A DNA stretch of 64,000 bases from Dysgonomonas sp. 25 (GTDB lineage Bacteria > Bacteroidota > Bacteroidia > Bacteroidales > Dysgonomonadaceae), in assembly GCF_010501075.1 (NCBI RefSeq), contig NZ_QVMN01000002.1, positions 496,001 through 560,000 on the forward strand, given 5' to 3'. The translations under genes were made by a program, and so were the position numbers. Of this stretch, positions 1 to 64,000 are shown piece by piece (within the stretch, counting starts at the first letter, position 1; every line of letters starts with the position of its first letter). A model generated the notes under the pieces. That model was not told the origin of the DNA and made no database searches. It saw only the letters and a list, made by a program, of their open reading frames with translations.

Positions 1-151
1 GGGCAATCAGATAGGAGAGTAGCATCAATCCTCCTCCCAGAAAGAAGAGCGGGATAGCTGCCCCTTCGATGCTGAAATAGTATTGCACAAGAATCCCTGC
101 CGCTAAAGGTATAAGCAAGCATACTACGGGCGTCTTGGATAAAGGGTTCAC
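1..151 (-). CDS. comEC: ComEC/Rec2-type DNA uptake channel protein, N-terminal fragment
   Basis: An open frame leaves the window at base 1 and encodes about 50 residues with hydrophobic stretches (VCLLIPLAAGILVQYYF and a later LLSYLIA), starting VNPLSKTPV. No in-frame ATG lies near, so GTG at 149-151 is the chosen start. The membrane-rich N-terminus resembles the ComEC/Rec2 family, whose members form the inner-membrane channel for single-stranded DNA, and comEC follows rpe in many Bacteroidales (established knowledge). It lies 11 bases after the rpe stop on the same strand, so the two are probably cotranscribed. The body of the protein is outside the window, so the call rests on a short segment plus context. 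Confidence 0.6.
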   Translation of the reverse strand, partial: MNPLSKTPVVCLLIPLAAGILVQYYFSIEGAAIPLFFLGGGLMLLSYLIA

Positions 152-162
152 TCCGGGAGGGG

Positions 163-816
163 TTATTCTATGCTTTTCAGTTTGTGGATCATCCCTTTGG
201 GATCGGCATCCGAAAAGACTGCATTGCCGGCCACCAGTACATCCGCTCCTGCATCCACCATTTGTTTGCAGGTTTGCAGGTTGATTCCGCCATCCACTTC
301 TATCAGGGTAGAAAGATTCCGTTCGGTAATCATCCGTTTCAGCATTTTCACTTTCTCCAAAGAGCGCTCTATAAACTTCTGCCCGCCGAATCCCGGGTTG
401 ACAGACATAATCAGCACCAAATCTACATCCTGAATAATATCCTCGAGCAGCGAAACGGGCGTGTGCGGATTAAGCGTCACACCGGCTTTCATGCCCGCAT
501 CGTGAATAGCCGATATTGTGCGGTGCAGATGAGGAGAGGCCTCCAGATGCACATTCATCAGATAAGCGCCTGCATCGCGCACCTCGTTGATATACTTTTC
601 CGGCTGAACAATCATCAGGTGTACATCCAGCGGTTTTTTGGCTATCTTGCTCACCTGCTTGATTATCGGGAATCCGAACGAGATATTGGGTACAAAAGTA
701 CCATCCATCACATCGCAGTGAATCCAGTCGGCTTCACTCTCGTTTAGCATTTCAATATCGCGTTGCAAATTCAGAAAATCTGCAGAGAGTATCGATGGGG
801 CTATTTTGTGGCTCAT
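163..816 (-). CDS. rpe: ribulose-phosphate 3-epimerase
   Basis: This 217-residue protein interconverts ribulose 5-phosphate and xylulose 5-phosphate in the cytosolic pentose phosphate pathway. The start IAPSILSADFLNLQRDI and the internal CDVMDGTFVPNISFG, DVHLMI, MSVNPGFGGQKFI and DGGINLQT segments are hallmark motifs of the Rpe TIM barrel, including the metal-binding His and Asp residues. Length is normal for the family. It sits directly before comEC on the same strand. A TACTTTTG box (minus strand, 845-852) lies just upstream of the ATG and fits a -7 element, though no good -33 box is visible. Confidence 0.97.
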   Translation of the reverse strand: MSHKIAPSILSADFLNLQRDIEMLNESEADWIHCDVMDGTFVPNISFGFPIIKQVSKIAKKPLDVHLMIVQPEKYINEVRDAGAYLMNVHLEASPHLHRTISAIHDAGMKAGVTLNPHTPVSLLEDIIQDVDLVLIMSVNPGFGGQKFIERSLEKVKMLKRMITERNLSTLIEVDGGINLQTCKQMVDAGADVLVAGNAVFSDADPKGMIHKLKSIE

Positions 817-1400
817 TTTTCTGTCGTATTAGTATAGTAATATACAAAAGTAAGGAAAAGAGCAATAGCTTCATAGCGAAAAGCGGAAAAGATTGCGCCG
901 CTAAAAAGAGACAATCGTGTCAACTTTTTGTCACTCTGTTTTTGGATGTTTATTCGCTTATTATCAGTTTGATAATACTCAAAAAACTTGACAAAACAGG
1001 ATGTGTTTTATAAAAAACAGGTGTCAAATCATGTCAAAAACTTACTTCGCTGATTATCAATCGAAATTTAGTTAAAACTTGACACTCTTGACAAATATTA
1101 CGCGATACAGTGTTTTTTTGTTTTGTCATTTTCCTTTTCAATCACGGAGTAGCACGGGGTTTTTCACGGAGTAGCACGAAGAAAAAGAGCGATTGTGTCA
1201 TGCTGAGCCTTCGGCGAAGCATCCCGACCCGAGGATGAACAGCGCAAAGCGCAACGAGATCCCTCGCATCCGCTCGGGATGACAAAGTTGTTGACTGCTC
1301 ACTGCTCACTGTATAACTTCTCCCTGTACTGATAAAAATATGCTGATATCTTTCTGACAATTAACAATCAGCGATCGAGGAGCGTAGGCGACTCAAAAAA
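817..1400. repeat. gene-free spacer with dispersed repeats
   Basis: No convincing gene is seen here. Bases 905-1130 are AT-rich and thick with TGTCA/TTGACA words in both orientations. Bases 1196-1285 form a TCATGCTGAGC...GAAGCATC...GAGATCCCTCGCATCCGCTCGGGATGACAAAG-like unit, of which a close copy is at 23895-23966. Bases 1289-1320 carry the GACTGCTCACTGCTCACTGT motif, also seen near 3100, 9670 and 25660. The order of these blocks is similar at 23755-23970, so they seem to travel as a composite. Confidence 0.6.
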
Positions 1401-1474
1401 GTCCCTCTCCTGTTGGAGAGGGATATAGGGTGAGCTGCTTCTCCCCCTCCATTGGGAGGGGCGGGGGTGAGGTG
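1401..1474. repeat. two tandem hairpin repeats of the CCCCCTC-N4-GAGGGGG family
   Basis: Copy one (1401-1434) has the arms CCCTCTCC and GGAGAGGG around TGTT, and copy two (1439-1474) has CCCCTCC and GGGAGGG around CATT followed by a G-rich GAGGTG tail. Copy two ends two bases before the stop codon of the surface protein at 1476. Related units occur at 3146-3180, 25704-25740, 25793-25830 and 25850-25882. The hairpins could act as transcript ends or RNA stabilisers for the minus-strand gene, which is inference. Confidence 0.65.
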
Positions 1475-1475
1475 G

Positions 1476-2582
1476 TTACGGACAAGTAGGCTTGGTTACA
1501 GAGTAATCCACTGTCGTTGTACCCGGGAAATATTGGGGAGTTACATGCCACCAAGATATATTCGGACAATAATTCGGATGAAGCTTAAACTTATTCACTT
1601 CTGTTTGTGTCAACTGGTTAGATTGGCACTGCAGGAACGTTAGAGCGGTGTTTGCCGATACATCCAGACTTGTCAGTTGGTTAGAATAGCAATATAGTTC
1701 TCTTAAAGCGGTGGCACCCAACACATCCAGACTTGTCAGTTGGTTAGAATAGCAATCCAGGATCGTTAATGCCGTGTTGGTCGATACATCCAGACTTGTC
1801 AGTTGGTTAGAATAGCAATTCAGGATCGTTAATGCCGTGTTGGTCGATACATCCAAACTTGTCAGTTGGTTACCTCCGCAATATAGATTTTTTAAAGCGG
1901 TGGCACCCAACACATCCAAACTTGTCAGTTGGTTAGCAGAGCAATACAGGTCCGTTAACGCCGTGTTGGTCGATACATCCAGACTTGTCAGTTGGTTACC
2001 TCCGCAACTCAGATATGCCAAAACATAAAGTTTATCGATTCCGGTAGCAGATGTCAGATTTTTGCTAGCAATATTCAATTCCGTTACTCTTTTTTCGCCA
2101 CATATTGTCCTCCAAACAACCCCGGCAAAAGTGGATGGGTCTGCACTTAAATTCCAGCCTAATGTATTGCCCAGGTTGGCACTGTATAGGTCTTTCAAGG
2201 CTTGCACATCTTCTTCATAACTGCCGATACCTGCTCCTTTTCTTGTTAGTTGTTCCCATTGGGTTCCATCCCAAATGTAAACACCCGCAGAAATACATTG
2301 CGAAGGTACAGCATTATAAACAATAAGACCTGTATGCTCCAAAGCATCTGCACCTGTTATCTCCGGGGCTGTTCCTATCTTCAGTTTGCTCAAATCCGAA
2401 AGTTCCACCTTGGGCAATCCAAGCCCTTTGGTAGAGTTTGCGCCGCTGTTAGCATTCATTTTCAGGTCGAGCAAGGCACCTGCATTGGGTTTCTCGCTGC
2501 TCCCCATTGTTACTTGTGCTTGCATACTAATTGCTGTAAATAAGGCTAATATCATAATAGCCTGTGTCAAAAGAGTTTTCAT
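1476..2582 (-). CDS. secreted leucine-rich-repeat surface protein
   Basis: The 368-residue protein opens with a signal peptide (about residues 1-22, ending MQAQ), followed by a short conserved module (VTMGSSEKPNAGALLDLK... GLGLPKVELSDL) shared with the proteins at 11782 and 24151. Residues about 185-335 hold six full 21-residue leucine-rich repeats of the form NQLTSLDVSTNTALTxLxCxS plus a degenerate seventh. It is probably exported to the cell surface, although the final residues (DYSVTKPTCP) do not show a recognised sorting domain. Function is unknown; such repeats usually bind protein or glycan. The gene follows a roughly 950-base leader with repeats and a (GT)11 tract. The 63-base DNA repeats are nearly identical, so copy number may change by recombination. 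Confidence 0.85.
   Translation of the reverse strand: MKTLLTQAIMILALFTAISMQAQVTMGSSEKPNAGALLDLKMNANSGANSTKGLGLPKVELSDLSKLKIGTAPEITGADALEHTGLIVYNAVPSQCISAGVYIWDGTQWEQLTRKGAGIGSYEEDVQALKDLYSANLGNTLGWNLSADPSTFAGVVWRTICGEKRVTELNIASKNLTSATGIDKLYVLAYLSCGGNQLTSLDVSTNTALTDLYCSANQLTSLDVLGATALKNLYCGGNQLTSLDVSTNTALTILNCYSNQLTSLDVSTNTALTILDCYSNQLTSLDVLGATALRELYCYSNQLTSLDVSANTALTFLQCQSNQLTQTEVNKFKLHPNYCPNISWWHVTPQYFPGTTTVDYSVTKPTCP
1610..2005. repeat. 63-bp tandem repeats inside the LRR gene
   Basis: Six to seven units of 63 bases encode the 21-residue leucine-rich repeats. Each unit contains CAGACTTGTCAGTTGGTTA (or CAAACTTGTCAGTTGGTTA) on the plus strand. Two subtypes alternate irregularly: one coding SDVSTNTAL-like and one DVLGATAL-like sequence. 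The high identity points to recent duplication. Confidence 0.85.
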
Positions 2583-3380
2583 AAAATGTCAATTTGTGAG
2601 TTAGTAAATTCGAATATTTATTATAGTTTTTAGGCGTTAGCTGATAGCCAATAGCCTTGTCGTGCTGAACGAAAGCGAAGCATCTCGTCTCGTTACTGCG
2701 TAGGGGCAGACCTGTGTGTCTGCCCGATATGTCGGTTTGCGGGTGCACACATACAGGCATATTCTTTTTAATTGCCTCCACTTTTAAGTGGAGGTTTCGA
2801 AAGGTTAGTTCAAAAAAGGCTTTAGCCAAATATCTGTTGACTGAAGTCATCCCTTGAAAGATGCAATCATATCCACGCCTTAAAAGGCGTGGCAACATTA
2901 GACTGTTGTATGTTGACTGATAGCCAATAGCTTTGTCATGCTGGGCGAAAGCGAAGCATCTCGTTATAGCTTTGTAGGGGGCAATAAACATTCGCCCGGA
3001 TATACTCGCTTGAGCAGGCATATATTCTGTTTTCACGGGCGAATATTTATTGGCTCGCCTGCGCTTCGCCGAACGATGTTTCGCCCCTACAGAAGTTCTA
3101 TTGTTCACTGATAACTGCTCGCTGTTAACTGAAAAATTGCCCCTCGCTCCCCCTCTTTTGGAGGGGGCTGGGGGGAGGTGTCCACGGCTGTCGCAGCCGG
3201 AAATACCCCTGACATTAACACAAGCATATCTTTTAGTAGACGAGTTACAAGTTACGAGTGACGAGTAGGGGCAAAGCCATGCAGCACTTTGCAAGTTGTT
3301 CCTTGTAACTCGTAACTGTGCGAAGCACGAAGTAACTGCCCGTAGGGCGAAGTGACTTTTTTTTCTAAAATTCTTATCTG
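2583..3380. repeat. repeat-filled leader or spacer upstream of the LRR gene
   Basis: No gene is supported. Identified blocks are a GAAAGCGAAGCATCTCGT unit at 2660-2690 and again at 2938-2965; a TAGGGGCAGACCTGTGTGTCTGCCCGATAT unit at 2701-2750, matched at 25582-25630; a GATAACTGCTCGCTGTTAACTG unit at 3108-3132, matched at 25665-25688; the hairpin repeat at 3146-3180; a unit ending ATACCCCTGACATTAACACAAGCAT at 3203-3227, matched at 25762-25785; and AGTTACGAGTTAC-type repeats at 3240-3356. Confidence 0.65.
3146..3180. repeat. hairpin repeat, copy C
   Basis: The arms CTCCCCCTC and GAGGGGG enclose a short TTTTG loop and are followed by CTGGGGGGAGGTG. This copy and the one at 25704-25740 share flanks on both sides for a total of roughly 130 bases. 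Confidence 0.65.
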
Positions 3381-3438
3381 AAAGTTTGGATAAATCCCAC
3401 GAAAACGTTATATTACGTGTGTGTGTGTGTGTGTGTGT
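3380..3438. repeat. 37-bp conserved box plus (GT)11 microsatellite
   Basis: Bases 3380-3416 match 25896-25932 at 31 of 37 positions, and each is followed directly by a GT dinucleotide run, here eleven repeats at 3417-3438. The arrangement lies upstream of the minus-strand LRR gene, about 90 bases after a plausible promoter. A run of this length is expected to change length by slippage (established for simple repeats), so it could alter expression or the leader RNA. Confidence 0.7.
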
Positions 3439-3530
3439 TGTATTGTTGTGGTATAAACATATTGATATGTTTTTAGTTAAGCAAATTTATTACCCGTTCT
3501 GTATATATGTTTATATATCCTGTCATCTTG

Positions 3531-3561
3531 CAAAGGAAAGAGTATTTTCTGAAAAATACAA
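3531..3561 (-). promoter_or_regulatory. possible -33/-7 promoter for the LRR gene
   Basis: On the minus strand GTTG is followed 20 bases later by TTCCTTTG, one mismatch from the TAnnTTTG element. It is positioned about 90 bases before the GT tract, like the better promoter at 26043-26073 ahead of the related gene. Confidence 0.4.
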
Positions 3562-3655
3562 CTTAACCGGTTATATTTTATCATTTTTTCTACTCTTATG
3601 AAAAAGCATGCATCTAAAAAAAACACACCGGAAAGTCAAAATATCTATATTTTTG

Positions 3656-3685
3656 TTTGTTATTTACGAAAAAGCATTACATTTG
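3656..3685 (+). promoter_or_regulatory. promoter of the aromatic amino acid operon
   Basis: TTTG (3656-3659) and TACATTTG (3678-3685) match the Bacteroidota primary-sigma -33 and -7 elements with an 18-base spacer; an alternative TTTG at 3652-3655 gives 22. Transcription should start near 3691, about 20 bases before the leader-peptide ATG and about 175 bases before pheA. Confidence 0.75.
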
Positions 3686-3711
3686 TAATCAAATTAAACA
3701 AGAAAGCAACT

Positions 3712-3768
3712 ATGCTCGGTAATTCTTATACATATTTTGGTTTTTACTTTTACTTTTTTAGAAAGTGA
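3712..3768 (+). CDS. Phe/Tyr-rich leader peptide of the pheA operon
   Basis: An 18-codon frame encodes MLGNSYTYFGFYFYFFRK and ends in TGA at 3766-3768. Five Phe and four Tyr codons make up nine of the eleven residues from position 6 to 16. It lies between the promoter and an intrinsic terminator ahead of genes for Phe and Tyr synthesis. This is the layout of a transcription-attenuation leader such as enterobacterial pheL (established mechanism), in which a ribosome stalled at Phe/Tyr codons alters RNA folding. The peptide itself probably has no other function. The composition is far from chance for such a short frame, although translation has not been shown. Confidence 0.85.
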   Translation: MLGNSYTYFGFYFYFFRK

Positions 3769-3769
3769 A

Positions 3770-3828
3770 ACAGGATTTTGTATAAGTATATGAAAAAGAA
3801 ATAACGAAAATGATATATGAAATCCTGT
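3770..3828 (+). promoter_or_regulatory. antiterminator pairing segments
   Basis: ACAGGATTT at 3770-3778 begins two bases after the leader stop codon and is perfectly complementary to AAATCCTGT at 3820-3828, which is also the 5' arm of the terminator. A ribosome at the stop codon would cover the first segment and favour the terminator. A ribosome stalled earlier at Phe/Tyr codons would leave it free to pair and permit read-through. Confidence 0.75.
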
Positions 3829-3852
3829 CAAGAAAATGGCAGGATTTTTTTG
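3820..3852 (+). terminator. attenuator terminator before pheA
   Basis: The arms 3820-3830 and 3837-3847 form 11 pairs with one G-U wobble around a six-base loop (AGAAAA), followed by a T run. It lies 13 bases before the pheA ATG at 3866, inside the transcription unit. A terminator in this place makes sense only as a conditional one. Confidence 0.88.
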
Positions 3853-3865
3853 TTTAAGAAACGAT

Positions 3866-4708
3866 ATGAAAAAAGTAGCTATACAAGGAGGATTAGGAGC
3901 CTATCATGGCATCGCTGCCGAGAACTATTTCGGCGAGGAAGTGGAGATTGTTCCCTGCGCCACATTCCGGGATATTTTTTCGACAATCGAAAAAGAACCG
4001 AATACAATCGGCATTATGGCTATCGAAAACACCATAGCCGGAAGCCTTTTGGGGAATTACGATTTGCTGAAAGACAATAAATTACCCATTGCCGGCGAAT
4101 ACAAACAACGTATTTCCCATTGCCTGGCAGCCCTTCCGGGGCAGACGATCCACGATGTGCAGGAGGTGCAATCGCACCCGATTGCCTTGATGCAATGCAC
4201 CGAATTTCTTGACAAACTACCTGGAATAAAGATCGTTGAGCACGAAGATACGGCTTTGGCTGCACGCGATATTGCCCAAAACCAAATGGTGGGTGTTGCT
4301 GCCATATGTAGCGAACGGGCTGCCCAAATCTACGGACTCGAAATACTGGCGAGAGGAATTGAGACAAATAAGCACAATTTCACTCGCTTTCTTGTTTTTG
4401 CCAATCCGTGGATTGTGGACGAGTTGCAAAAAGAAGAGGTGCTGAATAAAGCTTCCATTGTTTTTACCGTACCTCACACCGAAGGGAGCTTGTCGCACGT
4501 GTTATCGGTTTTCTCCTTTTATAGTATCAACCTGACAAAGATACAATCGCTGCCTATTCAGGGGCGGGAATGGGAATACCAGTTTTATGTAGACCTCAAA
4601 TTTGCAGACCTCACACGCTATCGCCAATCACTGAACGCCATACGTCCGATAATCAGCGAATTGAAGATTCTGGGCGAGTATGTGGATGGCAGGCAAAGCG
4701 AGGGTTAA
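3866..4708 (+). CDS. pheA: prephenate dehydratase
   Basis: This 280-residue enzyme converts prephenate to phenylpyruvate, the committed step of phenylalanine synthesis. The N-terminus KKVAIQGGLGAYHGIAAENYF and the NTIAGSLLGNYDLL segment are typical of the dehydratase (PDT) domain. The C-terminal part (VFTVPHTEGSLSHVLSVFSFYSINLTKIQSLPI) is the ACT domain that binds Phe for feedback inhibition, including the ESRP-like region replaced by QSLPI. There is no fused chorismate mutase; that domain is on the DAHP synthase three genes on. The ATG at 3866 is preferred over the in-frame ATG at 3836, which lies inside the terminator stem. Confidence 0.95.
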   Translation: MKKVAIQGGLGAYHGIAAENYFGEEVEIVPCATFRDIFSTIEKEPNTIGIMAIENTIAGSLLGNYDLLKDNKLPIAGEYKQRISHCLAALPGQTIHDVQEVQSHPIALMQCTEFLDKLPGIKIVEHEDTALAARDIAQNQMVGVAAICSERAAQIYGLEILARGIETNKHNFTRFLVFANPWIVDELQKEEVLNKASIVFTVPHTEGSLSHVLSVFSFYSINLTKIQSLPIQGREWEYQFYVDLKFADLTRYRQSLNAIRPIISELKILGEYVDGRQSEG

Positions 4709-4781
4709 AGGGATAATGAGGTAATGTGACAATGTGATAATTTATAAAAATCGCTATAAGCTAATGGCTAAAAGCTAAAAT

Positions 4782-5948
4782 ATGAAAACAATAAAACCAG
4801 CCGAAAGGCTCGATACGATAAAGGAATATTACTTCTCCATCAAGCTGAAGGAAGTAGCCGAAATGAATGCCCGCGGTGAGAATGTTATTAGTCTCGGCAT
4901 CGGAAGCCCAGACCTTCCACCATCGGATGAAACGGTTAATGCCCTTACGGAAGATGCAAACCGAGCTGATGCACACGGCTATCAGCCGCATGTCGGCATC
5001 CTTACATTCCGCCAAGCGTTTGCCGATTGGTATAAACGTTCGTATGGTGTGGAACTGGATGCAACAAAAGAAATCCAACCGCTCATCGGCTCAAAGGAGG
5101 GGATTCTGCACATTTCGCTGGCATTTCTCAATCTGGGCGATGGCGTATTGGTTCCTAATCCGGGTTATCCGACATACAGTTCGGTGAGCAAATTGATTGG
5201 AGCGAATATCGTTTCGTACGATTTGGATGAAAATAATAATTGGCAGCCCGACTTCGACGCTTTGGAAAAGATGGATTTATCCCGTGTAAAACTGATGTGG
5301 GTAAACTATCCGAATATGCCGACGGGAGCAAACGGCTCTATCGAACTGTTTGAAAAACTGGTGGCTTTCGGCAAAAAGCACGGAATCGTTATTGCACACG
5401 ACAATCCGTATAGTTTCATCCTCAACAAAGAGCCGATAAGCATCCTGCAAATAGAAGGAGCAAAAGATATTTGTATCGAACTCAACTCGTTGAGCAAATC
5501 ACACAATATGCCCGGCTGGCGTATCGGGATGGTGGCTTCGAACCCGACATTTATAGGGTATATCCTAAAAGTGTTGAGTAATATCGAAAGTGGTATTTTC
5601 CGTCCGATGCAGAAAGCGGCTGTTGCTGCCCTCAGCAATCCGGCGGAATGGCACGAAAAGAATAATATCGAAGTTTACAGCAATCGTCGCCAACTGGCAG
5701 AAGAAATTATGCAGGCGCTTGGATGCACATTCGACGCCAATCAGGTGGGAATGTTCCTCTGGGGAAAAATTCCTGATATCTGTAAAAGCAGTGAAGAACT
5801 GGCAGATAAGATATTGTACAATGCTAAAGTTTTCCTCACACCGGGATTTATATTCGGCAGCCGTGGCGAGCGTTACATCCGCATATCGCTTTGCTGTAAC
5901 GAAACGATGCTGAAAGAAGCTTTGGAACGAATCAAGAAACTAGGATAA
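4782..5948 (+). CDS. class I/II PLP-dependent aminotransferase, probably aromatic
   Basis: The 388-residue protein is a fold-type I aminotransferase. Visible motifs are SLGIGSPDLPPS, the NPGYPTYSS loop, NYPNMPTGA with the conserved Asn-Pro region, HDNPYSFI, and SLSKSHNMPGWRIGM with the PLP-binding lysine. Its place between prephenate dehydratase and DAHP synthase suggests it transaminates phenylpyruvate and 4-hydroxyphenylpyruvate with glutamate, completing Phe and Tyr synthesis (inference from context). Sequence alone does not exclude an aspartate or LL-diaminopimelate type activity. The stop codon TAA shares its last base with the next ATG, so translation is probably coupled. Confidence 0.9.
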   Translation: MKTIKPAERLDTIKEYYFSIKLKEVAEMNARGENVISLGIGSPDLPPSDETVNALTEDANRADAHGYQPHVGILTFRQAFADWYKRSYGVELDATKEIQPLIGSKEGILHISLAFLNLGDGVLVPNPGYPTYSSVSKLIGANIVSYDLDENNNWQPDFDALEKMDLSRVKLMWVNYPNMPTGANGSIELFEKLVAFGKKHGIVIAHDNPYSFILNKEPISILQIEGAKDICIELNSLSKSHNMPGWRIGMVASNPTFIGYILKVLSNIESGIFRPMQKAAVAALSNPAEWHEKNNIEVYSNRRQLAEEIMQALGCTFDANQVGMFLWGKIPDICKSSEELADKILYNAKVFLTPGFIFGSRGERYIRISLCCNETMLKEALERIKKLG

Positions 5949-6502
5949 TGACAACCGAAAATACAAATAATACACTTTCTTCCGACAGGGTTACTTTAAG
6001 GAGTATTTCCGAAACGGATGTCGATGCTATTTTTGCCTATCGTTCTTTGGAAAGTATTGCCAGATACCAATACTGGGAGCCTTATACGAAAGACCAGGCA
6101 AAGGAATTCGTCGATCGGAACAAGGATGCCGGTTTAGAGAAACGTGGCGAATGGATTGGATTGGCAATCATCCATCGTGCCGATAAAAAGCTGATTGGGG
6201 ATTGTGCCCTGAAAATAGAAGATACTAGAGCAGAAATTGGATGTAACATATCGCCTGATTACCAGAAGCAAGGATTAGCTAAGGAAGTTTTACGCCTTTT
6301 GTCGGATTATTGCTTTAACAATACCGATGTCCGGATAATTGAAGGAATAACCGATTCGGAGAATAAAGCTTCCATCCGTTTAATGGAATCTGTGGGCATG
6401 GCAAAAGTGAGTGATTTTGAAGAAAAGCTTATCTGCAAAGGAAAACCTTGTGTGGAATATAAATATAGTCTGGAAAAAACAAAAAATAACAATATAAAAT
6501 AA
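5948..6502 (+). CDS. GNAT family N-acetyltransferase (RimJ/RimL-like)
   Basis: The 184-residue protein has the layout of RimJ/RimL-type acetyltransferases: an N-terminal VTLRSISETDVDAIFAYRS, a middle strand AIIHRADKKLIGDCAL, then the acetyl-CoA loop region IGCNISPDYQKQGLAKEVLRLL and the ENKASIRLMESVGM motif. It overlaps the aminotransferase by one base and ends six bases before the DAHP synthase, so it belongs to the aromatic operon. Its substrate is not evident; a small amine, an amino acid or a protein N-terminus are all possible. A GNAT inside this biosynthetic operon is unusual. Confidence 0.88.
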   Translation: MTTENTNNTLSSDRVTLRSISETDVDAIFAYRSLESIARYQYWEPYTKDQAKEFVDRNKDAGLEKRGEWIGLAIIHRADKKLIGDCALKIEDTRAEIGCNISPDYQKQGLAKEVLRLLSDYCFNNTDVRIIEGITDSENKASIRLMESVGMAKVSDFEEKLICKGKPCVEYKYSLEKTKNNNIK

Positions 6503-6508
6503 ATCATT

Positions 6509-7576
6509 ATGAAACTGGAATCAATCTTACTACCGGGTGTAGACCCGAAAAGACCGTTGGTCATTGCAGGGCCTTGCAGCGCCGAAACAGAAGAACAAGT
6601 GATGAATACAGCCCACCAATTGGCTGCCGACGGCATCAAAATAATGCGTGCCGGAATCTGGAAACCCCGCACCAAACCGGGAGGTTTCGAAGGTGTAGGC
6701 AGCGAAGGGCTTGGATGGCTGAAAAAAGTAAAGCAAGAAACAGGCATGTATGTCTCTACCGAAGTGGCTACACAAAAACATGTGTACGAGGCACTTAAAT
6801 ACGGTGTGGATATGCTTTGGATCGGTGCGCGTACGACTGCCAATCCCTTTGCTGTGCAGGAAATTGCCGAAGCTTTGCAAGGAGTGGATATTCCCGTATT
6901 GGTGAAGAATCCTGTCAATCCCGATCTTGAACTTTGGATTGGTGCATTGGAGCGTTTGAGCAATGTCGGTCTAACCCGTTTGGGAGCTATTCATCGCGGA
7001 TTCAGCTCGTACGATAAAAAGATTTACCGCAACCTTCCGCAATGGCACATTCCGATCGAATTGAAACGCCGTTACCCTGATCTGCCGATTATTTGCGATC
7101 CGAGCCATATCGGTGGCAAGCGCGACTTGATTCTCCCTCTTTCGCAACAGGCTATGGATTTGAACTTCGAAGGACTGATTATCGAAACGCATTGCAATCC
7201 CGATGAAGCATGGAGCGATGCTTCTCAACAGGTTACACCGACAAGGCTGAAAGAAATCCTCTCCGCACTTATTATCCGCGATGTGAAACAAACTACCGAA
7301 GATTTATCCGAATTGCGTCAGCAAATTGATGAATTGGATAATCAGCTACTTGAATTGCTGGCAAAACGGATGCGTGTTTCGTGCGAAATAGGAACGTTCA
7401 AGAAAGAGCATAACCTGACAATCGTGCAAACCAACCGCTACGACGAAATTCTGCATACGCGTATCGCTCAGGCGGAAGAAATGGGTATGAACCCAGAGTT
7501 TATGCGTGTCGTGTTGGAGGCTATTCATGAAGAATCGGTACGCCAGCAAGTGGATATAATGAATAATAAAGTGTAA
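6509..7576 (+). CDS. bifunctional DAHP synthase / chorismate mutase
   Basis: The 355-residue fusion carries a type I-beta 3-deoxy-D-arabino-heptulosonate 7-phosphate synthase at residues about 1-255 (IAGPCSAETEEQ, RAGIWKPRTKPGGFEG, WIGARTTANPFAVQE, KNPVNPD, CDPSHIGGKRD, IETHCNPDEAWSD) and an AroQ-type chorismate mutase at about 265-350 (LRQQIDELDNQLLELLAKRM, with later VVLEAIHEESVRQQ). The first catalyses entry into the shikimate pathway and the second makes prephenate for PheA and TyrA. In this family the mutase domain also serves in feedback control by prephenate (established for related fusions). Metal-binding Cys, His and Glu residues are present. Confidence 0.95.
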   Translation: MKLESILLPGVDPKRPLVIAGPCSAETEEQVMNTAHQLAADGIKIMRAGIWKPRTKPGGFEGVGSEGLGWLKKVKQETGMYVSTEVATQKHVYEALKYGVDMLWIGARTTANPFAVQEIAEALQGVDIPVLVKNPVNPDLELWIGALERLSNVGLTRLGAIHRGFSSYDKKIYRNLPQWHIPIELKRRYPDLPIICDPSHIGGKRDLILPLSQQAMDLNFEGLIIETHCNPDEAWSDASQQVTPTRLKEILSALIIRDVKQTTEDLSELRQQIDELDNQLLELLAKRMRVSCEIGTFKKEHNLTIVQTNRYDEILHTRIAQAEEMGMNPEFMRVVLEAIHEESVRQQVDIMNNKV

Positions 7577-7997
7577 TTTATTGCTATAAGTTTATCTATG
7601 TTATGATAGTTACGAGTTACTTCGTGCTTTGCATAGTTACAAGTTACAAGAAAAAGTAACTCGATGAAAACGTTCGAAATGAATATACGTTTGTTACTTT
7701 TTGGGGGAAGTTTTGTCATGCCGACAGTAGGAGGCATCTCTTGTCAATAATGGAAAAAGGTAACACTGAGTTCCACAGAGGAGGCACTGAGATACACTGA
7801 GAAAAGTAACTTTAAGAAAAATGCTCTTTGTTTGTACCGGTAAAATAAAAGTAAATAATTGAATATTAATGATGTATGTATTGGTTGGTGCGAAAAAAAA
7901 CGGGACAAAAAGTGGTGCAAAAAAGCGACACTTTAGAGGCTTTTTGGGGAGTAACGTTAGTAACCGATTTACATTAAAATTATAAATCTAATAAAAG
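7577..7997. repeat. repeat-bearing gap within the aromatic cluster
   Basis: No convincing gene is seen. Bases 7606-7650 carry the AGTTACGAGTTACTTCGTGC / GTTACAAGTTACAAG repeat. Bases 7762-7803 carry a CACTGAGTTCCACAGAGG / CACTGAGATACACTGAG repeat typical of many Bacteroidota spacers. Bases 7885-7985 are A-rich. No clear terminator is visible, so the genes after the gap may be read from the operon promoter or from one of their own that I cannot place. Confidence 0.5.
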
Positions 7998-8417
7998 ATG
8001 AAAACAAAACTGTATATGTATCGTAACCGTTGGAATATTGTTGTCGGCATTATTCTTCTGCTTCTTTCGTCCATGCAGTTATCTTTCTTTTTCTATGGAC
8101 AAGATTTTTCGACAGAAAATATTATTCTTCGTGGAGTTGTTTACTCGTTGTTTTTGGGGGTGGCAATTTGCATGATTGTGTATAGTAGCATGTCTGTTCC
8201 GCTCGTTATTTCGGCTGATTTCATATATAGCGATAAAAAGCAATATCCGGTTTCGGAAATAAGTAGTATCCAGATAAACGAGAAAGATATTTTTATCCGT
8301 ATACCAACGAAACCTTCTATTTTGCTGAAAAGGTCGTTTTTTAAGAAATCCGACTGGGAAGATGTTTGCAAATCCTTTGAGGAATTAATCGAACGCAAGC
8401 AAATTAATAACGAATGA
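7998..8417 (+). CDS. small two-TM membrane protein, unknown function
   Basis: The 139-residue protein has two membrane segments, about residues 13-33 (IVVGIILLLLSSMQLSFFFY) and 43-68 (LRGVVYSLFLGVAICMIVYSS), then a soluble domain of about 65 residues with alternating strands (LVISADFIYSDKKQYPVSEISSIQI) and a C-terminal helix. The soluble part looks like a small PH-like membrane-associated domain, but this is a guess from pattern. The next gene has the same architecture and overlaps it by four bases (ATGA), so the pair is probably a tandem duplication working together. Confidence 0.75.
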   Translation: MKTKLYMYRNRWNIVVGIILLLLSSMQLSFFFYGQDFSTENIILRGVVYSLFLGVAICMIVYSSMSVPLVISADFIYSDKKQYPVSEISSIQINEKDIFIRIPTKPSILLKRSFFKKSDWEDVCKSFEELIERKQINNE

Positions 8418-8830
8418 TGAAAAATAGTTATAATTATAAACGTGTAGGCGTCAGGAAAATAGCTATTGTTCTCTTTGTTGTGGCTATTCTTCTGGTAGTA
8501 CTTTCTGTTGTAACGATGATGCAATCAGGCACGACTAATGCTATCCCTTCTTTGATGGCAGTCCTTTGTGCTACTGTTTTGCTCTATACCTCTTTCAGAA
8601 AGACGAAAGTAATAGTGGAAGACGACCAGTTCGAGATTGTAGATAAGACTATTCGCATCGATCAGATAAAGCGAATAGATATTCAGGATAAGCGGATAGA
8701 CGTTGTAGTTGAAAATGGTGTCTTTATTTTAGGCTCTCATCTTTATATGACCGATAAATGCTTCGATAGCTTGGAGGACTGGAACAGTTTCAAAAAAGAC
8801 ATGGAAAATCTAAAAACAAAACTTCTGTAA
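8414..8830 (+). CDS. small two-TM membrane protein, paralogue of the preceding gene
   Basis: The 138-residue protein has membrane segments at about residues 15-36 (IAIVLFVVAILLVVLSVVTMM) and 43-60 (AIPSLMAVLCATVLLYTS), followed by a strand-rich domain (KVIVEDDQFEIVDKTIRIDQIKRIDIQ) and a terminal helix with EDWNSFKKDM. It resembles its neighbour in length, topology and the DWxxxxK C-terminal motif. It lies three bases before tyrA. Function is unknown; a link to aromatic amino acid sensing or transport is only suggested by place. Confidence 0.75.
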   Translation: MMKNSYNYKRVGVRKIAIVLFVVAILLVVLSVVTMMQSGTTNAIPSLMAVLCATVLLYTSFRKTKVIVEDDQFEIVDKTIRIDQIKRIDIQDKRIDVVVENGVFILGSHLYMTDKCFDSLEDWNSFKKDMENLKTKLL

Positions 8831-8833
8831 ACA

Positions 8834-9616
8834 ATGAAAATATTGATACTCGGAGCCGGAAAAATGGGCTCTTTCTTTGGTGATGTATTGAGTTTCGATC
8901 ACGAATTGGCAGTATACGATACTGATCCGAAGAAACTACGCTTTATCTATAATACGGTTCGTATGAGCGATGCGAAGGAGATTGCCGATTTCGATCCCGA
9001 TTTGGTTATCAATGCCGTGACGGTAAAATATACGATCGAAGCCTTTAAGTCTGTCCTGCCTTACCTCCGAAAAGATTGCATTATCTCGGATATTGCTTCG
9101 GTAAAAACGGGGTTGGAAGAATTTTATGCGACTGTCGAACAGCCCTTTGCTTCCTCGCATCCTATGTTCGGGCCTACCTTTGCCGATTTGCGGGATTTGA
9201 GTAGCCAGAGTGCGATTGTCATTTCCGAATCGAGCCCGCGAGGGAAGCAATTTTTTCTCGATTTATATAATAGTTTGAATCTTAGAGTGTTCGAATATAC
9301 ATTCAACGAGCATGACGAAACGATAGCCTATTCCTTGTCCATCCCTTTTGCATCGACATTGGTTTTCACCTCGGTGATGAAGCATCAGGAGGCGCCGGGA
9401 ACGACCTTCAAGCGGCACATGGATATTGCGAAAGGCTTACTTTCGGAAGATGATTACCTATTGACGGAAATATTGTTCAACCCTCATACACCCAAGCAGA
9501 TAGAGGGTATAAGGAAGGAGTTGAAACATCTGTTAGAGATTGTAGAGCAGAAAGACGGAAAGGCTATGCTGGAATTTCTGACCAAAGCCCGGAAAAACAT
9601 TGCGGAGAAGCCTTAA
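8834..9616 (+). CDS. tyrA: prephenate dehydrogenase
   Basis: The 260-residue enzyme oxidatively decarboxylates prephenate to 4-hydroxyphenylpyruvate for tyrosine synthesis. The NAD(P)-binding Rossmann motif GAGKMGSFFGDVL begins at residue 7, DIASVKTGL is the conserved region after the fold, and SSHPMFGPTFADL holds the substrate-binding His. The helical C-terminal domain follows (HDETIAYSLSIPFAS). It is short for the family and lacks an ACT or chorismate mutase domain. It completes a cluster with both the Phe and Tyr branches. Confidence 0.94.
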   Translation: MKILILGAGKMGSFFGDVLSFDHELAVYDTDPKKLRFIYNTVRMSDAKEIADFDPDLVINAVTVKYTIEAFKSVLPYLRKDCIISDIASVKTGLEEFYATVEQPFASSHPMFGPTFADLRDLSSQSAIVISESSPRGKQFFLDLYNSLNLRVFEYTFNEHDETIAYSLSIPFASTLVFTSVMKHQEAPGTTFKRHMDIAKGLLSEDDYLLTEILFNPHTPKQIEGIRKELKHLLEIVEQKDGKAMLEFLTKARKNIAEKP

Positions 9617-9689
9617 GGCAGTTACGAGCTACTACGCCTTGCGGGCAGTTACAAGTGAATGAGTTTGCTTGCTGTTCACTGTTCACTGG
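9617..9689. repeat. GTTACGAG / TTCACTGTTCACTG dispersed repeat unit
   Basis: The spacer between convergent genes consists of GCAGTTACGAGCTACTACGC, GGGCAGTTACAAGTG and GCTGTTCACTGTTCACTGG words, the same families as at 3240, 7610, 24100 and 1289. Confidence 0.55.
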
Positions 9690-10196
9690 TTAATAGTAGC
9701 TCTCTCCCTCCTTATAGTGGCGCGAATTCGGATGCCTTACGCCGAAGATGCGTGTCGATACCGATTCTATTTCGATTTTCCAGACCAATACATTTCTCAA
9801 TGCCGGTTCGGAGTATGTGAACTCGCGTTTGGAGTACTGTTTCATAATAATGTTCAGAGCTTTTTCTTTTTCCTCCAACTCATCCAGAAATACAACCTTG
9901 CCGCGGCATATCACACTGCTACCTTTCATCCGGTAACTGCAGGCCACTTCTTCGTTTTGCCACACCAGTTCGTTCTTAGAGCAGAAAGTAATGCACACAT
10001 TTGGATTCTTTTCCAGCGATTCGATGCTTTTCCCTTCGGGAGCCGAATGCATATAAAGCGTATCGCCCGCATAACCGAAATTCATCGGTATCACATACGG
10101 GAAGCCCTCGGTATCTACCATGCCGACGTAACACATATCGTTGCTGGCTATAATCTCGTCAACCTTTTGCCGTTCCTCTATGGTAATGGTTTTCAT
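9690..10196 (-). CDS. pyridoxamine 5'-phosphate oxidase-like FMN-binding protein
   Basis: The 168-residue protein has the split-barrel flavin-binding fold: MCYVGMVDTEGFPYVIPMNFGYAGDTLYMHSAPEGKSIESLEKNPNVCITF is the typical N-terminal half of NimA-related and PNPOx-like proteins. These bind FMN or heme and reduce small molecules; NimA relatives can reduce nitroimidazoles. The substrate here is not known. It ends six bases from the membrane protein gene downstream of the ECF sigma gene, on the same strand, so it may be the third gene of that unit. Confidence 0.85.
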   Translation of the reverse strand: MKTITIEERQKVDEIIASNDMCYVGMVDTEGFPYVIPMNFGYAGDTLYMHSAPEGKSIESLEKNPNVCITFCSKNELVWQNEEVACSYRMKGSSVICRGKVVFLDELEEKEKALNIIMKQYSKREFTYSEPALRNVLVWKIEIESVSTRIFGVRHPNSRHYKEGESYY

Positions 10197-10201
10197 CGGG
10201 C

Positions 10202-10582
10202 TTATTGTTTTTTCGAATTACGCTCCTCTATCTTTCTCCGTATCAATGTATCGCCCATCAGCAGTAGCAGGACTAATGCCCCGAATGCGATAAGCGGAGT
10301 GCTGAGGTGTACGGACGAAAATAGCTGATCCAGGCCTTGTATATTCATTTCGGGGAAATCGAATGTTATATTTCCATACCAGCAGATAAAAGACACAATG
10401 GCTACGATAGCGGCAATGCCGCCTCCCAGCCAAAGCGTATTATATAGCCTGATTCTTTTAGCCCGCTTTTCGGTTTCTATTTTTATCTGACGCATCAGAC
10501 GGCTTTCGAATGCCATCGAAGGCTCCGAAGACGGCGACTCTTTGAAGAGTGCTTTCAACTTGTCGTTATCCTGCTGCTTCAT
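10202..10582 (-). CDS. membrane protein paired with the ECF sigma factor, possible anti-sigma
   Basis: The 126-residue protein has a charged cytoplasmic N-terminal region of about 45 residues and two membrane segments, about residues 50-68 (WLGGGIAAIVAIVSFICWY) and 95-112 (LIAFGALVLLLLMGDTLI). It overlaps the end of the sigma gene by 17 bases, so translation is coupled. The position and topology suggest an anti-sigma factor or a membrane partner of it (inference); no ZAS zinc motif is visible. Confidence 0.7.
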   Translation of the reverse strand: MKQQDNDKLKALFKESPSSEPSMAFESRLMRQIKIETEKRAKRIRLYNTLWLGGGIAAIVAIVSFICWYGNITFDFPEMNIQGLDQLFSSVHLSTPLIAFGALVLLLLMGDTLIRRKIEERNSKKQ

Positions 10583-11129
10583 CTTTTATCAGTTTATTGA
10601 TTTCAAAGTTCATAAATTTTCTTATTCGATGCAACTTTACTTTGATATTTCCTTCGCTCATCCCTGCTATCTCGCTGATAGTGCGGATGGAAAGGTCTTT
10701 CATGTAAAACATCGTAACGATCATGGCATCGTCGGGCGATAATTTTGCCAGTACGGTTTCCAGATACGTCAAACGCTGTTCGAGCGTGATGCTATCTATT
10801 GTGTCGTCGATATCTTCTTCCGGTAAGTTTTCGAACTTCCCTTCCACCGAAGAAAGATGCTTCTGCTTCCTCAAATAGGAGATAGTCGTATTATAAGCTA
10901 TCCGGTATATCCATGTGGAAAATTCGGCGTCTTCGCGGAATTTACCGATAGACTGGAAAGTCTTTATAAATATTTCCTGTACAACATCCTCTGTATCCGT
11001 ATTGTTCGGGATAATCCGTCCGACCATACCGAATATCATTCGCTGATAATGGTGGACAATATGCACGAAGGCTTCTGTATTGCCATCCCTTACCTGACGA
11101 ACGTAGTAAATGTCATCGAATGTTGTCAT
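10566..11129 (-). CDS. ECF-family RNA polymerase sigma factor
   Basis: The 187-residue protein shows sigma region 2 at about residues 10-85 (GNTEAFVHIVHHYQRMIFGMVGRII, DTEDVVQEIFIKTFQSIGKFR, FSTWIYRIAYNTTISYLRK) and region 4 at about 120-175 (LAKLSPDDAMIVTMFYMKDLSIRTISEIAGMSEGNIKVKLHRIRK). It lacks regions 1 and 3, as is usual for extracytoplasmic-function sigmas. It directs polymerase to a small stress regulon. A TGTAACC-N14-GCGTCA promoter lies immediately upstream and is mirrored ahead of the divergent gene, so autoregulation is likely. The predicted mRNA leader is only a few bases. Confidence 0.93.
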   Translation of the reverse strand: MTTFDDIYYVRQVRDGNTEAFVHIVHHYQRMIFGMVGRIIPNNTDTEDVVQEIFIKTFQSIGKFREDAEFSTWIYRIAYNTTISYLRKQKHLSSVEGKFENLPEEDIDDTIDSITLEQRLTYLETVLAKLSPDDAMIVTMFYMKDLSIRTISEIAGMSEGNIKVKLHRIRKFMNFEINKLIKDEAAG

Positions 11130-11140
11130 CTTATCCTTTT

Positions 11141-11167
11141 TGACGCTTGCCCCTATAAAAGGTTACA
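11141..11167 (-). promoter_or_regulatory. ECF-type promoter of the sigma gene
   Basis: On the minus strand TGTAACC (11167-11161) and GCGTCA (11146-11141) are 14 bases apart. The same boxes with the same spacing occur in the opposite direction at 11212-11238. An AAC-containing -35 and a CGTC -10 are typical of ECF sigma promoters, which supports self-activation. Confidence 0.75.
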
Positions 11168-11211
11168 CTTTATAAAGATAAATCTTTATACTTATTTTTT
11201 TCGTTTATTGC

Positions 11212-11238
11212 TGTAACCTTTACAACAGGTGAGCGTCA
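11212..11238 (+). promoter_or_regulatory. ECF-type promoter of the divergent membrane gene
   Basis: TGTAACC (11212-11218) and GCGTCA (11233-11238) with a 14-base spacer mirror the promoter at 11141-11167. The start point should be near 11246, about 43 bases before the ATG at 11289. Confidence 0.75.
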
Positions 11239-11288
11239 AAAGGGTAAACGAAGCAACAAGAATATTAATCTTTAAAAAGAATAAAATT

Positions 11289-11702
11289 ATGAATGAATTA
11301 GTACCAATGGTCGTTTGCATCACGTTTGTTTATGGTATTTACCGTTTGTTCGAACTCTTTGTCCGCCGGAAAGAGCGGATGGCTATCATCGAGAAATTAA
11401 TGTCGAATTCTATCGATTCTGATATTCTCAACAAGCAATTGAATATGCCTCTTTTTCAGAAAAGTAATGCCTCGTGGCCTATCCGCATAGGGCTGATGCT
11501 GGTCGGGATAGGCATCGGTGTGACGATTGCTTCTATAGTCGATATCAATATGTCGGCCAATGGAGAGCAGGGATGGCAGATGCGGAGTGCGATAGCTTCC
11601 TTATATGTTGCCTGTATTGCAACGTTCGGCGGGTTAGGGCTTATCGCTGCATACTTTATCGAAAGGAAACATAATAAGAAAGATAGCGAGATTCAGGGGT
11701 AG
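11289..11702 (+). CDS. small membrane protein of the ECF regulon (DUF6249-like)
   Basis: The 137-residue protein has an N-terminal membrane segment (about 3-20), a cytoplasmic helix with RRKERMAIIEKLM, and two C-terminal membrane segments (IRIGLMLVGIGIGVTIASIV, about 67-86, and IASLYVACIATFGGLGLIAAYFI, about 103-125). This layout matches small proteins often encoded beside ECF sigma genes in Bacteroidales. The ATG at 11289 is used because the upstream in-frame ATG at 11229 lies inside the promoter. It is probably a target of the divergent sigma factor; its function is unknown. Confidence 0.8.
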   Translation: MNELVPMVVCITFVYGIYRLFELFVRRKERMAIIEKLMSNSIDSDILNKQLNMPLFQKSNASWPIRIGLMLVGIGIGVTIASIVDINMSANGEQGWQMRSAIASLYVACIATFGGLGLIAAYFIERKHNKKDSEIQG

Positions 11703-11732
11703 AAGGTAGTGAATATCATGGTTATTAAAGAA

Positions 11733-11769
11733 GATGGAGTACGGTTCAATTCGTACTCCATCGCTTTTT
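11733..11769. terminator. bidirectional terminator
   Basis: An 11-base perfect stem (11733-11743 with 11752-11762) around an 8-base loop is followed by a T-rich run on the plus strand. It separates the convergent membrane gene and the surface protein gene. Confidence 0.75.
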
Positions 11770-11781
11770 ATAGGGGGCGGA

Positions 11782-12864
11782 TTAGTTTTGTTTACACCTT
11801 ACCGAGCCCAAGGCATTCCGCAGGCAGTTTTCGCTTGCCGTTTCCCTTATGATGTCATTCTGTAAAGTATAGAAACGCCTGTTCCAGTTGCTATTGAGAG
11901 ATGCTGAGCTGCTGGTGTGGAAAAGTGCTGCCGCCGGAATATCGGTATTGTTATACCTGTATCCGATGCAGAGCACATTAAAGCCTCCCCGTTCCGTTGG
12001 GTGGCATAGTCCGCCATATGTTGCCGATTTCATATTAAGGGCAAGAGTGCCGGCCGAGCAATCGTTTTTGCTGCTGTAGTAGCATGGATTCACTAATATT
12101 TCGTCGGTCAACTGGCTCCATTCCTTATCACTTGGCAGATGCCATCCGTTGGGGCAAATACCTTGTACCTGTACATGGTCTCTGTTTCCTTCATCCATCG
12201 GGAGAGTCTTATTCTTCGTCGCTGCCGGCCAATTATATAAGAATCCATATTCGGGATTTGTATTCAATATCGACGGATTATTCTGAGGGTAGTAATATCG
12301 GGCGTCTGTAGCCATATAAATGGTTTGGTTTGTTAAGGTTAAACCGGCGTCTGTTCCATCGGGCCATTTTTCGGCACGTAGATTTTCCAACATCCACCAA
12401 CCGGCATCGCCAAAGTATCCTATATTATATGTGACTGGATTGCTTGGGTCGCGGTCGTCAATGAATGTTTTGATCCTTGAACTTCCATTTTTATTGTTCT
12501 GTAGCGATATATTCTCCCACGAAGCACCGTTCCAGACATGAATGCCTTTGTATACTGCGGGGGTGGCACATAAGTTTTCGTTGATGTTGTATATGATAAG
12601 TCCGGCATGCGTCTCTTTGTCTAATAGGGTTGCTCCGGAAAGAATGTCTTCGAAAGAATCGATCTGTGAAAGCTCAACCCGTGGCAGGCCTAATCCTTTT
12701 TGGGCTGTACAATTATTGCCGTCCGGGTGATGCTCTTTCAGATCCAGCAGAGCTCCGGGTATGGGAGGCTCGGCCATGCCGATGGTAACTTGAGAAAATA
12801 GGGAAGGTAATTCAATGTTTATCAGAAGGACGATGATGACAATTGATAAATAATTTACACGCAT
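11782..12864 (-). CDS. secreted protein with Fibrobacter succinogenes major domain
   Basis: The 360-residue protein has a signal peptide (about 1-24), then the module VTIGMAEPPIPGALLDLKE ... KGLGLPRVELSQID shared with the proteins at 1476 and 24151. The C-terminal half holds GFLYNWPAATKN, VQGICPNGWHLPSDKEWSQLTDE and a final SVRCKQN, the signature of the Fib_succ_major paralogous domain (TIGR02145). Such proteins are exported and surface-associated in Bacteroidota; their function is poorly known. A well-formed promoter lies at 13074-13104. No GT tract or hairpin repeats accompany this copy, unlike the other two. Confidence 0.87.
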   Translation of the reverse strand: MRVNYLSIVIIVLLINIELPSLFSQVTIGMAEPPIPGALLDLKEHHPDGNNCTAQKGLGLPRVELSQIDSFEDILSGATLLDKETHAGLIIYNINENLCATPAVYKGIHVWNGASWENISLQNNKNGSSRIKTFIDDRDPSNPVTYNIGYFGDAGWWMLENLRAEKWPDGTDAGLTLTNQTIYMATDARYYYPQNNPSILNTNPEYGFLYNWPAATKNKTLPMDEGNRDHVQVQGICPNGWHLPSDKEWSQLTDEILVNPCYYSSKNDCSAGTLALNMKSATYGGLCHPTERGGFNVLCIGYRYNNTDIPAAALFHTSSSASLNSNWNRRFYTLQNDIIRETASENCLRNALGSVRCKQN

Positions 12865-13145
12865 TTTTCTTACTATTTAAATTTCAATAATGAATTCAAT
12901 TCGTGGTTTCTTATAAAAGTCATATTGAATAAATGGGTCTGTTCCTGTATTATATGTTGCAATATCCTTTTATATACATGGGTTTTTCTGTATACGAACA
13001 TTGTTTATATAATTGCATATTCAGTTGTATATTTAGCTGTGAATATGGGTCATTTATATATGTTCTTTGCCTGCAAAGATAATTCTATTTATACCTTTTT
13101 CAAAATTATATTTGTTTTTTAACTTTTTTGTTCCTGAAAAAGAAA
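12865..13145. other. AT-rich spacer holding the promoter of the 11782 gene
   Basis: Roughly 210 bases between the promoter and the ATG form an AT-rich leader. No frame worth calling and no repeat of the families seen elsewhere was found. Confidence 0.6.
13074..13104 (-). promoter_or_regulatory. -33/-7 promoter for the 11782 surface protein gene
   Basis: On the minus strand TTTG (13104-13101) and TATCTTTG (13081-13074) are separated by exactly 19 bases, a close match to the Bacteroidota consensus. Confidence 0.8.
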
Positions 13146-13170
13146 GGAGGACAATCTATAATTGTCCTCC
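13146..13170 (-). terminator. terminator of nrdJ
   Basis: GGAGGACAAT and ATTGTCCTCC form a 10-pair stem with a five-base loop, followed on the minus strand by TTTCTTTTT. It lies 36 bases after the nrdJ stop. Confidence 0.85.
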
Positions 13171-13205
13171 CTGATATTTAATGTTTTGTAACTATTTGCA
13201 GGTAA

Positions 13206-15764
13206 TCAACCGCATTTGGATGCCCCGCAATTAGTACATTTCATACATCCTTCCTGATAGATGAGCGTTTCTAATCCGCAAACCGGACATTTTTGTCCTT
13301 TAGCTTCCGTTTCGTTCGGCAGGTATTTCTTCAATGCCCGCTCAACGCCATTCTTCCATGTATTGATGGTTTCGCTGTTCAATTCCAATCCCTGTACGAG
13401 TTTAACAACCTGGTCGATAGGCATTCCGTAACGCAATACACCTGATATGAGTTTCGCATAGTTCCAGAATTCAGGGTTAAACTTGTCGTTCAGTCCTTCG
13501 ATTGTAGTCTTATAACCTCTCTTGTTCTTGAATTGGAAGTCATACGAACGTTCACCTTCGTCGTTGTATGTTTTGATAATCGTTCCGTGATTGACATTCT
13601 TCGGAAGCATCAATCCCTCTTCGTCATCGGCTATACCCGTGAATATTTCGTACGGACGGCCATCGAGCAATCCGATGAAAGCAATCCATTTTTCTTTGTT
13701 ATTCTGGAATTTAATGACATCTGCATCCAACTCGCGAGGACGTTGTGGAACGACCAATGGACGCTCGTAGCAATCGCCGCAATCTTCCGACTTTTCGCTT
13801 TTCTTTTTGTCTTCTTCGCTGGCTGCAACCAATACGCCGGCACGCGAACCGTCGCGGTATACGGTACAACCCTTACATCCGCTTTTCCATGCTTCGACGT
13901 ACAATTTGTTTACCAAGTCTTCCGAAACATCTGCCGGCAGATTGATTGTCACACTGATAGAGTGGTCGACCCATTTCTGCATGCGTCCCTGCATCTTCAC
14001 TTTCTGAAGCCAGTCGACGTCGTTCGAAGTGGCTTTGTAATAAGGAGATGCTTCGACCAATTTGTCTATCTCCTCATTGCTATATCGTTTGGTAGTAGAA
14101 TATCCTTTTTGTTCCATCCATGTCACAAACTTGTGGTGGAATACGATATATTCTTCCCATGAATCTCCGTTTTCGTCTACGAAGTCGACACGCACATCCT
14201 TGTCGTTCGGGTTCACTTTGCGGCGACGTTTGTATACAGGAAGGAACACAGGCTCGATGCCGGAAGTCGATTGCGTCATCAGGCTGGTTGTCCCGGTCGG
14301 GGCAATTGTCAGACAGGCAATGTTGCGACGGCCATATTTCTCCATATCTTTTACAAGTGCAGGATCGGCTTCGCCTAAACGATTGATGAACGGATTGTTT
14401 TTCTCACGCTCGAAGTCGAATATTTCGAATGCACCGCGTTCCTTAGCCATTTCAACAGACGAACGATAGGCTGCGAGAGCCAATGTGCGTTGTACCTCTT
14501 CGGCGAAAGCTGTGGCATCGTCTGTTCCGTAACGAAGTCCCATAGCGGCAATCATATCCCCTTCGGCAGTGATTCCCACTCCGGTACGACGGCCTTGCAA
14601 CGTCTTTTTACGGATCTTTTCCCACAAATGTCTTTCGGTATTTTTTACCTCTTCCGATTCGGGATCTTCATCCACTTTTTTCAGGATAAGCTCGATTTTC
14701 TCCATCTCGAGGTCGATGATGTCATCCATTATCCGTTGCGCCAAGCCTACGTGTTTCTTGAACAGTTCGAAGTCGAAATAAGCTTCATCCGAGAATGGAT
14801 TGACAACATATGAATACAGATTGATAGCCAATAAGCGGCAGCTGTCGTAAGGGCAAAGCGGTATCTCGCCACAAGGGTTTGTCGATACTGTGCGGAAGCC
14901 TAAATCTGCGTAGCAGTCAGGCACCGATTCACGGATAATAGTGTCCCAGAAAAGCACTCCCGGCTCGGCTGAGCGCCAGGCATTGTGAACGATCTTTTTC
15001 CACAGATCGTTGGCATCTATATCTTTGGTTGTTTTGGGATTCTTAGAATCTACCGGGTATTGCTGTGTATATTGAGTATTGTCGACAACAGCTTTCATAA
15101 AGTCGTCATCTATCTTGACAGAGATATTCGCTCCGGTAACTTTTCCTTGCTCCATTTTGGCATCGATAAACGATTCCGAATCCGGATGCTTGATCGAAAC
15201 ACTCAACATCAACGCTCCGCGACGGCCATCCTGTGCCACTTCGCGTGTTGAGTTGGAATAGCGCTCCATAAACGGAACCAAGCCTGTTGAGGTCAGGGCT
15301 GAATTTTTTACGGGTGAACCTTTCGGACGGATATGTGACAAATCGTGTCCTACGCCTCCGCGCCGTTTCATCAGCTGCACCTGTTCTTCGTCGATGCGGA
15401 TAATTGCACCATACGAGTCTGCCTCTCCGTCGAGACCGATCACGAAACAGTTGGAAAGAGATGCAATCTGATAATTGTTTCCGATACCCGTCATCGGGCT
15501 TCCTTGTGGTACGATGTACTTAAAGCGGTCGAAAAGATCGTACAATTCTTGTGCAGTAAGCCCGTTTTCGTATTTCTTTTCTATTCTGGCGATTTCGTTT
15601 GCCAATCGCCAATGCATATCTACCGGTGTTTTTTCGTAGATATTACCTAATGCATCTTTCAGAGCATATTTGTTGACCCATACCTTTGCGGCCAACTCAT
15701 CTCCTTCGAAATAGTTTAATGTTGCGTTGTAAGCCTCATCAAATGTGTAACTTTTTTCAGCCAT
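13206..15764 (-). CDS. nrdJ: adenosylcobalamin-dependent (class II) ribonucleotide reductase
   Basis: The 852-residue enzyme reduces ribonucleotides to deoxyribonucleotides using a thiyl radical generated with coenzyme B12, so it works with or without oxygen. Visible features are the NCFVIGLDGE segment near residue 110, the RRGGVGHDLSHIRPKGSPV loop, STNPCGEIPLCPYDSC near residue 300 (active-site Asn, Cys and Glu), and IAPTGTTSLMTQSTSGIEPVF. The tail has a TSCPD-like domain and a cysteine-rich zinc element (CPVCG ... CMKCTNCGASKCG). Length fits the long NrdJ form. No cobalamin riboswitch or obvious NrdR box was seen upstream. Confidence 0.95.
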   Translation of the reverse strand: MAEKSYTFDEAYNATLNYFEGDELAAKVWVNKYALKDALGNIYEKTPVDMHWRLANEIARIEKKYENGLTAQELYDLFDRFKYIVPQGSPMTGIGNNYQIASLSNCFVIGLDGEADSYGAIIRIDEEQVQLMKRRGGVGHDLSHIRPKGSPVKNSALTSTGLVPFMERYSNSTREVAQDGRRGALMLSVSIKHPDSESFIDAKMEQGKVTGANISVKIDDDFMKAVVDNTQYTQQYPVDSKNPKTTKDIDANDLWKKIVHNAWRSAEPGVLFWDTIIRESVPDCYADLGFRTVSTNPCGEIPLCPYDSCRLLAINLYSYVVNPFSDEAYFDFELFKKHVGLAQRIMDDIIDLEMEKIELILKKVDEDPESEEVKNTERHLWEKIRKKTLQGRRTGVGITAEGDMIAAMGLRYGTDDATAFAEEVQRTLALAAYRSSVEMAKERGAFEIFDFEREKNNPFINRLGEADPALVKDMEKYGRRNIACLTIAPTGTTSLMTQSTSGIEPVFLPVYKRRRKVNPNDKDVRVDFVDENGDSWEEYIVFHHKFVTWMEQKGYSTTKRYSNEEIDKLVEASPYYKATSNDVDWLQKVKMQGRMQKWVDHSISVTINLPADVSEDLVNKLYVEAWKSGCKGCTVYRDGSRAGVLVAASEEDKKKSEKSEDCGDCYERPLVVPQRPRELDADVIKFQNNKEKWIAFIGLLDGRPYEIFTGIADDEEGLMLPKNVNHGTIIKTYNDEGERSYDFQFKNKRGYKTTIEGLNDKFNPEFWNYAKLISGVLRYGMPIDQVVKLVQGLELNSETINTWKNGVERALKKYLPNETEAKGQKCPVCGLETLIYQEGCMKCTNCGASKCG

Positions 15765-15811
15765 TTTGCCCTTAGTTGTCTATTATTAATTATGATATTC
15801 TGTTTGTTTTA

Positions 15812-15843
15812 CAAAGTAAGAAAGAACATATTAATATGCCAAA
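15812..15843 (-). promoter_or_regulatory. probable nrdJ promoter
   Basis: On the minus strand TTTG (15843-15840) and TTACTTTG (15819-15812, one mismatch to TAnnTTTG) are 20 bases apart, ending 47 bases before the ATG. Confidence 0.5.
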
Positions 15844-15993
15844 TATTATAACATTAATTTATTAACAAAGTTCAAAGTTGTCCAAAATAAAAATTAAATA
15901 CTTGATTGTAAGATATTTATATTTTGTTAAAATGAAAAAAGTTTTCCGTTTTTGTAATTTTGGTAAATTTGAGGGATGAGAAACCGGCAAAGT

Positions 15994-16029
15994 AAAACGG
16001 AGTATCTTCAATGGAAAATACTCCGTTTT
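15994..16029 (-). terminator. terminator of the zinc-ribbon gene
   Basis: AAAACGGAGTAT and ATACTCCGTTTT form a 12-pair stem about 30 bases after the stop codon at 16061, with T-rich flanks on both strands. Confidence 0.8.
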
Positions 16030-16060
16030 TATAATTGAGAACCGTTGTCGGTTTTCTAAA

Positions 16061-16816
16061 CTATTCAGCAGCAACCAAGTCGGGATCGATCATGATACGT
16101 CCGCAATATTCGCAAACGATAATCTTTTTACCGATTTTGATATCCATTTGTTTCTGAGGCGGTATTTTGTTGAAGCATCCACCACACGCTCCGCGCTCTA
16201 CCATTACGATAGCCAATCCGTTGCGGGCGCTTTTGCGGATACGTTTGAATGCTGTAAGCAAACGAGGTTCCACTTCGTTTTCGATTTTCTTCACTTCATC
16301 GCGAAGCTCCTCTTCCTGTTGTTTGGTTTCGTTCACAATGCTATCCAACTCATCCTTTTTCTGGGTGAGGTCACCTTTGCGCTCTTCTAAGAAAGTGTTG
16401 CTTTTTTCTATTTCTTCGGCATATCTTTTCGATTCGATAGTGAATTCCTTGATACGCTTCTCCGATAGCTGGATTTCGAGCTCTTCGTATTCGATTTCTT
16501 TTGTCAGGTGGTCGAATTCGCGGTTATTGCGGACGTTATCCAATTGCTCCTTATATTTAATAACCTTAGTAGCCGATTCCTGCGCCTTGATTTTCTGCTC
16601 CGAAATCGCTGTTTCAGCTTCTTTCTGCTCGGTCTGATATTTTTGTATACGTGTCTCGAGACCGATGATTTCGTCTTCTAAATCGGCCACTTCCAACGGA
16701 AGTTCTCCACGAAGTATTTTGATATTGTCTATTTCCGACAATTTTTGTTGAAGCGAATAAAGTGTTCTCAACTTATCTTCAACCGTAATTTCTTTTTCGA
16801 CCTGTTTCTTTGCCAT
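16061..16816 (-). CDS. coiled-coil protein with C4-type zinc ribbon
   Basis: The 251-residue protein is a long coiled coil (about residues 5-195, rich in E, K and Q heptads) followed by a zinc ribbon with two CxxC-type pairs (GACGGCFNKIPPQ and VCEYCGRIMIDPD). This is the DUF164/zf-RING_7 layout found across bacteria, with suggested roles as a nucleic-acid-associated chaperone-like factor (function not settled). It follows the Nif3-family gene by 112 bases on the same strand, a pairing commonly seen in Bacteroidota. Confidence 0.9.
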   Translation of the reverse strand: MAKKQVEKEITVEDKLRTLYSLQQKLSEIDNIKILRGELPLEVADLEDEIIGLETRIQKYQTEQKEAETAISEQKIKAQESATKVIKYKEQLDNVRNNREFDHLTKEIEYEELEIQLSEKRIKEFTIESKRYAEEIEKSNTFLEERKGDLTQKKDELDSIVNETKQQEEELRDEVKKIENEVEPRLLTAFKRIRKSARNGLAIVMVERGACGGCFNKIPPQKQMDIKIGKKIIVCEYCGRIMIDPDLVAAE

Positions 16817-16928
16817 AGTAGTTATATATTTATAGATAATTATTTAAATAAAAAAATGCAGCAATCCGGCAATATTATTACCTTCTTACTACATTATCAT
16901 AAACAAGCTGGAGTATGTCACAGCCTAT

Positions 16929-18023
16929 TTACAAATAGTTGACCGGATTAATATCGGTCCCCGACATATAGAGTGCAAAGGTAGGATATTTTTCCGAAAT
17001 GACATCAAGAAATACATTTTTTGTGAAAATCTCCGATTCGTAATGCCCTACCGTTGCCAGCAGTATCTTGTCCTCCACATCGTAATAGTCATTGTATTTA
17101 GCTTCACCGGTGACAAAGACATCTGCGCCATATCCGATGGCATTGGGAATAAGGAAAGCTCCGCCTCCGCTGCAAATAGCGACATCGCGTATCGGTTTCC
17201 GGCGAAGGGCAGAATGCATCAACGTTGACAAGTGGAAGGTATCTTTGAGGTGATAGAGGAAATCCTCCTCGTCCATTTCCTCCGGCAATGTTCCCACAAT
17301 ACCGCTTCCGGCTTGCGACCAGCTGTTTTGCAGGGCATAAAAGTCATATGCCGGCTCTTCGTATGGATGTACGGCGAGCAACGCCTGCAATACCTCGTTC
17401 TGTTTGTAGACAGGCAATACCAGTTCGATACGTACTTCGTCTTCGGTGTGCAATTCTCCCACATTGCCGACAAAAGGGTTGGTTTCTTCGCCTGCGCGGA
17501 ATGTACCTTTACCTTCTATATTGTAGCTGCACGAATCGTATTCGCCTATGCTTCCCGCTCCTGCATTGAAAAGCGAGTTGCGGACTATCTCGGCATGCGA
17601 ATGGGGCACAAATGTCACCAGTTTCAGTAATTTCCCCGTTTGAGGGGCGAGGATGCGTATATGTTGCAAGCCTAACAGGTTGGCTAAGTAGTAATTGATT
17701 CCCAGTTTGGCGTTGTCGAGGTTCGTATGGGCGGCATATATTACAATGTCGTGCTTGCATGCTTTCATCATACAGCGTTCTACATAATTCTTTCCCGTCA
17801 ACGATTTGAAGGGGCGGAAAGCCAACGGATGATGCGAGATAATAAGGTTACAGCCTAATGCTACCGCTTCGTCCACAACGACTTCGGTCACATCTATGCA
17901 CAATAGTGCCGCTTTGGCTTCCTGATGGATATTGCCTATTTGTACGCCCGAGTTGTCGAAACTCTCCTGTAACGGAATAGGAGCCAGTTGCTCAATAGTC
18001 TGTAGTATCTCTTTTATTTTCAT
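16929..18023 (-). CDS. Nif3-like dinuclear metal centre protein
   Basis: The 364-residue protein is the long form of the YbgI/YqfO/Nif3 family. N-terminal ESFDNSGVQIGN and LIISHHPLAFRPFKSL and C-terminal CSGGGAFLIPNA and VTGEAKYNDYYDVE, LLATVGHYESE supply the His, Asp and Glu ligands of the two-metal site. An inserted PII-like domain occupies about residues 130-240 (LLKLVTFVPHSHAEIVRNSLFNAGAGSIGEYDSCSY). The family includes GTP cyclohydrolase-like and other proposed activities, none certain. A TATCTTTG -7 element lies at 18049-18056 on the minus strand. Confidence 0.92.
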   Translation of the reverse strand: MKIKEILQTIEQLAPIPLQESFDNSGVQIGNIHQEAKAALLCIDVTEVVVDEAVALGCNLIISHHPLAFRPFKSLTGKNYVERCMMKACKHDIVIYAAHTNLDNAKLGINYYLANLLGLQHIRILAPQTGKLLKLVTFVPHSHAEIVRNSLFNAGAGSIGEYDSCSYNIEGKGTFRAGEETNPFVGNVGELHTEDEVRIELVLPVYKQNEVLQALLAVHPYEEPAYDFYALQNSWSQAGSGIVGTLPEEMDEEDFLYHLKDTFHLSTLMHSALRRKPIRDVAICSGGGAFLIPNAIGYGADVFVTGEAKYNDYYDVEDKILLATVGHYESEIFTKNVFLDVISEKYPTFALYMSGTDINPVNYL

Positions 18024-18127
18024 CTTTCTTTGATTTTACATGCAATATCAAAGATAAATTTTTTAACGGTTATGAAAGAATAAACTTCCAATATTTTGTC
18101 TGCTATCGACTCTCTTGTTGTTAATAG

Positions 18128-18943
18128 CTATTTAGACATCATATTTTGCATCATATGCTGAAATGTTGATAATGGGAGAAGTGCCCGCAAAAAGAAGGCT
18201 AATTTGGTAGAGAAATCACTTCTGTATCTTAGCTTTGAGCTTTTGCTGTTGACAGCCCGGAATATCGTTTTTGCATCTATGGCCGGATTGTATCCTTTTG
18301 TATAGCCATCTGTGAGAGACTTGTACCATTTGCCGAAGCTTTCTTTGTAATCATCCGGATATTTCTCAAGAGGCAGGTTTTGTATCGATTGATAAAGGTT
18401 GGTCTTGACAACTCCCGGTTCGATGATTTTTAAATTGATATTGAAGGGTTTCAATTCGTAGCGGAGGCTCTCCATAAAACCTTCGATTGCCCATTTTGAC
18501 GTATGATATACCGATTGGAAAGGAAATGTCAACCTGCCTGCGATGGACGAAACTGTTACGATTGTTCCTGCTTTTCTTTTTCTGAAATGAGGTATTAGAG
18601 CTTTCGTGACGTTTATTACACCCTTGATATTGGTGTCGATAACATTCCCGATGGTCTCTTCTTGGGTCAATTCTATCGGATTTGTTGTATAGATTCCCGC
18701 ATTGTTTACTAATACGTCTATCTTTCCATACCTCTCCAAGACCTCTTGTATGCATTCTTCTATGGAGTTTTTATCTTTGACGTCCATCCGGAAATACTCG
18801 ATATTTGGCAATGCTTCGGCTTTGTCTGCATTTTGCATGTTGCGCATGGTAGCTGCGACGTTCCAGCCGTTTTCGGCGAACAGGATGGCTGTTTCTTTTC
18901 CGATACCCGAGGAGGCTCCTGTAATCAGTATTGTTTTCATCAT
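18128..18943 (-). CDS. short-chain dehydrogenase/reductase
   Basis: The 271-residue Rossmann-fold oxidoreductase shows the cofactor motif TGASSGIG at the N-terminus, NNAGIY, a catalytic serine in VSSIAGRLTFP and the YHTSK active-site Tyr/Lys. It is a classical SDR; the substrate is unknown. The ATG at 18943 begins MMKTILITGASSG and is preferred, but an upstream in-frame ATG at 18970 would add nine residues. It lies just after a Crp/Fnr-type regulator on the same strand and may be its target or partner. Confidence 0.9.
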   Translation of the reverse strand: MMKTILITGASSGIGKETAILFAENGWNVAATMRNMQNADKAEALPNIEYFRMDVKDKNSIEECIQEVLERYGKIDVLVNNAGIYTTNPIELTQEETIGNVIDTNIKGVINVTKALIPHFRKRKAGTIVTVSSIAGRLTFPFQSVYHTSKWAIEGFMESLRYELKPFNINLKIIEPGVVKTNLYQSIQNLPLEKYPDDYKESFGKWYKSLTDGYTKGYNPAIDAKTIFRAVNSKSSKLRYRSDFSTKLAFFLRALLPLSTFQHMMQNMMSK

Positions 18944-18996
18944 TGTCGTTTTTTTTTGATTTATAGTCACAAAGCTACAACGACAGCGATTCCCGG

Positions 18997-19584
18997 TTAC
19001 TTGATATTTGTTAGGAAAATCTGTTTCCTGATTCTGCTCAAAGATTCTGGCTTGATACCGATATAGGAAGCTATGTATTGAATAGGTACATTCTGCACCA
19101 ATGCCGGGTCTTCCTTCAAAAGCTTGGCATATCTTTCTGTTGCATTCAGCGTAAGTTGGTCGATAACGCGTTGCTCTTTCTCCAGCAAGAAAAATTCCAT
19201 TATCTTACGACCGAATTTTTGCCATTTGGCCGAACTGTTATAAAGGGATTCCAAATCGTCCTTGGATATGTGTAATAGCTTGGCATCCGTTATCGATTGC
19301 AATATTTGCTCTGATTGGGTATTATACAAAAAGCTGGATAATGCTGTCGAAAAATGTCCGGGTATTATCAAATGGATAGTTTGTTCTTCTGCATCTTCCG
19401 ACATCGTATAATACCTCAGATATCCCGAATCGACGAAATAGGCGAGGCTCGACTGGTCGCCCTCCTTTATCAGAATCTCGTTCTTTTTACAACAATAGGG
19501 CTTAAATAGTGACCTGATAATCTCTTCGTCATCATCCGTCAATGGGATAAAGGTGGTTATCTTGGCAATTAATTTGTCGTACAT
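18997..19584 (-). CDS. Crp/Fnr family transcriptional regulator
   Basis: The 195-residue protein has a cyclic-nucleotide-binding-type beta-roll (about 20-115: CCKKNEILIKEGDQSSLAYFVDSGYLRYY, HLIIPGHFSTALSSFL) and a C-terminal winged-helix region (VPIQYIASYIGIKPESLSRIRKQI). The canonical cAMP-contacting Arg/Ser motif is absent, as is common for Bacteroidota members, so the ligand is unknown. It precedes the SDR gene by about 50 bases and likely forms a unit with it. Confidence 0.9.
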   Translation of the reverse strand: MYDKLIAKITTFIPLTDDDEEIIRSLFKPYCCKKNEILIKEGDQSSLAYFVDSGYLRYYTMSEDAEEQTIHLIIPGHFSTALSSFLYNTQSEQILQSITDAKLLHISKDDLESLYNSSAKWQKFGRKIMEFFLLEKEQRVIDQLTLNATERYAKLLKEDPALVQNVPIQYIASYIGIKPESLSRIRKQIFLTNIK

Positions 19585-19632
19585 AATGAGAGCAGCCTTT
19601 TAATGAATGATAAAGTTAGGGGAAGAATATAA

Positions 19633-19657
19633 AAGCAACCCTATTGTAGAGTTGCTT
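19633..19657 (-). terminator. terminator of the grpE-dnaJ operon
   Basis: AAGCAAC (19633-19639) pairs with GTTGCTT (19651-19657). On the minus strand the stem is followed by TTTTATATT. Confidence 0.6.
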
Positions 19658-19668
19658 CCCTTTTTGTT

Positions 19669-20802
19669 TTAGTCAAACATCCTGCGGAAATGACTGAATA
19701 TCTTTTCTTTAATCGAAGGGCTCGGTTTGAAGTTTTCCGATTGGCTTAGTTCTTCCAAAGCTTTTTTCTCTTTGTCAGACACTTTTTCAGGGACATAAAT
19801 ACTTATATTGATAAGCAAGTCGCCTGTGCCGTAACGATTTACACTCGGAAGCCCTTTATTCTTCAAGCGGAGTACCGTTCCGGGTTGTGTTCCTGCATCG
19901 ACGTTGATTTTCACCTTCCCGTCTATGGTCGGAACTACAACGCTGCCACCCAAAGCGGCAGTTGTAATATCCAACAGGAGATTGTAAACGACATCGTTGT
20001 CATCGCGGAACAACTCAGGATGTGCTTCTTCCTCTACCAGAATCAATAAATCCCCGTTAACACCGCCGTGACGAGCAGCATTTCCTTTGCCACTCAACGA
20101 CAATTGCATGCCTTCGGCAACTCCGGCCGGAATATTGATGGTGATTACTTCCTCTTCGCGAAGGATGCCTTCACCTTGGCAATGGGAACATTTCTTCTTG
20201 ATTTCCTTACCTTCGCCCTGACAAGTCGGACAGGTCGATTGTGTCTGCATCTGCCCCAGAATGGTGTTGACAACGCGTGTCACCACTCCCGAACCTTTAC
20301 AGGTCGAGCAAGTTTCGTATGCTGTGCCCCCGTCTGCACCTGTTCCGTGACAGTGCGAGCAGGAAACGAACTTCTTGACTTTAATCTTTTTCTCTACGCC
20401 TTTGGCTATTTCACTCAGGTTGAGTTTTACCTTCACGCGCAGATCAGAGCCACGGTTGACGCGCGGGCCTCGTTGTCCGAAGCCTCCGAACCCACCGAAA
20501 TGCCCTCCGAATATATCGCCGAATTGCGAGAATATATCATCCATTGAGAAGCCTCCGGCATGACCTCCGAATCCGCCCGGCGCATCATGTCCATAGCGGT
20601 CGTAGCGGGCACGTTTGTCTTCGTCTCCTAATATTTCAAAAGCTTCGGCAGCTTCTTTAAATTTATCTTCGGCCTCTTTGTCTCCCGGATTTTTATCGGG
20701 GTGATGTTGAATAGCTTTTTTACGATATGCTTTCTTTATCTCTTCGTAAGTTGCCGAACGCGAAACTTCCAGCACTTCGTAATAATCTCTTTTTTTCGCC
20801 AT
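19669..20802 (-). CDS. dnaJ: chaperone DnaJ
   Basis: The 377-residue co-chaperone stimulates the DnaK ATPase and delivers unfolded clients. In order it has a J domain (residues 1-70 with the HPD triad in [15 protein letters not shown]), a Gly/Phe-rich linker (about 75-115), a zinc-finger region with four CxxCxGxG repeats ([36 protein letters not shown]), and the C-terminal substrate-binding domain. Length is normal. grpE lies 32 bases upstream on the same strand. Confidence 0.98.
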
Positions 20803-20834
20803 TTGTTATTATATAGGTATGTGGTATGGATTGA

Positions 20835-21389
20835 TTACTTTGCAACAATCACTTTCGGATAACGGATTACTTTGTCGTCGAGGGTATAACCTTTTTGTAC
20901 ACAGTCGATAACCTTGTCTTTGTCATCCTCTTTCTGAGCCGGAATGGTTGTGATCGCTTCGTGCTTATCTGTATCGAAGGCATGCCCTATAGTTTCGATT
21001 TCTTTCACTCCATGCTTGGTGAGGAAGTTCTTGAATTTGTTGTAGATCAGATCTACCCCCTCTTTTACGGCATTTACATCTTCGGCCGTAGCGATGTTTT
21101 CGAGTGCCCGTTCAAAATCGTCAACAACTGTAATCACATCTACCAAAACCTTTTCGCTTCCACTCTTGAGCAAGTCTGCCTTTTCTTTGAGTGTGCGTTT
21201 ACGGTAATTATCGAATTCGGCAGTCAGACGCAGATAAGAATCCTGTAGTTCTTTATTTTTAGCTTCGAGTTCCGCCAAAGTGTCACTTTCCAATGATTCA
21301 ACTACTTCCTCCGGCTGCTCATTTGTCATATTTTTCGGATCTACTGTTTCTTCCGATTCTTGTTTCTTATTTTCTTTTTCCTCTTTCAT
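20835..21389 (-). CDS. grpE: nucleotide exchange factor GrpE
   Basis: The 184-residue protein releases ADP from DnaK. A charged, disordered N-terminus (about 1-40) leads into a long coiled coil (LAELEAKNKELQDSYLRLTAEFDNYRKRTLKEK) and the C-terminal beta domain with GVKEIETIGHAFDTDKHEAI, a family signature. It forms an operon with dnaJ. No CIRCE-type inverted repeat was seen upstream. Confidence 0.97.
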   Translation of the reverse strand: MKEEKENKKQESEETVDPKNMTNEQPEEVVESLESDTLAELEAKNKELQDSYLRLTAEFDNYRKRTLKEKADLLKSGSEKVLVDVITVVDDFERALENIATAEDVNAVKEGVDLIYNKFKNFLTKHGVKEIETIGHAFDTDKHEAITTIPAQKEDDKDKVIDCVQKGYTLDDKVIRYPKVIVAK

Positions 21390-21497
21390 ATGATGATATT
21401 TGTTTTATTTACAGTATATTATAAGAACACTTGACGGGCGTTGATTGTTTACTCGCCGATTATTCTCCTATCTATCAACAAAAGTCTTGCCAAAAGG

Positions 21498-21530
21498 AAA
21501 GGCTCGCTACAAATTAGCAGCAAGCCTCTT
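21498..21530 (-). terminator. terminator of recA
   Basis: An interrupted stem pairs AGGCT and GCTAC-like segments (21500-21510) with TAGC and AGCCT (21515-21527). On the minus strand it is followed by TTTCCTTTT. It lies just after the recA stop. Confidence 0.55.
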
Positions 21531-21546
21531 AAATATCTTATACCGA

Positions 21547-22575
21547 TTACTTCTTCTCTCTCAAAGCAGCAAAAATAAGTCCTTCCAGCTCTTCTGCCAA
21601 TTCAGGATTGTCTTTGATGGTATCTTTTGCTGCTTCGCGTCCTTGCCCCAACTTAGTCTCGTTGTAGCTGTACCACGAGCCGCTTTTCTTGATGATGCCC
21701 AATTCTGCCCCTAAGTCGATAATTTCGCCCGAGCGCGAGATACCTTCGCCATACATAATGTCGAATTCGGCTTTGCGGAAAGGAGGCGCTACTTTGTTCT
21801 TCGCCACTTTTACGCGGGTTTGGCTACCTTTCACTTCGTCTCCGTCTTTCAATTGCCCTATGCGGCGGATATCTAAGCGGACAGATGAATAGTACTTCAA
21901 AGCATTACCACCGGTAGTCGTTTCGGGTGAACCGAACATTACCCCGATTTTGTCGCGCAACTGGTTGATGAAGATACAAACCGTATTCGTTTTGCTGATA
22001 GCTGCTGTAAGCTTACGCAGTGCTTGCGACATCAGGCGCGCTTGCAATCCCATCTTCGAGTCGCCCATGTCGCCTTCCAATTCGGCTTTAGGAGTCAATG
22101 CCGCTACCGAGTCGATGACGAGGATGTCGATAGCCGACGAGCGTATCAGTTGCTCGGCAATTTCGAGCGCCTGCTCTCCACTGTCGGGCTGAGAAATCCA
22201 AAGGTTGTCGATATCGACGCCTAACTTCTCTGCATAGAAGCGGTCGAATGCGTGTTCAGCATCCACAAAGGCTGCAATGCCGCCCAATTTCTGAGCTTCG
22301 GCAATAGCGTGGATAGCCAGTGTCGTTTTACCCGACGATTCAGGGCCGTATATTTCTATCACACGTCCACGCGGATAACCGCCTACGCCGAGAGCTGCGT
22401 TCAACGCGATAGAGCCTGTCGGGACAACAGCTACTTCGGTCACTTCTTCGTCGCCCATCTTCATGATAGAACCTTTACCGAAGTTCTTTTCTATTTTGTC
22501 CATTGCCGCTTGCAATGCTTTCATCTTTTCTGCATTTGGTGCTGCCTTTGCAGCCTCTTTCTTTTCTTCTGCCAT
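21547..22575 (-). CDS. recA: recombinase RecA
   Basis: The 342-residue protein forms ATP-dependent filaments on single-stranded DNA for homologous recombination and triggers the SOS response. The Walker A motif GPESSGKTT, the EHAFD segment, Walker [10 protein letters not shown], the L2 loop region [21 protein letters not shown] and NQLRDKIG are all present. Length is normal. bcp lies 11 bases upstream on the same strand, so the two are probably read together. Confidence 0.98.
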
Positions 22576-22586
22576 GCTGTTTATTC

Positions 22587-23048
22587 TTATTTTGAGTTTA
22601 ATATTTGTTGAGCGTGTTCTTTGGTCTTGATTTCTTTAGGGCCTATGACCTTTTCTATAATCCCTTCCTCGTTTATCAGGAAGGTCGTACGGTTAGTGCC
22701 CATATAGGTGCGTCCCATAAACTTCTTCTCGCCCCAGACACCGAATGCGTTAACCAGCTTCATGTCCGTGTCGGCGATGAGCGGGAAGGGTAGTTGCTGC
22801 TTCTCGATGAACTTCTGATGCGACTTTTCGCTGTCTACGCTGACGCCTACTATCTCGTATCCGGCTTTGCGTAACTCCTGAAAGTTGTCCCTGAAACTGC
22901 AAGCCTCTGCCGTACATCCCGGCGTACTATCTTTCGGGTAGAAATAGAGTACCAGTTTCTTGCCGGCGTAGTCGGATGCTTTCACTTCCTTTCCGTCTTG
23001 ATTGTTTCCCAGTATAGCCGGGATCTTGTCTCCTACCTGTAATGCCAT
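22587..23048 (-). CDS. bcp: thioredoxin-dependent thiol peroxidase (Bcp/PrxQ)
   Basis: The 153-residue cytosolic peroxiredoxin reduces hydrogen peroxide and organic hydroperoxides. The active-site motif [17 protein letters not shown] carries the peroxidatic Cys and, five residues on, the resolving Cys typical of the PrxQ class. It sits between a LOG-family gene and recA, all on the minus strand with short gaps. Confidence 0.95.
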
Positions 23049-23079
23049 TGTTTCCCTCCTTATTCTTCTATCTATGCAT

Positions 23080-23658
23080 TTATTTTGCTGTCTCGAACCA
23101 TTTGTCGTTTACCTGCGGCACATAGTGTTCCATCTTGCCCAGAAGCTTTTCGATGTCGCTGTCGACCAGCAACATGTGCTTGTACTCGGGTTTCAGGAAC
23201 TTGTTTTCGGCCATCTGGTCTATAAAGGTGATGAGCGCATCGTAGTAACCGTTGATATTCAACAGCCCGATAGGCTTTTGGTGCAGGTTGAGTTGTGCCC
23301 ACGTAAGCACTTCGAATAGTTCTTCCATCGTCCCGAATCCGCCGGGTAAGGCTATGATGGCATCGCACCGCTCAAACATCATTGTCTTGCGTTCGTGCAT
23401 GGTAGACACTACGTGCGTTTCGGTCAGCCGGGGATGGGCAAGTTCCTTCTTGTTCAGGAAGGTAGGGATGATGCCTATCGCTTCCGTTCCTCCATCCAGT
23501 GCACCGTCGGCGACAGCCCCCATCAATCCTACATGCGCTCCTCCGTACACCAAGCCGTAGCCCCGTGCAGCGATAGCTTTGCCCGTAGCGTAAGCCTGTT
23601 GCATGTAGCTGTTGATGCCGCCTTCGGACGATCCACAGAAGACAGTGATATATTTCAT
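23080..23658 (-). CDS. LOG family / TIGR00730 Rossmann-fold protein
   Basis: The 192-residue protein carries the lysine-decarboxylase-like LOG motifs PGGFGTMEELFEVLTW and a nucleotide-binding VFCGSSEGG start. Characterised members are nucleoside 5'-monophosphate phosphoribohydrolases (cytokinin-activating in plants, purine nucleotide hydrolysis in bacteria). The start at 23658 (MKYITVF) is chosen because a TATCTTTG -7 box at 23682-23689 would place the transcription start near 23676, where the alternative ATG lies. Confidence 0.9.
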   Translation of the reverse strand: MKYITVFCGSSEGGINSYMQQAYATGKAIAARGYGLVYGGAHVGLMGAVADGALDGGTEAIGIIPTFLNKKELAHPRLTETHVVSTMHERKTMMFERCDAIIALPGGFGTMEELFEVLTWAQLNLHQKPIGLLNINGYYDALITFIDQMAENKFLKPEYKHMLLVDSDIEKLLGKMEHYVPQVNDKWFETAK

Positions 23659-23689
23659 ATGGGTAGCTGGATTCATCAGAGCAAAGATA

Positions 23690-24150
23690 GTAATTATATA
23701 CCAATCCTCACCCCTTGGAAGTGTAAAAGATATTCACAATCAGCGACTATTTAGAATTACACAAATGTGTCACTTTTTTGTCACCCTTTTGTTACTTTTG
23801 TTCCTTGTTAATTCTCTTATTATAAATGTGTTAATGTTAAAAAGGTATACGCGAAAACAGTGTTTTTCAAGAGGTTACTTTTTTATTATTTTTGTCATGC
23901 TGAGCGAAGCGAAGCATCTCGTCACGTTAGCGGAAAGAGATCCCTCGCATCCGCTCGGGATGACAAAATCCCGAAAAAGTAACAATTCTCTACTCGTTTT
24001 GCCCGTTTTTTAGCGTGGTTACTTTTTTATTACTTAACTAAAAATACATAAGGGAAACAGCCCTCGCGAACTGCCTCCCTGTATAGATAAAGTTGTTTAA
24101 ATCTTGTAACTCGTAACTTGTAACTGCCCGCAGGGCGAAGTAGCTGTTTA
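23690..24150. repeat. gene-free spacer with dispersed repeats
   Basis: No gene is supported. Bases 23765-23880 resemble 920-1140 (GTGTCACTTTTTTGTCACCC and CAGTGTTTTTC words). Bases 23893-23966 are a copy of the TCATGCTGAGC...TCGGGATGACAAA repeat also found at 1196-1285. Bases 24100-24145 carry CTTGTAACTCGTAACTTGTAAC followed by TGCCCGCAGGGCGAAG, the repeat also found at 3295-3350. Confidence 0.6.
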
Positions 24151-25488
24151 TCAGTCTTTCTTGCAGCGGACGGAACAGAAGATGTTCCTAGTGGAATAAT
24201 ATCGACTGACTTTCTCACCGTCATAAAAGACAGTGCGTGTCATTGCATTCGATGGAGTGTCGTAACCGCTCGCACTCCACAAATGTGCCCTTTGGCCATA
24301 GTCGCGAGTATAGAGAGCGAAGTAGCCGGTAAGCAAAATATTCATGCCGGGCTGCACTCTGGAGTTGATAACGTTAGAGGCACCGTTGCTGACATAAGTT
24401 GATTGACCAGGAGTCGGACAGCTATCTTTCATACCCTTGCCATGACCATTAGTAGCTGCACCGCGCACACCCATAAAACCAACAGTGATAGTACCGTTAG
24501 CGTCAACCAAACTGCTATATTGACTGGTATTTGTATTTATTTCCTGTTCTAATTGTGTCCACTCTACATCGCTTGGCAAGTGCCACCCGTTAGGGCAGAT
24601 GCCTTGTATATTAGCTGTCTGAGGAACACCTGCTTCACTATCATTGATCTCGAAATTTCCAGTAGCGTTGATTTCGATACCAGCTAAATCGTAGCGCCCT
24701 TTTCCGTTGGTTGCCGCTGCCCAATTATAAAGCAGTCCAAGACGTTTATTGTCGTCATAGGTGGTGGAAGTAGTAGGTGTTAGTGGATAACACCAAAGAG
24801 GCTCGGAATCGCTAGATGTACTAGAGGGAACTGCGATACTTACCCCAAAGGCTCTGTTCACTTGTGCATCATCGCCGGTGCGTCCACTACTGGCAAAAGT
24901 GGTAGCTGCCAAGTTGGTAATCATCCATCTGCCGGCAGTTGAGCCAAAGTAGCCCGAAAGAAAAATATTGCCATCCTGATCTCGGTGCCAGGCGCTTCCA
25001 GTAGTTGGATGCGGAGTATCAATGCCTTTGGCTGTATCATCCGCGTCACTTACTTTTACTTCGGCCACACCAGGAAAACCTGCCAATACAGCCCATCGAC
25101 TCATTCCTATTCCGGCATCTATATCTTGCCCTAAGTATTGCCACTCTGTCCCATCAAAAACATATATGCCTTGATAGATAAGGTTTGCTCCGCAAAAATT
25201 ATCTATAGCATTATATACCACCAATCCTGTGTGGTCGTTCAATACCCAATTGCCCGTAGCGCCGATAGAAGCCGATAATTCAGCTGGAGTAGTAGGTTTC
25301 AGGTTGGTTAACTCCACTCGCGGAAGGTTCAACCCTTTGGTGGTAGTGGCTCCTTCGGTCAGGTCGAGTAATGCGCCTGCGCGTGGTGCCTGGTTGCTGC
25401 CGATGGTTACTTGTGCAAATAGGTTTGCTGTACATAATGTTAAAGTTATGAATGCGGTAATAACCTGTGTTAGTTGCTTAAATTTCAT
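24151..25488 (-). CDS. secreted protein with Fibrobacter succinogenes major domain
   Basis: The 445-residue protein has a signal peptide (about 1-25, LCTANLFAQ), the shared module VTIGSNQAPRAGALLDL ... KGLNLPRVELTNLK, a conserved VVYNAID...IYVFDGTEWQYLGQD segment, and the C-terminal Fib_succ_major domain (LGLLYNWAAATNGKGRYD, IQGICPNGWHLPSDVEWTQLEQE, terminal FCSVRCKKD). It is probably displayed at the cell surface; its ligand is unknown. Its upstream region resembles that of the LRR gene at 1476: promoter, (GT)n tract, conserved 37-bp box, then hairpin repeats. This suggests a common control device. Confidence 0.87.
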   Translation of the reverse strand: MKFKQLTQVITAFITLTLCTANLFAQVTIGSNQAPRAGALLDLTEGATTTKGLNLPRVELTNLKPTTPAELSASIGATGNWVLNDHTGLVVYNAIDNFCGANLIYQGIYVFDGTEWQYLGQDIDAGIGMSRWAVLAGFPGVAEVKVSDADDTAKGIDTPHPTTGSAWHRDQDGNIFLSGYFGSTAGRWMITNLAATTFASSGRTGDDAQVNRAFGVSIAVPSSTSSDSEPLWCYPLTPTTSTTYDDNKRLGLLYNWAAATNGKGRYDLAGIEINATGNFEINDSEAGVPQTANIQGICPNGWHLPSDVEWTQLEQEINTNTSQYSSLVDANGTITVGFMGVRGAATNGHGKGMKDSCPTPGQSTYVSNGASNVINSRVQPGMNILLTGYFALYTRDYGQRAHLWSASGYDTPSNAMTRTVFYDGEKVSRYYSTRNIFCSVRCKKD

Positions 25489-25539
25489 ATGATTCTGTTA
25501 TTAATGGATAAATATTGTTGGTTTTATAGCTGTTAGCTT

Positions 25540-25895
25540 TGTCATCCCGAGTGGGTGCGAGGGATCTTCTTCGGGTTTTGTGTAGGGGCAGACCTATGTG
25601 TCTGCCCGATATATTGGTTTGCGGGCGCACACGCAGATGCGCCCCTACAAAAGTTCTATTGTTAACTGATAACTGCTCACTGTTAATTGTAAAATAACCC
25701 CTCGCTCCCCCTCTTGCAGAGGGGGCTGGGGGGAGGTAGGTACGGCAATCACTGCCCGGAATACCCCTGACATTAACACAAGCATTCGGGCACCCCCTCC
25801 CTACCTCCCCCACAAGGGGAGGAGATAGGAAAAGAGTGTATATTTTTACTCCCCCTCTGCTGGAGGGGGACGGGGGGAGGTGAATTTTATTAGTT
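25540..25895. repeat. repeat-filled leader of the 24151 gene, three hairpin repeats
   Basis: Blocks shared with 2583-3230 are the GGGGCAGACCTATGTGTCTG unit (25583-25630), the TAACTGATAACTGCTCACTG unit (25664-25688) and the CCCTGACATTAACACAAGC unit (25766-25784). Hairpin copies with C-rich and G-rich arms are at 25704-25740, 25793-25830 (inverted orientation) and 25850-25882. A 146-codon frame across this block only translates the repeats. Confidence 0.65.
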
Positions 25896-25961
<66 letters not shown>

Positions 25962-26042
25962 ATTGTAGATAATTAACCATACTGGTGTATAGTTTTTTAA
26001 CTAAAAAAAAGATATATTTCTCCTGTTTGTGATTCATCGCTA

Positions 26043-26073
26043 CAAAGGTAATACGTTTTTTGTATTATCCAAA
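26043..26073 (-). promoter_or_regulatory. -33/-7 promoter upstream of the GT tract
   Basis: On the minus strand TTTG (26073-26070) and TACCTTTG (26050-26043) are 19 bases apart, an excellent match. Transcription would run through the (AC)14 sense-strand tract about 75 bases downstream and give a leader of about 550 bases before the 24151 gene. Confidence 0.8.
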
Positions 26074-26077
26074 AAAT

Positions 26078-26108
26078 AAACGAGGTCTGAAATTTTCAGA
26101 CCTCGTTT
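26078..26108 (-). terminator. terminator of the OmpA-family gene
   Basis: AAACGAGGTCTG and CAGACCTCGTTT form a perfect 12-pair stem with a 7-base loop and a T run on the minus strand. It sits just ahead of the promoter at 26043-26073, insulating the next gene. Confidence 0.88.
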
Positions 26109-26125
26109 ACGAATATGTTTATTGC

Positions 26126-26809
26126 TTATTTTGCAGCATTTTGCGCGTCTTGGATCATCTTCTCATTAGGGAGGATATAGATTTCTACACGGCGGTTCTG
26201 CGCTTTACCGGCAGCTGTGCTGTTGTCGGCAACAGGCAAAGAAGAGCCTAAACCTTGCGATGCCATACGGTTACCCGATACACCCTTTGTCAGCAAGAAG
26301 TTGTATACCGACTGGGCGCGTTTTTCCGATAGAGGAATGTTGATTTGGTCGTTACCCGAACTGTCGGTGTGGCCATAGATTTCAACATCCGTATCAGGGT
26401 TGCTTATCAATGATTGAGCAAAGCTTGTCAATGCACTTTGAGACGAAGTGTTCAATGTACTTGAGTTAGTTGCAAACAGGATACCCGATTCGAACGTAAC
26501 TTTGATAGCTTGTCCATCGTGGATAGATTCTACCTGAGCTCCGTTGATTTGCTCGAGTTCTTTCTTTTGTTTATCCATTTTGTTTCCGATGATAGCACCT
26601 GCACCACCACCTACAACGGCACCTACTCCGGCACCCCAGGCAGCGCCTTTGCCACCACCGATAAGAGCACCTACTCCGGCACCAAGAAGGGCACCTGCAC
26701 CTGCACCTATACCGCCGCCCTTGACGGTATTGCTTGAATTACAGCTCGTTGTTGAGAAAATAACAGCTATGCTGAGAACGATAGCTGCCAATACTGATAA
26801 ATTTTTCAT
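26126..26809 (-). CDS. OmpA-family lipoprotein with glycine zipper
   Basis: The 227-residue protein has a lipoprotein signal (lipobox around Cys23 in FSTTSCNSS), a glycine-zipper segment (about 30-75, repeated GAGAGALLGAGVGALIGGG patterns) and a C-terminal OmpA domain (VEIYGHTDSSGNDQINIPLSEKRAQSVYNFL, then NRRVEIYI) that binds peptidoglycan. It probably anchors the outer membrane to the cell wall. It resembles the YiaD/Pal-type proteins. Confidence 0.93.
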   Translation of the reverse strand: MKNLSVLAAIVLSIAVIFSTTSCNSSNTVKGGGIGAGAGALLGAGVGALIGGGKGAAWGAGVGAVVGGGAGAIIGNKMDKQKKELEQINGAQVESIHDGQAIKVTFESGILFATNSSTLNTSSQSALTSFAQSLISNPDTDVEIYGHTDSSGNDQINIPLSEKRAQSVYNFLLTKGVSGNRMASQGLGSSLPVADNSTAAGKAQNRRVEIYILPNEKMIQDAQNAAK

Positions 26810-26855
26810 ACGATTAATAAATTAGTTTAAAAATTTGATTATTTAAAATTTGTGT

Positions 26856-27185
26856 CTATTCAAACATTCCGATAGATTCGCAATACGCCAGTTCTCCCTG
26901 CACGATAGAGGTCACTTCTTCGGCCGTAAAATCGCGTGCGCCATCCTTCTTCGTATTTTTCAGGATGTAGGCGATCATTTCGTCTTCGTCGACTTCCACA
27001 ATGGTATCGTCGTCCGTTTGTTCGTCCATCAATCCTTTGCTGTCGTAGAAGTCGTAAACGATGTCGATGATGTAGTTGATATCGTCGTCGTTCAAAGTTT
27101 CCTTCATTTCCTGCGAAAGATAATTCCGTATATATTTTACGGCATCATCTTCGTCGTACTGCAACATGTCTTTTTCTTTACTCAT
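26856..27185 (-). CDS. acidic small protein of unknown function
   Basis: The 109-residue protein is strongly acidic (for example EQTDDDTIVEVDEDEMIAYIL) with predicted helices and no signal or membrane segment. I recognise no domain. The start at 27185 (MSKEKDML) is preferred to the in-frame ATG at 27212, which lies at the edge of the probable transcription start after the TATCTTTG box at 27219-27226. It appears to be a monocistronic cytosolic protein. Confidence 0.7.
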   Translation of the reverse strand: MSKEKDMLQYDEDDAVKYIRNYLSQEMKETLNDDDINYIIDIVYDFYDSKGLMDEQTDDDTIVEVDEDEMIAYILKNTKKDGARDFTAEEVTSIVQGELAYCESIGMFE

Positions 27186-27307
27186 GATTTTTTGTATATA
27201 TTTCCGATACAACTATAACAAAGATATGAAACGGGATGTTCAGTTCTTGTGATTATTTTCTGCATCGAGATGTTAGACTTTGTAAAAGTGCAAAAGGTTT
27301 AATCCTG

Positions 27308-27958
27308 TCATGATTTTTTCCATAACAAAACTGCCAGAACAATCAGCGGAACTATCATGATGCCGATGTACAGGCCGTGTGCGGACAATACGCCGGGTGC
27401 GAACAGGATGGTAAGCAGTAGCCCTGCTGCTGCTCCTCCGAGGTGGGCGTCGTGACCGATATTATCCGAATTGCTGCGCATGCCATATATCGAATATCCC
27501 AGATAGAGGATTCCGAAGAGCCATCCGGGAATACGTCCCGGAATAAAGAGTAACCCGATTTGCGCATTCGGCACCAAAGCGATAGCGGCAAAAAGGATTC
27601 CGACCACACCTCCCGAAGCTCCGAGCGCCAGATAATAAGGCTCGCGCCGATGCACAAAAAGCGAGAGTAGTCCACCGCACAAAACCGATGCAAAGTAGAT
27701 GACGAGATAGCGCCATGCCCCAAAGGCTTCGACAATGATGTCCGAAAAGAAGTACAATGTCATCATGTTGAAGATGAGATGCATCCAGTCGCCATGAAGG
27801 AAGGATGAGGTAATCAGGCGATACCATTGTTTATCCCGCAATACAGCTCCTACGTTGAATATCAGTTTGTTGTTCAAGTCTCTGTTGCTGAAACCCATAA
27901 CGCTTGTTATGCCGGTGAGGATAATGATTAGGTATGGTATGTATTGCCCAACGTTCAT
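27308..27958 (-). CDS. rhomboid family intramembrane serine protease
   Basis: The 216-residue protein has about six membrane segments. The catalytic serine is in ALGASGGVVGILFA and the catalytic histidine in DAHLGGAAAGLLL; the HxxxN-type oxyanion segment appears as HLIFNMMTLYFF. Rhomboids cleave membrane proteins within the bilayer; the substrate is unknown. A TACCTTTG -7 box lies at 27990-27997 on the minus strand, giving a leader of about 25 bases. Confidence 0.94.
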   Translation of the reverse strand: MNVGQYIPYLIIILTGITSVMGFSNRDLNNKLIFNVGAVLRDKQWYRLITSSFLHGDWMHLIFNMMTLYFFSDIIVEAFGAWRYLVIYFASVLCGGLLSLFVHRREPYYLALGASGGVVGILFAAIALVPNAQIGLLFIPGRIPGWLFGILYLGYSIYGMRSNSDNIGHDAHLGGAAAGLLLTILFAPGVLSAHGLYIGIMIVPLIVLAVLLWKKS

Positions 27959-28241
27959 ATAACTTCAAATGATATATTTGTTTCGTGGGCAAAGGTATAA
28001 AAATTATTTCAGATAGCATTAAGCCTCCTGTGTATAACGTGAAATTGCTGTGTATAAGATAGTTAATCTGATTGGTGTTGCTTTGTGCAGCCGGATTCCG
28101 GTATGTCGCTTTTGTCTGTCAGATTATCTGAATTTTTACTTCTCTATAAATAAATATAGATAAACAGCCTTTTTTTTATTTGAGAAATGGGTTTTGTCTT
28201 CATCTTTTCCTAACTTAGAGAGGAAATTATATCGATAAAAA

Positions 28242-29009
28242 ATGAAATTAGATAAACGCAATGTTGTATTGACAGGCGCTTCTGCGGGGATAGGACTGGA
28301 ATTGTTGAAGCGATTGGTTCTATATCCCGACCTGAAGGTTATAGCTGTGGCGCGGCATGTAGATAATTTGCCTGTGATAGAGGATGTTGTGTATCCTTTT
28401 GCTGCGGATGTGAGTACGCAGAAAGGGGTAGATGCCGTCTTTGACTATGCGCAGAAAGTTTTTGGGGAGGTCGATGTTTTTATTGCCAATGCAGGCTTCG
28501 GATATGCAGAAGAATTGAAAGCTGCCGATTGGAATCACATCGAACAGATATTTTCCTTGAATGTTTTTTCTCCCGTATATGCATTGGAAAGGCTGGTGGC
28601 AGCGGGTGGTGAAGGGGAGAAAGCTTTTGTGTGTACCATATCGGGCGCAGGATTGGCGGCTCTTCCGTATTATTCGCTCTACTGTTCGACCAAGGCGGCT
28701 TTGCATCATTTTGTCGAAACCTACCGCTACGAAAAACCGTTAAACCTGCAACTGTCGGCCGTGTATCCGGTTGCTACCCGGACTGCTTTTTTCGATAAGG
28801 CATCGCAGAAAAATAAGTTTCCGTTGCCTTTTCCTGTCCAAGATGCAGAGACGGTGGCGCGGAGAATAATCAAGGGTATAGAAAAGGGAAAGAAGCGGAT
28901 ATACCCGTCGCGCCTGTTCAGGCTATTCTATCCGATAGGACGGGCGTTTCCTTGTCTGATGAGGTTGTATTCGTTGATGGAGAAGAGAAAAACAGCGAAA
29001 TACTTTTAA
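28242..29009 (+). CDS. short-chain dehydrogenase/reductase
   Basis: The 255-residue Rossmann protein opens NVVLTGASAGIGLELLKRL and has IANAGFGYAEEL, a serine in CTISGAGLAALP and the YSLYCSTKAAL active-site Tyr/Lys. It is an SDR of the DltE-like or 3-oxoacyl-reductase-like type; the substrate is not predictable. The end (RLFYPIGRAFPCLMRLYSLM) may associate with membrane. It converges on the XRE gene, with four bases between stops. Confidence 0.9.
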   Translation: MKLDKRNVVLTGASAGIGLELLKRLVLYPDLKVIAVARHVDNLPVIEDVVYPFAADVSTQKGVDAVFDYAQKVFGEVDVFIANAGFGYAEELKAADWNHIEQIFSLNVFSPVYALERLVAAGGEGEKAFVCTISGAGLAALPYYSLYCSTKAALHHFVETYRYEKPLNLQLSAVYPVATRTAFFDKASQKNKFPLPFPVQDAETVARRIIKGIEKGKKRIYPSRLFRLFYPIGRAFPCLMRLYSLMEKRKTAKYF

Positions 29010-29013
29010 CGGA

Positions 29014-29460
29014 TTAATTGTTTTCTTTAGGTGTCGCAACAATGATTGCCCCGCTTTTGAAAGCATCAATCAAGGCCTGCTGTTCTTTTACGATGTTTTG
29101 TAATAAAGAAACCTGATCGCGGAGAAGCTTGTTTTCTTCTGTCAGCGAGTTTATTGTCATTTCGTTGTAATGTATCTGCGCTTCGTTTACCTTATTGATG
29201 CTTGCCTGATTGTATTCTTCCTTTTCGGGCGCAGATTCTCCGGTCAGTAACCACTGTAGATCTATATTGTATGCAGCGCAAAAGTTCGCAGCCAGTTCGG
29301 TGCTCACTCCCATGCGGCAGCCCAATATTTCGGAAAGGTTAGTCTGTCCTATACCTAAAGTTTCAGCTATCTTTTTCTTCGATACGCTGGGTGTCGATTT
29401 TTTCAGAGAAATAACACTCTCAATAAAACGCTTGTTTATAGCGCTTTTGGTAATACCCAT
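29014..29460 (-). CDS. XRE-family helix-turn-helix regulator with coiled coil
   Basis: The 148-residue protein has an HTH domain at about residues 10-75 (SVSKKKIAETLGIGQTNLSEILGCRMGVSTELAANFCAAYNIDLQWLLTGE), the layout of phage-type repressors, followed by a coiled coil (about 100-135, LTEENKLLRDQVSLLQNIVKEQQ) that probably dimerises it. It is divergent from a 64-residue HTH protein. The spacer holds an inverted repeat (29478-29485 / 29501-29508) overlapping the promoter, a likely operator. Confidence 0.88.
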   Translation of the reverse strand: MGITKSAINKRFIESVISLKKSTPSVSKKKIAETLGIGQTNLSEILGCRMGVSTELAANFCAAYNIDLQWLLTGESAPEKEEYNQASINKVNEAQIHYNEMTINSLTEENKLLRDQVSLLQNIVKEQQALIDAFKSGAIIVATPKENN

Positions 29461-29477
29461 TGCTTTGTAATTTTATT

Positions 29478-29508
29478 TTTCTGAATAAATATTTTTCTAT
29501 TTCAGAAA
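29478..29508. promoter_or_regulatory. putative operator, inverted repeat
   Basis: TTTCTGAA and TTCAGAAA are perfect inverted repeats 15 bases apart in the divergent spacer. They flank the predicted -33 region of the rightward promoter, which suits repression by the XRE protein. Confidence 0.55.
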
Positions 29509-29523
29509 TTATGTATAACTTTG
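29494..29523 (+). promoter_or_regulatory. probable promoter of the small HTH gene
   Basis: TAACTTTG at 29516-29523 matches TAnnTTTG, with TTTC (29494-29497) 18 bases upstream as a weak -33 box. Confidence 0.55.
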
Positions 29524-29580
29524 CATTGTTGATATGCACAACGTCTCAAAGATAATAAATTTATTTATTACAGACCTCTC

Positions 29581-29775
29581 ATGGCCAAAACAATCATTAT
29601 TAAAAGGACTTCCTTGCCTGATTTTTTACCTCACGGATGGAAAGCAGAGGTGGCACGGACATTAGGCGTGCACCGCAATACCGTAAAAAATGCGATTGAA
29701 TTAGGAAAAGGAGAACTATACGAGCGAATTAAACAGGTGGCTATACAGAAATGGGGTAAAATTGAAAACGACTGA
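29581..29775 (+). CDS. small HTH DNA-binding protein
   Basis: The 64-residue basic protein contains a clear helix-turn-helix (EVARTLGVHRNTVKNAIELGKGELYERI, about 22-50). It is about as small as phage Cro-like or excisionase-like regulators. It is divergent from an XRE repressor across an operator-like inverted repeat, an arrangement like a genetic switch, but no phage genes surround it. Function is inferred only from fold and place. Confidence 0.75.
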   Translation: MAKTIIIKRTSLPDFLPHGWKAEVARTLGVHRNTVKNAIELGKGELYERIKQVAIQKWGKIEND

Positions 29776-29813
29776 TACCTGTGTGTAGCCCGCACGACAA
29801 TGAAAGACCCGCT

Positions 29814-30236
29814 ATGACAAACTACAAGACTCCCAGCCTTATGCACCTTGGGCGGAGGATAGTAATGATTATCCTCCTGCTGTTTCTTCTGTCAGGCTGC
29901 AAGTCTGAAAATAATAAGCTGTATGTTGTAACCTATTCGGCGGAAGTGTATTCGCGCAAAAATACTCCCGTTTTTATTATGTATCGCGATGCCAAAGGGG
30001 AATATCACTATGAAGAAACTACCCGGCGGGTGTGGCGCAAAGATATCGTATTCGATATGCAGGGCATGCAGGCTTCTTTGCTGGTCATGCCGCGATATAC
30101 GTTTCCCGATGATGACTTCGCTTTTCTGTTGCCACACAACGATAACATCGCAGTCGCCGGACGTATATCCTGCAACGGAAAATATGTAGATGAATGCTCG
30201 GAGACGGTCGTATCAATTAGTCTCTTTCTTCGCTGA
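29814..30236 (+). CDS. small lipoprotein of unknown function
   Basis: The frame encodes a lipoprotein signal (RRIVMIILLLFLLSGC) and a secreted domain of about 95 residues with strands such as NKLYVVTYSAEVYSRKNTPVFIMY. I recognise no family. The start is uncertain: ATG 29814 gives 140 residues, while ATG 29841 gives the most typical lipoprotein signal. The last 24 bases overlap the end of phoH in the opposite direction. Confidence 0.7.
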   Translation: MTNYKTPSLMHLGRRIVMIILLLFLLSGCKSENNKLYVVTYSAEVYSRKNTPVFIMYRDAKGEYHYEETTRRVWRKDIVFDMQGMQASLLVMPRYTFPDDDFAFLLPHNDNIAVAGRISCNGKYVDECSETVVSISLFLR

Positions 30237-31211
30237 TACGCTTTTGGGCTCTTGTTTGTCGCGATCCTTTTTCTCTCTTGCGTCCTCTTTCTCATAGGCT
30301 TCCACAATGCGCTGTACGAGGCTGTGGCGGACAATATCCTTCTTGTCGAACTCGACATGCCCGATACCTTTCACGCCTTTCAATATACGCATAGCATGTT
30401 TCAAACCCGACATTTTCGACGGCGGGAGGTCTATTTGCGTAATATCTCCTGTGACAATCATTTTGGCATTCATCCCCAATCGGGTAAGGAACATCTTGAT
30501 TTGCAGGGTAGTCGTATTCTGCGCCTCATCCAGAATGATGACAGCATCGCTCAACGTGCGTCCGCGCATAAAAGCCAGAGGAGCTATCTGGATGGTTTTA
30601 TTTTCGATATAATCTTTCAGCTTCATTGGCGGAATCATATCCTCCAACGCATCATAGAGCGGCTGCAGATACGGATCGATCTTATCCTTCATATCGCCCG
30701 GAAGGAATCCCAGATTTTCACCGGCTTCTACGGCAGGGCGGCTGAGGATGATCTTTTTCACCTGTTTGTTCTTCAATGCCTTCACTGCCAGAGCGATGGC
30801 TGTATACGTTTTACCCGAACCGGCCGGCCCCAATGCAAATACGAGGTCGTTCTTATCGAACATATCGGTCAGGAGTTGCTGATTGGGTGTGCGTGCAAAA
30901 ATCGGCTTCCCGTTGATGCCGTATATAATCAGGTTATCCTGCGTTACCACGTTTGGCGTTTTTCCTTTTACGATGTCGATGATAGCGGCTTCGCCCAGCA
31001 TATTACGCTCGGCGCTGAATTTCTCTAATTCGCGTATCTTTTCCTCAAAGAGAGGTACCTCTTCGGCATTTCCTGTTACCTTAATGACGTTTCCCCGTGC
31101 CATTATACGGAGCTTAGGAAAGAGTGTTTTGATGAGTTGTAGATTTGCATTATTGATCCCGAAAAAAACGACAGGATCTATATTCTCTAAAATTATTATC
31201 TGTTCTATCAT
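30213..31211 (-). CDS. phoH: PhoH-like P-loop ATPase
   Basis: The 332-residue cytosolic ATPase has the Walker A motif GPAGSGKTYTAIALA, a Walker B-like AVIILDEAQNTT and the typical SRPAVEAGENLGFLPGDMKDKIDPYLQPLYDAL segment. An N-terminal KH-like or SpoIIIAH-type region precedes them. PhoH proteins are linked to RNA metabolism and stress, with details unsettled. Minus-strand boxes CAAAGATA-complement (31291-31298) and TTTG (31318-31315) may be its promoter. Confidence 0.95.
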   Translation of the reverse strand: MIEQIIILENIDPVVFFGINNANLQLIKTLFPKLRIMARGNVIKVTGNAEEVPLFEEKIRELEKFSAERNMLGEAAIIDIVKGKTPNVVTQDNLIIYGINGKPIFARTPNQQLLTDMFDKNDLVFALGPAGSGKTYTAIALAVKALKNKQVKKIILSRPAVEAGENLGFLPGDMKDKIDPYLQPLYDALEDMIPPMKLKDYIENKTIQIAPLAFMRGRTLSDAVIILDEAQNTTTLQIKMFLTRLGMNAKMIVTGDITQIDLPPSKMSGLKHAMRILKGVKGIGHVEFDKKDIVRHSLVQRIVEAYEKEDAREKKDRDKQEPKSVSAKKETN

Positions 31212-31418
31212 TCAAATTTATTAATCAACATTTTACCATAAACTGTTTTTCGGTTTGTCGGGTAATATAATGGCATTTTTTGAGCAATTCCAAAGATACA
31301 TATTTTGACCGAAACAAAATCATCTCTTTATAATTTAACAATCGATTGGGGCGAGTTGTTTAAGCGAAAATCGCTTACTTCTTTACTATTTACTATCTTT
31401 GCCCTATAAAAGAATGTT

Positions 31419-31886
31419 ATGCAGAGGGACGAAACGCTTATACATAAAGAGCTTGAGTTTATTTTTCCCGTTATCAGCGGAAAAGTTTCGATGGCTATCA
31501 ACCGGCTTATGAGCCGCAATTTTCGCAAAAACGGACTGGATATAACCCCCGAACAGTGGACGGTTCTGGCATTTCTTTGGCGGGAAGACGGCTTGTCGCA
31601 GCAGCAGTTGTGTGATGCTACATTCAAGGATAAACCGAGTATGACGCGTCTTATCGACAACCTCGAGCGGCAGGACTATGTGGTTCGCAAACCTTCGCCG
31701 ACCGACAGGCGCTCCAACCTGATTTATACGACCGAAAAAAGCCAGTCGATACGCGAGCAGGCGAATAATGCCGTATTCGACGTAGTAGATTGGGCATTGA
31801 AAGATGTGTCGGATGATGATTTTGTGCAGATGCGCCAATTGATGCACGTTATATTCGGCAATATTCAGGAGGCGCTGGAAAAATAA
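31419..31886 (+). CDS. MarR family transcriptional regulator
   Basis: The 155-residue protein has the MarR winged helix: ITPEQWTVLAFLWREDGLSQQQLCDATFKDKPSMTRLIDNLERQDYVVRKPSPTDRRSNLIYTTEKS, with helical dimerisation ends. It represses drug-, phenolic- or oxidant-response genes in other bacteria; here the target is not evident. A TATCTTTG -7 box lies at 31396-31403. Confidence 0.93.
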   Translation: MQRDETLIHKELEFIFPVISGKVSMAINRLMSRNFRKNGLDITPEQWTVLAFLWREDGLSQQQLCDATFKDKPSMTRLIDNLERQDYVVRKPSPTDRRSNLIYTTEKSQSIREQANNAVFDVVDWALKDVSDDDFVQMRQLMHVIFGNIQEALEK

Positions 31887-31891
31887 TCGCC

Positions 31892-32911
31892 TTACTCTTT
31901 TATAATCAAATCCATATAGATAGGCAGATGGTCGCTCGTCCCGCCTAAATACTTGTACCCCGAATAGGTGCGGAAAGGCTTCGCGCCGCCATATTTTACA
32001 TCTTCTTCGAGCAGGAAATCAGCCTTGTAGATATGTGCCGAAAAGTCTTTTACCTGCGTTTTACTTCTCCCTTTCAACAGATTGCCGCTGACAACAAACT
32101 GGTCGACATATTGCCATTTACCCCTGTAGCGGTATGAGCCTTGATTTTTATCGTCAATCCTGTGCAGGAATAGATTGTACAAATTGTTGGTCTCCTTTTT
32201 CTTGTGTAGGCTTTGCGCTTCCAATATATGTTGCATGCTTACGTCGTCGGGGTAATCGTTGAAATCTCCCATGATAATCACATTCGGATTTCTCCGCTTC
32301 GCCAATACCTTGTCGACCTGTTTCCGAAGCAGTTTGGCGGCGATTATCCGGTAAGGCTGTGTGCGTTTTATTCCTTCGTTGCGCGATGGGAAATGGCAGA
32401 CAAAAACATCGAGCGTGTCGCGGTTGACAATCAATCCCGTGACGTGCAATATATTACGTGTGTGCTTGGTGCTATCGTCAAAAACGGGTGTGTATTCTTT
32501 GGTCGATAATACCTTCATCTCGTCGCGTTGGTAGAGTAGGGCGACATTTATGCCTCTGTTGTCCTTCGATTGGCTTATCAGGTACTCGTATTTGTGCTTT
32601 CTTAGCGGCGAACGCTTACACAAATCGAACAGGACGGAATCGTTCTCTACTTCGCACATGCCGACCAACGCCGGAGGGTAACCATTGCCAACGCTGTCGA
32701 TAACATTGCTCACCGCTTTCAGCTTCTCCCAATAACGATAATTCGACCAGCGTTGCGTACCTTCGGGCAGAAAGGCGTCATCGTTGGTATTCGGATTATC
32801 TTTCGTGTCGAACAGATTTTCCACATTATAGAACATGATGCGAAAATCACCTTGAGCATAGCTACTCAAAGTGATAATAAATAATAGCGACAATAGCAGA
32901 ATCCTATTCAT
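31892..32911 (-). CDS. secreted endonuclease/exonuclease/phosphatase family protein
   Basis: The 339-residue protein has a signal peptide (about 1-19, ending SYAQ) and the EEP fold: MFYNVENLFDTKDN, the metal-binding Glu in GMCEVENDSV, VCHFPSRNEG, IIMGDFNDYPDD with catalytic Asp and Asn, and GTSDHLPIYMD with the catalytic His. It likely cleaves phosphodiesters of nucleic acid or phospholipid outside the cytosol. It overlaps the upstream beta-helix lipoprotein gene by eight bases, so the two form an operon. Confidence 0.92.
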   Translation of the reverse strand: MNRILLLSLLFIITLSSYAQGDFRIMFYNVENLFDTKDNPNTNDDAFLPEGTQRWSNYRYWEKLKAVSNVIDSVGNGYPPALVGMCEVENDSVLFDLCKRSPLRKHKYEYLISQSKDNRGINVALLYQRDEMKVLSTKEYTPVFDDSTKHTRNILHVTGLIVNRDTLDVFVCHFPSRNEGIKRTQPYRIIAAKLLRKQVDKVLAKRRNPNVIIMGDFNDYPDDVSMQHILEAQSLHKKKETNNLYNLFLHRIDDKNQGSYRYRGKWQYVDQFVVSGNLLKGRSKTQVKDFSAHIYKADFLLEEDVKYGGAKPFRTYSGYKYLGGTSDHLPIYMDLIIKE

Positions 32912-34295
32912 ACCATTCGTAACATCCTATATCGGGAGCCGAATCGCTCAACCGCGATATGCCACGCAAATCGTTGGGAGCGGAAGCCGAATAAGCTGCA
33001 TTGGCTTTGTCTTTGGCGGCAGACGATGCCTGCAACGAGAAATCACATTCGTAATATTGATTTGTTCCCGTCAATACAAATTTCGGGTCGAGATTCCAGT
33101 AATTGCTTACGAAGTGGCTGTTCGATAGTTCTTCTTTGTTCTTTATCAGACAATTAATAAACTGATAATTAGTCAGCGAGGTATTTATTCCCAATTCGCT
33201 CGAAAGCGAACCATAGACAATGGAATTGATGAAATCGCATTGTTGCATGCTCCCCGTTTCATCCTTCAAAACAACAGCTTGCTCAAAACGCGGCGAGAAG
33301 CGGTAGTAATTGGCTATGGTACAATGCAGAAACGAATATTTTCCTCCGTCTAAGTCCAGTACCGCCATTCGCGCATTCGTCAACTGGCAGTTGACGGCGT
33401 CTATATCGCAATCCGTTGCCGTCAGAACGTTTTCCGAAGCGTTGTGTATGATGGCGTTTCGCAACGAAGCCTTTTTATTGGAGGTGTTGGACGGTAGAAA
33501 TTTCAATCCTGTTACGGTGTTTCGCACAATGACATTCTCCAAACGGTTGTTATAGCTCTGCGGATGGAATACGATTCCCTGCCAAAGCCCCGAAACACGG
33601 TCGTAAGGGATGTTTCCGTTGTAATAATCCAACCGGTCGCCGCGGAATATAACGGGTTGCCTGATAAGCCCTTGCGCATCTAACTCTCCGTACACCTGAA
33701 CAGACGCTTTGTCGTGGAAATACAATTCCACTCCTTCCTTTATCGTCAATGTAGCGCCATTGTCAACCCTTATCGAATCGTAGACCAGATAAGGTTTCGT
33801 TGCAGTCAGCGTTGTATCTGCCGAAAAGGTTTTGCCTTTCCATTTATGCACATCCCGCCCGATGGCTTCGAGGTAAACATACTGCACATTTCCGTTGGTC
33901 ACGAAGCGGATCGAATCCCTTATCAATACAGGATTGTTAGCATTCAACGGATCGACTGTCACTTGCAGGAAACCAAAAAGGCTATCCTTTCTCAGAATAT
34001 CCACATTGGTAATGCGCGTACCCGGCTCGCCGTCGATATTCATGCGGAAGCCGCTTTGCTGCGGATTCACGATTTCTATCGATTCGATAGTCAGCGATTT
34101 ATTATTCCTGTTATATATCTTGAAATACTGCGTAGACGAACCCACCGTCGTGAATACGGTATCGAAACTGATCGTATCCCTCCCGAAAGTCAGTTTGAGA
34201 TCGGGCGCACCCGAGAAATCATCGCTCTCGGTACATGCATAGAATAGCGAAAGAAATAACAGCGGAACGAATAGGATATATTTTATACTTTTCAC
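32904..34295 (-). CDS. lipoprotein with right-handed beta-helix domain
   Basis: The 463-residue protein has a lipoprotein signal (Cys about residue 21 in LFYACTESDD), a strand-rich N-terminal domain (about 25-160, TFGRDTISFDTVFTTVGSSTQYFKIYNRN) and a beta-helix from about residue 170 (NGATLTIKEGVELYFHDKASVQVYGELDAQGL, GIVFHPQSYNNRLENVIVRNT). Such domains bind or cleave polysaccharide, though no catalytic site is evident. It likely works with the coupled EEP-family protein. Confidence 0.88.
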   Translation of the reverse strand: MKSIKYILFVPLLFLSLFYACTESDDFSGAPDLKLTFGRDTISFDTVFTTVGSSTQYFKIYNRNNKSLTIESIEIVNPQQSGFRMNIDGEPGTRITNVDILRKDSLFGFLQVTVDPLNANNPVLIRDSIRFVTNGNVQYVYLEAIGRDVHKWKGKTFSADTTLTATKPYLVYDSIRVDNGATLTIKEGVELYFHDKASVQVYGELDAQGLIRQPVIFRGDRLDYYNGNIPYDRVSGLWQGIVFHPQSYNNRLENVIVRNTVTGLKFLPSNTSNKKASLRNAIIHNASENVLTATDCDIDAVNCQLTNARMAVLDLDGGKYSFLHCTIANYYRFSPRFEQAVVLKDETGSMQQCDFINSIVYGSLSSELGINTSLTNYQFINCLIKNKEELSNSHFVSNYWNLDPKFVLTGTNQYYECDFSLQASSAAKDKANAAYSASAPNDLRGISRLSDSAPDIGCYEWYE

Positions 34296-34305
34296 TATGA
34301 ATTAG

Positions 34306-35040
34306 TTATAAACTGCAAACGCCATCGGACGAACAAGACTTGCCGCCTTTGGTTACATCTTTCTCACCTTTGGCTACGCCCGATTTCTCCCATTCGGCAA
34401 AAGATTCGGTCAGTATTCGCAAGTATTCTTCCGGCTCTACTGCGCCCTGTGTCACATATTTATTGTTGAACAGATAGAACGGGATATATTCGAGGTTCAG
34501 CCCGTTTTCGCTGTAATCCATATCCTTTTCTATCTCCGACAGGTATTTTTTGCTGTCGAGCATTTTCACTATTTCGTCCTCTTTTATTCCTGCTTCCGTA
34601 CCAATACGAACAAGCACTTTCCGATCGCTTACGCATTCGCCGTCGGTGAAGTAGGCTTTGAACAGTGCCGTTCCCACTTCGTTTTCTTTGCTGTGCACCT
34701 GCGCCAACTTTATCAACCTCAAGGCGTCGGAAGTATTGGTTACGACCAATTTGTCGAAGTTGAATTTTAATCCGGCATCGGCAGCCAATTGGGCAACCTT
34801 GGCGGCATCGCTTTTAGCCTCTTCGACCGAATAGCCGTGTGCCTCAGCGAAGTATTCGTAGAATGATTGGTTTCCTGCCGATTTAGGCAGAGCCGGATTC
34901 AGTTCGTAGCTGTACCAGACCAGCTTGATTTTGTCCCGGTGTGGGAATTGTGCCAACGCCGCTTCAAACTTTTTTTTGCCAATATAGCAATAAGGGCATG
35001 CTATATCAGACCACACTTCGACGATCATTTTATCGGACAT
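34306..35040 (-). CDS. DsbA/FrnE family oxidoreductase
   Basis: The 244-residue cytosolic thioredoxin-fold protein starts with IVEVWSDIACPYCYIGKKKFE, a CPYC active site at residues 15-18, followed by an inserted helical domain typical of FrnE-like proteins. It lacks a signal peptide. Likely roles are thiol-disulphide exchange or isomerisation; 2-hydroxychromene-2-carboxylate isomerase relatives share the fold. A cysteine-containing tail (GGKSCSSDGVCSL) is unusual and could bind metal or shuttle disulphides. Confidence 0.9.
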   Translation of the reverse strand: MSDKMIVEVWSDIACPYCYIGKKKFEAALAQFPHRDKIKLVWYSYELNPALPKSAGNQSFYEYFAEAHGYSVEEAKSDAAKVAQLAADAGLKFNFDKLVVTNTSDALRLIKLAQVHSKENEVGTALFKAYFTDGECVSDRKVLVRIGTEAGIKEDEIVKMLDSKKYLSEIEKDMDYSENGLNLEYIPFYLFNNKYVTQGAVEPEEYLRILTESFAEWEKSGVAKGEKDVTKGGKSCSSDGVCSL

Positions 35041-35071
35041 GATAACTTCCTTTCAATAATTTATTAACTTG

Positions 35072-36532
35072 TTATTTTGCAGGGATATTTTTCAGAACAT
35101 CTACCAATAGATCCCACCATTCGGCAACCGATGGTATATTCACGCGTTCGCCCGGAGAATGGGCTTCTGTAATCGTAGGGCCAAACGAAATCATATCCAG
35201 ATGTGGGTATTTCTCGAGGAATAATCCACATTCCAATCCGGCATGGATAGCCATTATCTTGGCATCTTTGCCGCCCGATAGCTTTTTGTACGATTCCTGT
35301 GCCACCTTCAATATCTTAGAGCTTGGATTCGGCTTCCAACCCGGATAACCGCCCGAAAATTCCATTTTCGCTTTTGCCAGCGTATATGCCGATTCGATTA
35401 CGTTGCCCAAGTCGGCTTTCAACGATTCGGTCGAACTGCGGATGCTTGTTTTGACTTCGATTGTATTATTTTCTTTCATCTTCACCGATGCCAGATTCGA
35501 CGATGTTTCCACCAAGCCGGGAATGTCGTGGCTCATGCCGTACACCCCGTGCGGACTTACGTATAAGGCATTCAGCAGATTGTTCTTTGTCTCGTTGTCT
35601 ATAATGGTAGCAGGCGCTTGAGTTGATTCTACCGTCAGCTTCACACCCGGATCTACCGCTTTCAATTCCGCTTCTACCTCTGCCGCTAAAATGTTGGCTG
35701 CCACGGCAACGCTTTCTTTCTTGTTATATGGTACGCCTGCAATAGCATATGCTTCGCGCGGAATGGCATTGTGCAGGTTGCCACCGTTGAACTCGGCCAA
35801 CACCAGCGAATATTCCTTGTTCAGCGTCCAAAGGAAGCGGTCGAGTATTTTGTTGGCATTGCCTAATCCTTTGTGGATTTCCGAGCCGGAATGGCCTCCG
35901 CTTAGTCCGTTTACCTGCGCTTTGAACCAGAAATAATCTTTCGGTGCCGCTTCGGGTTTATAGGTGAATGTGATAGTTGCCACCTTTCCTCCGGCGCAAC
36001 CGATATAGATTTCACCCACTTCTTCGGTATCTAAATTGAGTAGGATTTCGCCTGTCAGGAAGTCATTATTCAATGCGTAAGCCCCTGTCAGACCTGTTTC
36101 CTCGTCTACGGTGAACAGGCATTCCAGCTTAGGATGCACCATGTCATCGGCAGCCAATACGGCTAAAGCCGCAGCCACGCCGATTCCGTTGTCGGCTCCT
36201 AAAGTGGTTCCCTTAGCTTTTAGCCAATCGCCGTCGATATAAGTTTCTATCGGATCTTTGTCGAAATCGTGTACCGTATCGTTATTTTTCTCGCACACCA
36301 TATCCACGTGTCCTTGCAGGATAACCGTAGGGCGGTTTTCCATTCCTTTGCTTGCGGGTTTTGTTATCAACACATTGCCAGCCTCGTCTTTCTTGGTTTC
36401 TAAACCGTGTTTTTTAGCAAAATCGAGCAGGTAAGCGATGATTTTCTCTTCTTTCTTAGACGGATGCGGTATTTGGCAAATCTCGTAAAAATAGTTCCAA
36501 ACAGCTGTTGGCTTTAAATCTTTTATAGTCAT
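35072..36532 (-). CDS. pepD: aminoacyl-histidine dipeptidase
   Basis: The 486-residue M20-type metallopeptidase hydrolyses carnosine-like and other dipeptides. VILQGHVDMVCEKN and GTTLGADNGIGVAAAL carry metal-binding His and Asp, FTVDEETGLTGAY the catalytic Glu, and IHAGLECGLFLEKYP and SFGPTITEAHSPGERV the later ligands. The lid domain lies between about 205 and 390. No signal peptide. Length is normal for PepD. Confidence 0.96.
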   Translation of the reverse strand: MTIKDLKPTAVWNYFYEICQIPHPSKKEEKIIAYLLDFAKKHGLETKKDEAGNVLITKPASKGMENRPTVILQGHVDMVCEKNNDTVHDFDKDPIETYIDGDWLKAKGTTLGADNGIGVAAALAVLAADDMVHPKLECLFTVDEETGLTGAYALNNDFLTGEILLNLDTEEVGEIYIGCAGGKVATITFTYKPEAAPKDYFWFKAQVNGLSGGHSGSEIHKGLGNANKILDRFLWTLNKEYSLVLAEFNGGNLHNAIPREAYAIAGVPYNKKESVAVAANILAAEVEAELKAVDPGVKLTVESTQAPATIIDNETKNNLLNALYVSPHGVYGMSHDIPGLVETSSNLASVKMKENNTIEVKTSIRSSTESLKADLGNVIESAYTLAKAKMEFSGGYPGWKPNPSSKILKVAQESYKKLSGGKDAKIMAIHAGLECGLFLEKYPHLDMISFGPTITEAHSPGERVNIPSVAEWWDLLVDVLKNIPAK

Positions 36533-36902
36533 GTTATTATAGTGTATTTATTGATTTAGTTCAATGCTTTATTATTAATCTGGCATAATCAAAACAAGTT
36601 TTGTTTCTGCTCTTGCTACTTCGGACGTTCTTTTATATTTAGACGCATAGCCCAAACAAATATACATTTTATTTTCATACATCTTTTCTTCCATAAATAA
36701 AATATATCATAAAACAATCTTGTCTATAATCTGATTGAATGAATAAAATGATACTTTGCACTCCTAAATTAACGGATTTTCTGCTTTGTTTTCTTACTTT
36801 TTGTTTATATTTGTTCGCATCAAATTACCAGATAAGCATGAAAAACAATGATGCCGAGGCTATTAATCGAATCACTTGTGTTATCTCTATAATCCTGTCA
36901 AG
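36533..36902. other. spacer with a rightward promoter
   Basis: This AT-rich divergent region contains the promoter at 36785-36813 and no supported gene. A 23-codon frame (36838-36909) overlaps the rhodanese start but has nothing to commend it. Confidence 0.5.
36785..36813 (+). promoter_or_regulatory. probable promoter of the rhodanese gene
   Basis: TTTG (36785-36788) and TATATTTG (36806-36813) with a 17-base spacer fit the consensus. Confidence 0.6.
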
Positions 36903-37205
36903 ATGGTAACAGTTGAATGTATAAATATACAACAGGCTAAAGAAATATTATCCACCGGGGATGCTCTCCTGCTGGATATTCGTGATAAAGAGGATTACGA
37001 AGAAGATTACGATCCTGTATCCTATCATCTGACTAATGAAAATATCAAGGCTTTTATTCGCGATACACCGAAAACAAAACCGTTGATAGTTATGTGCTAC
37101 CACGGAATCAGTAGCCGTCAGGTTGCCCAATACTTGGTAAATGAGGGATTTGAAAAAATATACAGTCTGATTGGCGGCTATGAGTTGTGGAAAAATGATA
37201 TGTAA
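36903..37205 (+). CDS. rhodanese domain protein (GlpE-like)
   Basis: The 100-residue single-domain sulfurtransferase has ALLLDIRDKEDYEEDY and the active-site loop VMCYHGISSRQVAQYL, with the catalytic Cys in CYHGxS as in GlpE. It transfers sulfane sulphur, for example from thiosulfate to cyanide or thioredoxin. The start is the ATG at 36903; a TTG 27 bases upstream is in frame but less likely. Confidence 0.93.
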   Translation: MVTVECINIQQAKEILSTGDALLLDIRDKEDYEEDYDPVSYHLTNENIKAFIRDTPKTKPLIVMCYHGISSRQVAQYLVNEGFEKIYSLIGGYELWKNDM

Positions 37206-37324
37206 ACTGACTTTATTTTGTTAAAATGATTTTCATTTGAACTAAAGTTAATATATTTGTCTTCTTTTTGATTGAAAAATAAAAAGTATAACTAAATAAT
37301 ATATCCTATCAATATAGAATAAAA

Positions 37325-39172
37325 ATGCAAGATAATGTTAAAATCAAAGACGTCAACGATATTGTAATACGCTTCTCCGGCGACTCCGGCGATGGTATGC
37401 AGTTGACAGGGACTATCTTCTCCAATCTTTCGGCGATTTTCGGGAACGAGATTTCTACTTTTCCTGATTTTCCGGCCGAAATACGTGCTCCACAAGGGAC
37501 ATTGTCAGGCGTTTCGGGCTTTCAGGTGCATATCGGTAAAGGAATATACAATTCCGGCGATAAGACTGATGTGCTTGTTGCCATGAACCCTGCTGCCCTG
37601 AAAGTGAATACGAAGCATCTGAAAAAGGATTCGGTCATTATAATAGATACCGATTCATTTGAGAAAAAGGACTTGGAAAAAGCCTTGTTCACGACGGACG
37701 ATCCTTTTCTCGAGTTAGGGTTGACTACGCAACCGCTCATCGCTGTGCCTATCTCGGGATTGACGCGCGATAGCCTCGCCGATTTCGAGCTGGATATGAA
37801 ATCGCGTATGCGATGCAAGAATATGTTTGCGCTCGGCTTGGTTTGCTGGTTGTTCAACCGCCCGGTGGATGTGGCTAATAATATGCTGTCGGCTAAATTC
37901 TCCAAGAATCCGACGGTTGCCGAAGCCAATCTGAAAGTGTTGGCGGATGGATTCAATTACGGACAAAACCGCGATATGACTGTGCCGACCTACCGTGTGG
38001 AAACAGTGAATGTCGAAAAAGGTTTCTATATCGACGTGAACGGTAATACCGCAGCAGCATACGGATTGATAGCTGCTTCCGAAAATTCGGGTAAGCCTTT
38101 GTTTTTGGGTTCATATCCGATTACACCGGCGACAGATATTCTGCACGAACTGGTGAAATTCAAACAATTAGGTGTAAAAGCCATTCAGGTAGAAGACGAA
38201 ATTGCCGGAATTTGTACCGCTATCGGAGCCAGTTTTGCCGGTTCGTTGGGCGTTACTACTACATCGGGTCCGGGCTTAGCCCTCAAAAGCGAGGCGTTGG
38301 GATTGGCCGTTATGGCCGAATTGCCTTTGGTTGTAGTAGATGTGCAACGCAGTGGCCCGTCGACAGGTATGCCTACCAAATCGGAACAGACCGACCTTCG
38401 TCAGGCGCTATATGGACGGAACGGCGAAAGCCCGCTTGTGGTGGTAGCTGCATCCAGTCCTACCGATTGTTTCGATATGGCTTATTGGGCTGCTAAAATT
38501 GCGATGGAACACATTACGCCTGTTATCCTGCTTACGGATGGCTATATTGCAAACGGTTCGTCTGCGTGGCGTATTCCTGATATGAGCAAATATCCGCCGA
38601 TCGTACCGCACGATGTGACACAATATAAAGGTGACAACTGGCGGGCTGCCATCCGCGACGAGGAAACATTGGCTCGCTATTGGGCCGAGGCCGGTATAAA
38701 AGGCTTTACGCACCGCACGGGAGGATTGGAGCGCGACTACGAAACGGGTGCTATTTCGACCGATGCGGATAATCACCAGAAGATGACGGATATCCGTCAG
38801 GCAAAAGTTGATAAGGTAGCCGATTATATCCCCGAATTGGAAGTGATAGGTGACGAAAGCGCCGAGCTCCTTGTTGTGGGGTGGGGTGGTACTTACGGAC
38901 ACTTGCGTGATGCTGTGGAACAAATGAACAAAGCAGGCAAAAAAGTGGCTTATGCGCATTTGCGGTTTATCAGTCCGTTACCGAAGAATACCGAGCAGGT
39001 ATTGAAAAAATATAAGAAAGTGATTGTTGCCGAGCAGAATAACGGGCAATTGGCAGATTATCTGATGGGAAAAATCGAAGGCTTGAAACTGATACCATAT
39101 AATAAGGTGGAAGGGCAACCGTTCGAAGTAGCCGATTTGATAGATGCTTTTACAAAACAATTGGAGGATTAA
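37325..39172 (+). CDS. korA: 2-oxoglutarate:ferredoxin oxidoreductase, gamma-alpha fusion subunit
   Basis: The 615-residue protein fuses the gamma domain (about 1-190, IRFSGDSGDGMQLTGTIF ... TFPDFPAEIRAPQGTLSGVSGFQVH) to the alpha domain (about 210-615, AAYGLIAASENSGKPLFLGSYPITPATDILHEL, QVEDEIAGICTAIGASFAG, TTTSGPGLALKSEALGLAV). With KorB it converts 2-oxoglutarate and CoA to succinyl-CoA, passing electrons to ferredoxin, or runs in reverse. A TATATTTG -7 element is at 37252-37259. korB follows after four bases. Confidence 0.95.
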   Translation: MQDNVKIKDVNDIVIRFSGDSGDGMQLTGTIFSNLSAIFGNEISTFPDFPAEIRAPQGTLSGVSGFQVHIGKGIYNSGDKTDVLVAMNPAALKVNTKHLKKDSVIIIDTDSFEKKDLEKALFTTDDPFLELGLTTQPLIAVPISGLTRDSLADFELDMKSRMRCKNMFALGLVCWLFNRPVDVANNMLSAKFSKNPTVAEANLKVLADGFNYGQNRDMTVPTYRVETVNVEKGFYIDVNGNTAAAYGLIAASENSGKPLFLGSYPITPATDILHELVKFKQLGVKAIQVEDEIAGICTAIGASFAGSLGVTTTSGPGLALKSEALGLAVMAELPLVVVDVQRSGPSTGMPTKSEQTDLRQALYGRNGESPLVVVAASSPTDCFDMAYWAAKIAMEHITPVILLTDGYIANGSSAWRIPDMSKYPPIVPHDVTQYKGDNWRAAIRDEETLARYWAEAGIKGFTHRTGGLERDYETGAISTDADNHQKMTDIRQAKVDKVADYIPELEVIGDESAELLVVGWGGTYGHLRDAVEQMNKAGKKVAYAHLRFISPLPKNTEQVLKKYKKVIVAEQNNGQLADYLMGKIEGLKLIPYNKVEGQPFEVADLIDAFTKQLED

Positions 39173-39176
39173 GACA

Positions 39177-40211
39177 ATGACAAAGATAGATGCAGAAACA
39201 TTGAGATATCAACCGAAAGATTATAAAAGCGACCAATATGTGCGCTGGTGTCCGGGTTGTGGCGATCATGCCTTGCTTAGCTGCTTGCACAAAGCTATGG
39301 CGCAATTGAATATAGAACCGCACGAAACGGCTGTGATTTCGGGAATCGGTTGTTCGTCCCGTTTACCTTATTATATGAATACCTATGGCTTTCATACCAT
39401 TCATGGGCGTGGGGCGGCAGTAGCTACCGGGGTGAAAACGGCTAAACCCGAGTTGTCTGTATGGCTTACGACGGGCGACGGCGACTGTCTGGCCATCGGT
39501 GGTAACCACTTTATACACATGGTGCGCCGGAATATCGACATCAATGTGTTGTTGATGAATAACAAGATATACGGTCTGACCAAAGGACAATATTCGCCGA
39601 CGAGTGAGCGTGGTTCGAAAACTAAATCGTCGCCTTTTGGTACAGTAGAAGATCCGTTCCGCCCGATCGAACTGGCGCTGGGTGCGCGGGGAACATTCTT
39701 TGCCCGCTGTATCGATGTGGACTTGTCGAACGCAACCGACGTATTGGTTGCTGCCGCCAAGCATAAAGGGACATCGGTGGTGGAAGTGTTGCAGAATTGT
39801 GTCATCTTTAATAATAATGTACACAAGAGCGTGACCGATAAGGCCTCGAAAATAGAAAATACCATCCTCCTGAAACATGGAGAGAAAATGCTTTTCGGAC
39901 AGGACAATTCCAAAGGTCTTGTGCTCGATGGCTGGAATATCAAGGCCGTGACAATCGGTCAGGATGGCTATACGCTGGATGATGTCTTGGTGCACGATGC
40001 GCATACACAAGACAGTGCTTTACACATGAAGCTCGGACTGATGTCGCCCGAAGATAATGGCTTGCCGTTGGCTTTGGGGGTTATCCGCGATGTGGAGGCA
40101 TTGGTGTACGACGAAGAGGTGACTAAGCAGATAAAAACTATACAGGCGAAAGATCCTGTGCGTACATTGACCAATTATCTGATGACAAAAGATGTATGGG
40201 AGGTAAAATAA
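39177..40211 (+). CDS. korB: 2-oxoglutarate:ferredoxin oxidoreductase, beta subunit
   Basis: The 344-residue subunit binds thiamine diphosphate and an iron-sulphur cluster. VRWCPGCGDHALL is the N-terminal Cys motif, GIGCSSRLPYYM and HGRGAAVATGVKTAKPELSVWLTTGDGDCLAIGGNHF the TPP-binding region, and LLMNNKIYGLTKGQYSPTS the family signature. The ATG at 39177 avoids the 29-base overlap implied by an earlier start. It overlaps the next gene by 16 bases. Confidence 0.95.
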   Translation: MTKIDAETLRYQPKDYKSDQYVRWCPGCGDHALLSCLHKAMAQLNIEPHETAVISGIGCSSRLPYYMNTYGFHTIHGRGAAVATGVKTAKPELSVWLTTGDGDCLAIGGNHFIHMVRRNIDINVLLMNNKIYGLTKGQYSPTSERGSKTKSSPFGTVEDPFRPIELALGARGTFFARCIDVDLSNATDVLVAAAKHKGTSVVEVLQNCVIFNNNVHKSVTDKASKIENTILLKHGEKMLFGQDNSKGLVLDGWNIKAVTIGQDGYTLDDVLVHDAHTQDSALHMKLGLMSPEDNGLPLALGVIRDVEALVYDEEVTKQIKTIQAKDPVRTLTNYLMTKDVWEVK

Positions 40212-40753
40212 GATTCGTATTGCTGTTTGCGTTGCTTTCTTTTTTTGTCCCGGAAGCATATTCGCAGGCCTGCGGAGGTGGAACGTTTACTTTCTGCTTC
40301 TATATGCCGCAGGGGACAAATGTAGACGAGATGACTTACAACGTTTACCGGCTAAACTCGGAAAAGGAAATCGATGAATTTCGGTTCGCTTATGTCGATC
40401 GCCAGTTAGATTTAGAGCGCGGTTCGGTCATTGATAACAGTATCATCGATAAATTCCTGAAAGAACATCCCGATGTAGCGGAGTTTTATTTGTATAAAAA
40501 TCCGGATCCCGATGGCTTCCCGTATCTCAAAGGGCGCGATCCTGCCGCTTCGCAGGTTGTCCGCGACGGGAAACTGGAATTTATGACAATCGAGACAGGT
40601 TATACACCTTGCATACTGAAAGTGAATTATGGCGCAAGCTATTTTTATGTGGTAGCCAATCTGTATGGCGGCTGCAACCGTACGACGGAAATTGTTGTGC
40701 GCGACAATGGTACTGCCGTAGTCGTTATTCCAAAGGATTACCGGGAAGATTGA
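40196..40753 (+). CDS. secreted protein of unknown function
   Basis: The 185-residue protein has a signal peptide (about 1-24, VPEAYSQ) and a mature region starting ACGGGTFTFCFYMPQ, with five cysteines including one near the C-terminus in YGGCNRTTE. The strands suggest a small beta-sandwich. I recognise no family. It overlaps korB by 16 bases, which hints at coupled translation, though a periplasmic role would be unrelated to Kor. Confidence 0.72.
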   Translation: MGGKIRFVLLFALLSFFVPEAYSQACGGGTFTFCFYMPQGTNVDEMTYNVYRLNSEKEIDEFRFAYVDRQLDLERGSVIDNSIIDKFLKEHPDVAEFYLYKNPDPDGFPYLKGRDPAASQVVRDGKLEFMTIETGYTPCILKVNYGASYFYVVANLYGGCNRTTEIVVRDNGTAVVVIPKDYRED

Positions 40754-40800
40754 GTGGGATGCAGAATCGTAGCAAATAAGCAGTTTATCTGAACTATATA

Positions 40801-40838
40801 AAAACGGTAAGAGCAATTTTTTGCTTTTACCGTTTTTT
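40801..40838 (+). terminator. terminator of the kor operon
   Basis: AAAACGGTAAgAGCAA and TTGCTTTTACCGTTTT form a long stem with a short T-rich loop and a T run, about 50 bases after the stop at 40753. Confidence 0.85.
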
Positions 40839-40905
40839 GTATTTGCCTTTCTTTCAGCTATAAAATTCAATTTCTGTAAATGATGAAAATAAACCGGAAT
40901 AAAAA

Positions 40906-40936
40906 TTTGCAAAAAAGAAAAATCGCATTATCTTTG
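40906..40936 (+). promoter_or_regulatory. tRNA promoter
   Basis: TTTG (40906-40909) and TATCTTTG (40929-40936) with a 19-base spacer lie just before tRNA-Gly, a near-perfect consensus. Confidence 0.85.
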
Positions 40937-40947
40937 CATTCGCTAAC

Positions 40948-41020
<73 letters not shown>

Positions 41021-41021
41021 C

Positions 41022-41049
41022 AAATGTGACAACGGTCACATTTTTTTTT
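41022..41049 (+). terminator. hairpin with T run between the two tRNA genes
   Basis: AAATGTGAC and GTCACATTT form a nine-pair perfect stem with the loop AACG, continuing into a run of nine T bases. It starts one base after the tRNA-Gly end and ends 11 bases before tRNA-Leu. Confidence 0.8.
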
Positions 41050-41060
41050 CGAAAAGAAAA

Positions 41061-41144
41061 GCGCACGTGGTGGAATTGGTAGACACGCTACTTTGAGGGG
41101 GTAGTGGGCGTAAGCCTGTGTGAGTTCGAGTCTCGTCGTGCGCA
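41061..41144 (+). tRNA. tRNA-Leu (GAG anticodon)
   Basis: The 84-base gene has acceptor arms GCGCACG / CGTGCGC plus discriminator A, a long variable arm of class II type (GGGCGTAAGCCT), anticodon stem CTACT / GGTAG around TTGAGGG and T-arm GAGTTCGAGTCTC. The anticodon reads GAG, decoding CUU/CUC. Confidence 0.94.
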
Positions 41145-41157
41145 CTGAAAGGATTTC

Positions 41158-41180
41158 AAAAGGATTGGAATCCTTTTTTT
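41158..41180 (+). terminator. terminator after tRNA-Leu
   Basis: AAAGGAT and ATCCTTT pair around TGGA, followed by a T run, 13 bases after the tRNA end. Confidence 0.65.
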
Positions 41181-41200
41181 ATTTTACGGATTTCTTGTTT

Positions 41201-41665
41201 TTAAGACGGACGCTTTTTCGCCTTCAAAGAAATGATACTATCATTCCGGCTGATAGAAAAAATCTTCGGTATACAGCTGCTCGGGTGAAAGGTCGGACGG
41301 CGGCACTCCCCCCGGTATGTGATAGAATCCACTAAAAAGATTATTTCATCTTCCTTACTGAAATTATACTTTCCGTATACACTTCTGAAGCAATCGTTGC
41401 CGCAGGGGGCGCTGTAATAGCTGATGAAATTGGCAGAATCCACAAAGTTGACAAAATTCCCGTAATGATATTTTCCTTCCGGCAAAACAGGAATAGCTGT
41501 TAAAGTGTACTCTGTTGTTGCAAAATCCAAGCATAATAGCTGGCTGGTGTGCCAGCATGTTTCGTTGAGGTAATTTGCTGGTTTTGTGCTCTCTTCATTT
41601 TTGCTTTGGTGGTTGCACGAAACAAAAGCAAATACGAGAATAGATAGGGCGAAAAAGTATTTCAT
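41201..41665 (-). CDS. small lipoprotein of unknown function
   Basis: The 154-residue protein has a lipoprotein signal (Cys17 in LVFAFVSCNHQ) and a mature domain with several cysteines (CWHTSQLLCLDF, APCGNDCFRSVYGKYNF, YRGECRRPTF), probably disulphide-bonded in the periplasm. I recognise no family. It is alone, convergent with the tRNA genes. Confidence 0.75.
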   Translation of the reverse strand: MKYFFALSILVFAFVSCNHQSKNEESTKPANYLNETCWHTSQLLCLDFATTEYTLTAIPVLPEGKYHYGNFVNFVDSANFISYYSAPCGNDCFRSVYGKYNFSKEDEIIFLVDSITYRGECRRPTFHPSSCIPKIFSISRNDSIISLKAKKRPS

Positions 41666-41965
41666 GTCGTTTTATAAAAAAGAATTTTACTCGTAGATAT
41701 GTTTTTTATGAAAATTCCATAAAAATATAGATAAAAGTTCCTATATCCTAAGATTTTTATTACTTTTATCCCTCGTTATTGTAGCAGTATTGTTTTGTTA
41801 CCATAACACCGAAGTTAACCCTGAAATAACCAACCTTGTAGTATTTGTTTATCCTTTTGTGATAAATGGAAGGATAGAGATTTGTAATATAGAAATCTAA
41901 TTTTTGTATTAACGCTGTTAGCGTACAGCAAATAATAACTTTTATTATTATATATGTATTAACCC
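41666..41965. other. AT-rich spacer before the 3-keto-sugar/Tat cluster
   Basis: I see no gene and no repeat of the known families here. AT-rich promoter-like stretches exist (for example TTTTGTATTAACGCTG at 41901-41920), but none fits the consensus well. Confidence 0.5.
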
Positions 41966-42457
41966 ATGAATAAACAAACATCTTATTCAAACTCTCAAAC
42001 ATTCTGGCTTGTAGCCTTACGCGTACTTATAGGATGGCATTTTTTATACGAAGGTCTTGTGAAAATATTAAGTCCGGGTTGGAGTGCTTATCCTTATCTG
42101 ATGGATTCAAAAGGCTTTATGTCAGGTGTATTCGAATCCATTGCGATGAATCCGGATTTGTTAACAGTAACTAATTATGCCAATATGTATGGCCTGGCGA
42201 TTATTGGTCTGGCACTTATCATTGGCTGTTTCTCCCGTTACGCATCCATCGCAGCAATTGTTTTCTTAGCCATGTATTACCTTTCGCATCCGCCTTTTAT
42301 CGGAGCCGATTATATGATGCCTAACGAAGGATCGTACTTGTGGGTAGATAAAAACCTGATCGAAATGGTTGCCGTCATAGTACTTATTTGTTTCCCTACC
42401 TCACACATTATAGGTGTCGACAGATTAATATTCAAACCTAAAAAAAGCATTGCATAA
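41966..42457 (+). CDS. DoxX-family membrane protein
   Basis: The 163-residue protein has four membrane segments with the DoxX start ALRVLIGWHFLYEGLVKILSPGW and a later YANMYGLAIIGLALIIGCFSRYASIAA and IEMVAVIVLICF. DoxX proteins are linked to quinone or thiosulfate oxidation in some species. It heads the cluster of Tat-exported oxidoreductases and could pass electrons from them into the membrane (inference). Confidence 0.88.
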   Translation: MNKQTSYSNSQTFWLVALRVLIGWHFLYEGLVKILSPGWSAYPYLMDSKGFMSGVFESIAMNPDLLTVTNYANMYGLAIIGLALIIGCFSRYASIAAIVFLAMYYLSHPPFIGADYMMPNEGSYLWVDKNLIEMVAVIVLICFPTSHIIGVDRLIFKPKKSIA

Positions 42458-42478
42458 CCAGCATAGATATATTCACAT

Positions 42479-44152
42479 ATGAAATCGGAAGAAAAAAATA
42501 CTCCTGAAGGAAAAGACGAAAATAAAAACAACAATACCGAACAACCCAATCAAGGGAGAAGGGACACCCTGAAAACATTGGCGACATTGCCCGTGTTAGG
42601 GGCAGTAGCCTATGGGGTGTACAAAAAACAAAAATATACCAATACACGTCGCGATGTGAGCGATGTATTCAGCCTCAGCAAAGAAAAAGCCAAAATAGCC
42701 CCTTTGAAAGAAGGTGGAGAGACAATCCGCATTGGAGCAATCGGATTTGGTGGACGTGGAAATTACCTGTTGCGTGCAGCCGGATTTGCGACGCCTGAGC
42801 ATTTGCAGAAGTGGATTGATGCAGCTAAAAAAGATAAACGCCATACCCGCTATAAAGACTTTAAAGAGCAGGAAGACCTGAATATCCAATTGGTAGCTGT
42901 ATGCGATATCTTTGACACTTTTGCCGAAAACGGGCTTGCCGCCGGAGCGAATATTTATCGCGAAGGTGTCGGCGGTAAAATGGGACCTGCTCCTAAACGT
43001 TATCGCCACTACAAAGAATTGCTTGCCGATCCTGAAATCGATGCTGTGATAATATCCACACCCGACCATTGGCACGGCACTATGGCAATGGATGCAGCCA
43101 AAGCCGGCAAACATGTGTATTTGGAAAAACCACTTTCGTGGACAGTGCCTGAAACCTATATGATACGGGATGTTATCAAACAAACCGGAATTGTTTTCCA
43201 ATTAGGGCATCAGGGACGTCAGATAGAAAGTTACCACAAAGCAAAGGAAATTATCGATAAAGGCTTACTTGGACCTGTCTCTTTGGTGGAGGTTTGTACC
43301 AACCGTAACGACCCGAACGGGGCATGGGTGTACGACCTGCATCCGGATGCAAGTCCCGAGACTATCGACTGGGAACAATACGAAGGAGATCCCGAGCGGA
43401 TAAAAGAATACATGGATTATATGACCAAGTATAATCTGGCGAAATATGTAGGCCCGGAAGACCGGAGCCAGTTCAGTCGCGAACGTTTCTTCCGTTGGCG
43501 TTGCTGGTGGGATTATAGTACCGGATTGAGCGGAGACTTGCTGACGCACGAATATGATGCCATCAATCAGTTGATGGGAGTCGGTATTCCGCATTCGGCA
43601 ACCTCTTCGGGTGGAGTCTATTTCTTCAAAGACGGACGTACCGTGCCGGACGTTTTGCAGACAACATTCGAATTCCCGGATAAAAACATGACCATGCTTT
43701 ACAGCGCCACACTTGCGAGCGACCGCAGCCGTGGTAAGGTAATCATGGGACATGATGCATCTATGGAAGTAGGCGATACGTTGACTGTGAAAATAGATCC
43801 GCGTTCGACACGTTACAAAGAAAAAATAAAACAAGGCATTATCAAGCCTAACGTTCCTTTCTATACTTATGTTCCGGGCAAAGACAATGTGGATGCAGTG
43901 ACTTCTGCTACCGAATTGTATTTTGCTCAGCGTGGACTTTTATATTCTTATCTTGGTGGTAAACGCTACGATACGACGTTCTTACATGTACGCGAATGGC
44001 TCGAAGCTATCCGCGATCGCAACAAGAAAGTATCCTGCGGTATAGACGAAGCCTTCGAAGAAGCTATCTCGGCACATATGGGTACACGTGCTTACCTCGA
44101 AGGACGCACGATGTATTGGGATAAGGACAAGGAAGAAATTGTCAGAGGGTGA
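42479..44152 (+). CDS. Gfo/Idh/MocA oxidoreductase with Tat-like signal
   Basis: The 557-residue protein opens with a polar stretch, then a twin-arginine motif and hydrophobic segment (GRRDTLKTLATLPVLGAVAYGVY, about 26-49) that may be cut or kept as an anchor. The NAD(P)-binding fold follows (IRIGAIGFGGRGNYLLRAAG, about 80) with the family signature VYLEKPLSWT and the VISTPDHWHG segment. Family members oxidise sugars at C3 or C4. The adjoining DUF1080 and TIM-barrel proteins suggest 3-keto-glycoside formation, as in the related Bacteroides thetaiotaomicron cluster reported around BT2156-BT2160 (recalled, not checked). Confidence 0.88.
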   Translation: MKSEEKNTPEGKDENKNNNTEQPNQGRRDTLKTLATLPVLGAVAYGVYKKQKYTNTRRDVSDVFSLSKEKAKIAPLKEGGETIRIGAIGFGGRGNYLLRAAGFATPEHLQKWIDAAKKDKRHTRYKDFKEQEDLNIQLVAVCDIFDTFAENGLAAGANIYREGVGGKMGPAPKRYRHYKELLADPEIDAVIISTPDHWHGTMAMDAAKAGKHVYLEKPLSWTVPETYMIRDVIKQTGIVFQLGHQGRQIESYHKAKEIIDKGLLGPVSLVEVCTNRNDPNGAWVYDLHPDASPETIDWEQYEGDPERIKEYMDYMTKYNLAKYVGPEDRSQFSRERFFRWRCWWDYSTGLSGDLLTHEYDAINQLMGVGIPHSATSSGGVYFFKDGRTVPDVLQTTFEFPDKNMTMLYSATLASDRSRGKVIMGHDASMEVGDTLTVKIDPRSTRYKEKIKQGIIKPNVPFYTYVPGKDNVDAVTSATELYFAQRGLLYSYLGGKRYDTTFLHVREWLEAIRDRNKKVSCGIDEAFEEAISAHMGTRAYLEGRTMYWDKDKEEIVRG

Positions 44153-44278
44153 TTACTTCCAAACCCGCCCGGGGCGCAAGCGCTTGTAGCTTGTGATTGC
44201 CCGGAGGCGTAGTAACTTGTAACTAAAAAACTTTTAAATATTAATACCGGATTTTTTACATTATTAAAAATTTAAATT
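44153..44278. repeat. short spacer with GTAACTTGTAAC repeat
   Basis: Bases 44180-44225 contain GCTTGTAGCTTGTGATTGCCC and GTAGTAACTTGTAACT, members of the dispersed GTTACAAG family. Bases 44230-44278 are AT-rich. Confidence 0.5.
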
Positions 44279-45760
44279 ATGGCATCAGACATGGATAGAA
44301 GAAAATTTCTTCGTACAGGAGCAATTGCTGCTGCAGGATTGACGATTGTCCCGAGCACAGTGTTGGGTAAAAATTTTGGCTCTGTTGCACCCAGTGACAA
44401 ATTGAACATATTGGGTGTTGGAGTAGGTGGACGTGGATTTGGCGTTCTCAAGGCAATGGATAGCCAGAATATCATCGGTTTGGCCGATGTAGACTGGAAG
44501 TATTGCAGCGGTGCTAAAGGAGTATTCAACCACTTCCCTAAAGCCGAAAAATTCTACGATTACAGAAAGATGTTCGATAAACTGGCTAAGTCTGCCGATG
44601 CGGTGATGGTTGCTACTGCCGACCATACGCACGCTATTGTTGCAGCCGAAGCTATGACATTGGGCAAACACGTATATTGCGAAAAACCGTTGACACACTC
44701 GGTTTACGAGTCTCGTTTGTTGACCAAATTAGCAGCTAAACATAAAGTGGCTACTCAAATGGGTAACCAAGGATCTTCGGGCGAAGGTGTTCGCAAAGTA
44801 TGCGAATGGATCTGGAACGGAGAAATAGGCGAAATCACTAAAGTAGAAGCATTTACCGACCGTCCTATCTGGCCTCAGGGATTGAACGTACCTGAAGGAA
44901 AGGTAAAACCGGCTAAGACGTTGGATTGGGATCTGTTCTTAGGGCCTGCTAAATATCGCGATTACAACCCTATCTATACGCCTTGGAACTGGCGCGGATG
45001 GTGGGATTTCGGTACGGGAGCCCTTGGCGATATGGCATGCCATATCCTTCACCCTGTATTTAAAGGCCTTAAATTAGGCTACCCTACCAAAGTGCAAGGA
45101 AGCTCGAGTTTGTTGCTGACTGATTGTGCTCCGACTTCGCAAATGGTGAAATTGACATTCCCTGCCCGCGACAATATGCCTAAAGTGGCTATGCCTGAAG
45201 TAGAAGTTACTTGGTACGATGGTGGATTGAAACCTATGCGTCCGGAAGGATTCCCTCAGGGAAAAGACCTCAACGACGAAGGTGGAGGTGTTATCTTCCA
45301 CGGAACAAAAGATACATTGATCTGCGGATGTTACGGCGTTCGTCCTTGGTTGTTGTCAGGTCGTACACCTAACTCGCCAAAAGTATTGCGCGAAGTAAAA
45401 ACTTCTCACGAAATGGATTTCGTACGTGCATGTAAAGAAGATTCATCTAACCGCGTTGAGACAGCTTCTCCATTCAGCGAAGCAGGACCTTTCAACGAAA
45501 TGGTTGTGATGGGGGTTCTTGCAATCCGCTTACAAGCACTTAACCAAGAGTTACATTGGGATGGTGAAAACATGCGTTTCACGAATATCGATCCGAATGC
45601 GACTATCAAGACAGTTATTAAAGACGGCTTTACAATTAAAGACGGCCACCCATCGTTTAATAAAACAATGACAGACCCTGTAAATGCTCAGGCATTTGCT
45701 CAGGAACTGATCAAGCATACTTATCGCGATGGTTGGAAATTGCCAGATATGCCAAGATAA
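44279..45760 (+). CDS. Gfo/Idh/MocA oxidoreductase with Tat signal
   Basis: The 493-residue protein has a textbook Tat signal (DRRKFLRTGAIAAAGLTIVPSTVLG, residues about 5-30). The Rossmann motif GVGVGGRGFG is at about 43-52, with VATADHTHAIVAAEAM and the signature HVYCEKPLTHSVYES, then a C-terminal substrate domain (WNWRGWWDFGTGALGDMACHI). It is folded with its cofactor before export. It is likely a glycoside 3-oxidoreductase partner of the preceding gene. Confidence 0.92.
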   Translation: MASDMDRRKFLRTGAIAAAGLTIVPSTVLGKNFGSVAPSDKLNILGVGVGGRGFGVLKAMDSQNIIGLADVDWKYCSGAKGVFNHFPKAEKFYDYRKMFDKLAKSADAVMVATADHTHAIVAAEAMTLGKHVYCEKPLTHSVYESRLLTKLAAKHKVATQMGNQGSSGEGVRKVCEWIWNGEIGEITKVEAFTDRPIWPQGLNVPEGKVKPAKTLDWDLFLGPAKYRDYNPIYTPWNWRGWWDFGTGALGDMACHILHPVFKGLKLGYPTKVQGSSSLLLTDCAPTSQMVKLTFPARDNMPKVAMPEVEVTWYDGGLKPMRPEGFPQGKDLNDEGGGVIFHGTKDTLICGCYGVRPWLLSGRTPNSPKVLREVKTSHEMDFVRACKEDSSNRVETASPFSEAGPFNEMVVMGVLAIRLQALNQELHWDGENMRFTNIDPNATIKTVIKDGFTIKDGHPSFNKTMTDPVNAQAFAQELIKHTYRDGWKLPDMPR

Positions 45761-45799
45761 AGTTTTGTGTGTTTAATTAAATATAATTTTTGTAAGGAA

Positions 45800-46642
45800 A
45801 TGAAAAAAATCATTTATGGAGTCAGTTGTTTTCTAATGTTATCATTTATGGTAAGTTGTGGACCGACAGAATCTACGGATGTTAGTTTAGCATATTCTGC
45901 AACAGCAGGAGGCGCTGAAACAGATTCGTTAAAGCTACCGATAGATAAGGATGGCTATATTACTATCTTCGACGGAAAAACGTTTAACGGATGGCGTGGA
46001 TACGGAAAAGACAAAGTTCCGGGAAAATGGACTATCGAAGATGGCTGTATTAAATTCAACGGTTCCGGTGGCGGAGAAGCTCAGGACGGTGATGGTGGAG
46101 ATATTATCTTCGCTCATAAATTCAAAAACTTCGAGCTTGAATTGGAATGGAAAGTTGCCAAAGGTAGTAACTCTGGTATCTTCTATCTTGCACAGGAATA
46201 TTGGTCTGAGCAAGAAGATGGTACTAAGCGATTAGAGCCTATTTATATCTCGGCACCTGAAGCGCAGGTTTTGGATAACGAAAACCATCCTGATGCTAAG
46301 CTGGGTAAGGATAACAATCGCCAGTCGATGTCTTTGTATGATATGATCCCGGCTAAACCACAAAACTCCAAACCATATGGAGAGTGGAATAAAGCTAAGG
46401 TCATGGTTTATAAAGGAACAGTTATCCACGGTCAGAACGATGAGAATGTTGTTGAATACCACTTGTGGACTCAACAATGGACAGATATGCTCCAGGCAAG
46501 TAAATTCAGCCAGGAGAAATGGCCATTGGCATTCGAATTGTTGAATAATTGTGGTGGTCCTAACCGCGAAGGATATATCGGTTTGCAAGATCATGGTGAT
46601 GATGTTTGGTTCCGCAATATCCGCGTGAAAGTACTTGACTAA
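45800..46642 (+). CDS. DUF1080 lipoprotein, putative 3-keto-glycoside-cleaving enzyme
   Basis: The 280-residue protein has a lipoprotein signal (lipobox near Cys20, LSFMVSCGPTE) and one DUF1080 concanavalin-like domain (ITIFDGKTFNGWRGYGKDKVPGKWTIEDGCIKF, GSNSGIFYLAQE, VWFRNIRVKVLD). Members of this family cleave 3-keto-disaccharides and 3-keto-glucosides by elimination (established for some Bacteroides members). It likely acts in the periplasm on the product of the neighbouring oxidoreductases. The ATG at 45800 gives the intact signal; an earlier frame start adds nothing recognisable. Confidence 0.9.
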   Translation: MKKIIYGVSCFLMLSFMVSCGPTESTDVSLAYSATAGGAETDSLKLPIDKDGYITIFDGKTFNGWRGYGKDKVPGKWTIEDGCIKFNGSGGGEAQDGDGGDIIFAHKFKNFELELEWKVAKGSNSGIFYLAQEYWSEQEDGTKRLEPIYISAPEAQVLDNENHPDAKLGKDNNRQSMSLYDMIPAKPQNSKPYGEWNKAKVMVYKGTVIHGQNDENVVEYHLWTQQWTDMLQASKFSQEKWPLAFELLNNCGGPNREGYIGLQDHGDDVWFRNIRVKVLD

Positions 46643-46663
46643 TATTTTTTTACCTATATGATG

Positions 46664-46696
46664 AAAGTCCATAGGAGTAATTTTCTATGGACTTTT
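46664..46696 (+). terminator. terminator-like hairpin inside the cluster
   Basis: AAAGTCCATAG and CTATGGACTTT form an 11-pair stem around a 10-base loop, followed by TTGTCTC. It lies between the DUF1080 and TIM-barrel genes and may reduce downstream transcription. Confidence 0.65.
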
Positions 46697-46717
46697 GTCT
46701 CAAAAAACACTATATAA

Positions 46718-47602
46718 ATGAAAACACTTATACTTTTAAGCACTGTTTGCTTGATGCTTGTTTCGTGCGATACAAAGACCGAACAGGTGCAAGATGCTAC
46801 TCCTCCGAAGAAGGATATCGCTCTGCAACTTTATTCATTGCGCGACGATATAAAGAAAGATTATGCCGGAACAATAGCCAAAGTTGGCGAAATGGGTTAT
46901 ACAGCTGTCGAAGCGGCAAATTATAACGATGGAAAATTCTATGGCAAAACACCGGAAGAATTTAAGGCGGATGTTGAAAAAGCAGGAATGAAAGTTCTTT
47001 CTTCTCACACTGGCCGCGAATTATCTGAAAAAGAACTGAAATCCAAAGACTTCACAGAGGCAATGAAATGGTGGGATCAATGTATTGCTGCTCACAAAGC
47101 TGCGGGAATGCAATATATCGTAACGCCGTGGATGCCTACTCCTAAGACGTTGAAGGATTTGCAGACATATTGCGAATATTATAATGCAATAGGTAAGAAA
47201 TGTAAGGAAAACGGTATGGGGTATGGTTATCACAACCACGATTTTGAATATAAAAACAAAATCGAAGATAAATTGATGATCGACTATATGCTCGAAAATA
47301 CTAATCCTGAATATGTTTTCTTCCAAATGGACGTTTATTGGGTAGTGAGAGGCGGACAGAGCCCTGTGGACTACTTCAATAAATACAAAAACCGTTTCAC
47401 TTTGCTGCACATCAAAGACCATAAAGAACTTGGTCAGAGTGGTATGGTGGGATTCGATGCCATATTCAAAAACACGGATGCTGCCGGAACGAAAGGTTTG
47501 GTAGTAGAAGTGGAGCAATACAACTACGAACCGGCTGAAAGTGTAAAGAAAAGCTTGGAGTATTTGTTGAATTGCCCATTGGTAAAAGAAAGCTATCAAT
47601 AA
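46718..47602 (+). CDS. TIM-barrel sugar isomerase/epimerase-like lipoprotein
   Basis: The 294-residue protein has a lipoprotein signal (Cys15 in LMLVSCDTK) and an AP-endonuclease-2/xylose-isomerase-like TIM barrel: IALQLYSLRDDIKKDYAGTI, SSHTGRELS, GYGYHNHDFEYKN and HIKDHKELG supply metal-binding residues. In the related glycan pathway such proteins act as keto-sugar lyases or hydratases rather than isomerases (recalled, not checked). It is likely periplasmic and joined functionally to the oxidoreductases. Confidence 0.88.
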   Translation: MKTLILLSTVCLMLVSCDTKTEQVQDATPPKKDIALQLYSLRDDIKKDYAGTIAKVGEMGYTAVEAANYNDGKFYGKTPEEFKADVEKAGMKVLSSHTGRELSEKELKSKDFTEAMKWWDQCIAAHKAAGMQYIVTPWMPTPKTLKDLQTYCEYYNAIGKKCKENGMGYGYHNHDFEYKNKIEDKLMIDYMLENTNPEYVFFQMDVYWVVRGGQSPVDYFNKYKNRFTLLHIKDHKELGQSGMVGFDAIFKNTDAAGTKGLVVEVEQYNYEPAESVKKSLEYLLNCPLVKESYQ

Positions 47603-48627
47603 TAATACTGAAAAATAAAGGATGTCTGATATTATCGGGCGTCCTTTGTCTATTTATAGCTATGCGAGCAATAATGGCTGACAATGGGGATTTTTATTAT
47701 AACATATGCGGTACGGCAGAAGGTACCAGTTATAATATACTGTATCAGGATGCGGAAGGACGGGATTTCCAATCTGATATAGCATCCCTGCTTGCCGGTT
47801 TCGAAAAATCGCTTTCCGTTTACGATAAAACTTCGCTTATCTCGCGGATAAACCGCAATGAGACGACGAAAGTCGATGCTTATTTTGCAGAAGTCTTTAC
47901 ACGGGCAAAAGAAATCTATTCCCTTACCGATGGCGCTTTCGATGCTTCAGCCGAACCCTTGTTCAAAGCATGGGGATTCGGAGGAGGAGCACGCTATATC
48001 CCCGATGAGGAGCAAATAAAGGAGTTGCAATCCTATATCGGGATGGATAAAATTCGGTTAGAGAATAACCAAATTCTGAAAATTGATCCGAGAATAGTAT
48101 TGAATTTCAATGCGATAGCCAAAGGTTATTCGGCTGATATTGTCGCCCGCTTTCTGGAGGCAGAAGGCTGCGTGAACTATATGGCCGAAATAGGCGGAGA
48201 AATACGCCTGAAAGGAAAGAACCTGCGGGGTGGAGACTGGCGGGTAGGTATCGATCGCCCGACGGATGAGAATCTTATTCCCGGTCAGGATTTGCAGGTG
48301 ATACTTGAGGTTTCTGATAAAGCGCTTGCTACTTCGGGCAATTACCGGCAATATTATATCGAGAACGGGCAAAAGATGGTGCATACCATCGATCCTTCGA
48401 CAGGCTATCCCGTAAGGCATAACCTGCTGTCGGTAACAGTCGTAGCCGACGACGCCATCACGGCCGATGCTTTTGCCACGGCTTTCTTGGTGCGGGGATT
48501 GGATGGCAGTGCCGGATGGATAGAGAAATATCCGTCTATCGATGCCTTGTTTATATGCGACGAAGAAGGAGAATATAAAGTCTATTCTTCGGCCGGAATG
48601 AAAAATTATATTGCGGAAATCAGATAA
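47572..48627 (+). CDS. apbE: FAD:protein FMN transferase (ApbE)
   Basis: The 351-residue protein carries ApbE motifs: a start segment GTAEGTSYNILYQD, ISRINRNE, LTDGAFDASAEPLFKAWGF, NFNAIAKGYSADIVARFLE, MAEIGGEIRLKG, DKALATSGNYRQYY, HTIDPSTGYPVRH and ADAFATAFLVRG. It links FMN to Thr in exported flavoproteins such as RnfG and NqrC. A hydrophobic N-terminal segment (CLILSGVLCLFIAM) places it in the periplasm. The start overlaps the preceding gene by 31 bases; no other start keeps the export signal. Confidence 0.92.
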   Translation: MPIGKRKLSIIILKNKGCLILSGVLCLFIAMRAIMADNGDFYYNICGTAEGTSYNILYQDAEGRDFQSDIASLLAGFEKSLSVYDKTSLISRINRNETTKVDAYFAEVFTRAKEIYSLTDGAFDASAEPLFKAWGFGGGARYIPDEEQIKELQSYIGMDKIRLENNQILKIDPRIVLNFNAIAKGYSADIVARFLEAEGCVNYMAEIGGEIRLKGKNLRGGDWRVGIDRPTDENLIPGQDLQVILEVSDKALATSGNYRQYYIENGQKMVHTIDPSTGYPVRHNLLSVTVVADDAITADAFATAFLVRGLDGSAGWIEKYPSIDALFICDEEGEYKVYSSAGMKNYIAEIR

Positions 48628-48749
48628 AAACTATATATTGTTAAATTTGTGAATAAATATCAGGTATGCCTGTGTAATTCGCATTATTTGTGTTATTTTT
48701 GAATAATATTACTGTTAAATCTAAAACCTAATTTTAAAATAAAGATATA

Positions 48750-48953
48750 ATGAACACATTTTTATTCTTAGGAAACTTCGGAGCTCCCGAAATCATCATC
48801 ATCGCATTAGCTATCCTATTGCTGTTCGGAGGAAAGAAAATCCCTGAACTGATGAAAGGTATCGGCAAAGGAGTGAGGAGCTTCAAAGACGGAATCAACG
48901 GAATCGAAAAAGACATAGAAGGAGCCGGAACAGACACTGAAAAAAAAGACTGA
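48750..48953 (+). CDS. tatA: twin-arginine translocase subunit TatA/TatE
   Basis: The 67-residue protein has one N-terminal membrane helix (IIIIALAILLLFGGKKIPEL) preceded by NFGAPE, a hinge FGGKK, then an amphipathic helix (MKGIGKGVRSFKDGINGIEKDIEG) and acidic-basic tail. This is the canonical TatA form. No TatB is visible in the window, so a TatA-TatC minimal system is likely. A weak TATTTTTG -7 box at 48694-48701 may drive it. Confidence 0.95.
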   Translation: MNTFLFLGNFGAPEIIIIALAILLLFGGKKIPELMKGIGKGVRSFKDGINGIEKDIEGAGTDTEKKD

Positions 48954-48967
48954 TTGCGTAATCTTTT

Positions 48968-49819
48968 ATGGAAGAAAATAAAGGAATGACCTTTTGGGAT
49001 CATTTAGAAGAGTTTCGATGGACTTTATTGAGGTCTCTCGTTGCTCTTTTTATATTCGGAGTGCTTTGTTTTATCGCTATGCCGTATATCTACGACAGCA
49101 TAATCATGGCTCCGACCAATTCCAATTTTTATCTATACAAATACCTCTGTAAAGCTACATCAGCCGTACCGTTTCTGCCCGATTTCTGCGACGATTCTTT
49201 TCATGTGGATATCATTAATATCAACATGACATCGCAGTTCTTCCGGCACATTACGACCTCTTTGTGGCTGGCATTGATATTGTCTTTCCCTTATTTGATA
49301 TTTGAAATCTGGAAGTTTGTTCGTCCGGCGTTGTACGAGAGCGAGAAAAAGAGTTTCAAATGGGCGTTTACGTTCGGTACACTCATGTTTTTTATTGGCT
49401 GCATAGTCGGCTATTCTCTTGTATTCCCGATGACCTTCCGTTTTTTGGCGACCTATCAACTGAGCGAAATGATTGTCAATCAAATATCGCTCGATTCATA
49501 TATGGATAACTTCCTGATGCTTATCTTTATGATGGGTGTCGTTTTCGAATTGCCACTCATATCGTGGGTGCTTTCGCAATTAGGACTATTATATAAATCC
49601 TTCTTCAAAAGATACAGACGCCATGCGATCGTGGGGCTGCTGGTACTCTCGGCATTTATTACGCCATCGGGTGATCCGTTTACCCTATCGGTGGTGTTTG
49701 TGCCGCTCTACTTCCTTTACGAATTGAGTGCCTTCTTTGTTAAGCCCGATCCGCTTCCGGATGAGGACGAGAATGAAGAACTGGAAGAAGGTGAGCACCC
49801 CGAATTGCAAGCAGAGTGA
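48968..49819 (+). CDS. tatC: twin-arginine translocase subunit TatC
   Basis: The 283-residue receptor recognises twin-arginine signals. FWDHLEEFRWTLLRSL is the conserved N-terminal cytoplasmic motif that contacts the signal, followed by six membrane helices (VALFIFGVLCFIAMPYIY onward) and the RRHAIVGLLVLSAFITPSGDPFTL segment. The insert of about residues 55-80, with two cysteines, is typical of some Bacteroidota members. An acidic tail ends the protein. It is 14 bases after tatA. Confidence 0.95.
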   Translation: MEENKGMTFWDHLEEFRWTLLRSLVALFIFGVLCFIAMPYIYDSIIMAPTNSNFYLYKYLCKATSAVPFLPDFCDDSFHVDIININMTSQFFRHITTSLWLALILSFPYLIFEIWKFVRPALYESEKKSFKWAFTFGTLMFFIGCIVGYSLVFPMTFRFLATYQLSEMIVNQISLDSYMDNFLMLIFMMGVVFELPLISWVLSQLGLLYKSFFKRYRRHAIVGLLVLSAFITPSGDPFTLSVVFVPLYFLYELSAFFVKPDPLPDEDENEELEEGEHPELQAE

Positions 49820-49826
49820 TTATCCT

Positions 49827-52328
49827 CTAATCTAACAACTCATACCTTTCTTCCATTTGCACCCGGATAATGGATTTTCCGTTGTATCTGATTTTTTCGG
49901 TTTCCATACCTATAAGACTTACTTCGATATAGCCTGAGTAGCCTGTTGGTAATTTCAGATTGGCTGTTCCGTCTATATCTGTCATAACGTACATCATTGA
50001 TGCCGGAATAGAGATCATGGCTCCTATTACCGGCTCGCCGCTTGCATCTGTTACGATGAATCGTGTTATTGTTTCTGTCGAGAAATCTTCTATTGCCGTT
50101 TTTATTTGCTCATCCAAAGGTAGAATGTCGTTCATATCTACTGTCAGATACATCTGTCCGTTTCGGGGGATATGCAAATCCTTCTTATAGCTCATTTCTT
50201 TACCGGACAAGACATAGAGGCTGTAATCCCTGTTACCCTTCAATGCTATTTTGCTAATGGAAGAGTTGAATACGGCAGCCCTGTCGAAGATGGGGAGGGT
50301 GTCATTGGCCGATTTGTCGACTAAGATGGTAAATTCAGGTTGATATTTCTCTGTATTCCGGAATGTAAGGAAAAGGGCGGAATTCTCAGAATATCGTGGC
50401 CATGCTCCCGATAGTTCCGATAATTTATGTATGCGCTTTTGTTCTTCTGCTTCCTCTCTGCCCGGAAGTTTTTTTATTGAAATATTTCTTTCCGATACAA
50501 AACTGGCGGGGATAGGTATTATGTAAGATACATCTCCGAATATTCCATCTGTATGCATGGATAACCTGTAGCCTACTTCACTGGCTTGCATCTCTTTAGA
50601 TAGAAATGACGAATCGATTTGGGAAGCTAAGGGCGTTTGCCAATGCATAATTTTTCCACCCCATAGATATTCGAGCCGGAGTTGGAAAGTATCTTTTTTC
50701 TCTTTGGCTTTCAATCCTATTGTCATGGGATTGTCGCCATACCCTATCTTCTGGAGTTTGTAATTCTTCCAGATAGTATACCAGAAAGGGATATCGTATG
50801 CCGAACTCAACGAAATATGTGCCGAGTCTTTCGAGAACGATACCGAATAGTCTATCAGGCATATATGTTCCTCCCGAGCCGGTATAAAGTCTTTTTTGAT
50901 ATCCTTCGAAATTACCGTGTATTTGCTTACCGCCGGATTTACTTTTCCGGAGTAGGGCAGGGTGATGGCTCTCTTGTCGATCAGCCTGTTGTCGATATAC
51001 GACAACAGGAATCCTTCGGACGTGATGGAGCTTGTATCGTTTCTTCTCTCTATGAGGAGCTGGTCGTTTTGGGTATATATCTTGATGATTTCTTTTGATC
51101 CGATATGCACCATAAACGATTTATGCTGTAATGTGTTGGATGTTTCTTTGCTTATTAGTGAGGTTGTTAACTTATAACTGAAATCGGCAGGAGGAAATTT
51201 ATGTGTGGGGATTGAATAACGTATATCCTCGTTCAGCTTTATCGGCAGCGTTTCTTTGAAGAGGATATCGGGAACAAACACGCTGTCGCTTGCCGGTTGG
51301 TGGACATCTTTTTTTTTCGCTTCGATGTAAATAGAATCAGTTGCCGCTATTTTGTTGTCGCGTTCGGTTATGTGTATATTGAGTACCGGCGGATGTGAGG
51401 TAAAATGCCGGAAAGTATCTATTGATACATCCATAGTATATATTGCCGGAACTATTTGGTAATAGATACACTTTGCATAATCGGCACGTTTCTTTTCCTT
51501 TGCCAGATAGAGCCTATTGCTGTAATAACTTGTCTTTTCGTCTTTGGGAATAATGTATTCGTAGGAGAATAGACCGTTTTTGTCCGGATAAATTGTTTCG
51601 AGTAACTGACCTTCATTATCATTGACAAAAAGACGGTGATAATCATATATCGTTTCCCGTATATGGATAGTATCGCCCGGTTTATAAGCATTACTACCAC
51701 TGTAGCTTTTTGAATAATGCCTGTGTGCTTCTTTTTTGAACTTGTGTAGTGCAGGAACATCTTTTGGGTTTGTATATGGTTTCCATCTGAAAGTAGAGAA
51801 AGGATAATTAGTTCCATCCCTGTTTACGATGGTTTCTACTCTCTTCTCTAGAGCAATAGATAAGTGATATGTCTGGCTTTCAGGATTCAGTCTCGACGTT
51901 TTTTTGTTATAAGTCACCGTCAGATTGGGTAGAGGCTTTCCGTAATCGTCGTAGAAAAGCACTTCGAGATTTTTGTCTGCACGAAGGGTGATCTGATTCA
52001 AACCTAATTCCATCGACTGGTACAACCTCAGGTGGAGTAGCTGCTTGTTCCGGCTCATTGTTATCAGCCAGTAATTGCCCTGTGGTAGTTTGGGGAAAGC
52101 TTCATTCCCCGGACATGTCATCACATATTCACCCAAAAACTCCTGTTCTTTGGTTAGTTCTTCATATTGTACTCCTTTTTGCAGTATCTTTTCATATAAT
52201 TCATTGCTTATCTTGTAGATATAGACACTATCGTTGCCCATAAACGGATTTTCAATATTTACTTGTCCTTGTGCCGAGAGGATGGATAACAGGATAGCAA
52301 GAAGCGTCAGGCAGCAGCGGTTATTCAT
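49827..52328 (-). CDS. large secreted protein with A2M-like macroglobulin and carboxypeptidase-regulatory-like domains
   Basis: The 833-residue protein has a signal peptide (about 1-22, SAQGQ). Segments such as AYKPGDTIHIRETIYDYHRLFVNDNEGQLLETIYPDKNGLFSYEYIIPKDEKT resemble the MG2-type domains of bacterial alpha-2-macroglobulins. The C-terminal part (RFIVTDASGEPVIGAMISIPASMMYVMTDIDGTANLKLP) is a carboxypeptidase-regulatory-like domain. No thioester CxEQ motif is visible. Related Bacteroidota proteins contribute to outer-membrane receptors or protease defence; the role here is unknown. The ATG at 52328 gives the clean signal, and the longer frame from 52466 is not preferred. Confidence 0.78.
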   Translation of the reverse strand: MNNRCCLTLLAILLSILSAQGQVNIENPFMGNDSVYIYKISNELYEKILQKGVQYEELTKEQEFLGEYVMTCPGNEAFPKLPQGNYWLITMSRNKQLLHLRLYQSMELGLNQITLRADKNLEVLFYDDYGKPLPNLTVTYNKKTSRLNPESQTYHLSIALEKRVETIVNRDGTNYPFSTFRWKPYTNPKDVPALHKFKKEAHRHYSKSYSGSNAYKPGDTIHIRETIYDYHRLFVNDNEGQLLETIYPDKNGLFSYEYIIPKDEKTSYYSNRLYLAKEKKRADYAKCIYYQIVPAIYTMDVSIDTFRHFTSHPPVLNIHITERDNKIAATDSIYIEAKKKDVHQPASDSVFVPDILFKETLPIKLNEDIRYSIPTHKFPPADFSYKLTTSLISKETSNTLQHKSFMVHIGSKEIIKIYTQNDQLLIERRNDTSSITSEGFLLSYIDNRLIDKRAITLPYSGKVNPAVSKYTVISKDIKKDFIPAREEHICLIDYSVSFSKDSAHISLSSAYDIPFWYTIWKNYKLQKIGYGDNPMTIGLKAKEKKDTFQLRLEYLWGGKIMHWQTPLASQIDSSFLSKEMQASEVGYRLSMHTDGIFGDVSYIIPIPASFVSERNISIKKLPGREEAEEQKRIHKLSELSGAWPRYSENSALFLTFRNTEKYQPEFTILVDKSANDTLPIFDRAAVFNSSISKIALKGNRDYSLYVLSGKEMSYKKDLHIPRNGQMYLTVDMNDILPLDEQIKTAIEDFSTETITRFIVTDASGEPVIGAMISIPASMMYVMTDIDGTANLKLPTGYSGYIEVSLIGMETEKIRYNGKSIIRVQMEERYELLD

Positions 52329-52544
52329 AGTGTTTGATGTTATATTATTCCGAGTTTCAAAAGTAGTCAGATAATAGGTGAAATGCAAAAGTTTCGAAAC
52401 CAAAAAATAATAGTCGACGCATTCTGAAAATGTATTCGATTTTTGGCCGATTAAAATAGTTATCATGTCAATTATTTTGTACTTTTGTGCTGCATTTTGA
52501 TAACAATAAATAATTTACATAAACCAATACAATAAAATACTAAA

Positions 52545-54035
52545 ATGGCTTTAAAGTTTGTGTCTGCCGAAGAGGCTGCGAAATTAGTAAAACACGGATA
52601 CAATGTAGGTTTCAGTGGTTTTACGCATGCAGGTTGTCCTAAAGTGGTTCCGGGTGAAATTGCTAAAATTGCTCAACAGGAACATGAAAAAGGTAATCCG
52701 TTCCAGATATCTGTTTTTACCGGGGCATCTACCGGTGATAAATTGGACGGCGAATTGGCAAGAGCAAAGGCTGTTAAATTCCGTACGCCATATCAGACTA
52801 CTAAAGACATGCGCAATGCCATCAATAATGGCGAAGTGCAGTATTGCGATTTGCACCTTTCTACATTGGCGCAGGATTTGCGCTACGGTTTCTATGGAAA
52901 CATCGACGTAGCCATTATCGAAGCGTGCGATGTAACCGAAGATGGCGAAATCGTTCCTACTTGCGGTGTGGGTATTTCCGCTACCGTTGCCCGTATGGCA
53001 AAAGTTGTTATTGTGGAGCTGAACAGATGGAATCCGAAAGAGATGAGAGGAATGCACGATATTTCCGAACCTTTGGATGCTCCTCGTCGTCGGGAGATTC
53101 CAATCTACGAAGTGCAGGACAGAATAGGGAAAGACCACATAAAGGTTGATCCGGCTAAAATAGTTGTAGTAGAATCGAACGTTCCGAATGAAGGTGGCGC
53201 GTTTGCTCCGGTAGATGAGATAACAACCAAAATCGGAGAAAATGTAGTACAGTTCTTCGTGAAAGAAATGGAAGAAGGACGTATGCCTAAAACATTCCTT
53301 CCGGTACAATCGGGCGTAGGTAACATTGCTAACGCCGTATTGGCAGCGATGGGAACAAACAAGGCTATCCCTGATTTCGAAGTATATACGGAGGTGATAC
53401 AGGATGCTGTTATTGGGTTGATGAAGGAAGGCCGCGTGAAATTTGCCAGCGGTTGTTCGTTGACTGTAAGTAATGAATGCGTTGAGAAAATATACAAAGA
53501 CTTAGACTTCTTCAAAGAAAGAATCGTTCTTCGTCCGTCTGAATATTCTAACAATCCCGAAGTGGTTCGCCGTCTGGGTATTATTGCTATCAATACAGCT
53601 ATCGAAGCGGATATCTTCGGTAACATCAACTCTACTCATATCATGGGTACGAAGATGATGAACGGTATCGGTGGTTCGGGCGACTTTACCCGTGCATCGT
53701 ATGTGTCGATATTCGTTACCCCTTCTACTGCTAAAGATGGCAAGATAAGCTCGTTTGTGCCAATGGTTTCGCACGAAGACCATAGCGAACACTCGGTTAA
53801 AATCATTATCTCGGAATATGGTGTAGCCGACCTTCGCGGTAAATCGCCGAAAGAGAGAGCGAGAGAAATTATCGAGAAATGTGCTCATCCAGACTATCGT
53901 CCAATGTTGCTCGAATACCTCGAAATGGGTGAAAAACAGGGCGGACAAACTCCTGTGGATTTGAAGAATGCTTTTGCTTTCCACGAAGCATTCAACGAAA
54001 CAGGCGATATGCACAATGTAAAATGGAGAAAATAA
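52545..54035 (+). CDS. acetyl-CoA hydrolase/transferase, succinate:CoA transferase type
   Basis: The 496-residue class I CoA transferase shows GFSGFTHAGCPKVVPGEIA at the N-terminus, the VVESNVPNEGGAFAPVDEITTKIGENVV segment with the reactive Glu region, PVQSGVGNIANAVLAAMG and NSTHIMGTKMMNGIGGSGDFTRASYVSIF. Such enzymes move CoA between acetate, succinate and propionate in fermentation, likely here succinyl-CoA to acetate in a succinate/propionate-forming metabolism (context inference). A TACTTTTG -7 box is at 52480-52487. A strong terminator follows. Confidence 0.93.
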   Translation: MALKFVSAEEAAKLVKHGYNVGFSGFTHAGCPKVVPGEIAKIAQQEHEKGNPFQISVFTGASTGDKLDGELARAKAVKFRTPYQTTKDMRNAINNGEVQYCDLHLSTLAQDLRYGFYGNIDVAIIEACDVTEDGEIVPTCGVGISATVARMAKVVIVELNRWNPKEMRGMHDISEPLDAPRRREIPIYEVQDRIGKDHIKVDPAKIVVVESNVPNEGGAFAPVDEITTKIGENVVQFFVKEMEEGRMPKTFLPVQSGVGNIANAVLAAMGTNKAIPDFEVYTEVIQDAVIGLMKEGRVKFASGCSLTVSNECVEKIYKDLDFFKERIVLRPSEYSNNPEVVRRLGIIAINTAIEADIFGNINSTHIMGTKMMNGIGGSGDFTRASYVSIFVTPSTAKDGKISSFVPMVSHEDHSEHSVKIIISEYGVADLRGKSPKERAREIIEKCAHPDYRPMLLEYLEMGEKQGGQTPVDLKNAFAFHEAFNETGDMHNVKWRK

Positions 54036-54070
54036 TAGAAGCGATTTGTGTTTCATAACTGGATTGCATT

Positions 54071-54120
54071 GGCAAGTGTATGGCGGGCCCTCTTGTAGGA
54101 ATCATACACTTGCCTCTTTT
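54071..54120 (+). terminator. terminator after the CoA transferase
   Basis: GGCAAGTGTATG (54071-54082) and CATACACTTGCC (54103-54114) form a 12-pair stem, followed by TCTTTTTTATT. Confidence 0.85.
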
Positions 54121-54131
54121 TTATTCTTACT

Positions 54132-54809
54132 ATGACTGTCCTATACGAAGACAACCACATTATTATCGTCAACAAGACGACTTCCGAGATTGTACAAGGC
54201 GACAAGACGGGAGATAAGCCATTGTCTGAAATTGTGAAGGAGTGGATAAAAGAAAAGCATAACAAGCCCGGAAATGTTTTCTTAGGGGTTACTCATCGTT
54301 TAGACAGGCCGGTAAGTGGTGTCGTCATCTTTGCCAAGACGAGCAAAGCGCTTAGCCGCCTGAACGAAATGTTTCGTACCAAACAGATAAAAAAGACTTA
54401 TTGGGCGATAACCAAGAATACGCCTAAAATGCCGGAGGGAACGCTCCGCAATTATCTGATAAAGAACGAAAAGCAAAACAAATCTTACGCTTACGATACC
54501 GAAAAGCCCGGGACAAAACTGGCAATCCTGCATTACAAGTTGATTGGACATTCGGAAAAGTATAATCTGCTGGAAGTGGATTTGGAGACGGGGCGCCATC
54601 ATCAGATACGTTGCCAGTTAGCCAAGATGGGCTGTGTAATAAAAGGCGACCTGAAATACGGAGCCGACCGCTCGAATCCCGACGGTGGTATCTCGCTTCA
54701 TGCGCGCAAAGTATCTTTCGTGCATCCTGTTTCGAAAGAGCAGATAGAAGTTACAGCTCCCGTTCCCGACGATGCGTTGTGGAAGGCATTGGAAGCCGGA
54801 CAACTATAA
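54132..54809 (+). CDS. RluA-family pseudouridine synthase
   Basis: The 225-residue enzyme has the catalytic motif VTHRLDRPVSGVVIFAKTSKAL with the Asp nucleophile in HRLD, and LLEVDLETGRHHQIRCQLA and HARKVSFVHPVS at the C-terminal end. It lacks an S4 domain. The target, ribosomal or transfer RNA, cannot be told from sequence. Convergent with the next gene. Confidence 0.94.
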   Translation: MTVLYEDNHIIIVNKTTSEIVQGDKTGDKPLSEIVKEWIKEKHNKPGNVFLGVTHRLDRPVSGVVIFAKTSKALSRLNEMFRTKQIKKTYWAITKNTPKMPEGTLRNYLIKNEKQNKSYAYDTEKPGTKLAILHYKLIGHSEKYNLLEVDLETGRHHQIRCQLAKMGCVIKGDLKYGADRSNPDGGISLHARKVSFVHPVSKEQIEVTAPVPDDALWKALEAGQL

Positions 54810-54826
54810 ACCGGAGTTGAGGCAAT

Positions 54827-55960
54827 CTAAAATTTATAGGTACTTACGCTGTAGTTTTTCGATACGATATTCTTGATAATATTCTTCAGGACAGCATAAT
54901 CCATATCCTCGGAAAAGTTAGCCGAATCCGTTTCCCCTGTATCTACGCGCGACAAAGATAACTTGTACAAGCTGATATTCTCGTACGACTGAAAACCATA
55001 ATCTATCTCGGCTTCTATCATTCCCATATCGTTTATGACATAGAATATATAAATGGGTACGACATTCGCATTCTCGTCCGTCGTAGACTGAAAATATTCG
55101 TAGCAGGAAACGAGCTTGTTATCTACCTGAAAGTTATCCACACAGAACTTGTCGGCAAATTCGCTTTCGGTCAAATCTCCTTCGGAATAGGCTTTGTATA
55201 GCGGCTCTTTGTAAGTGTCGCCTATCTCATAATTGCCCAAAGCATAGCAGCATTGTACCAAGCGCGTATAGGTGAAATAGTCGTCGGGCGCATATTCAAC
55301 CAACTCGCTGAAAGCAGCTATTGCTTTCTTATACTGCTTGTTAGCCATCTCTTGCGTACCGATATTGTACAAAACGGTGATATACAGCTCGGTATCTTCT
55401 TTTATGTGCTTCTTGGCGTTATAGAAGGCTTTAAGGGATTCTTGCTGCAGCCCTGTCTTGTCGTAGGTATCGGCCAGCATAAAAAAGGCCTGCTCCGAAG
55501 GTTGGGCAGCTTCTATGCCTTGTTTGTAATAGCTGATAGCTTCGTCTGTTTCGTCTTTGGCCAAATAGAGGTTGCCCATAGCCTCGTAAAAATTTCCTAT
55601 TTCGGGATTCGATTCGATTGCATTTTTCAGATACGAACCGGCTTTATCATAATCACCTGTGGAAAGGTAAATCGAGCCGATGCGATAATATAAGCGGGCA
55701 GATGCTTTCTTATTCTTTTCTTTGGCTATCGCTTCCGAAAGATAGGCGAGAGCAGTCTTGCTATCGTATAATATATGGTACGACCAGCCGATGTCGGATA
55801 ATTCTTCCGCTGTAAAATTCTTTTTGTTTTTCGAACCGTATTGTTCGACAATGGTATGGTATTGTTCCTCCTCGAACAGTTTCTTTATGTTTTTGGATTG
55901 TCCCCACAGGTAGATGGGCAGTAGCGTAAAGATGAGTATGAGTAACAAGTGTTTTTTCAT
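54827..55960 (-). CDS. secreted tetratricopeptide-repeat protein
   Basis: The 377-residue protein has a signal peptide (about 1-20, PIYLWGQ) and at least six TPR-like repeats between about 35 and 250 (SARLYYRIGSIYLSTGDYDKAGSYLKNAIESNP; GNFYEAMGNLYLAKDETDEAISYYKQGIE). The C-terminal 110 residues form a domain of unknown type. TPR units bind other proteins; this is probably a periplasmic assembly factor. It ends close to, and 13 bases from, the corA stop. Confidence 0.85.
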   Translation of the reverse strand: MKKHLLLILIFTLLPIYLWGQSKNIKKLFEEEQYHTIVEQYGSKNKKNFTAEELSDIGWSYHILYDSKTALAYLSEAIAKEKNKKASARLYYRIGSIYLSTGDYDKAGSYLKNAIESNPEIGNFYEAMGNLYLAKDETDEAISYYKQGIEAAQPSEQAFFMLADTYDKTGLQQESLKAFYNAKKHIKEDTELYITVLYNIGTQEMANKQYKKAIAAFSELVEYAPDDYFTYTRLVQCCYALGNYEIGDTYKEPLYKAYSEGDLTESEFADKFCVDNFQVDNKLVSCYEYFQSTTDENANVVPIYIFYVINDMGMIEAEIDYGFQSYENISLYKLSLSRVDTGETDSANFSEDMDYAVLKNIIKNIVSKNYSVSTYKF

Positions 55961-55973
55961 AATAATATGTATT

Positions 55974-57044
55974 TTAAAACCATTTTTTCCTTTTGAAGAA
56001 ATACAACGTTGCGAGCCCTATGATAAGGAAAATGCCCCAAGCCAATGCATAACCATATTTCCATTCTGTTTCGGGCATTATATCGAAATTCATCCCCCAC
56101 ACCCCTACAAGGAAGGTCAGCGGGATGAAGATAGTGGAAACGATTGTCAGGCGCCTGATAATATTATTCATTATCAGGTTGTTATTGTTGTAGTAGATGT
56201 CTAACAAAGACGAAAGTGTATCATGTAGCGCATCCAGGTTGCTGAGCGTCGTACGGAGTTTGTCGTCGTAGTTATTGAAATAAACAATACTGCTGTCGCA
56301 TATCAGCTTATTGGTATTGTGCAGCAGGTTTACAAATTCTTCGCGAAGCGACAGCATAGCCCGCTTCATGGAGGTATAGTAAGAGCGATTCATGTGCAGA
56401 TAATGCATCAGGCGTTTGTCATTTTCTTGATTCAACAATTTTTCCTCTATATCCACCAGCGAATCTTCTATTTTCATCACCGTATTGGCAATCATCGTAT
56501 TAGATGCAGCTAATAAGACATATAAGAAGTAATCGGCTTTCTTATCCCTTATCTGGATGTTGTTTTCTTTGATAGCCTCGGGAATGGTGTCGAATACGGG
56601 TATGGCTGTTTCCTGCATACTGATAACGAAATTTTCGCCCAGAATAAAAGCTAACTGCATATCTTCCAGTAGATTTTCATTATTCAGATAGAAGCCGTGC
56701 ATCAGAATAAAAGTGATTTTTTCGTAAGTAACGACCTTGGTTACTTCCTGCGGAGACAACAGATCGCGTATATCGAAGCCATGCAACCCGAATTCGGTGC
56801 AGATTTTGGAAATCCTTGCCACGTCCGACATACCTATTATTTTGAACCAGTTGACATTGTCGGCAACAATTTCGGGTTTCAGTTTCTCTACGGAAGTAAT
56901 GTCTTTTACCGACATTTCCTTCTCGTTGTACTGGATATGCTGGATAGTGGTAGGTATATTATTATCTCCCTGATATACAGGGTTGGATAAGAAAACACTT
57001 CCTACCAATCTGCGTTTTGTCCCTTTCTGTTGCTTTTTTCTCAT
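55974..57044 (-). CDS. corA: CorA-family magnesium/cobalt transporter
   Basis: The 356-residue protein has a long cytosolic region with coiled-coil (about 150-280) and two C-terminal membrane helices (STIFIPLTFLVGVWGMNFD with the signature GMN, and YALAWGIFLIIGLATLYFF), ending in a basic RKKWF tail. It mediates passive uptake of magnesium. ATG 57044 (MRKKQQKG) is preferred because the -7 box at 57104-57111 would place the transcription start near 57097, only a few bases from the alternative ATG at 57089. Confidence 0.94.
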   Translation of the reverse strand: MRKKQQKGTKRRLVGSVFLSNPVYQGDNNIPTTIQHIQYNEKEMSVKDITSVEKLKPEIVADNVNWFKIIGMSDVARISKICTEFGLHGFDIRDLLSPQEVTKVVTYEKITFILMHGFYLNNENLLEDMQLAFILGENFVISMQETAIPVFDTIPEAIKENNIQIRDKKADYFLYVLLAASNTMIANTVMKIEDSLVDIEEKLLNQENDKRLMHYLHMNRSYYTSMKRAMLSLREEFVNLLHNTNKLICDSSIVYFNNYDDKLRTTLSNLDALHDTLSSLLDIYYNNNNLIMNNIIRRLTIVSTIFIPLTFLVGVWGMNFDIMPETEWKYGYALAWGIFLIIGLATLYFFKRKKWF

Positions 57045-57200
57045 GTCGCTTTGCTTTTCTTCATCCCAAAAATCAGAAACGCCGTTCAAGTCTAACTCCT
57101 ACTCAAAAGTAAGAATAAAATTGTATATTTGTTTCTCTTACGGCTCTATATTTAAACCAAACAGGATGACAAATAGTTTCGGAAAAAAACAGGTCGAAGC

Positions 57201-58841
57201 ATGAAGGATATATTCCAGGTACTGAAAAAGAAAAAGCTGCAATCCTTTTTTCTTTTCTATATTCTGTTACTGCTGCCTATACTGACTCCTCTGGCTGAGA
57301 ATTATAGCTGGATGGACAAGTTGCTGCTGGTAGTGGTCTGCCTGTTGCTTTTTATGGCTATTTCGGTTATCTGTGTATTCGTTTCGCCGAGGACGGAGAA
57401 GATTATTTATTCGGTTATGCTGGTCTTTGCTATTATTCCCGGCTCCATATTCCTCAGTTATTTGCTGTTTGCTCATGTGATGCTCGAACAGAACAGTGTG
57501 ATGAGCCTTTTCGAGACCAATCCCGAAGAGAGCAAGGAATTTCTTGCCAACTATATGAATGTCTGGGTGATAGTGGGCACACTTGCTTATGCTGCCGTCC
57601 CGATTGTGATGATTTGCAGGATGAAGCGTTACACTCCGCTCAAAGCCCGTTTCTATAAAGGGCATATTATCGTTTCGGTCTTGATAATTGTGGCTATCGT
57701 TTCGCTTGCGCGGGTAGCGCGTTCGGTCTATTTTATCAATATTTACCGGACATTTATTACTTATAAGGTGCGTGTACATCACGAGAAAAAAACGATAAGG
57801 GCACGGCAGTCCGAACCCTTTGATATCCGGACGATTTATGCCGATACCATTCCGCAGACGATTGTGGTGGTTATTGGCGAATCGCTTACCAAAGACCATA
57901 TGTCGTTATATGGTTATCAGCGGAAAACAAATCCTTTGTTAGAGCAATATACCGATAGCTTCTTGCTTGTTTACCGGGAGGTGATTTCGCCGCAGGTACA
58001 TACCATTCCGGTGATGCGGGCAGCCTTGTCGATGGCAGAGCCCGATTATCCCGAATATTTCGAAGAGCGGCCTTCCCTGATAGAATTGTACAACCGCTTG
58101 GGCTTCGAAACGTATATGATTACGAACCAGGCATTCAGCGAGAAGTGCCATTCGAGTTATGACATCCTGCTTACGCTGGCGAAGCATAAATATAACTTTG
58201 CACCTAAAAAGCAATATGACGAAATCGTTTTCACGGCTTTCGATGAGATAATGGAATCGGATAAGGGGAAGGATAAATTTATACTGATTCATCTTATTGG
58301 TAGCCACATGGCCTACGAATACCGCTATCCGTATACGTTCGATACGTTCGATTACGAAGAAGACGGATTGATAGAAGAAAAGCCTTTCAGGAAGACGAAG
58401 GAGAAACGGATGATAGACAACTACGACAACTCGGTGCTGTACAACGATTATATCGTCGACCGCATGATACGGCAGTTGCAGGAGGAAAGCCCGAATGCCA
58501 TGCTGCTTTACTTCTCCGATCATGGCGAAGAATTATATGATTATCGTAAATTTGCAGGGCATGTCTACGAAAAGGTGTCGCCGCCTATGTGCGAAGTGCC
58601 TTTCCTGCTTTGGATGTCGTCCTATTTCCGCGATAAGCGTTCCGGTTTGGTATTCGATGCCTACCGTCCGTATTCGACAGGCGATTTCATATACAGTATG
58701 TCCGATATATCGGGGATGCGCTACGAAGGATTCGATAGCAAGCGGAGCATATTCTCTCCCGATTTCGAGCCGAAAGAACGCTTTGTGGACGAGAAAGCGT
58801 ATGACGATATTTTAGAACGATTCGATAGTAATAAGCGATAA
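57201..58841 (+). CDS. phosphoethanolamine transferase-like sulfatase-fold membrane protein
   Basis: The 546-residue protein has about five N-terminal membrane helices and a periplasmic alkaline-phosphatase/sulfatase-fold domain from about residue 210. VVVIGESLTKDHMSLYGYQRKTNP carries the Thr nucleophile and metal ligands, with YFSDHGEELYDYR and GHVYEK as later ligands. This is the EptA/CptA layout, transferring phosphoethanolamine to lipid A or other glycans and altering polymyxin sensitivity. The exact acceptor is unknown. It shares one base with miaA. Confidence 0.9.
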   Translation: MKDIFQVLKKKKLQSFFLFYILLLLPILTPLAENYSWMDKLLLVVVCLLLFMAISVICVFVSPRTEKIIYSVMLVFAIIPGSIFLSYLLFAHVMLEQNSVMSLFETNPEESKEFLANYMNVWVIVGTLAYAAVPIVMICRMKRYTPLKARFYKGHIIVSVLIIVAIVSLARVARSVYFINIYRTFITYKVRVHHEKKTIRARQSEPFDIRTIYADTIPQTIVVVIGESLTKDHMSLYGYQRKTNPLLEQYTDSFLLVYREVISPQVHTIPVMRAALSMAEPDYPEYFEERPSLIELYNRLGFETYMITNQAFSEKCHSSYDILLTLAKHKYNFAPKKQYDEIVFTAFDEIMESDKGKDKFILIHLIGSHMAYEYRYPYTFDTFDYEEDGLIEEKPFRKTKEKRMIDNYDNSVLYNDYIVDRMIRQLQEESPNAMLLYFSDHGEELYDYRKFAGHVYEKVSPPMCEVPFLLWMSSYFRDKRSGLVFDAYRPYSTGDFIYSMSDISGMRYEGFDSKRSIFSPDFEPKERFVDEKAYDDILERFDSNKR

Positions 58842-59761
58842 TGAAACAATACGACCTCATAACCATTCTTGGGCCTACGGCATCGGGCAAAACGACATTT
58901 GCCTGCCATTTGGCCTATCACTCGGATGCCGAAATAATCAGCGGTGATTCGCGGCAGGTCTACCGCTCGATGGACATCGGTACAGGAAAGGATTTAGGTG
59001 ATTATATGGTAGAGGGCAAACCGATACCCTATCATCTGATCGATATTCGCGACGCCGGCGACAAGTACAATATCTTCGAATATCAGCACGATTTTCACAA
59101 AGCATATACGGATATACGGCAGCGAGGAAAAATGCCTATTCTTTGCGGAGGTTCGGGGCTGTATATCGAATCCGTTTTGCGAGGTTATTCGTTGGTGAAT
59201 GTCCCCGAGAATAAAGCACTCCGCGAAAGCCTGCAAAATAAATCGCTCGAAGAGCTGACGGCTCTGCTGGCTTCGTATAAGCCATTGCACAATACGACCG
59301 ATGTAGATACGGCACAACGGGCTATCCGTGCTATCGAGATTGAAGAATACACGAAAAGTCATCCTGCCGAACGAAACGAATTTCCTCCGCTGAATAGTTT
59401 GATTATAGGCGTGGATATTGAGCGCGAGCTTCGCCGCCAACGGATTACCAACCGGCTGAAAGCCCGTCTTGAGGAAGGGATGATTGAAGAAATACGCTCT
59501 ATTCTTGACAAGGGGATTCACCCCGATGACCTGATTTATTACGGTCTGGAGTATAAATATGTAACCTTATACGTTCAGGGTAAGTTGAGTTACGAGGAAA
59601 TGTTCAGCCAATTGGAGATAGCCATTCACCAGTTTGCCAAGCGGCAAATGACCTGGTTCAGAGGGATGGAAAAACGGGGCTTGCATATTCACTGGATAGA
59701 TTATGCCATTCCTATGGACGCACGTATTGCTATGGTACAGAAACTAATAGAAGAAAAATAA
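58841..59761 (+). CDS. miaA: tRNA dimethylallyltransferase
   Basis: The 306-residue enzyme adds a dimethylallyl group to A37 of tRNAs reading UNN codons. LGPTASGKTTFACHLAYHSDAEIISGDSRQVYRSMDIGTGKD contains the P-loop and catalytic residues, PYHLIDIRDAGDKYNIFEYQHDF and CGGSGLYIESVLRGY the substrate site, and AKRQMTWFRGM the tail. Bacteroidota often have two MiaA copies; this could be either. It overlaps the previous gene by one base and is followed by pyrC after 13 bases. Confidence 0.94.
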   Translation: MKQYDLITILGPTASGKTTFACHLAYHSDAEIISGDSRQVYRSMDIGTGKDLGDYMVEGKPIPYHLIDIRDAGDKYNIFEYQHDFHKAYTDIRQRGKMPILCGGSGLYIESVLRGYSLVNVPENKALRESLQNKSLEELTALLASYKPLHNTTDVDTAQRAIRAIEIEEYTKSHPAERNEFPPLNSLIIGVDIERELRRQRITNRLKARLEEGMIEEIRSILDKGIHPDDLIYYGLEYKYVTLYVQGKLSYEEMFSQLEIAIHQFAKRQMTWFRGMEKRGLHIHWIDYAIPMDARIAMVQKLIEEK

Positions 59762-59774
59762 TAAGATAACAACT

Positions 59775-61115
59775 ATGATACTGATTCACAAAGCGACGAT
59801 TATCAACGAAGGGCGTTCTTTTACAGGCTCGGTGTTGGTCGAAAATGATAAAATAAAAGCTGTCTATGAAGGGCAGGTTCCCGAAGAGATTATCAATAGG
59901 GCAGAAGTTGTAGACGCTACGGGTTTGTGGCTGTTGCCGGGAGTGATAGACGATCAGGTTCACTTCCGTGATCCGGGACTGACCTACAAAGGCGATATTG
60001 CCACGGAGAGCCGCGCCGCTATTGCCGGAGGGGTGACCTCGTTTATGGATATGCCCAATACGAAGCCGCAGACAACGACAATTGACGAACTGAACAGAAA
60101 ATTTGAGCTGGGCGCGGAGAAATCCTATGCGAATTACTCTTTCTATCTGGGAGCGACGAATGACAATATAGCCGAATTGCGCAAGGTAGATCGCAAAACC
60201 GTTTGCGGTGTTAAGGTATTTATGGGTTCGTCTACGGGTAATATGCTGGTAGATAAGAAACAAACCCTGCAGGCTATTTTTGCCGAGGTGGATATGTTGA
60301 TTGCCTGCCATTGCGAGAAGGAAGAGATTATCCGTCGCAATCTGGAATATTACCAATCGGAATATAAAGGCGAAAGCGATATTCCTATCCAATATCATCC
60401 GTTGATTCGCAGTGCCGAGGCTTGTTACGAGTCCTCGTCCGAAGCTGCCGAACTGGCAAGCCGTTACGATTCGCGCCTGCATATCCTGCACCTTTCCACT
60501 GCGCGTGAGGTGAGCATTTTCGATGCGAAGCCTTTGGCCGAAAAGAAGATCACAGGCGAGGTTTGTGTGCATCATCTCTGGTTTTCGGATGAGGATTATG
60601 CGACATACGGTGCACGCATCAAATGGAATCCGGCTATCAAGACCAAAGCTGATAGAGAGGGATTGATGCAGGGACTGCTGAATGGACGCTTGGATGTGAT
60701 TGCTACCGACCATGCTCCGCATCTGTGGGAAGAAAAGCAGGGTGGGGCGCTCAAGGCTTCGTCGGGAGGGCCATTGGTGCAACATTCCTTGCAGGTCATG
60801 CTCGAGTTAGCCAAGGATGGCAGAATAACAAAGGAACAAGTGGTGGAAAAGATGTGCCATGCTCCGGCAACGCTTTTCCATGTGCATAAACGGGGTTATA
60901 TACGCGAAGGCTATTTTGCCGATTTGGTATTGGTAGACCCGAATAACTCTTATACTGTGAGCAAAGAAAATATCCTCTACAAGTGCCATTGGTCACCGTT
61001 CGAGGGGCAGACGTTCGCTCATTCTATCGTTCAAACTTATCTGAATGGAAAACTTGCTTTCGACAAAGGTGAAGTAAAAGAGGTCAGAGGAGAAGCACTG
61101 ATGTTTGACTATTAA
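59775..61115 (+). CDS. pyrC: dihydroorotase
   Basis: The 446-residue amidohydrolase closes carbamoyl aspartate to dihydroorotate in pyrimidine synthesis. The metal-site segment reads DDQVHFRDPGLTYKGD; the usual first His of HxH is Gln here. Other ligands look intact: the carboxylated Lys region CGVKVFMGSSTGN, HCEKEEIIRR, ILHLSTAREVS and DVIATDHAPHLWEEK. The same Gln occurs in related Bacteroidota proteins as I recall. carB (pyrimidine/arginine) lies 0.9 kb on in the opposite direction. Confidence 0.9.
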   Translation: MILIHKATIINEGRSFTGSVLVENDKIKAVYEGQVPEEIINRAEVVDATGLWLLPGVIDDQVHFRDPGLTYKGDIATESRAAIAGGVTSFMDMPNTKPQTTTIDELNRKFELGAEKSYANYSFYLGATNDNIAELRKVDRKTVCGVKVFMGSSTGNMLVDKKQTLQAIFAEVDMLIACHCEKEEIIRRNLEYYQSEYKGESDIPIQYHPLIRSAEACYESSSEAAELASRYDSRLHILHLSTAREVSIFDAKPLAEKKITGEVCVHHLWFSDEDYATYGARIKWNPAIKTKADREGLMQGLLNGRLDVIATDHAPHLWEEKQGGALKASSGGPLVQHSLQVMLELAKDGRITKEQVVEKMCHAPATLFHVHKRGYIREGYFADLVLVDPNNSYTVSKENILYKCHWSPFEGQTFAHSIVQTYLNGKLAFDKGEVKEVRGEALMFDY

Positions 61116-61127
61116 TTAGCTGGACTT

Positions 61128-61844
61128 ATGAAAAGATTGATACTGTTATTCTTGTTGTCTATATTCTTTTTCGATGCTGCATGGTCAACAGGCCCGTCTT
61201 ATATTCATGCCGAAATGCGTCCGATTTCTGTCAATGATAAAGGCGAAATCCTTTGTCGTACCCGTTTCGAGAAGAATCCGATGGGAGGGCATTATCCGAT
61301 GGATATCGAATATGGTGTTTGTGTAATTACATCCGATACAATCGTTATGTATGGAACGCACCTATTGCAATATCAAGGTTATCCCACGTATGAATCATAC
61401 GAACAGCATCAGAACTTTTGGGACAGTATTTTTTACAGTCCGTTCGATAAAAGTAAGTTAAGTGATATAGAATATATGGTGGCGAATCATTATTATAAGT
61501 TTTCCGAATCGAACGTTGAACCTTATCTGGTGAATGATACATTATCCGTTGAGGATATGAAACGAAAGAGAAAGATAGATTTGACTAAAATATCACAAAA
61601 GTCTTTATATGGTGGGACAGGCATCTATCCGAAAGATTATTTATCCAGAAAAGTTATACTATTATATGATTTCGGTCATCTGTTGATAATCCAGAATAAT
61701 AACGGTATATCGGATGAAGGTGATGAAGAATGGACTATTGCTTTCAACTATCCTTCAGGCTTTTTATTCCGGAATGAAAACGGGGAGGATGTGGATGTCG
61801 GATATGACTACGGGCGTATAACAGGAATATTGTATAAGGAATAA
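61128..61844 (+). CDS. secreted protein of unknown function
   Basis: The 238-residue protein has a signal peptide (about 1-22, FFDAAWS) and no recognised domain. The mature region has many aromatic residues (YIHAEMRPISVND, HYPMDIEYGVCVITSD) and a single cysteine pair at most. It follows pyrC by 12 bases, so it is probably cotranscribed with it. Confidence 0.72.
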   Translation: MKRLILLFLLSIFFFDAAWSTGPSYIHAEMRPISVNDKGEILCRTRFEKNPMGGHYPMDIEYGVCVITSDTIVMYGTHLLQYQGYPTYESYEQHQNFWDSIFYSPFDKSKLSDIEYMVANHYYKFSESNVEPYLVNDTLSVEDMKRKRKIDLTKISQKSLYGGTGIYPKDYLSRKVILLYDFGHLLIIQNNNGISDEGDEEWTIAFNYPSGFLFRNENGEDVDVGYDYGRITGILYKE

Positions 61845-61846
61845 CA

Positions 61847-61878
61847 AAAGGATACCATCACGGTATCCTTTCGTTTTT
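61847..61878. terminator. terminator between convergent genes
   Basis: AAAGGATACC and GGTATCCTTT form a perfect 10-pair stem with a five-base loop, followed by CGTTTTTAT. It lies right after the stop at 61844 and serves at least the plus strand. Confidence 0.85.
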
Positions 61879-61879
61879 A

Positions 61880-61987
61880 TCAGTAGTAGGTATATTTCTT
61901 TTTCCTATGAAAAGGCTTGTTCCGGATGAACCATCGGACTTGAATGATAATCCATATAGCCCAGATAACGCCTATTATCGGAAACAT
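61880..61987 (-). CDS. 35-residue membrane microprotein after carB
   Basis: An ATG-started frame begins four bases after the carB stop and encodes MFPIIGVIWAIWIIIQVRWF followed by a basic tail with KPFHRKKK and YTYY, ending in TGA. It has one membrane helix and a positive-inside tail, a typical small-membrane-protein pattern. It is too short for ordinary gene calling. No database family is known to me, and no strong ribosome site is visible; coupling to carB translation is possible. Confidence 0.5.
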   Translation of the reverse strand: MFPIIGVIWAIWIIIQVRWFIRNKPFHRKKKYTYY

Positions 61988-61990
61988 ACA

Positions 61991-64000
61991 CTATTCGTAC
62001 TCATTCCATGCCTTGATTTCGATTTCTTCCACATCCATTTTGCAGAATGCCTGAATGAATGCCGATGCAAGGCGCGAATTGGTTAATAATGGCACATTAT
62101 AGTCGATAGAAGCCCTACGGATTTTGTAACCGTTGTTCAACTCGCTCGAAGAGAAGTTTTTCGGGATATTGACTACCAATTCTATTTCGTGGTTCTGTAT
62201 CATTTCCAAAGCGCTTGGCTTCTGTTCCTCCGATGGCCAGTAAACTTGTGTAGCCGGAACGCCATTTTCGACAAGGAATTTCTGCGAACCACCCGTTGCG
62301 TAGATGTCGTATCCTTTCTGATGGAGCAGGCGGGCAGCCTCTAACAATTCAACCTTCGATTTGGCAGGACCTGTCGAGAAGAGTACGGTTTTCTTCGGAA
62401 TCTTGTGCCCTACCGAAAGCATCGCTTTCAGCATAGCGTCGTAGAAGTTATCGCCGATACATCCAACCTCTCCTGTCGAAGCCATCTCTACACCCAACAC
62501 AGGGTCGGCTTTTTGCAGGCGTGAGAAAGAGAATTGCGAAGCCTTGATACCTACATAGTCGAGGTCGAAGTCGTTCTTGTTCGGTTTCTCTACATCCATG
62601 CCGAGCATTACTTGTGTTGCCAGTTCGATGAAGTTGATTTTCAACACCTTCGATACGAATGGGAAGGAACGCGATGCACGCAGGTTACACTCGATTACGC
62701 GGATGCTATTGTCTTTCGCAAGGAATTGTATATTGAATGGCCCGGAGATTTGCAGTTCTTTCGCAATCTTGCGGGCAACTTTCTTGATACGGCGAACAGT
62801 CTCGATATACAAGCGTTGCGCCGGGAATTGTATGGTTGCGTCTCCCGAGTGAACTCCGGCAAACTCGACGTGTTCGGAGATGGCATACATCACGATTTCG
62901 CCTTTGTTGGCTACGGCGTCTATCTCGATTTCCTTGGCATTTTCGACGAACTCGCTCACTACTACCGGATGTTTCTTCGACACTTCGGCAGCAAGGCTCA
63001 GGAAGTTTTCCAATTCCTGGTCGTTGGAACAAACATTCATCGCAGCACCCGAAAGAACGTAAGATGGACGAATCAATACCGGATAACCCACTTCGTTCAC
63101 GAATCCTTTGATGTCGTCGAGCGAGGTAAGTTCTTTCCAGCGTGGTTGGTCTACCCCGATGCGGTCGAGCATGCTCGAGAACTTGTGACGGTCTTCGGCA
63201 TTGTCGATGCTCTGTGCTGTTGTCCCAAGAATATTTACACCTGCGTCATCCAAGCGGAGAGCAAGGTTATTAGGTATCTGTCCACCCACCGAAAGAATCA
63301 CTCCGTGTGGATTTTCCAGTTCGATGATGTCCATTACACGCTCGTAAGTCAACTCGTCGAAGTAGAGACGATCGCACATATCGTAGTCGGTCGAAACTGT
63401 TTCGGGGTTGTAGTTTATCATTACTGAACGGTAACCTTCCTTGCGGATGGTTTGCAGGGCATTCACCGAACACCAGTCGAACTCAACGGAAGAGCCGATG
63501 CGGTATGCTCCCGATCCGAGAACGATAACCGATTTCTTGTCTCCCAAGTAGTTGACATCGTTTTCTGTTCCGTTATAAGTGATATACAGGTAGTTGGTTT
63601 GTGCCGGATATTCAGCAGCCAGTGTATCTATCTGTTTCACACAAGGAACGATTCCGTTTGCTTTACGTATGCGGCGAACTTCAAATGCACTACGTTCTGC
63701 GAGGTCTGAGTCCTTGCTTACGATTTTGGCAATCTGGAAGTCCGAGAATCCCATTTGCTTCGCCGAACGGAGCAAATCGAGCGGCAATGATTGCACGTCG
63801 TCGAATTTGCCGAGCTCTTTCGAGCATTTGAATATGTAATTCAGTTTTTGCAGGAACCAACGGTCTATTTTTGTCAAATCATGTATCTGGTCTACGGTAT
63901 ATCCTCTCTTGAAGGCTTCTTCGATACAGAACACGCGTTTGTCGGTCGGGTTTTTCAACGCATCGTCGAGGTTGGCAACATCCAGCGATTTATTGCCTAC
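61991..64000 (-). CDS. carB: carbamoyl-phosphate synthase large subunit, C-terminal two thirds
   Basis: The frame is open to the window edge, and its first codons (VGNKSLDVANLDDALKNPTDKRVF) show that the N-terminus lies outside. It covers the oligomerisation region, the second ATP-grasp domain (VIVLGSGAYRIGSSVEFDWCSVNAL, SYVLSGAAMNVC, VIECNLRASRSFPFVSK) and the C-terminal MGS-like allosteric domain (TVLFSTGPAKSKVELLEAARLLHQKGYDIYATGG). It makes carbamoyl phosphate for pyrimidine and arginine synthesis. The pairing with pyrC across 0.9 kb fits. Confidence 0.97.
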   Translation of the reverse strand, partial: VGNKSLDVANLDDALKNPTDKRVFCIEEAFKRGYTVDQIHDLTKIDRWFLQKLNYIFKCSKELGKFDDVQSLPLDLLRSAKQMGFSDFQIAKIVSKDSDLAERSAFEVRRIRKANGIVPCVKQIDTLAAEYPAQTNYLYITYNGTENDVNYLGDKKSVIVLGSGAYRIGSSVEFDWCSVNALQTIRKEGYRSVMINYNPETVSTDYDMCDRLYFDELTYERVMDIIELENPHGVILSVGGQIPNNLALRLDDAGVNILGTTAQSIDNAEDRHKFSSMLDRIGVDQPRWKELTSLDDIKGFVNEVGYPVLIRPSYVLSGAAMNVCSNDQELENFLSLAAEVSKKHPVVVSEFVENAKEIEIDAVANKGEIVMYAISEHVEFAGVHSGDATIQFPAQRLYIETVRRIKKVARKIAKELQISGPFNIQFLAKDNSIRVIECNLRASRSFPFVSKVLKINFIELATQVMLGMDVEKPNKNDFDLDYVGIKASQFSFSRLQKADPVLGVEMASTGEVGCIGDNFYDAMLKAMLSVGHKIPKKTVLFSTGPAKSKVELLEAARLLHQKGYDIYATGGSQKFLVENGVPATQVYWPSEEQKPSALEMIQNHEIELVVNIPKNFSSSELNNGYKIRRASIDYNVPLLTNSRLASAFIQAFCKMDVEEIEIKAWNEYE

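Follow-up and report, generated by a model that had tools for sequence, protein, structure and literature searches.

A probable ribosome-mediated attenuator with Phe and Tyr codons before the pheA operon of Dysgonomonas and its relatives

What decides whether the aromatic amino acid genes that begin with pheA are transcribed in Dysgonomonas sp. 25? A preliminary description of the window (i.e., the whole stretch of DNA analysed here, 64,000 nt in length) had read the region just before pheA as a leader-peptide attenuator rich in phenylalanine (Phe, F) and tyrosine (Tyr, Y) codons. The evidence gathered here from sequence comparison and folding supports that reading; that is, the element is very probably a ribosome-mediated transcription attenuator that would sense both charged tRNA-Phe and charged tRNA-Tyr.

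Under the mechanism that we infer, when both charged tRNAs are ample the ribosome on the leader would reach the stop codon and cover strand 2, and the terminator made by strands 3 and 4 (3:4) would end transcription before pheA. If either tRNA is short, the ribosome would instead stall at a Phe or a Tyr codon and break the hairpin between strands 1 and 2 (1:2), leaving strand 2 free to form the antiterminator with strand 3 (2:3), and the operon would be transcribed. If no ribosome is loaded, the 1:2 hairpin would keep strand 2, and termination would occur by default.

Leader frame, helices and operon in the window

The leader (Table 1) is the sole ATG or GTG frame of 10-40 residues with at least nine F/Y in 11 in the 64,000-nt window, and no frame with at least nine F/Y in 11 occurred in 60 first-order Markov surrogates. 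Its stop is TGA (3766-3768), and ACAGGATTT (3770-3778) starts two bases beyond it; every one of these coordinates, as well as the frame limits and the nine F/Y in 11, had been given correctly in the preliminary description. By composition and conservation (below) this is a short frame rich in codons for the products of the operon behind it, and its translation is predicted. A promoter had also been proposed at 3656-3685. A scan for the sigma-70 form gave no site there, and the Bacteroidota form, which has the consensus TTTG-N18-TACATTTG, was sought instead; it was found at that position. Matches to TTTG...TACATTTG number nine in the whole window (two of them being the promoter site itself) vs. 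2.9 expected, and in 84 of 85 pheA regions a copy of TANNTTTG is found no more than 75 nt from the leader start, mostly 26-30 nt upstream. The RNA would start near 3692, this start and the RNA ends being predicted.

Table 1. Predicted features of the attenuator and of the operon behind it (window coordinates)
Feature	Position	Strand	Basis
Promoter, Bacteroidota form, TTTG-N18-TACATTTG	3656-3685	+	Sequence search; TANNTTTG conservation
Leader peptide MLGNSYTYFGFYFYFFRK and stop, 18 codons, 9 Phe/Tyr codons in 11	3712-3768	+	ORF; F/Y-rich leader in 86/86 distinct regions
Strand 1, within the leader (5' sides of the 1:2 hairpin at 3725-3732, 3734-3739, 3742-3751)	3725-3751	+	Fold; homologue covariation of related pairing; synonymous-site bias
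1:2 hairpin, 3' side (3761-3770; 3771-3776, the strand-2 core; 3779-3786)	3761-3786	+	Fold
Strand 2, antiterminator 5' side, two bases past the stop	3770-3784	+	Fold; covariation with strand 3
Strand 3, antiterminator 3' side, overlapping the terminator 5' arm	3814-3828	+	Fold
Intrinsic terminator (3:4) and T run	3819-3854	+	Terminator search; fold; covariation
pheA, prephenate dehydratase	3866-4708	+	PF00800, E 7e-56
Class I/II aminotransferase	4782-5948	+	PF00155
GNAT acetyltransferase	5948-6502	+	PF13302
aroF-aroQ, DAHP synthase fused to chorismate mutase	6509-7576	+	PF00793 and PF01817
tyrA, prephenate dehydrogenase	8834-9616	+	PF02153, E 5.7e-9; NCBIfam prephenate dehydrogenase models match below cut-offs

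As noted before, ACAGGATTT is perfectly complementary to AAATCCTGT in the terminator 5' arm, and in a fold without the leader the pairing extends to an antiterminator of 15 pairs (3770-3784 with 3814-3828). The 11-pair terminator described previously (3820-3847) is correct as a core; the fuller stem spans 3819-3848, with 12 pairs if G-T is allowed, and is followed by the T run. It forms when strand 2 is removed from the fold. The full RNA folds into the terminator and a long hairpin that the leader codons form with the sequence surrounding the stop. Folding also predicts a third helix that had been overlooked, the 1:2 helix, which is encoded by the F/Y codons and would sequester strand 2: ATTTTG of the leader pairs with CAGGAT of the strand-2 core, and a later TTTTACTTTT pairs with GAAAGTGAAA. 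With this leader-encoded helix the predicted structure has the full 1:2, 2:3 and 3:4 plan of an attenuator.

The fold of 3692-3855 is more stable than all of its shuffled versions (z -4.05; 0 of 200 equally stable). For 3692-3815, which excludes the terminator and holds the 1:2 hairpin, z is -1.71 and 15 of 200 shuffles are equally stable; that is, the protecting hairpin, which overlaps the regulatory codons according to both folds and covariation, has an unexceptional energy in the window. With strands 2 to 4 considered together at equilibrium, the antiterminator wins in one fold of the window RNA and loses in another with slightly different ends.

The genes behind the leader encode enzymes for the common entry as well as for the Phe and Tyr branches. 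The preliminary description had the attenuator controlling pheA together with the downstream genes. The part concerning pheA is supported, whereas the reach over tyrA in this genome is uncertain because aroF-aroQ and tyrA are separated by 421 nt plus two frames that match no Pfam family (together 7577-8833). The order pheA, aminotransferase, aroF-aroQ, tyrA is found in 36 of the 64 named relatives with at least 5 kb downstream. The nearest named relatives of the window PheA are mostly Dysgonomonas, at 75-85% identity. Elsewhere in the window, two predicted proteins on the minus strand (1476-2582 and 11782-12864) have similar N-terminal starts, and one of them has repeated NQLTSLDVS units that by eye resemble leucine-rich repeats.

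Conservation, covariation and ribosome spacing at pheA loci

An alignment of pheA upstream regions had been suggested as a check, and it agrees with the attenuator: the leaders keep their composition, covariation is seen in both alternative stems, and the spacing suits masking by a ribosome. Of 104 loci with a PheA match, 102 (including the window) were usable, two being skipped for too short an upstream sequence, and these reduce to 86 distinct regions. From Dysgonomonas to Bacteroides, all 86 have a leader with at least eight F/Y in 11 residues, and a terminator. Under a fixed control rule (at least seven F/Y in 12, then a terminator), the 79 named pheA loci passed without exception; of 596 long frames taken from these loci, those of pheA among them, the rule was passed by 67, all of them cases of pheA leaders, and four other frames had a leader-like frame but no terminator.

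Folding of the 86 regions gave similar structures throughout. The full leader folds as a hairpin plus the terminator in 83, the leader sequesters the strand-2 core in 84, the terminator forms with strand 2 masked in all 86, and removal of both the leader and strand 4 lets the antiterminator form in 80. If strands 2, 3 and 4 are allowed to compete at equilibrium, the antiterminator prevails in only 29 of 86. Since equilibrium mostly favors the terminator, the model requires co-transcriptional timing, with the antiterminator forming before strand 4 is made, which is the order of events in classical attenuators.

Covariation was assessed in an alignment of 69 regions, with 500 shuffles and slid versions of each helix as controls. 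The 2:3, 3:4 and 1:2 helices each ranked above all 500 shuffles, and above each slid version, in paired cells and in covariation score. Less telling is the number of pairs in which both sides changed, a number that 64 (2:3), 23 (3:4) and 4 (1:2) of the 500 shuffles also reached. It is important to note that the helices were picked from the same sequences on which they were tested, which biases the comparison in their favor, and that shuffles disregard relatedness; for the latter reason, a quickly built PheA tree was used as well, with changes counted by parsimony. On this tree, the triple at columns 67/153/170 changed from A-U-A to G-C-G five times, and that at columns 69/151/172 changed from A-U-G to G-C-G twice and back once. 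The changes at columns 66/154/169 were mostly between G-C-G and A-C-G, with one pair broken, and the pair between columns 66 and 154 is present in only 53 of 68 sequences. Taken as a whole, the folds, covariation and tree counts argue for a mutually exclusive antiterminator and terminator kept by compensatory change.

Codon choice within the leaders is also skewed. The last two Tyr codons are TAC in 60/65 and 64/68 leaders (23 and 24 expected, respectively), and the Phe codon between them is TTT in 69/69 (42 expected). When the Phe and Tyr codons were randomised synonymously, the hairpin became weaker on average for 85 of 86 leaders (median z -1.6), and 36 of 86 native leaders fell in the best 5% of their randomisations; the window's own z is just -0.4. 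The late Tyr codons also pair in the 1:2 helix, and their conservation could be partly structural.

Counted from the first base of the final F/Y codon, the strand-2 core begins 13-18 nt on in 85 of 86 regions and 10 nt on in the remaining one; the standard deviation is 1.3, compared with 9.7 for the distance from the core to the stop. Assuming a ribosome footprint the size of that of E. coli, stalling on this final codon would keep strand 2 accessible in 85 of 86, and in 80 of 86 a ribosome that has reached the stop would cover the strand-2 core. This spacing is not independent proof, because it is also set by the inner hairpin. In six leaders (L018, L088, L097, L100, L103 and L104) the reading frame continues across strand 2 to a stop 21 nt beyond the core start, and simple masking at the stop cannot work there.

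Leader codons, operon content and alternative explanations

To compare leader codons with the genes behind them, we retrieved the sequence downstream of 40 of the 150 listed PDT loci (PDT occurs in 182 genomes). The earliest picks were made for leaders that looked Tyr-poor, with gene content then unseen, and the later ones to span families. Our search detected no leader at three lone pheA genes (G347, G150, G292) and one pheA-tyrA operon (G380) among the 40, and these were left out, together with one locus whose contig ends past the aminotransferase (G075). One locus with aroF-aroQ and no tyrA in view was kept as a joint operon (G157), and the tyrA match of another was short (G298; 70 bits). 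Three of the four tyrA queries were first named by eye, and Pfam confirmed all three as prephenate dehydrogenase.

The seven leaders of lone pheA genes have Phe-rich runs with no Tyr codon in five cases and one in the other two, so that none has two or more, vs. at least two Tyr codons in the run of every one of the 28 joint-operon leaders, i.e., 27 with tyrA and one with only aroF-aroQ in view (Fisher 1.5e-7 for 7 vs. 28 leaders, not corrected for relatedness). The same contrast is seen within families f89 and f15. The dual Phe/Tyr sensing proposed earlier gains support from this comparison of leader codons with operon content. In nine operons that contain Tyr-branch or common genes but lack pheA, the leader run includes three or more Tyr codons; these are nine of ten such loci, one (G158) having been dropped as the script detected no leader. 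Their Tyr share, Y/(F+Y), did not differ significantly from that of the joint operons (0.48 vs. 0.41, p 0.09). Tyr codons are also present in the leaders of 28 of the 64 named loci with at least 5 kb downstream even though tyrA is absent from the stretch. Two genomes carry two attenuators each (G047, with L332 G047:C13 and L152 G047:C15; G038, with L320 G038:C32 and L165 G038:C6), having a run without Tyr before pheA and five or six Tyr codons before a split-off tyrA/aroF-aroQ operon.

Alternatively, the attenuator might be real and sense Phe only, the Tyr codons serving the need of the 1:2 helix for A and C. This is what one could read from the TTT-TAC-TTT-TAC-TTT stretch, which is nearly fixed to the third base, far off background usage, and pairs in 1:2. 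We nonetheless consider Phe-only sensing unlikely, given that, across families with quite different leader sequences, Tyr codons accompany a following tyrA or aroF-aroQ and a lone pheA has one at most, that this difference recurs inside single families, and that the Tyr codons persist in operons that lack pheA altogether.

Two further explanations depart from a ribosome acting on transcription, and we regard both as very improbable. The terminator might be governed by an RNA-binding protein or a metabolite, with the short frame as a by-product; such control of terminators is common, and the leader is able to fold as a hairpin. Against this, Rfam returned no T-box, riboswitch or leader family at threshold for the element or nine tested relatives, F/Y-rich frames persist at pheA beyond the reach of our RNA model (see the following section), and strand 2 keeps a near-constant distance from the F/Y codons and not from the stop. 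The leader might also control the translation of pheA, or its peptide might act in trans, and the Bacteroides precedent for a leader peptide, that of tetracycline resistance on CTnDOT, is indeed translational. Strands 3 and 4, however, form a hairpin with a T run in 86 of 86 regions, and the terminator lies anywhere from 15 to 133 nt before pheA, a poor fit to masking of the pheA start.

Hence, we favor ribosome-mediated attenuation of transcription in response to both amino acids, and lean, with some reservation, toward a broader hypothesis, namely that aromatic amino acid synthesis in Bacteroidota is under a versatile attenuator family. The specificity of its members would be rewritten codon by codon as operons split and merge (nearly Phe-only for lone pheA; Phe and Tyr for joint or split-off operons), the codons would double as a strand of the protecting hairpin, and members would occur in tandem in several families. 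If this is true, RNA polymerase and ribosome would have to be closely in step in Bacteroidota, a close timing of transcription and translation that any working leader-peptide attenuator would imply and that the element allows to be tested directly. The model also proposes how Phe and Tyr synthesis would be controlled in a phylum abundant in animal guts, and makes specific predictions about it. Leader codons that match the genes behind them represent a natural test of attenuator specificity.

Relation to known systems and range of the element

The element looks like a textbook ribosome-mediated attenuator. In the classical plan, that of the E. coli trp and pheA attenuators (the latter being RF01859), a leader with regulatory codons, the 1:2, 2:3 and 3:4 helices and a terminator precede the first biosynthetic gene, and all of these are shared here. 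The window element differs in having both Phe and Tyr codons, a Bacteroidota promoter and operon, and strand 2 placed right at the stop. Its best leader match in Rfam, to Phe_leader (RF01859), reached 17.7 bits vs. a gathering score of 55, which places it outside that family, and the only Rfam matches in the window at threshold were two tRNAs, both elsewhere than the element. Sensing of more than one amino acid by a single leader is known from the multivalent ilvGMEDA and thr attenuators, which involve other amino acids and another phylum.

Within Bacteroidota, the Bacteroid-trp RNA (RF01692) is presented as a cis-regulatory RNA in the part of the source available to us (Genome Biol 2010, PMC2864571). 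Of 25 genomes of the genus, 18 have it; it is absent from the matches in the window and had no match in the window genome at E <= 0.001. Its amino acid is Trp, as opposed to Phe/Tyr. In one genome (L304, G009:C12), Bacteroid-trp contains a leader rich in Trp (MQFQLLNTYWWWRSQLKKS) and what by eye is a terminator, followed by a trpB-like frame of the PALP family (PF00291); its strand 2 pairs, also by eye, with the terminator loop and 3' arm, unlike in the pheA element, where the 5' arm is used.

The preliminary description did not recall such a leader for this operon in Bacteroidota, and that view was too strong; the element is partly foreseen by two papers, to the extent that their accessible text reveals. 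A putative attenuator before pheA>hisHb>aroA-aroQ>tyrA of B. thetaiotaomicron is tabulated in the first (Table 7; BMC Biol 2005, PMC1173090), taken from a website of predicted attenuators, and the portion of that paper at hand names no leader peptide, sensor or specificity; with the same operon in a related genus, it is very probably the same element as the one described here. The second reports, for Flavobacterium psychrophilum and other Flavobacteriaceae (i.e., the same phylum), a transcribed, conserved and structured 5' element before pheA without an Rfam hit, as well as clues for leader-peptide attenuation ahead of amino acid operons, and its accessible portion gives no leader sequence or Phe/Tyr specificity (ISME Commun 2021, PMC9723704). 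Leader-like short frames in general appear in the portion at hand of a 2020 map of B. thetaiotaomicron, and a 2010 survey, in the passages accessible, states that before its own Firmicutes case leader-peptide systems had been shown in Proteobacteria and Actinobacteria only. We found no description of a Phe/Tyr leader peptide for Bacteroidales pheA in the main text of open-licence papers, as far as their accessible portions go.

To assess the range of the element, a covariance model was run against 392 genomes of the order, of which 114 matched at E <= 0.001 under strict filters (PDT is present in 182 of the 392). These gave 125 matches, 83 of which lie upstream of a listed PDT match at a distance of at most 231 nt (the listing covers 150 of the 182 PDT genomes). 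By hand tally, the other 42 comprise 15 before pheA, ten before an aminotransferase, aroF-aroQ or tyrA without pheA, four F/Y leaders at contig ends, and 13 that are unrelated or unclear. The last 13, all at 49.6 bits or less, precede no Phe/Tyr gene; the frame behind one of them is anthranilate synthase component I, and that behind another is a trpB-like frame of the PALP family. In the window genome, the search for a second copy gave a next match at E 0.028 only.

Listed PDT loci without an adjoining model match number 69, of which 67 have enough sequence. Again by hand tally, 52 of the 67 have a frame with at least six F/Y/W in 12, one of which (L211) looks spurious, and 15 do not, although two of these 15 are short Phe leaders. 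Outside the order but within the same class, a leader and a terminator are found in seven of 15 genomes examined at the places listed, and were absent from the eight that belong to families f112 and f117.

Finally, tandem F/Y(W)-rich leaders, each with its own terminator, stand before pheA in six of eight genomes examined (L156 in G213, L203 in G264, L207 in G193, L237 in G247, L238 in G304 and L249 in G170); for the other two (L252 in G103 and L126 in G189), the script detected no terminator for the second leader. The tandem leaders are possibly serial attenuators.
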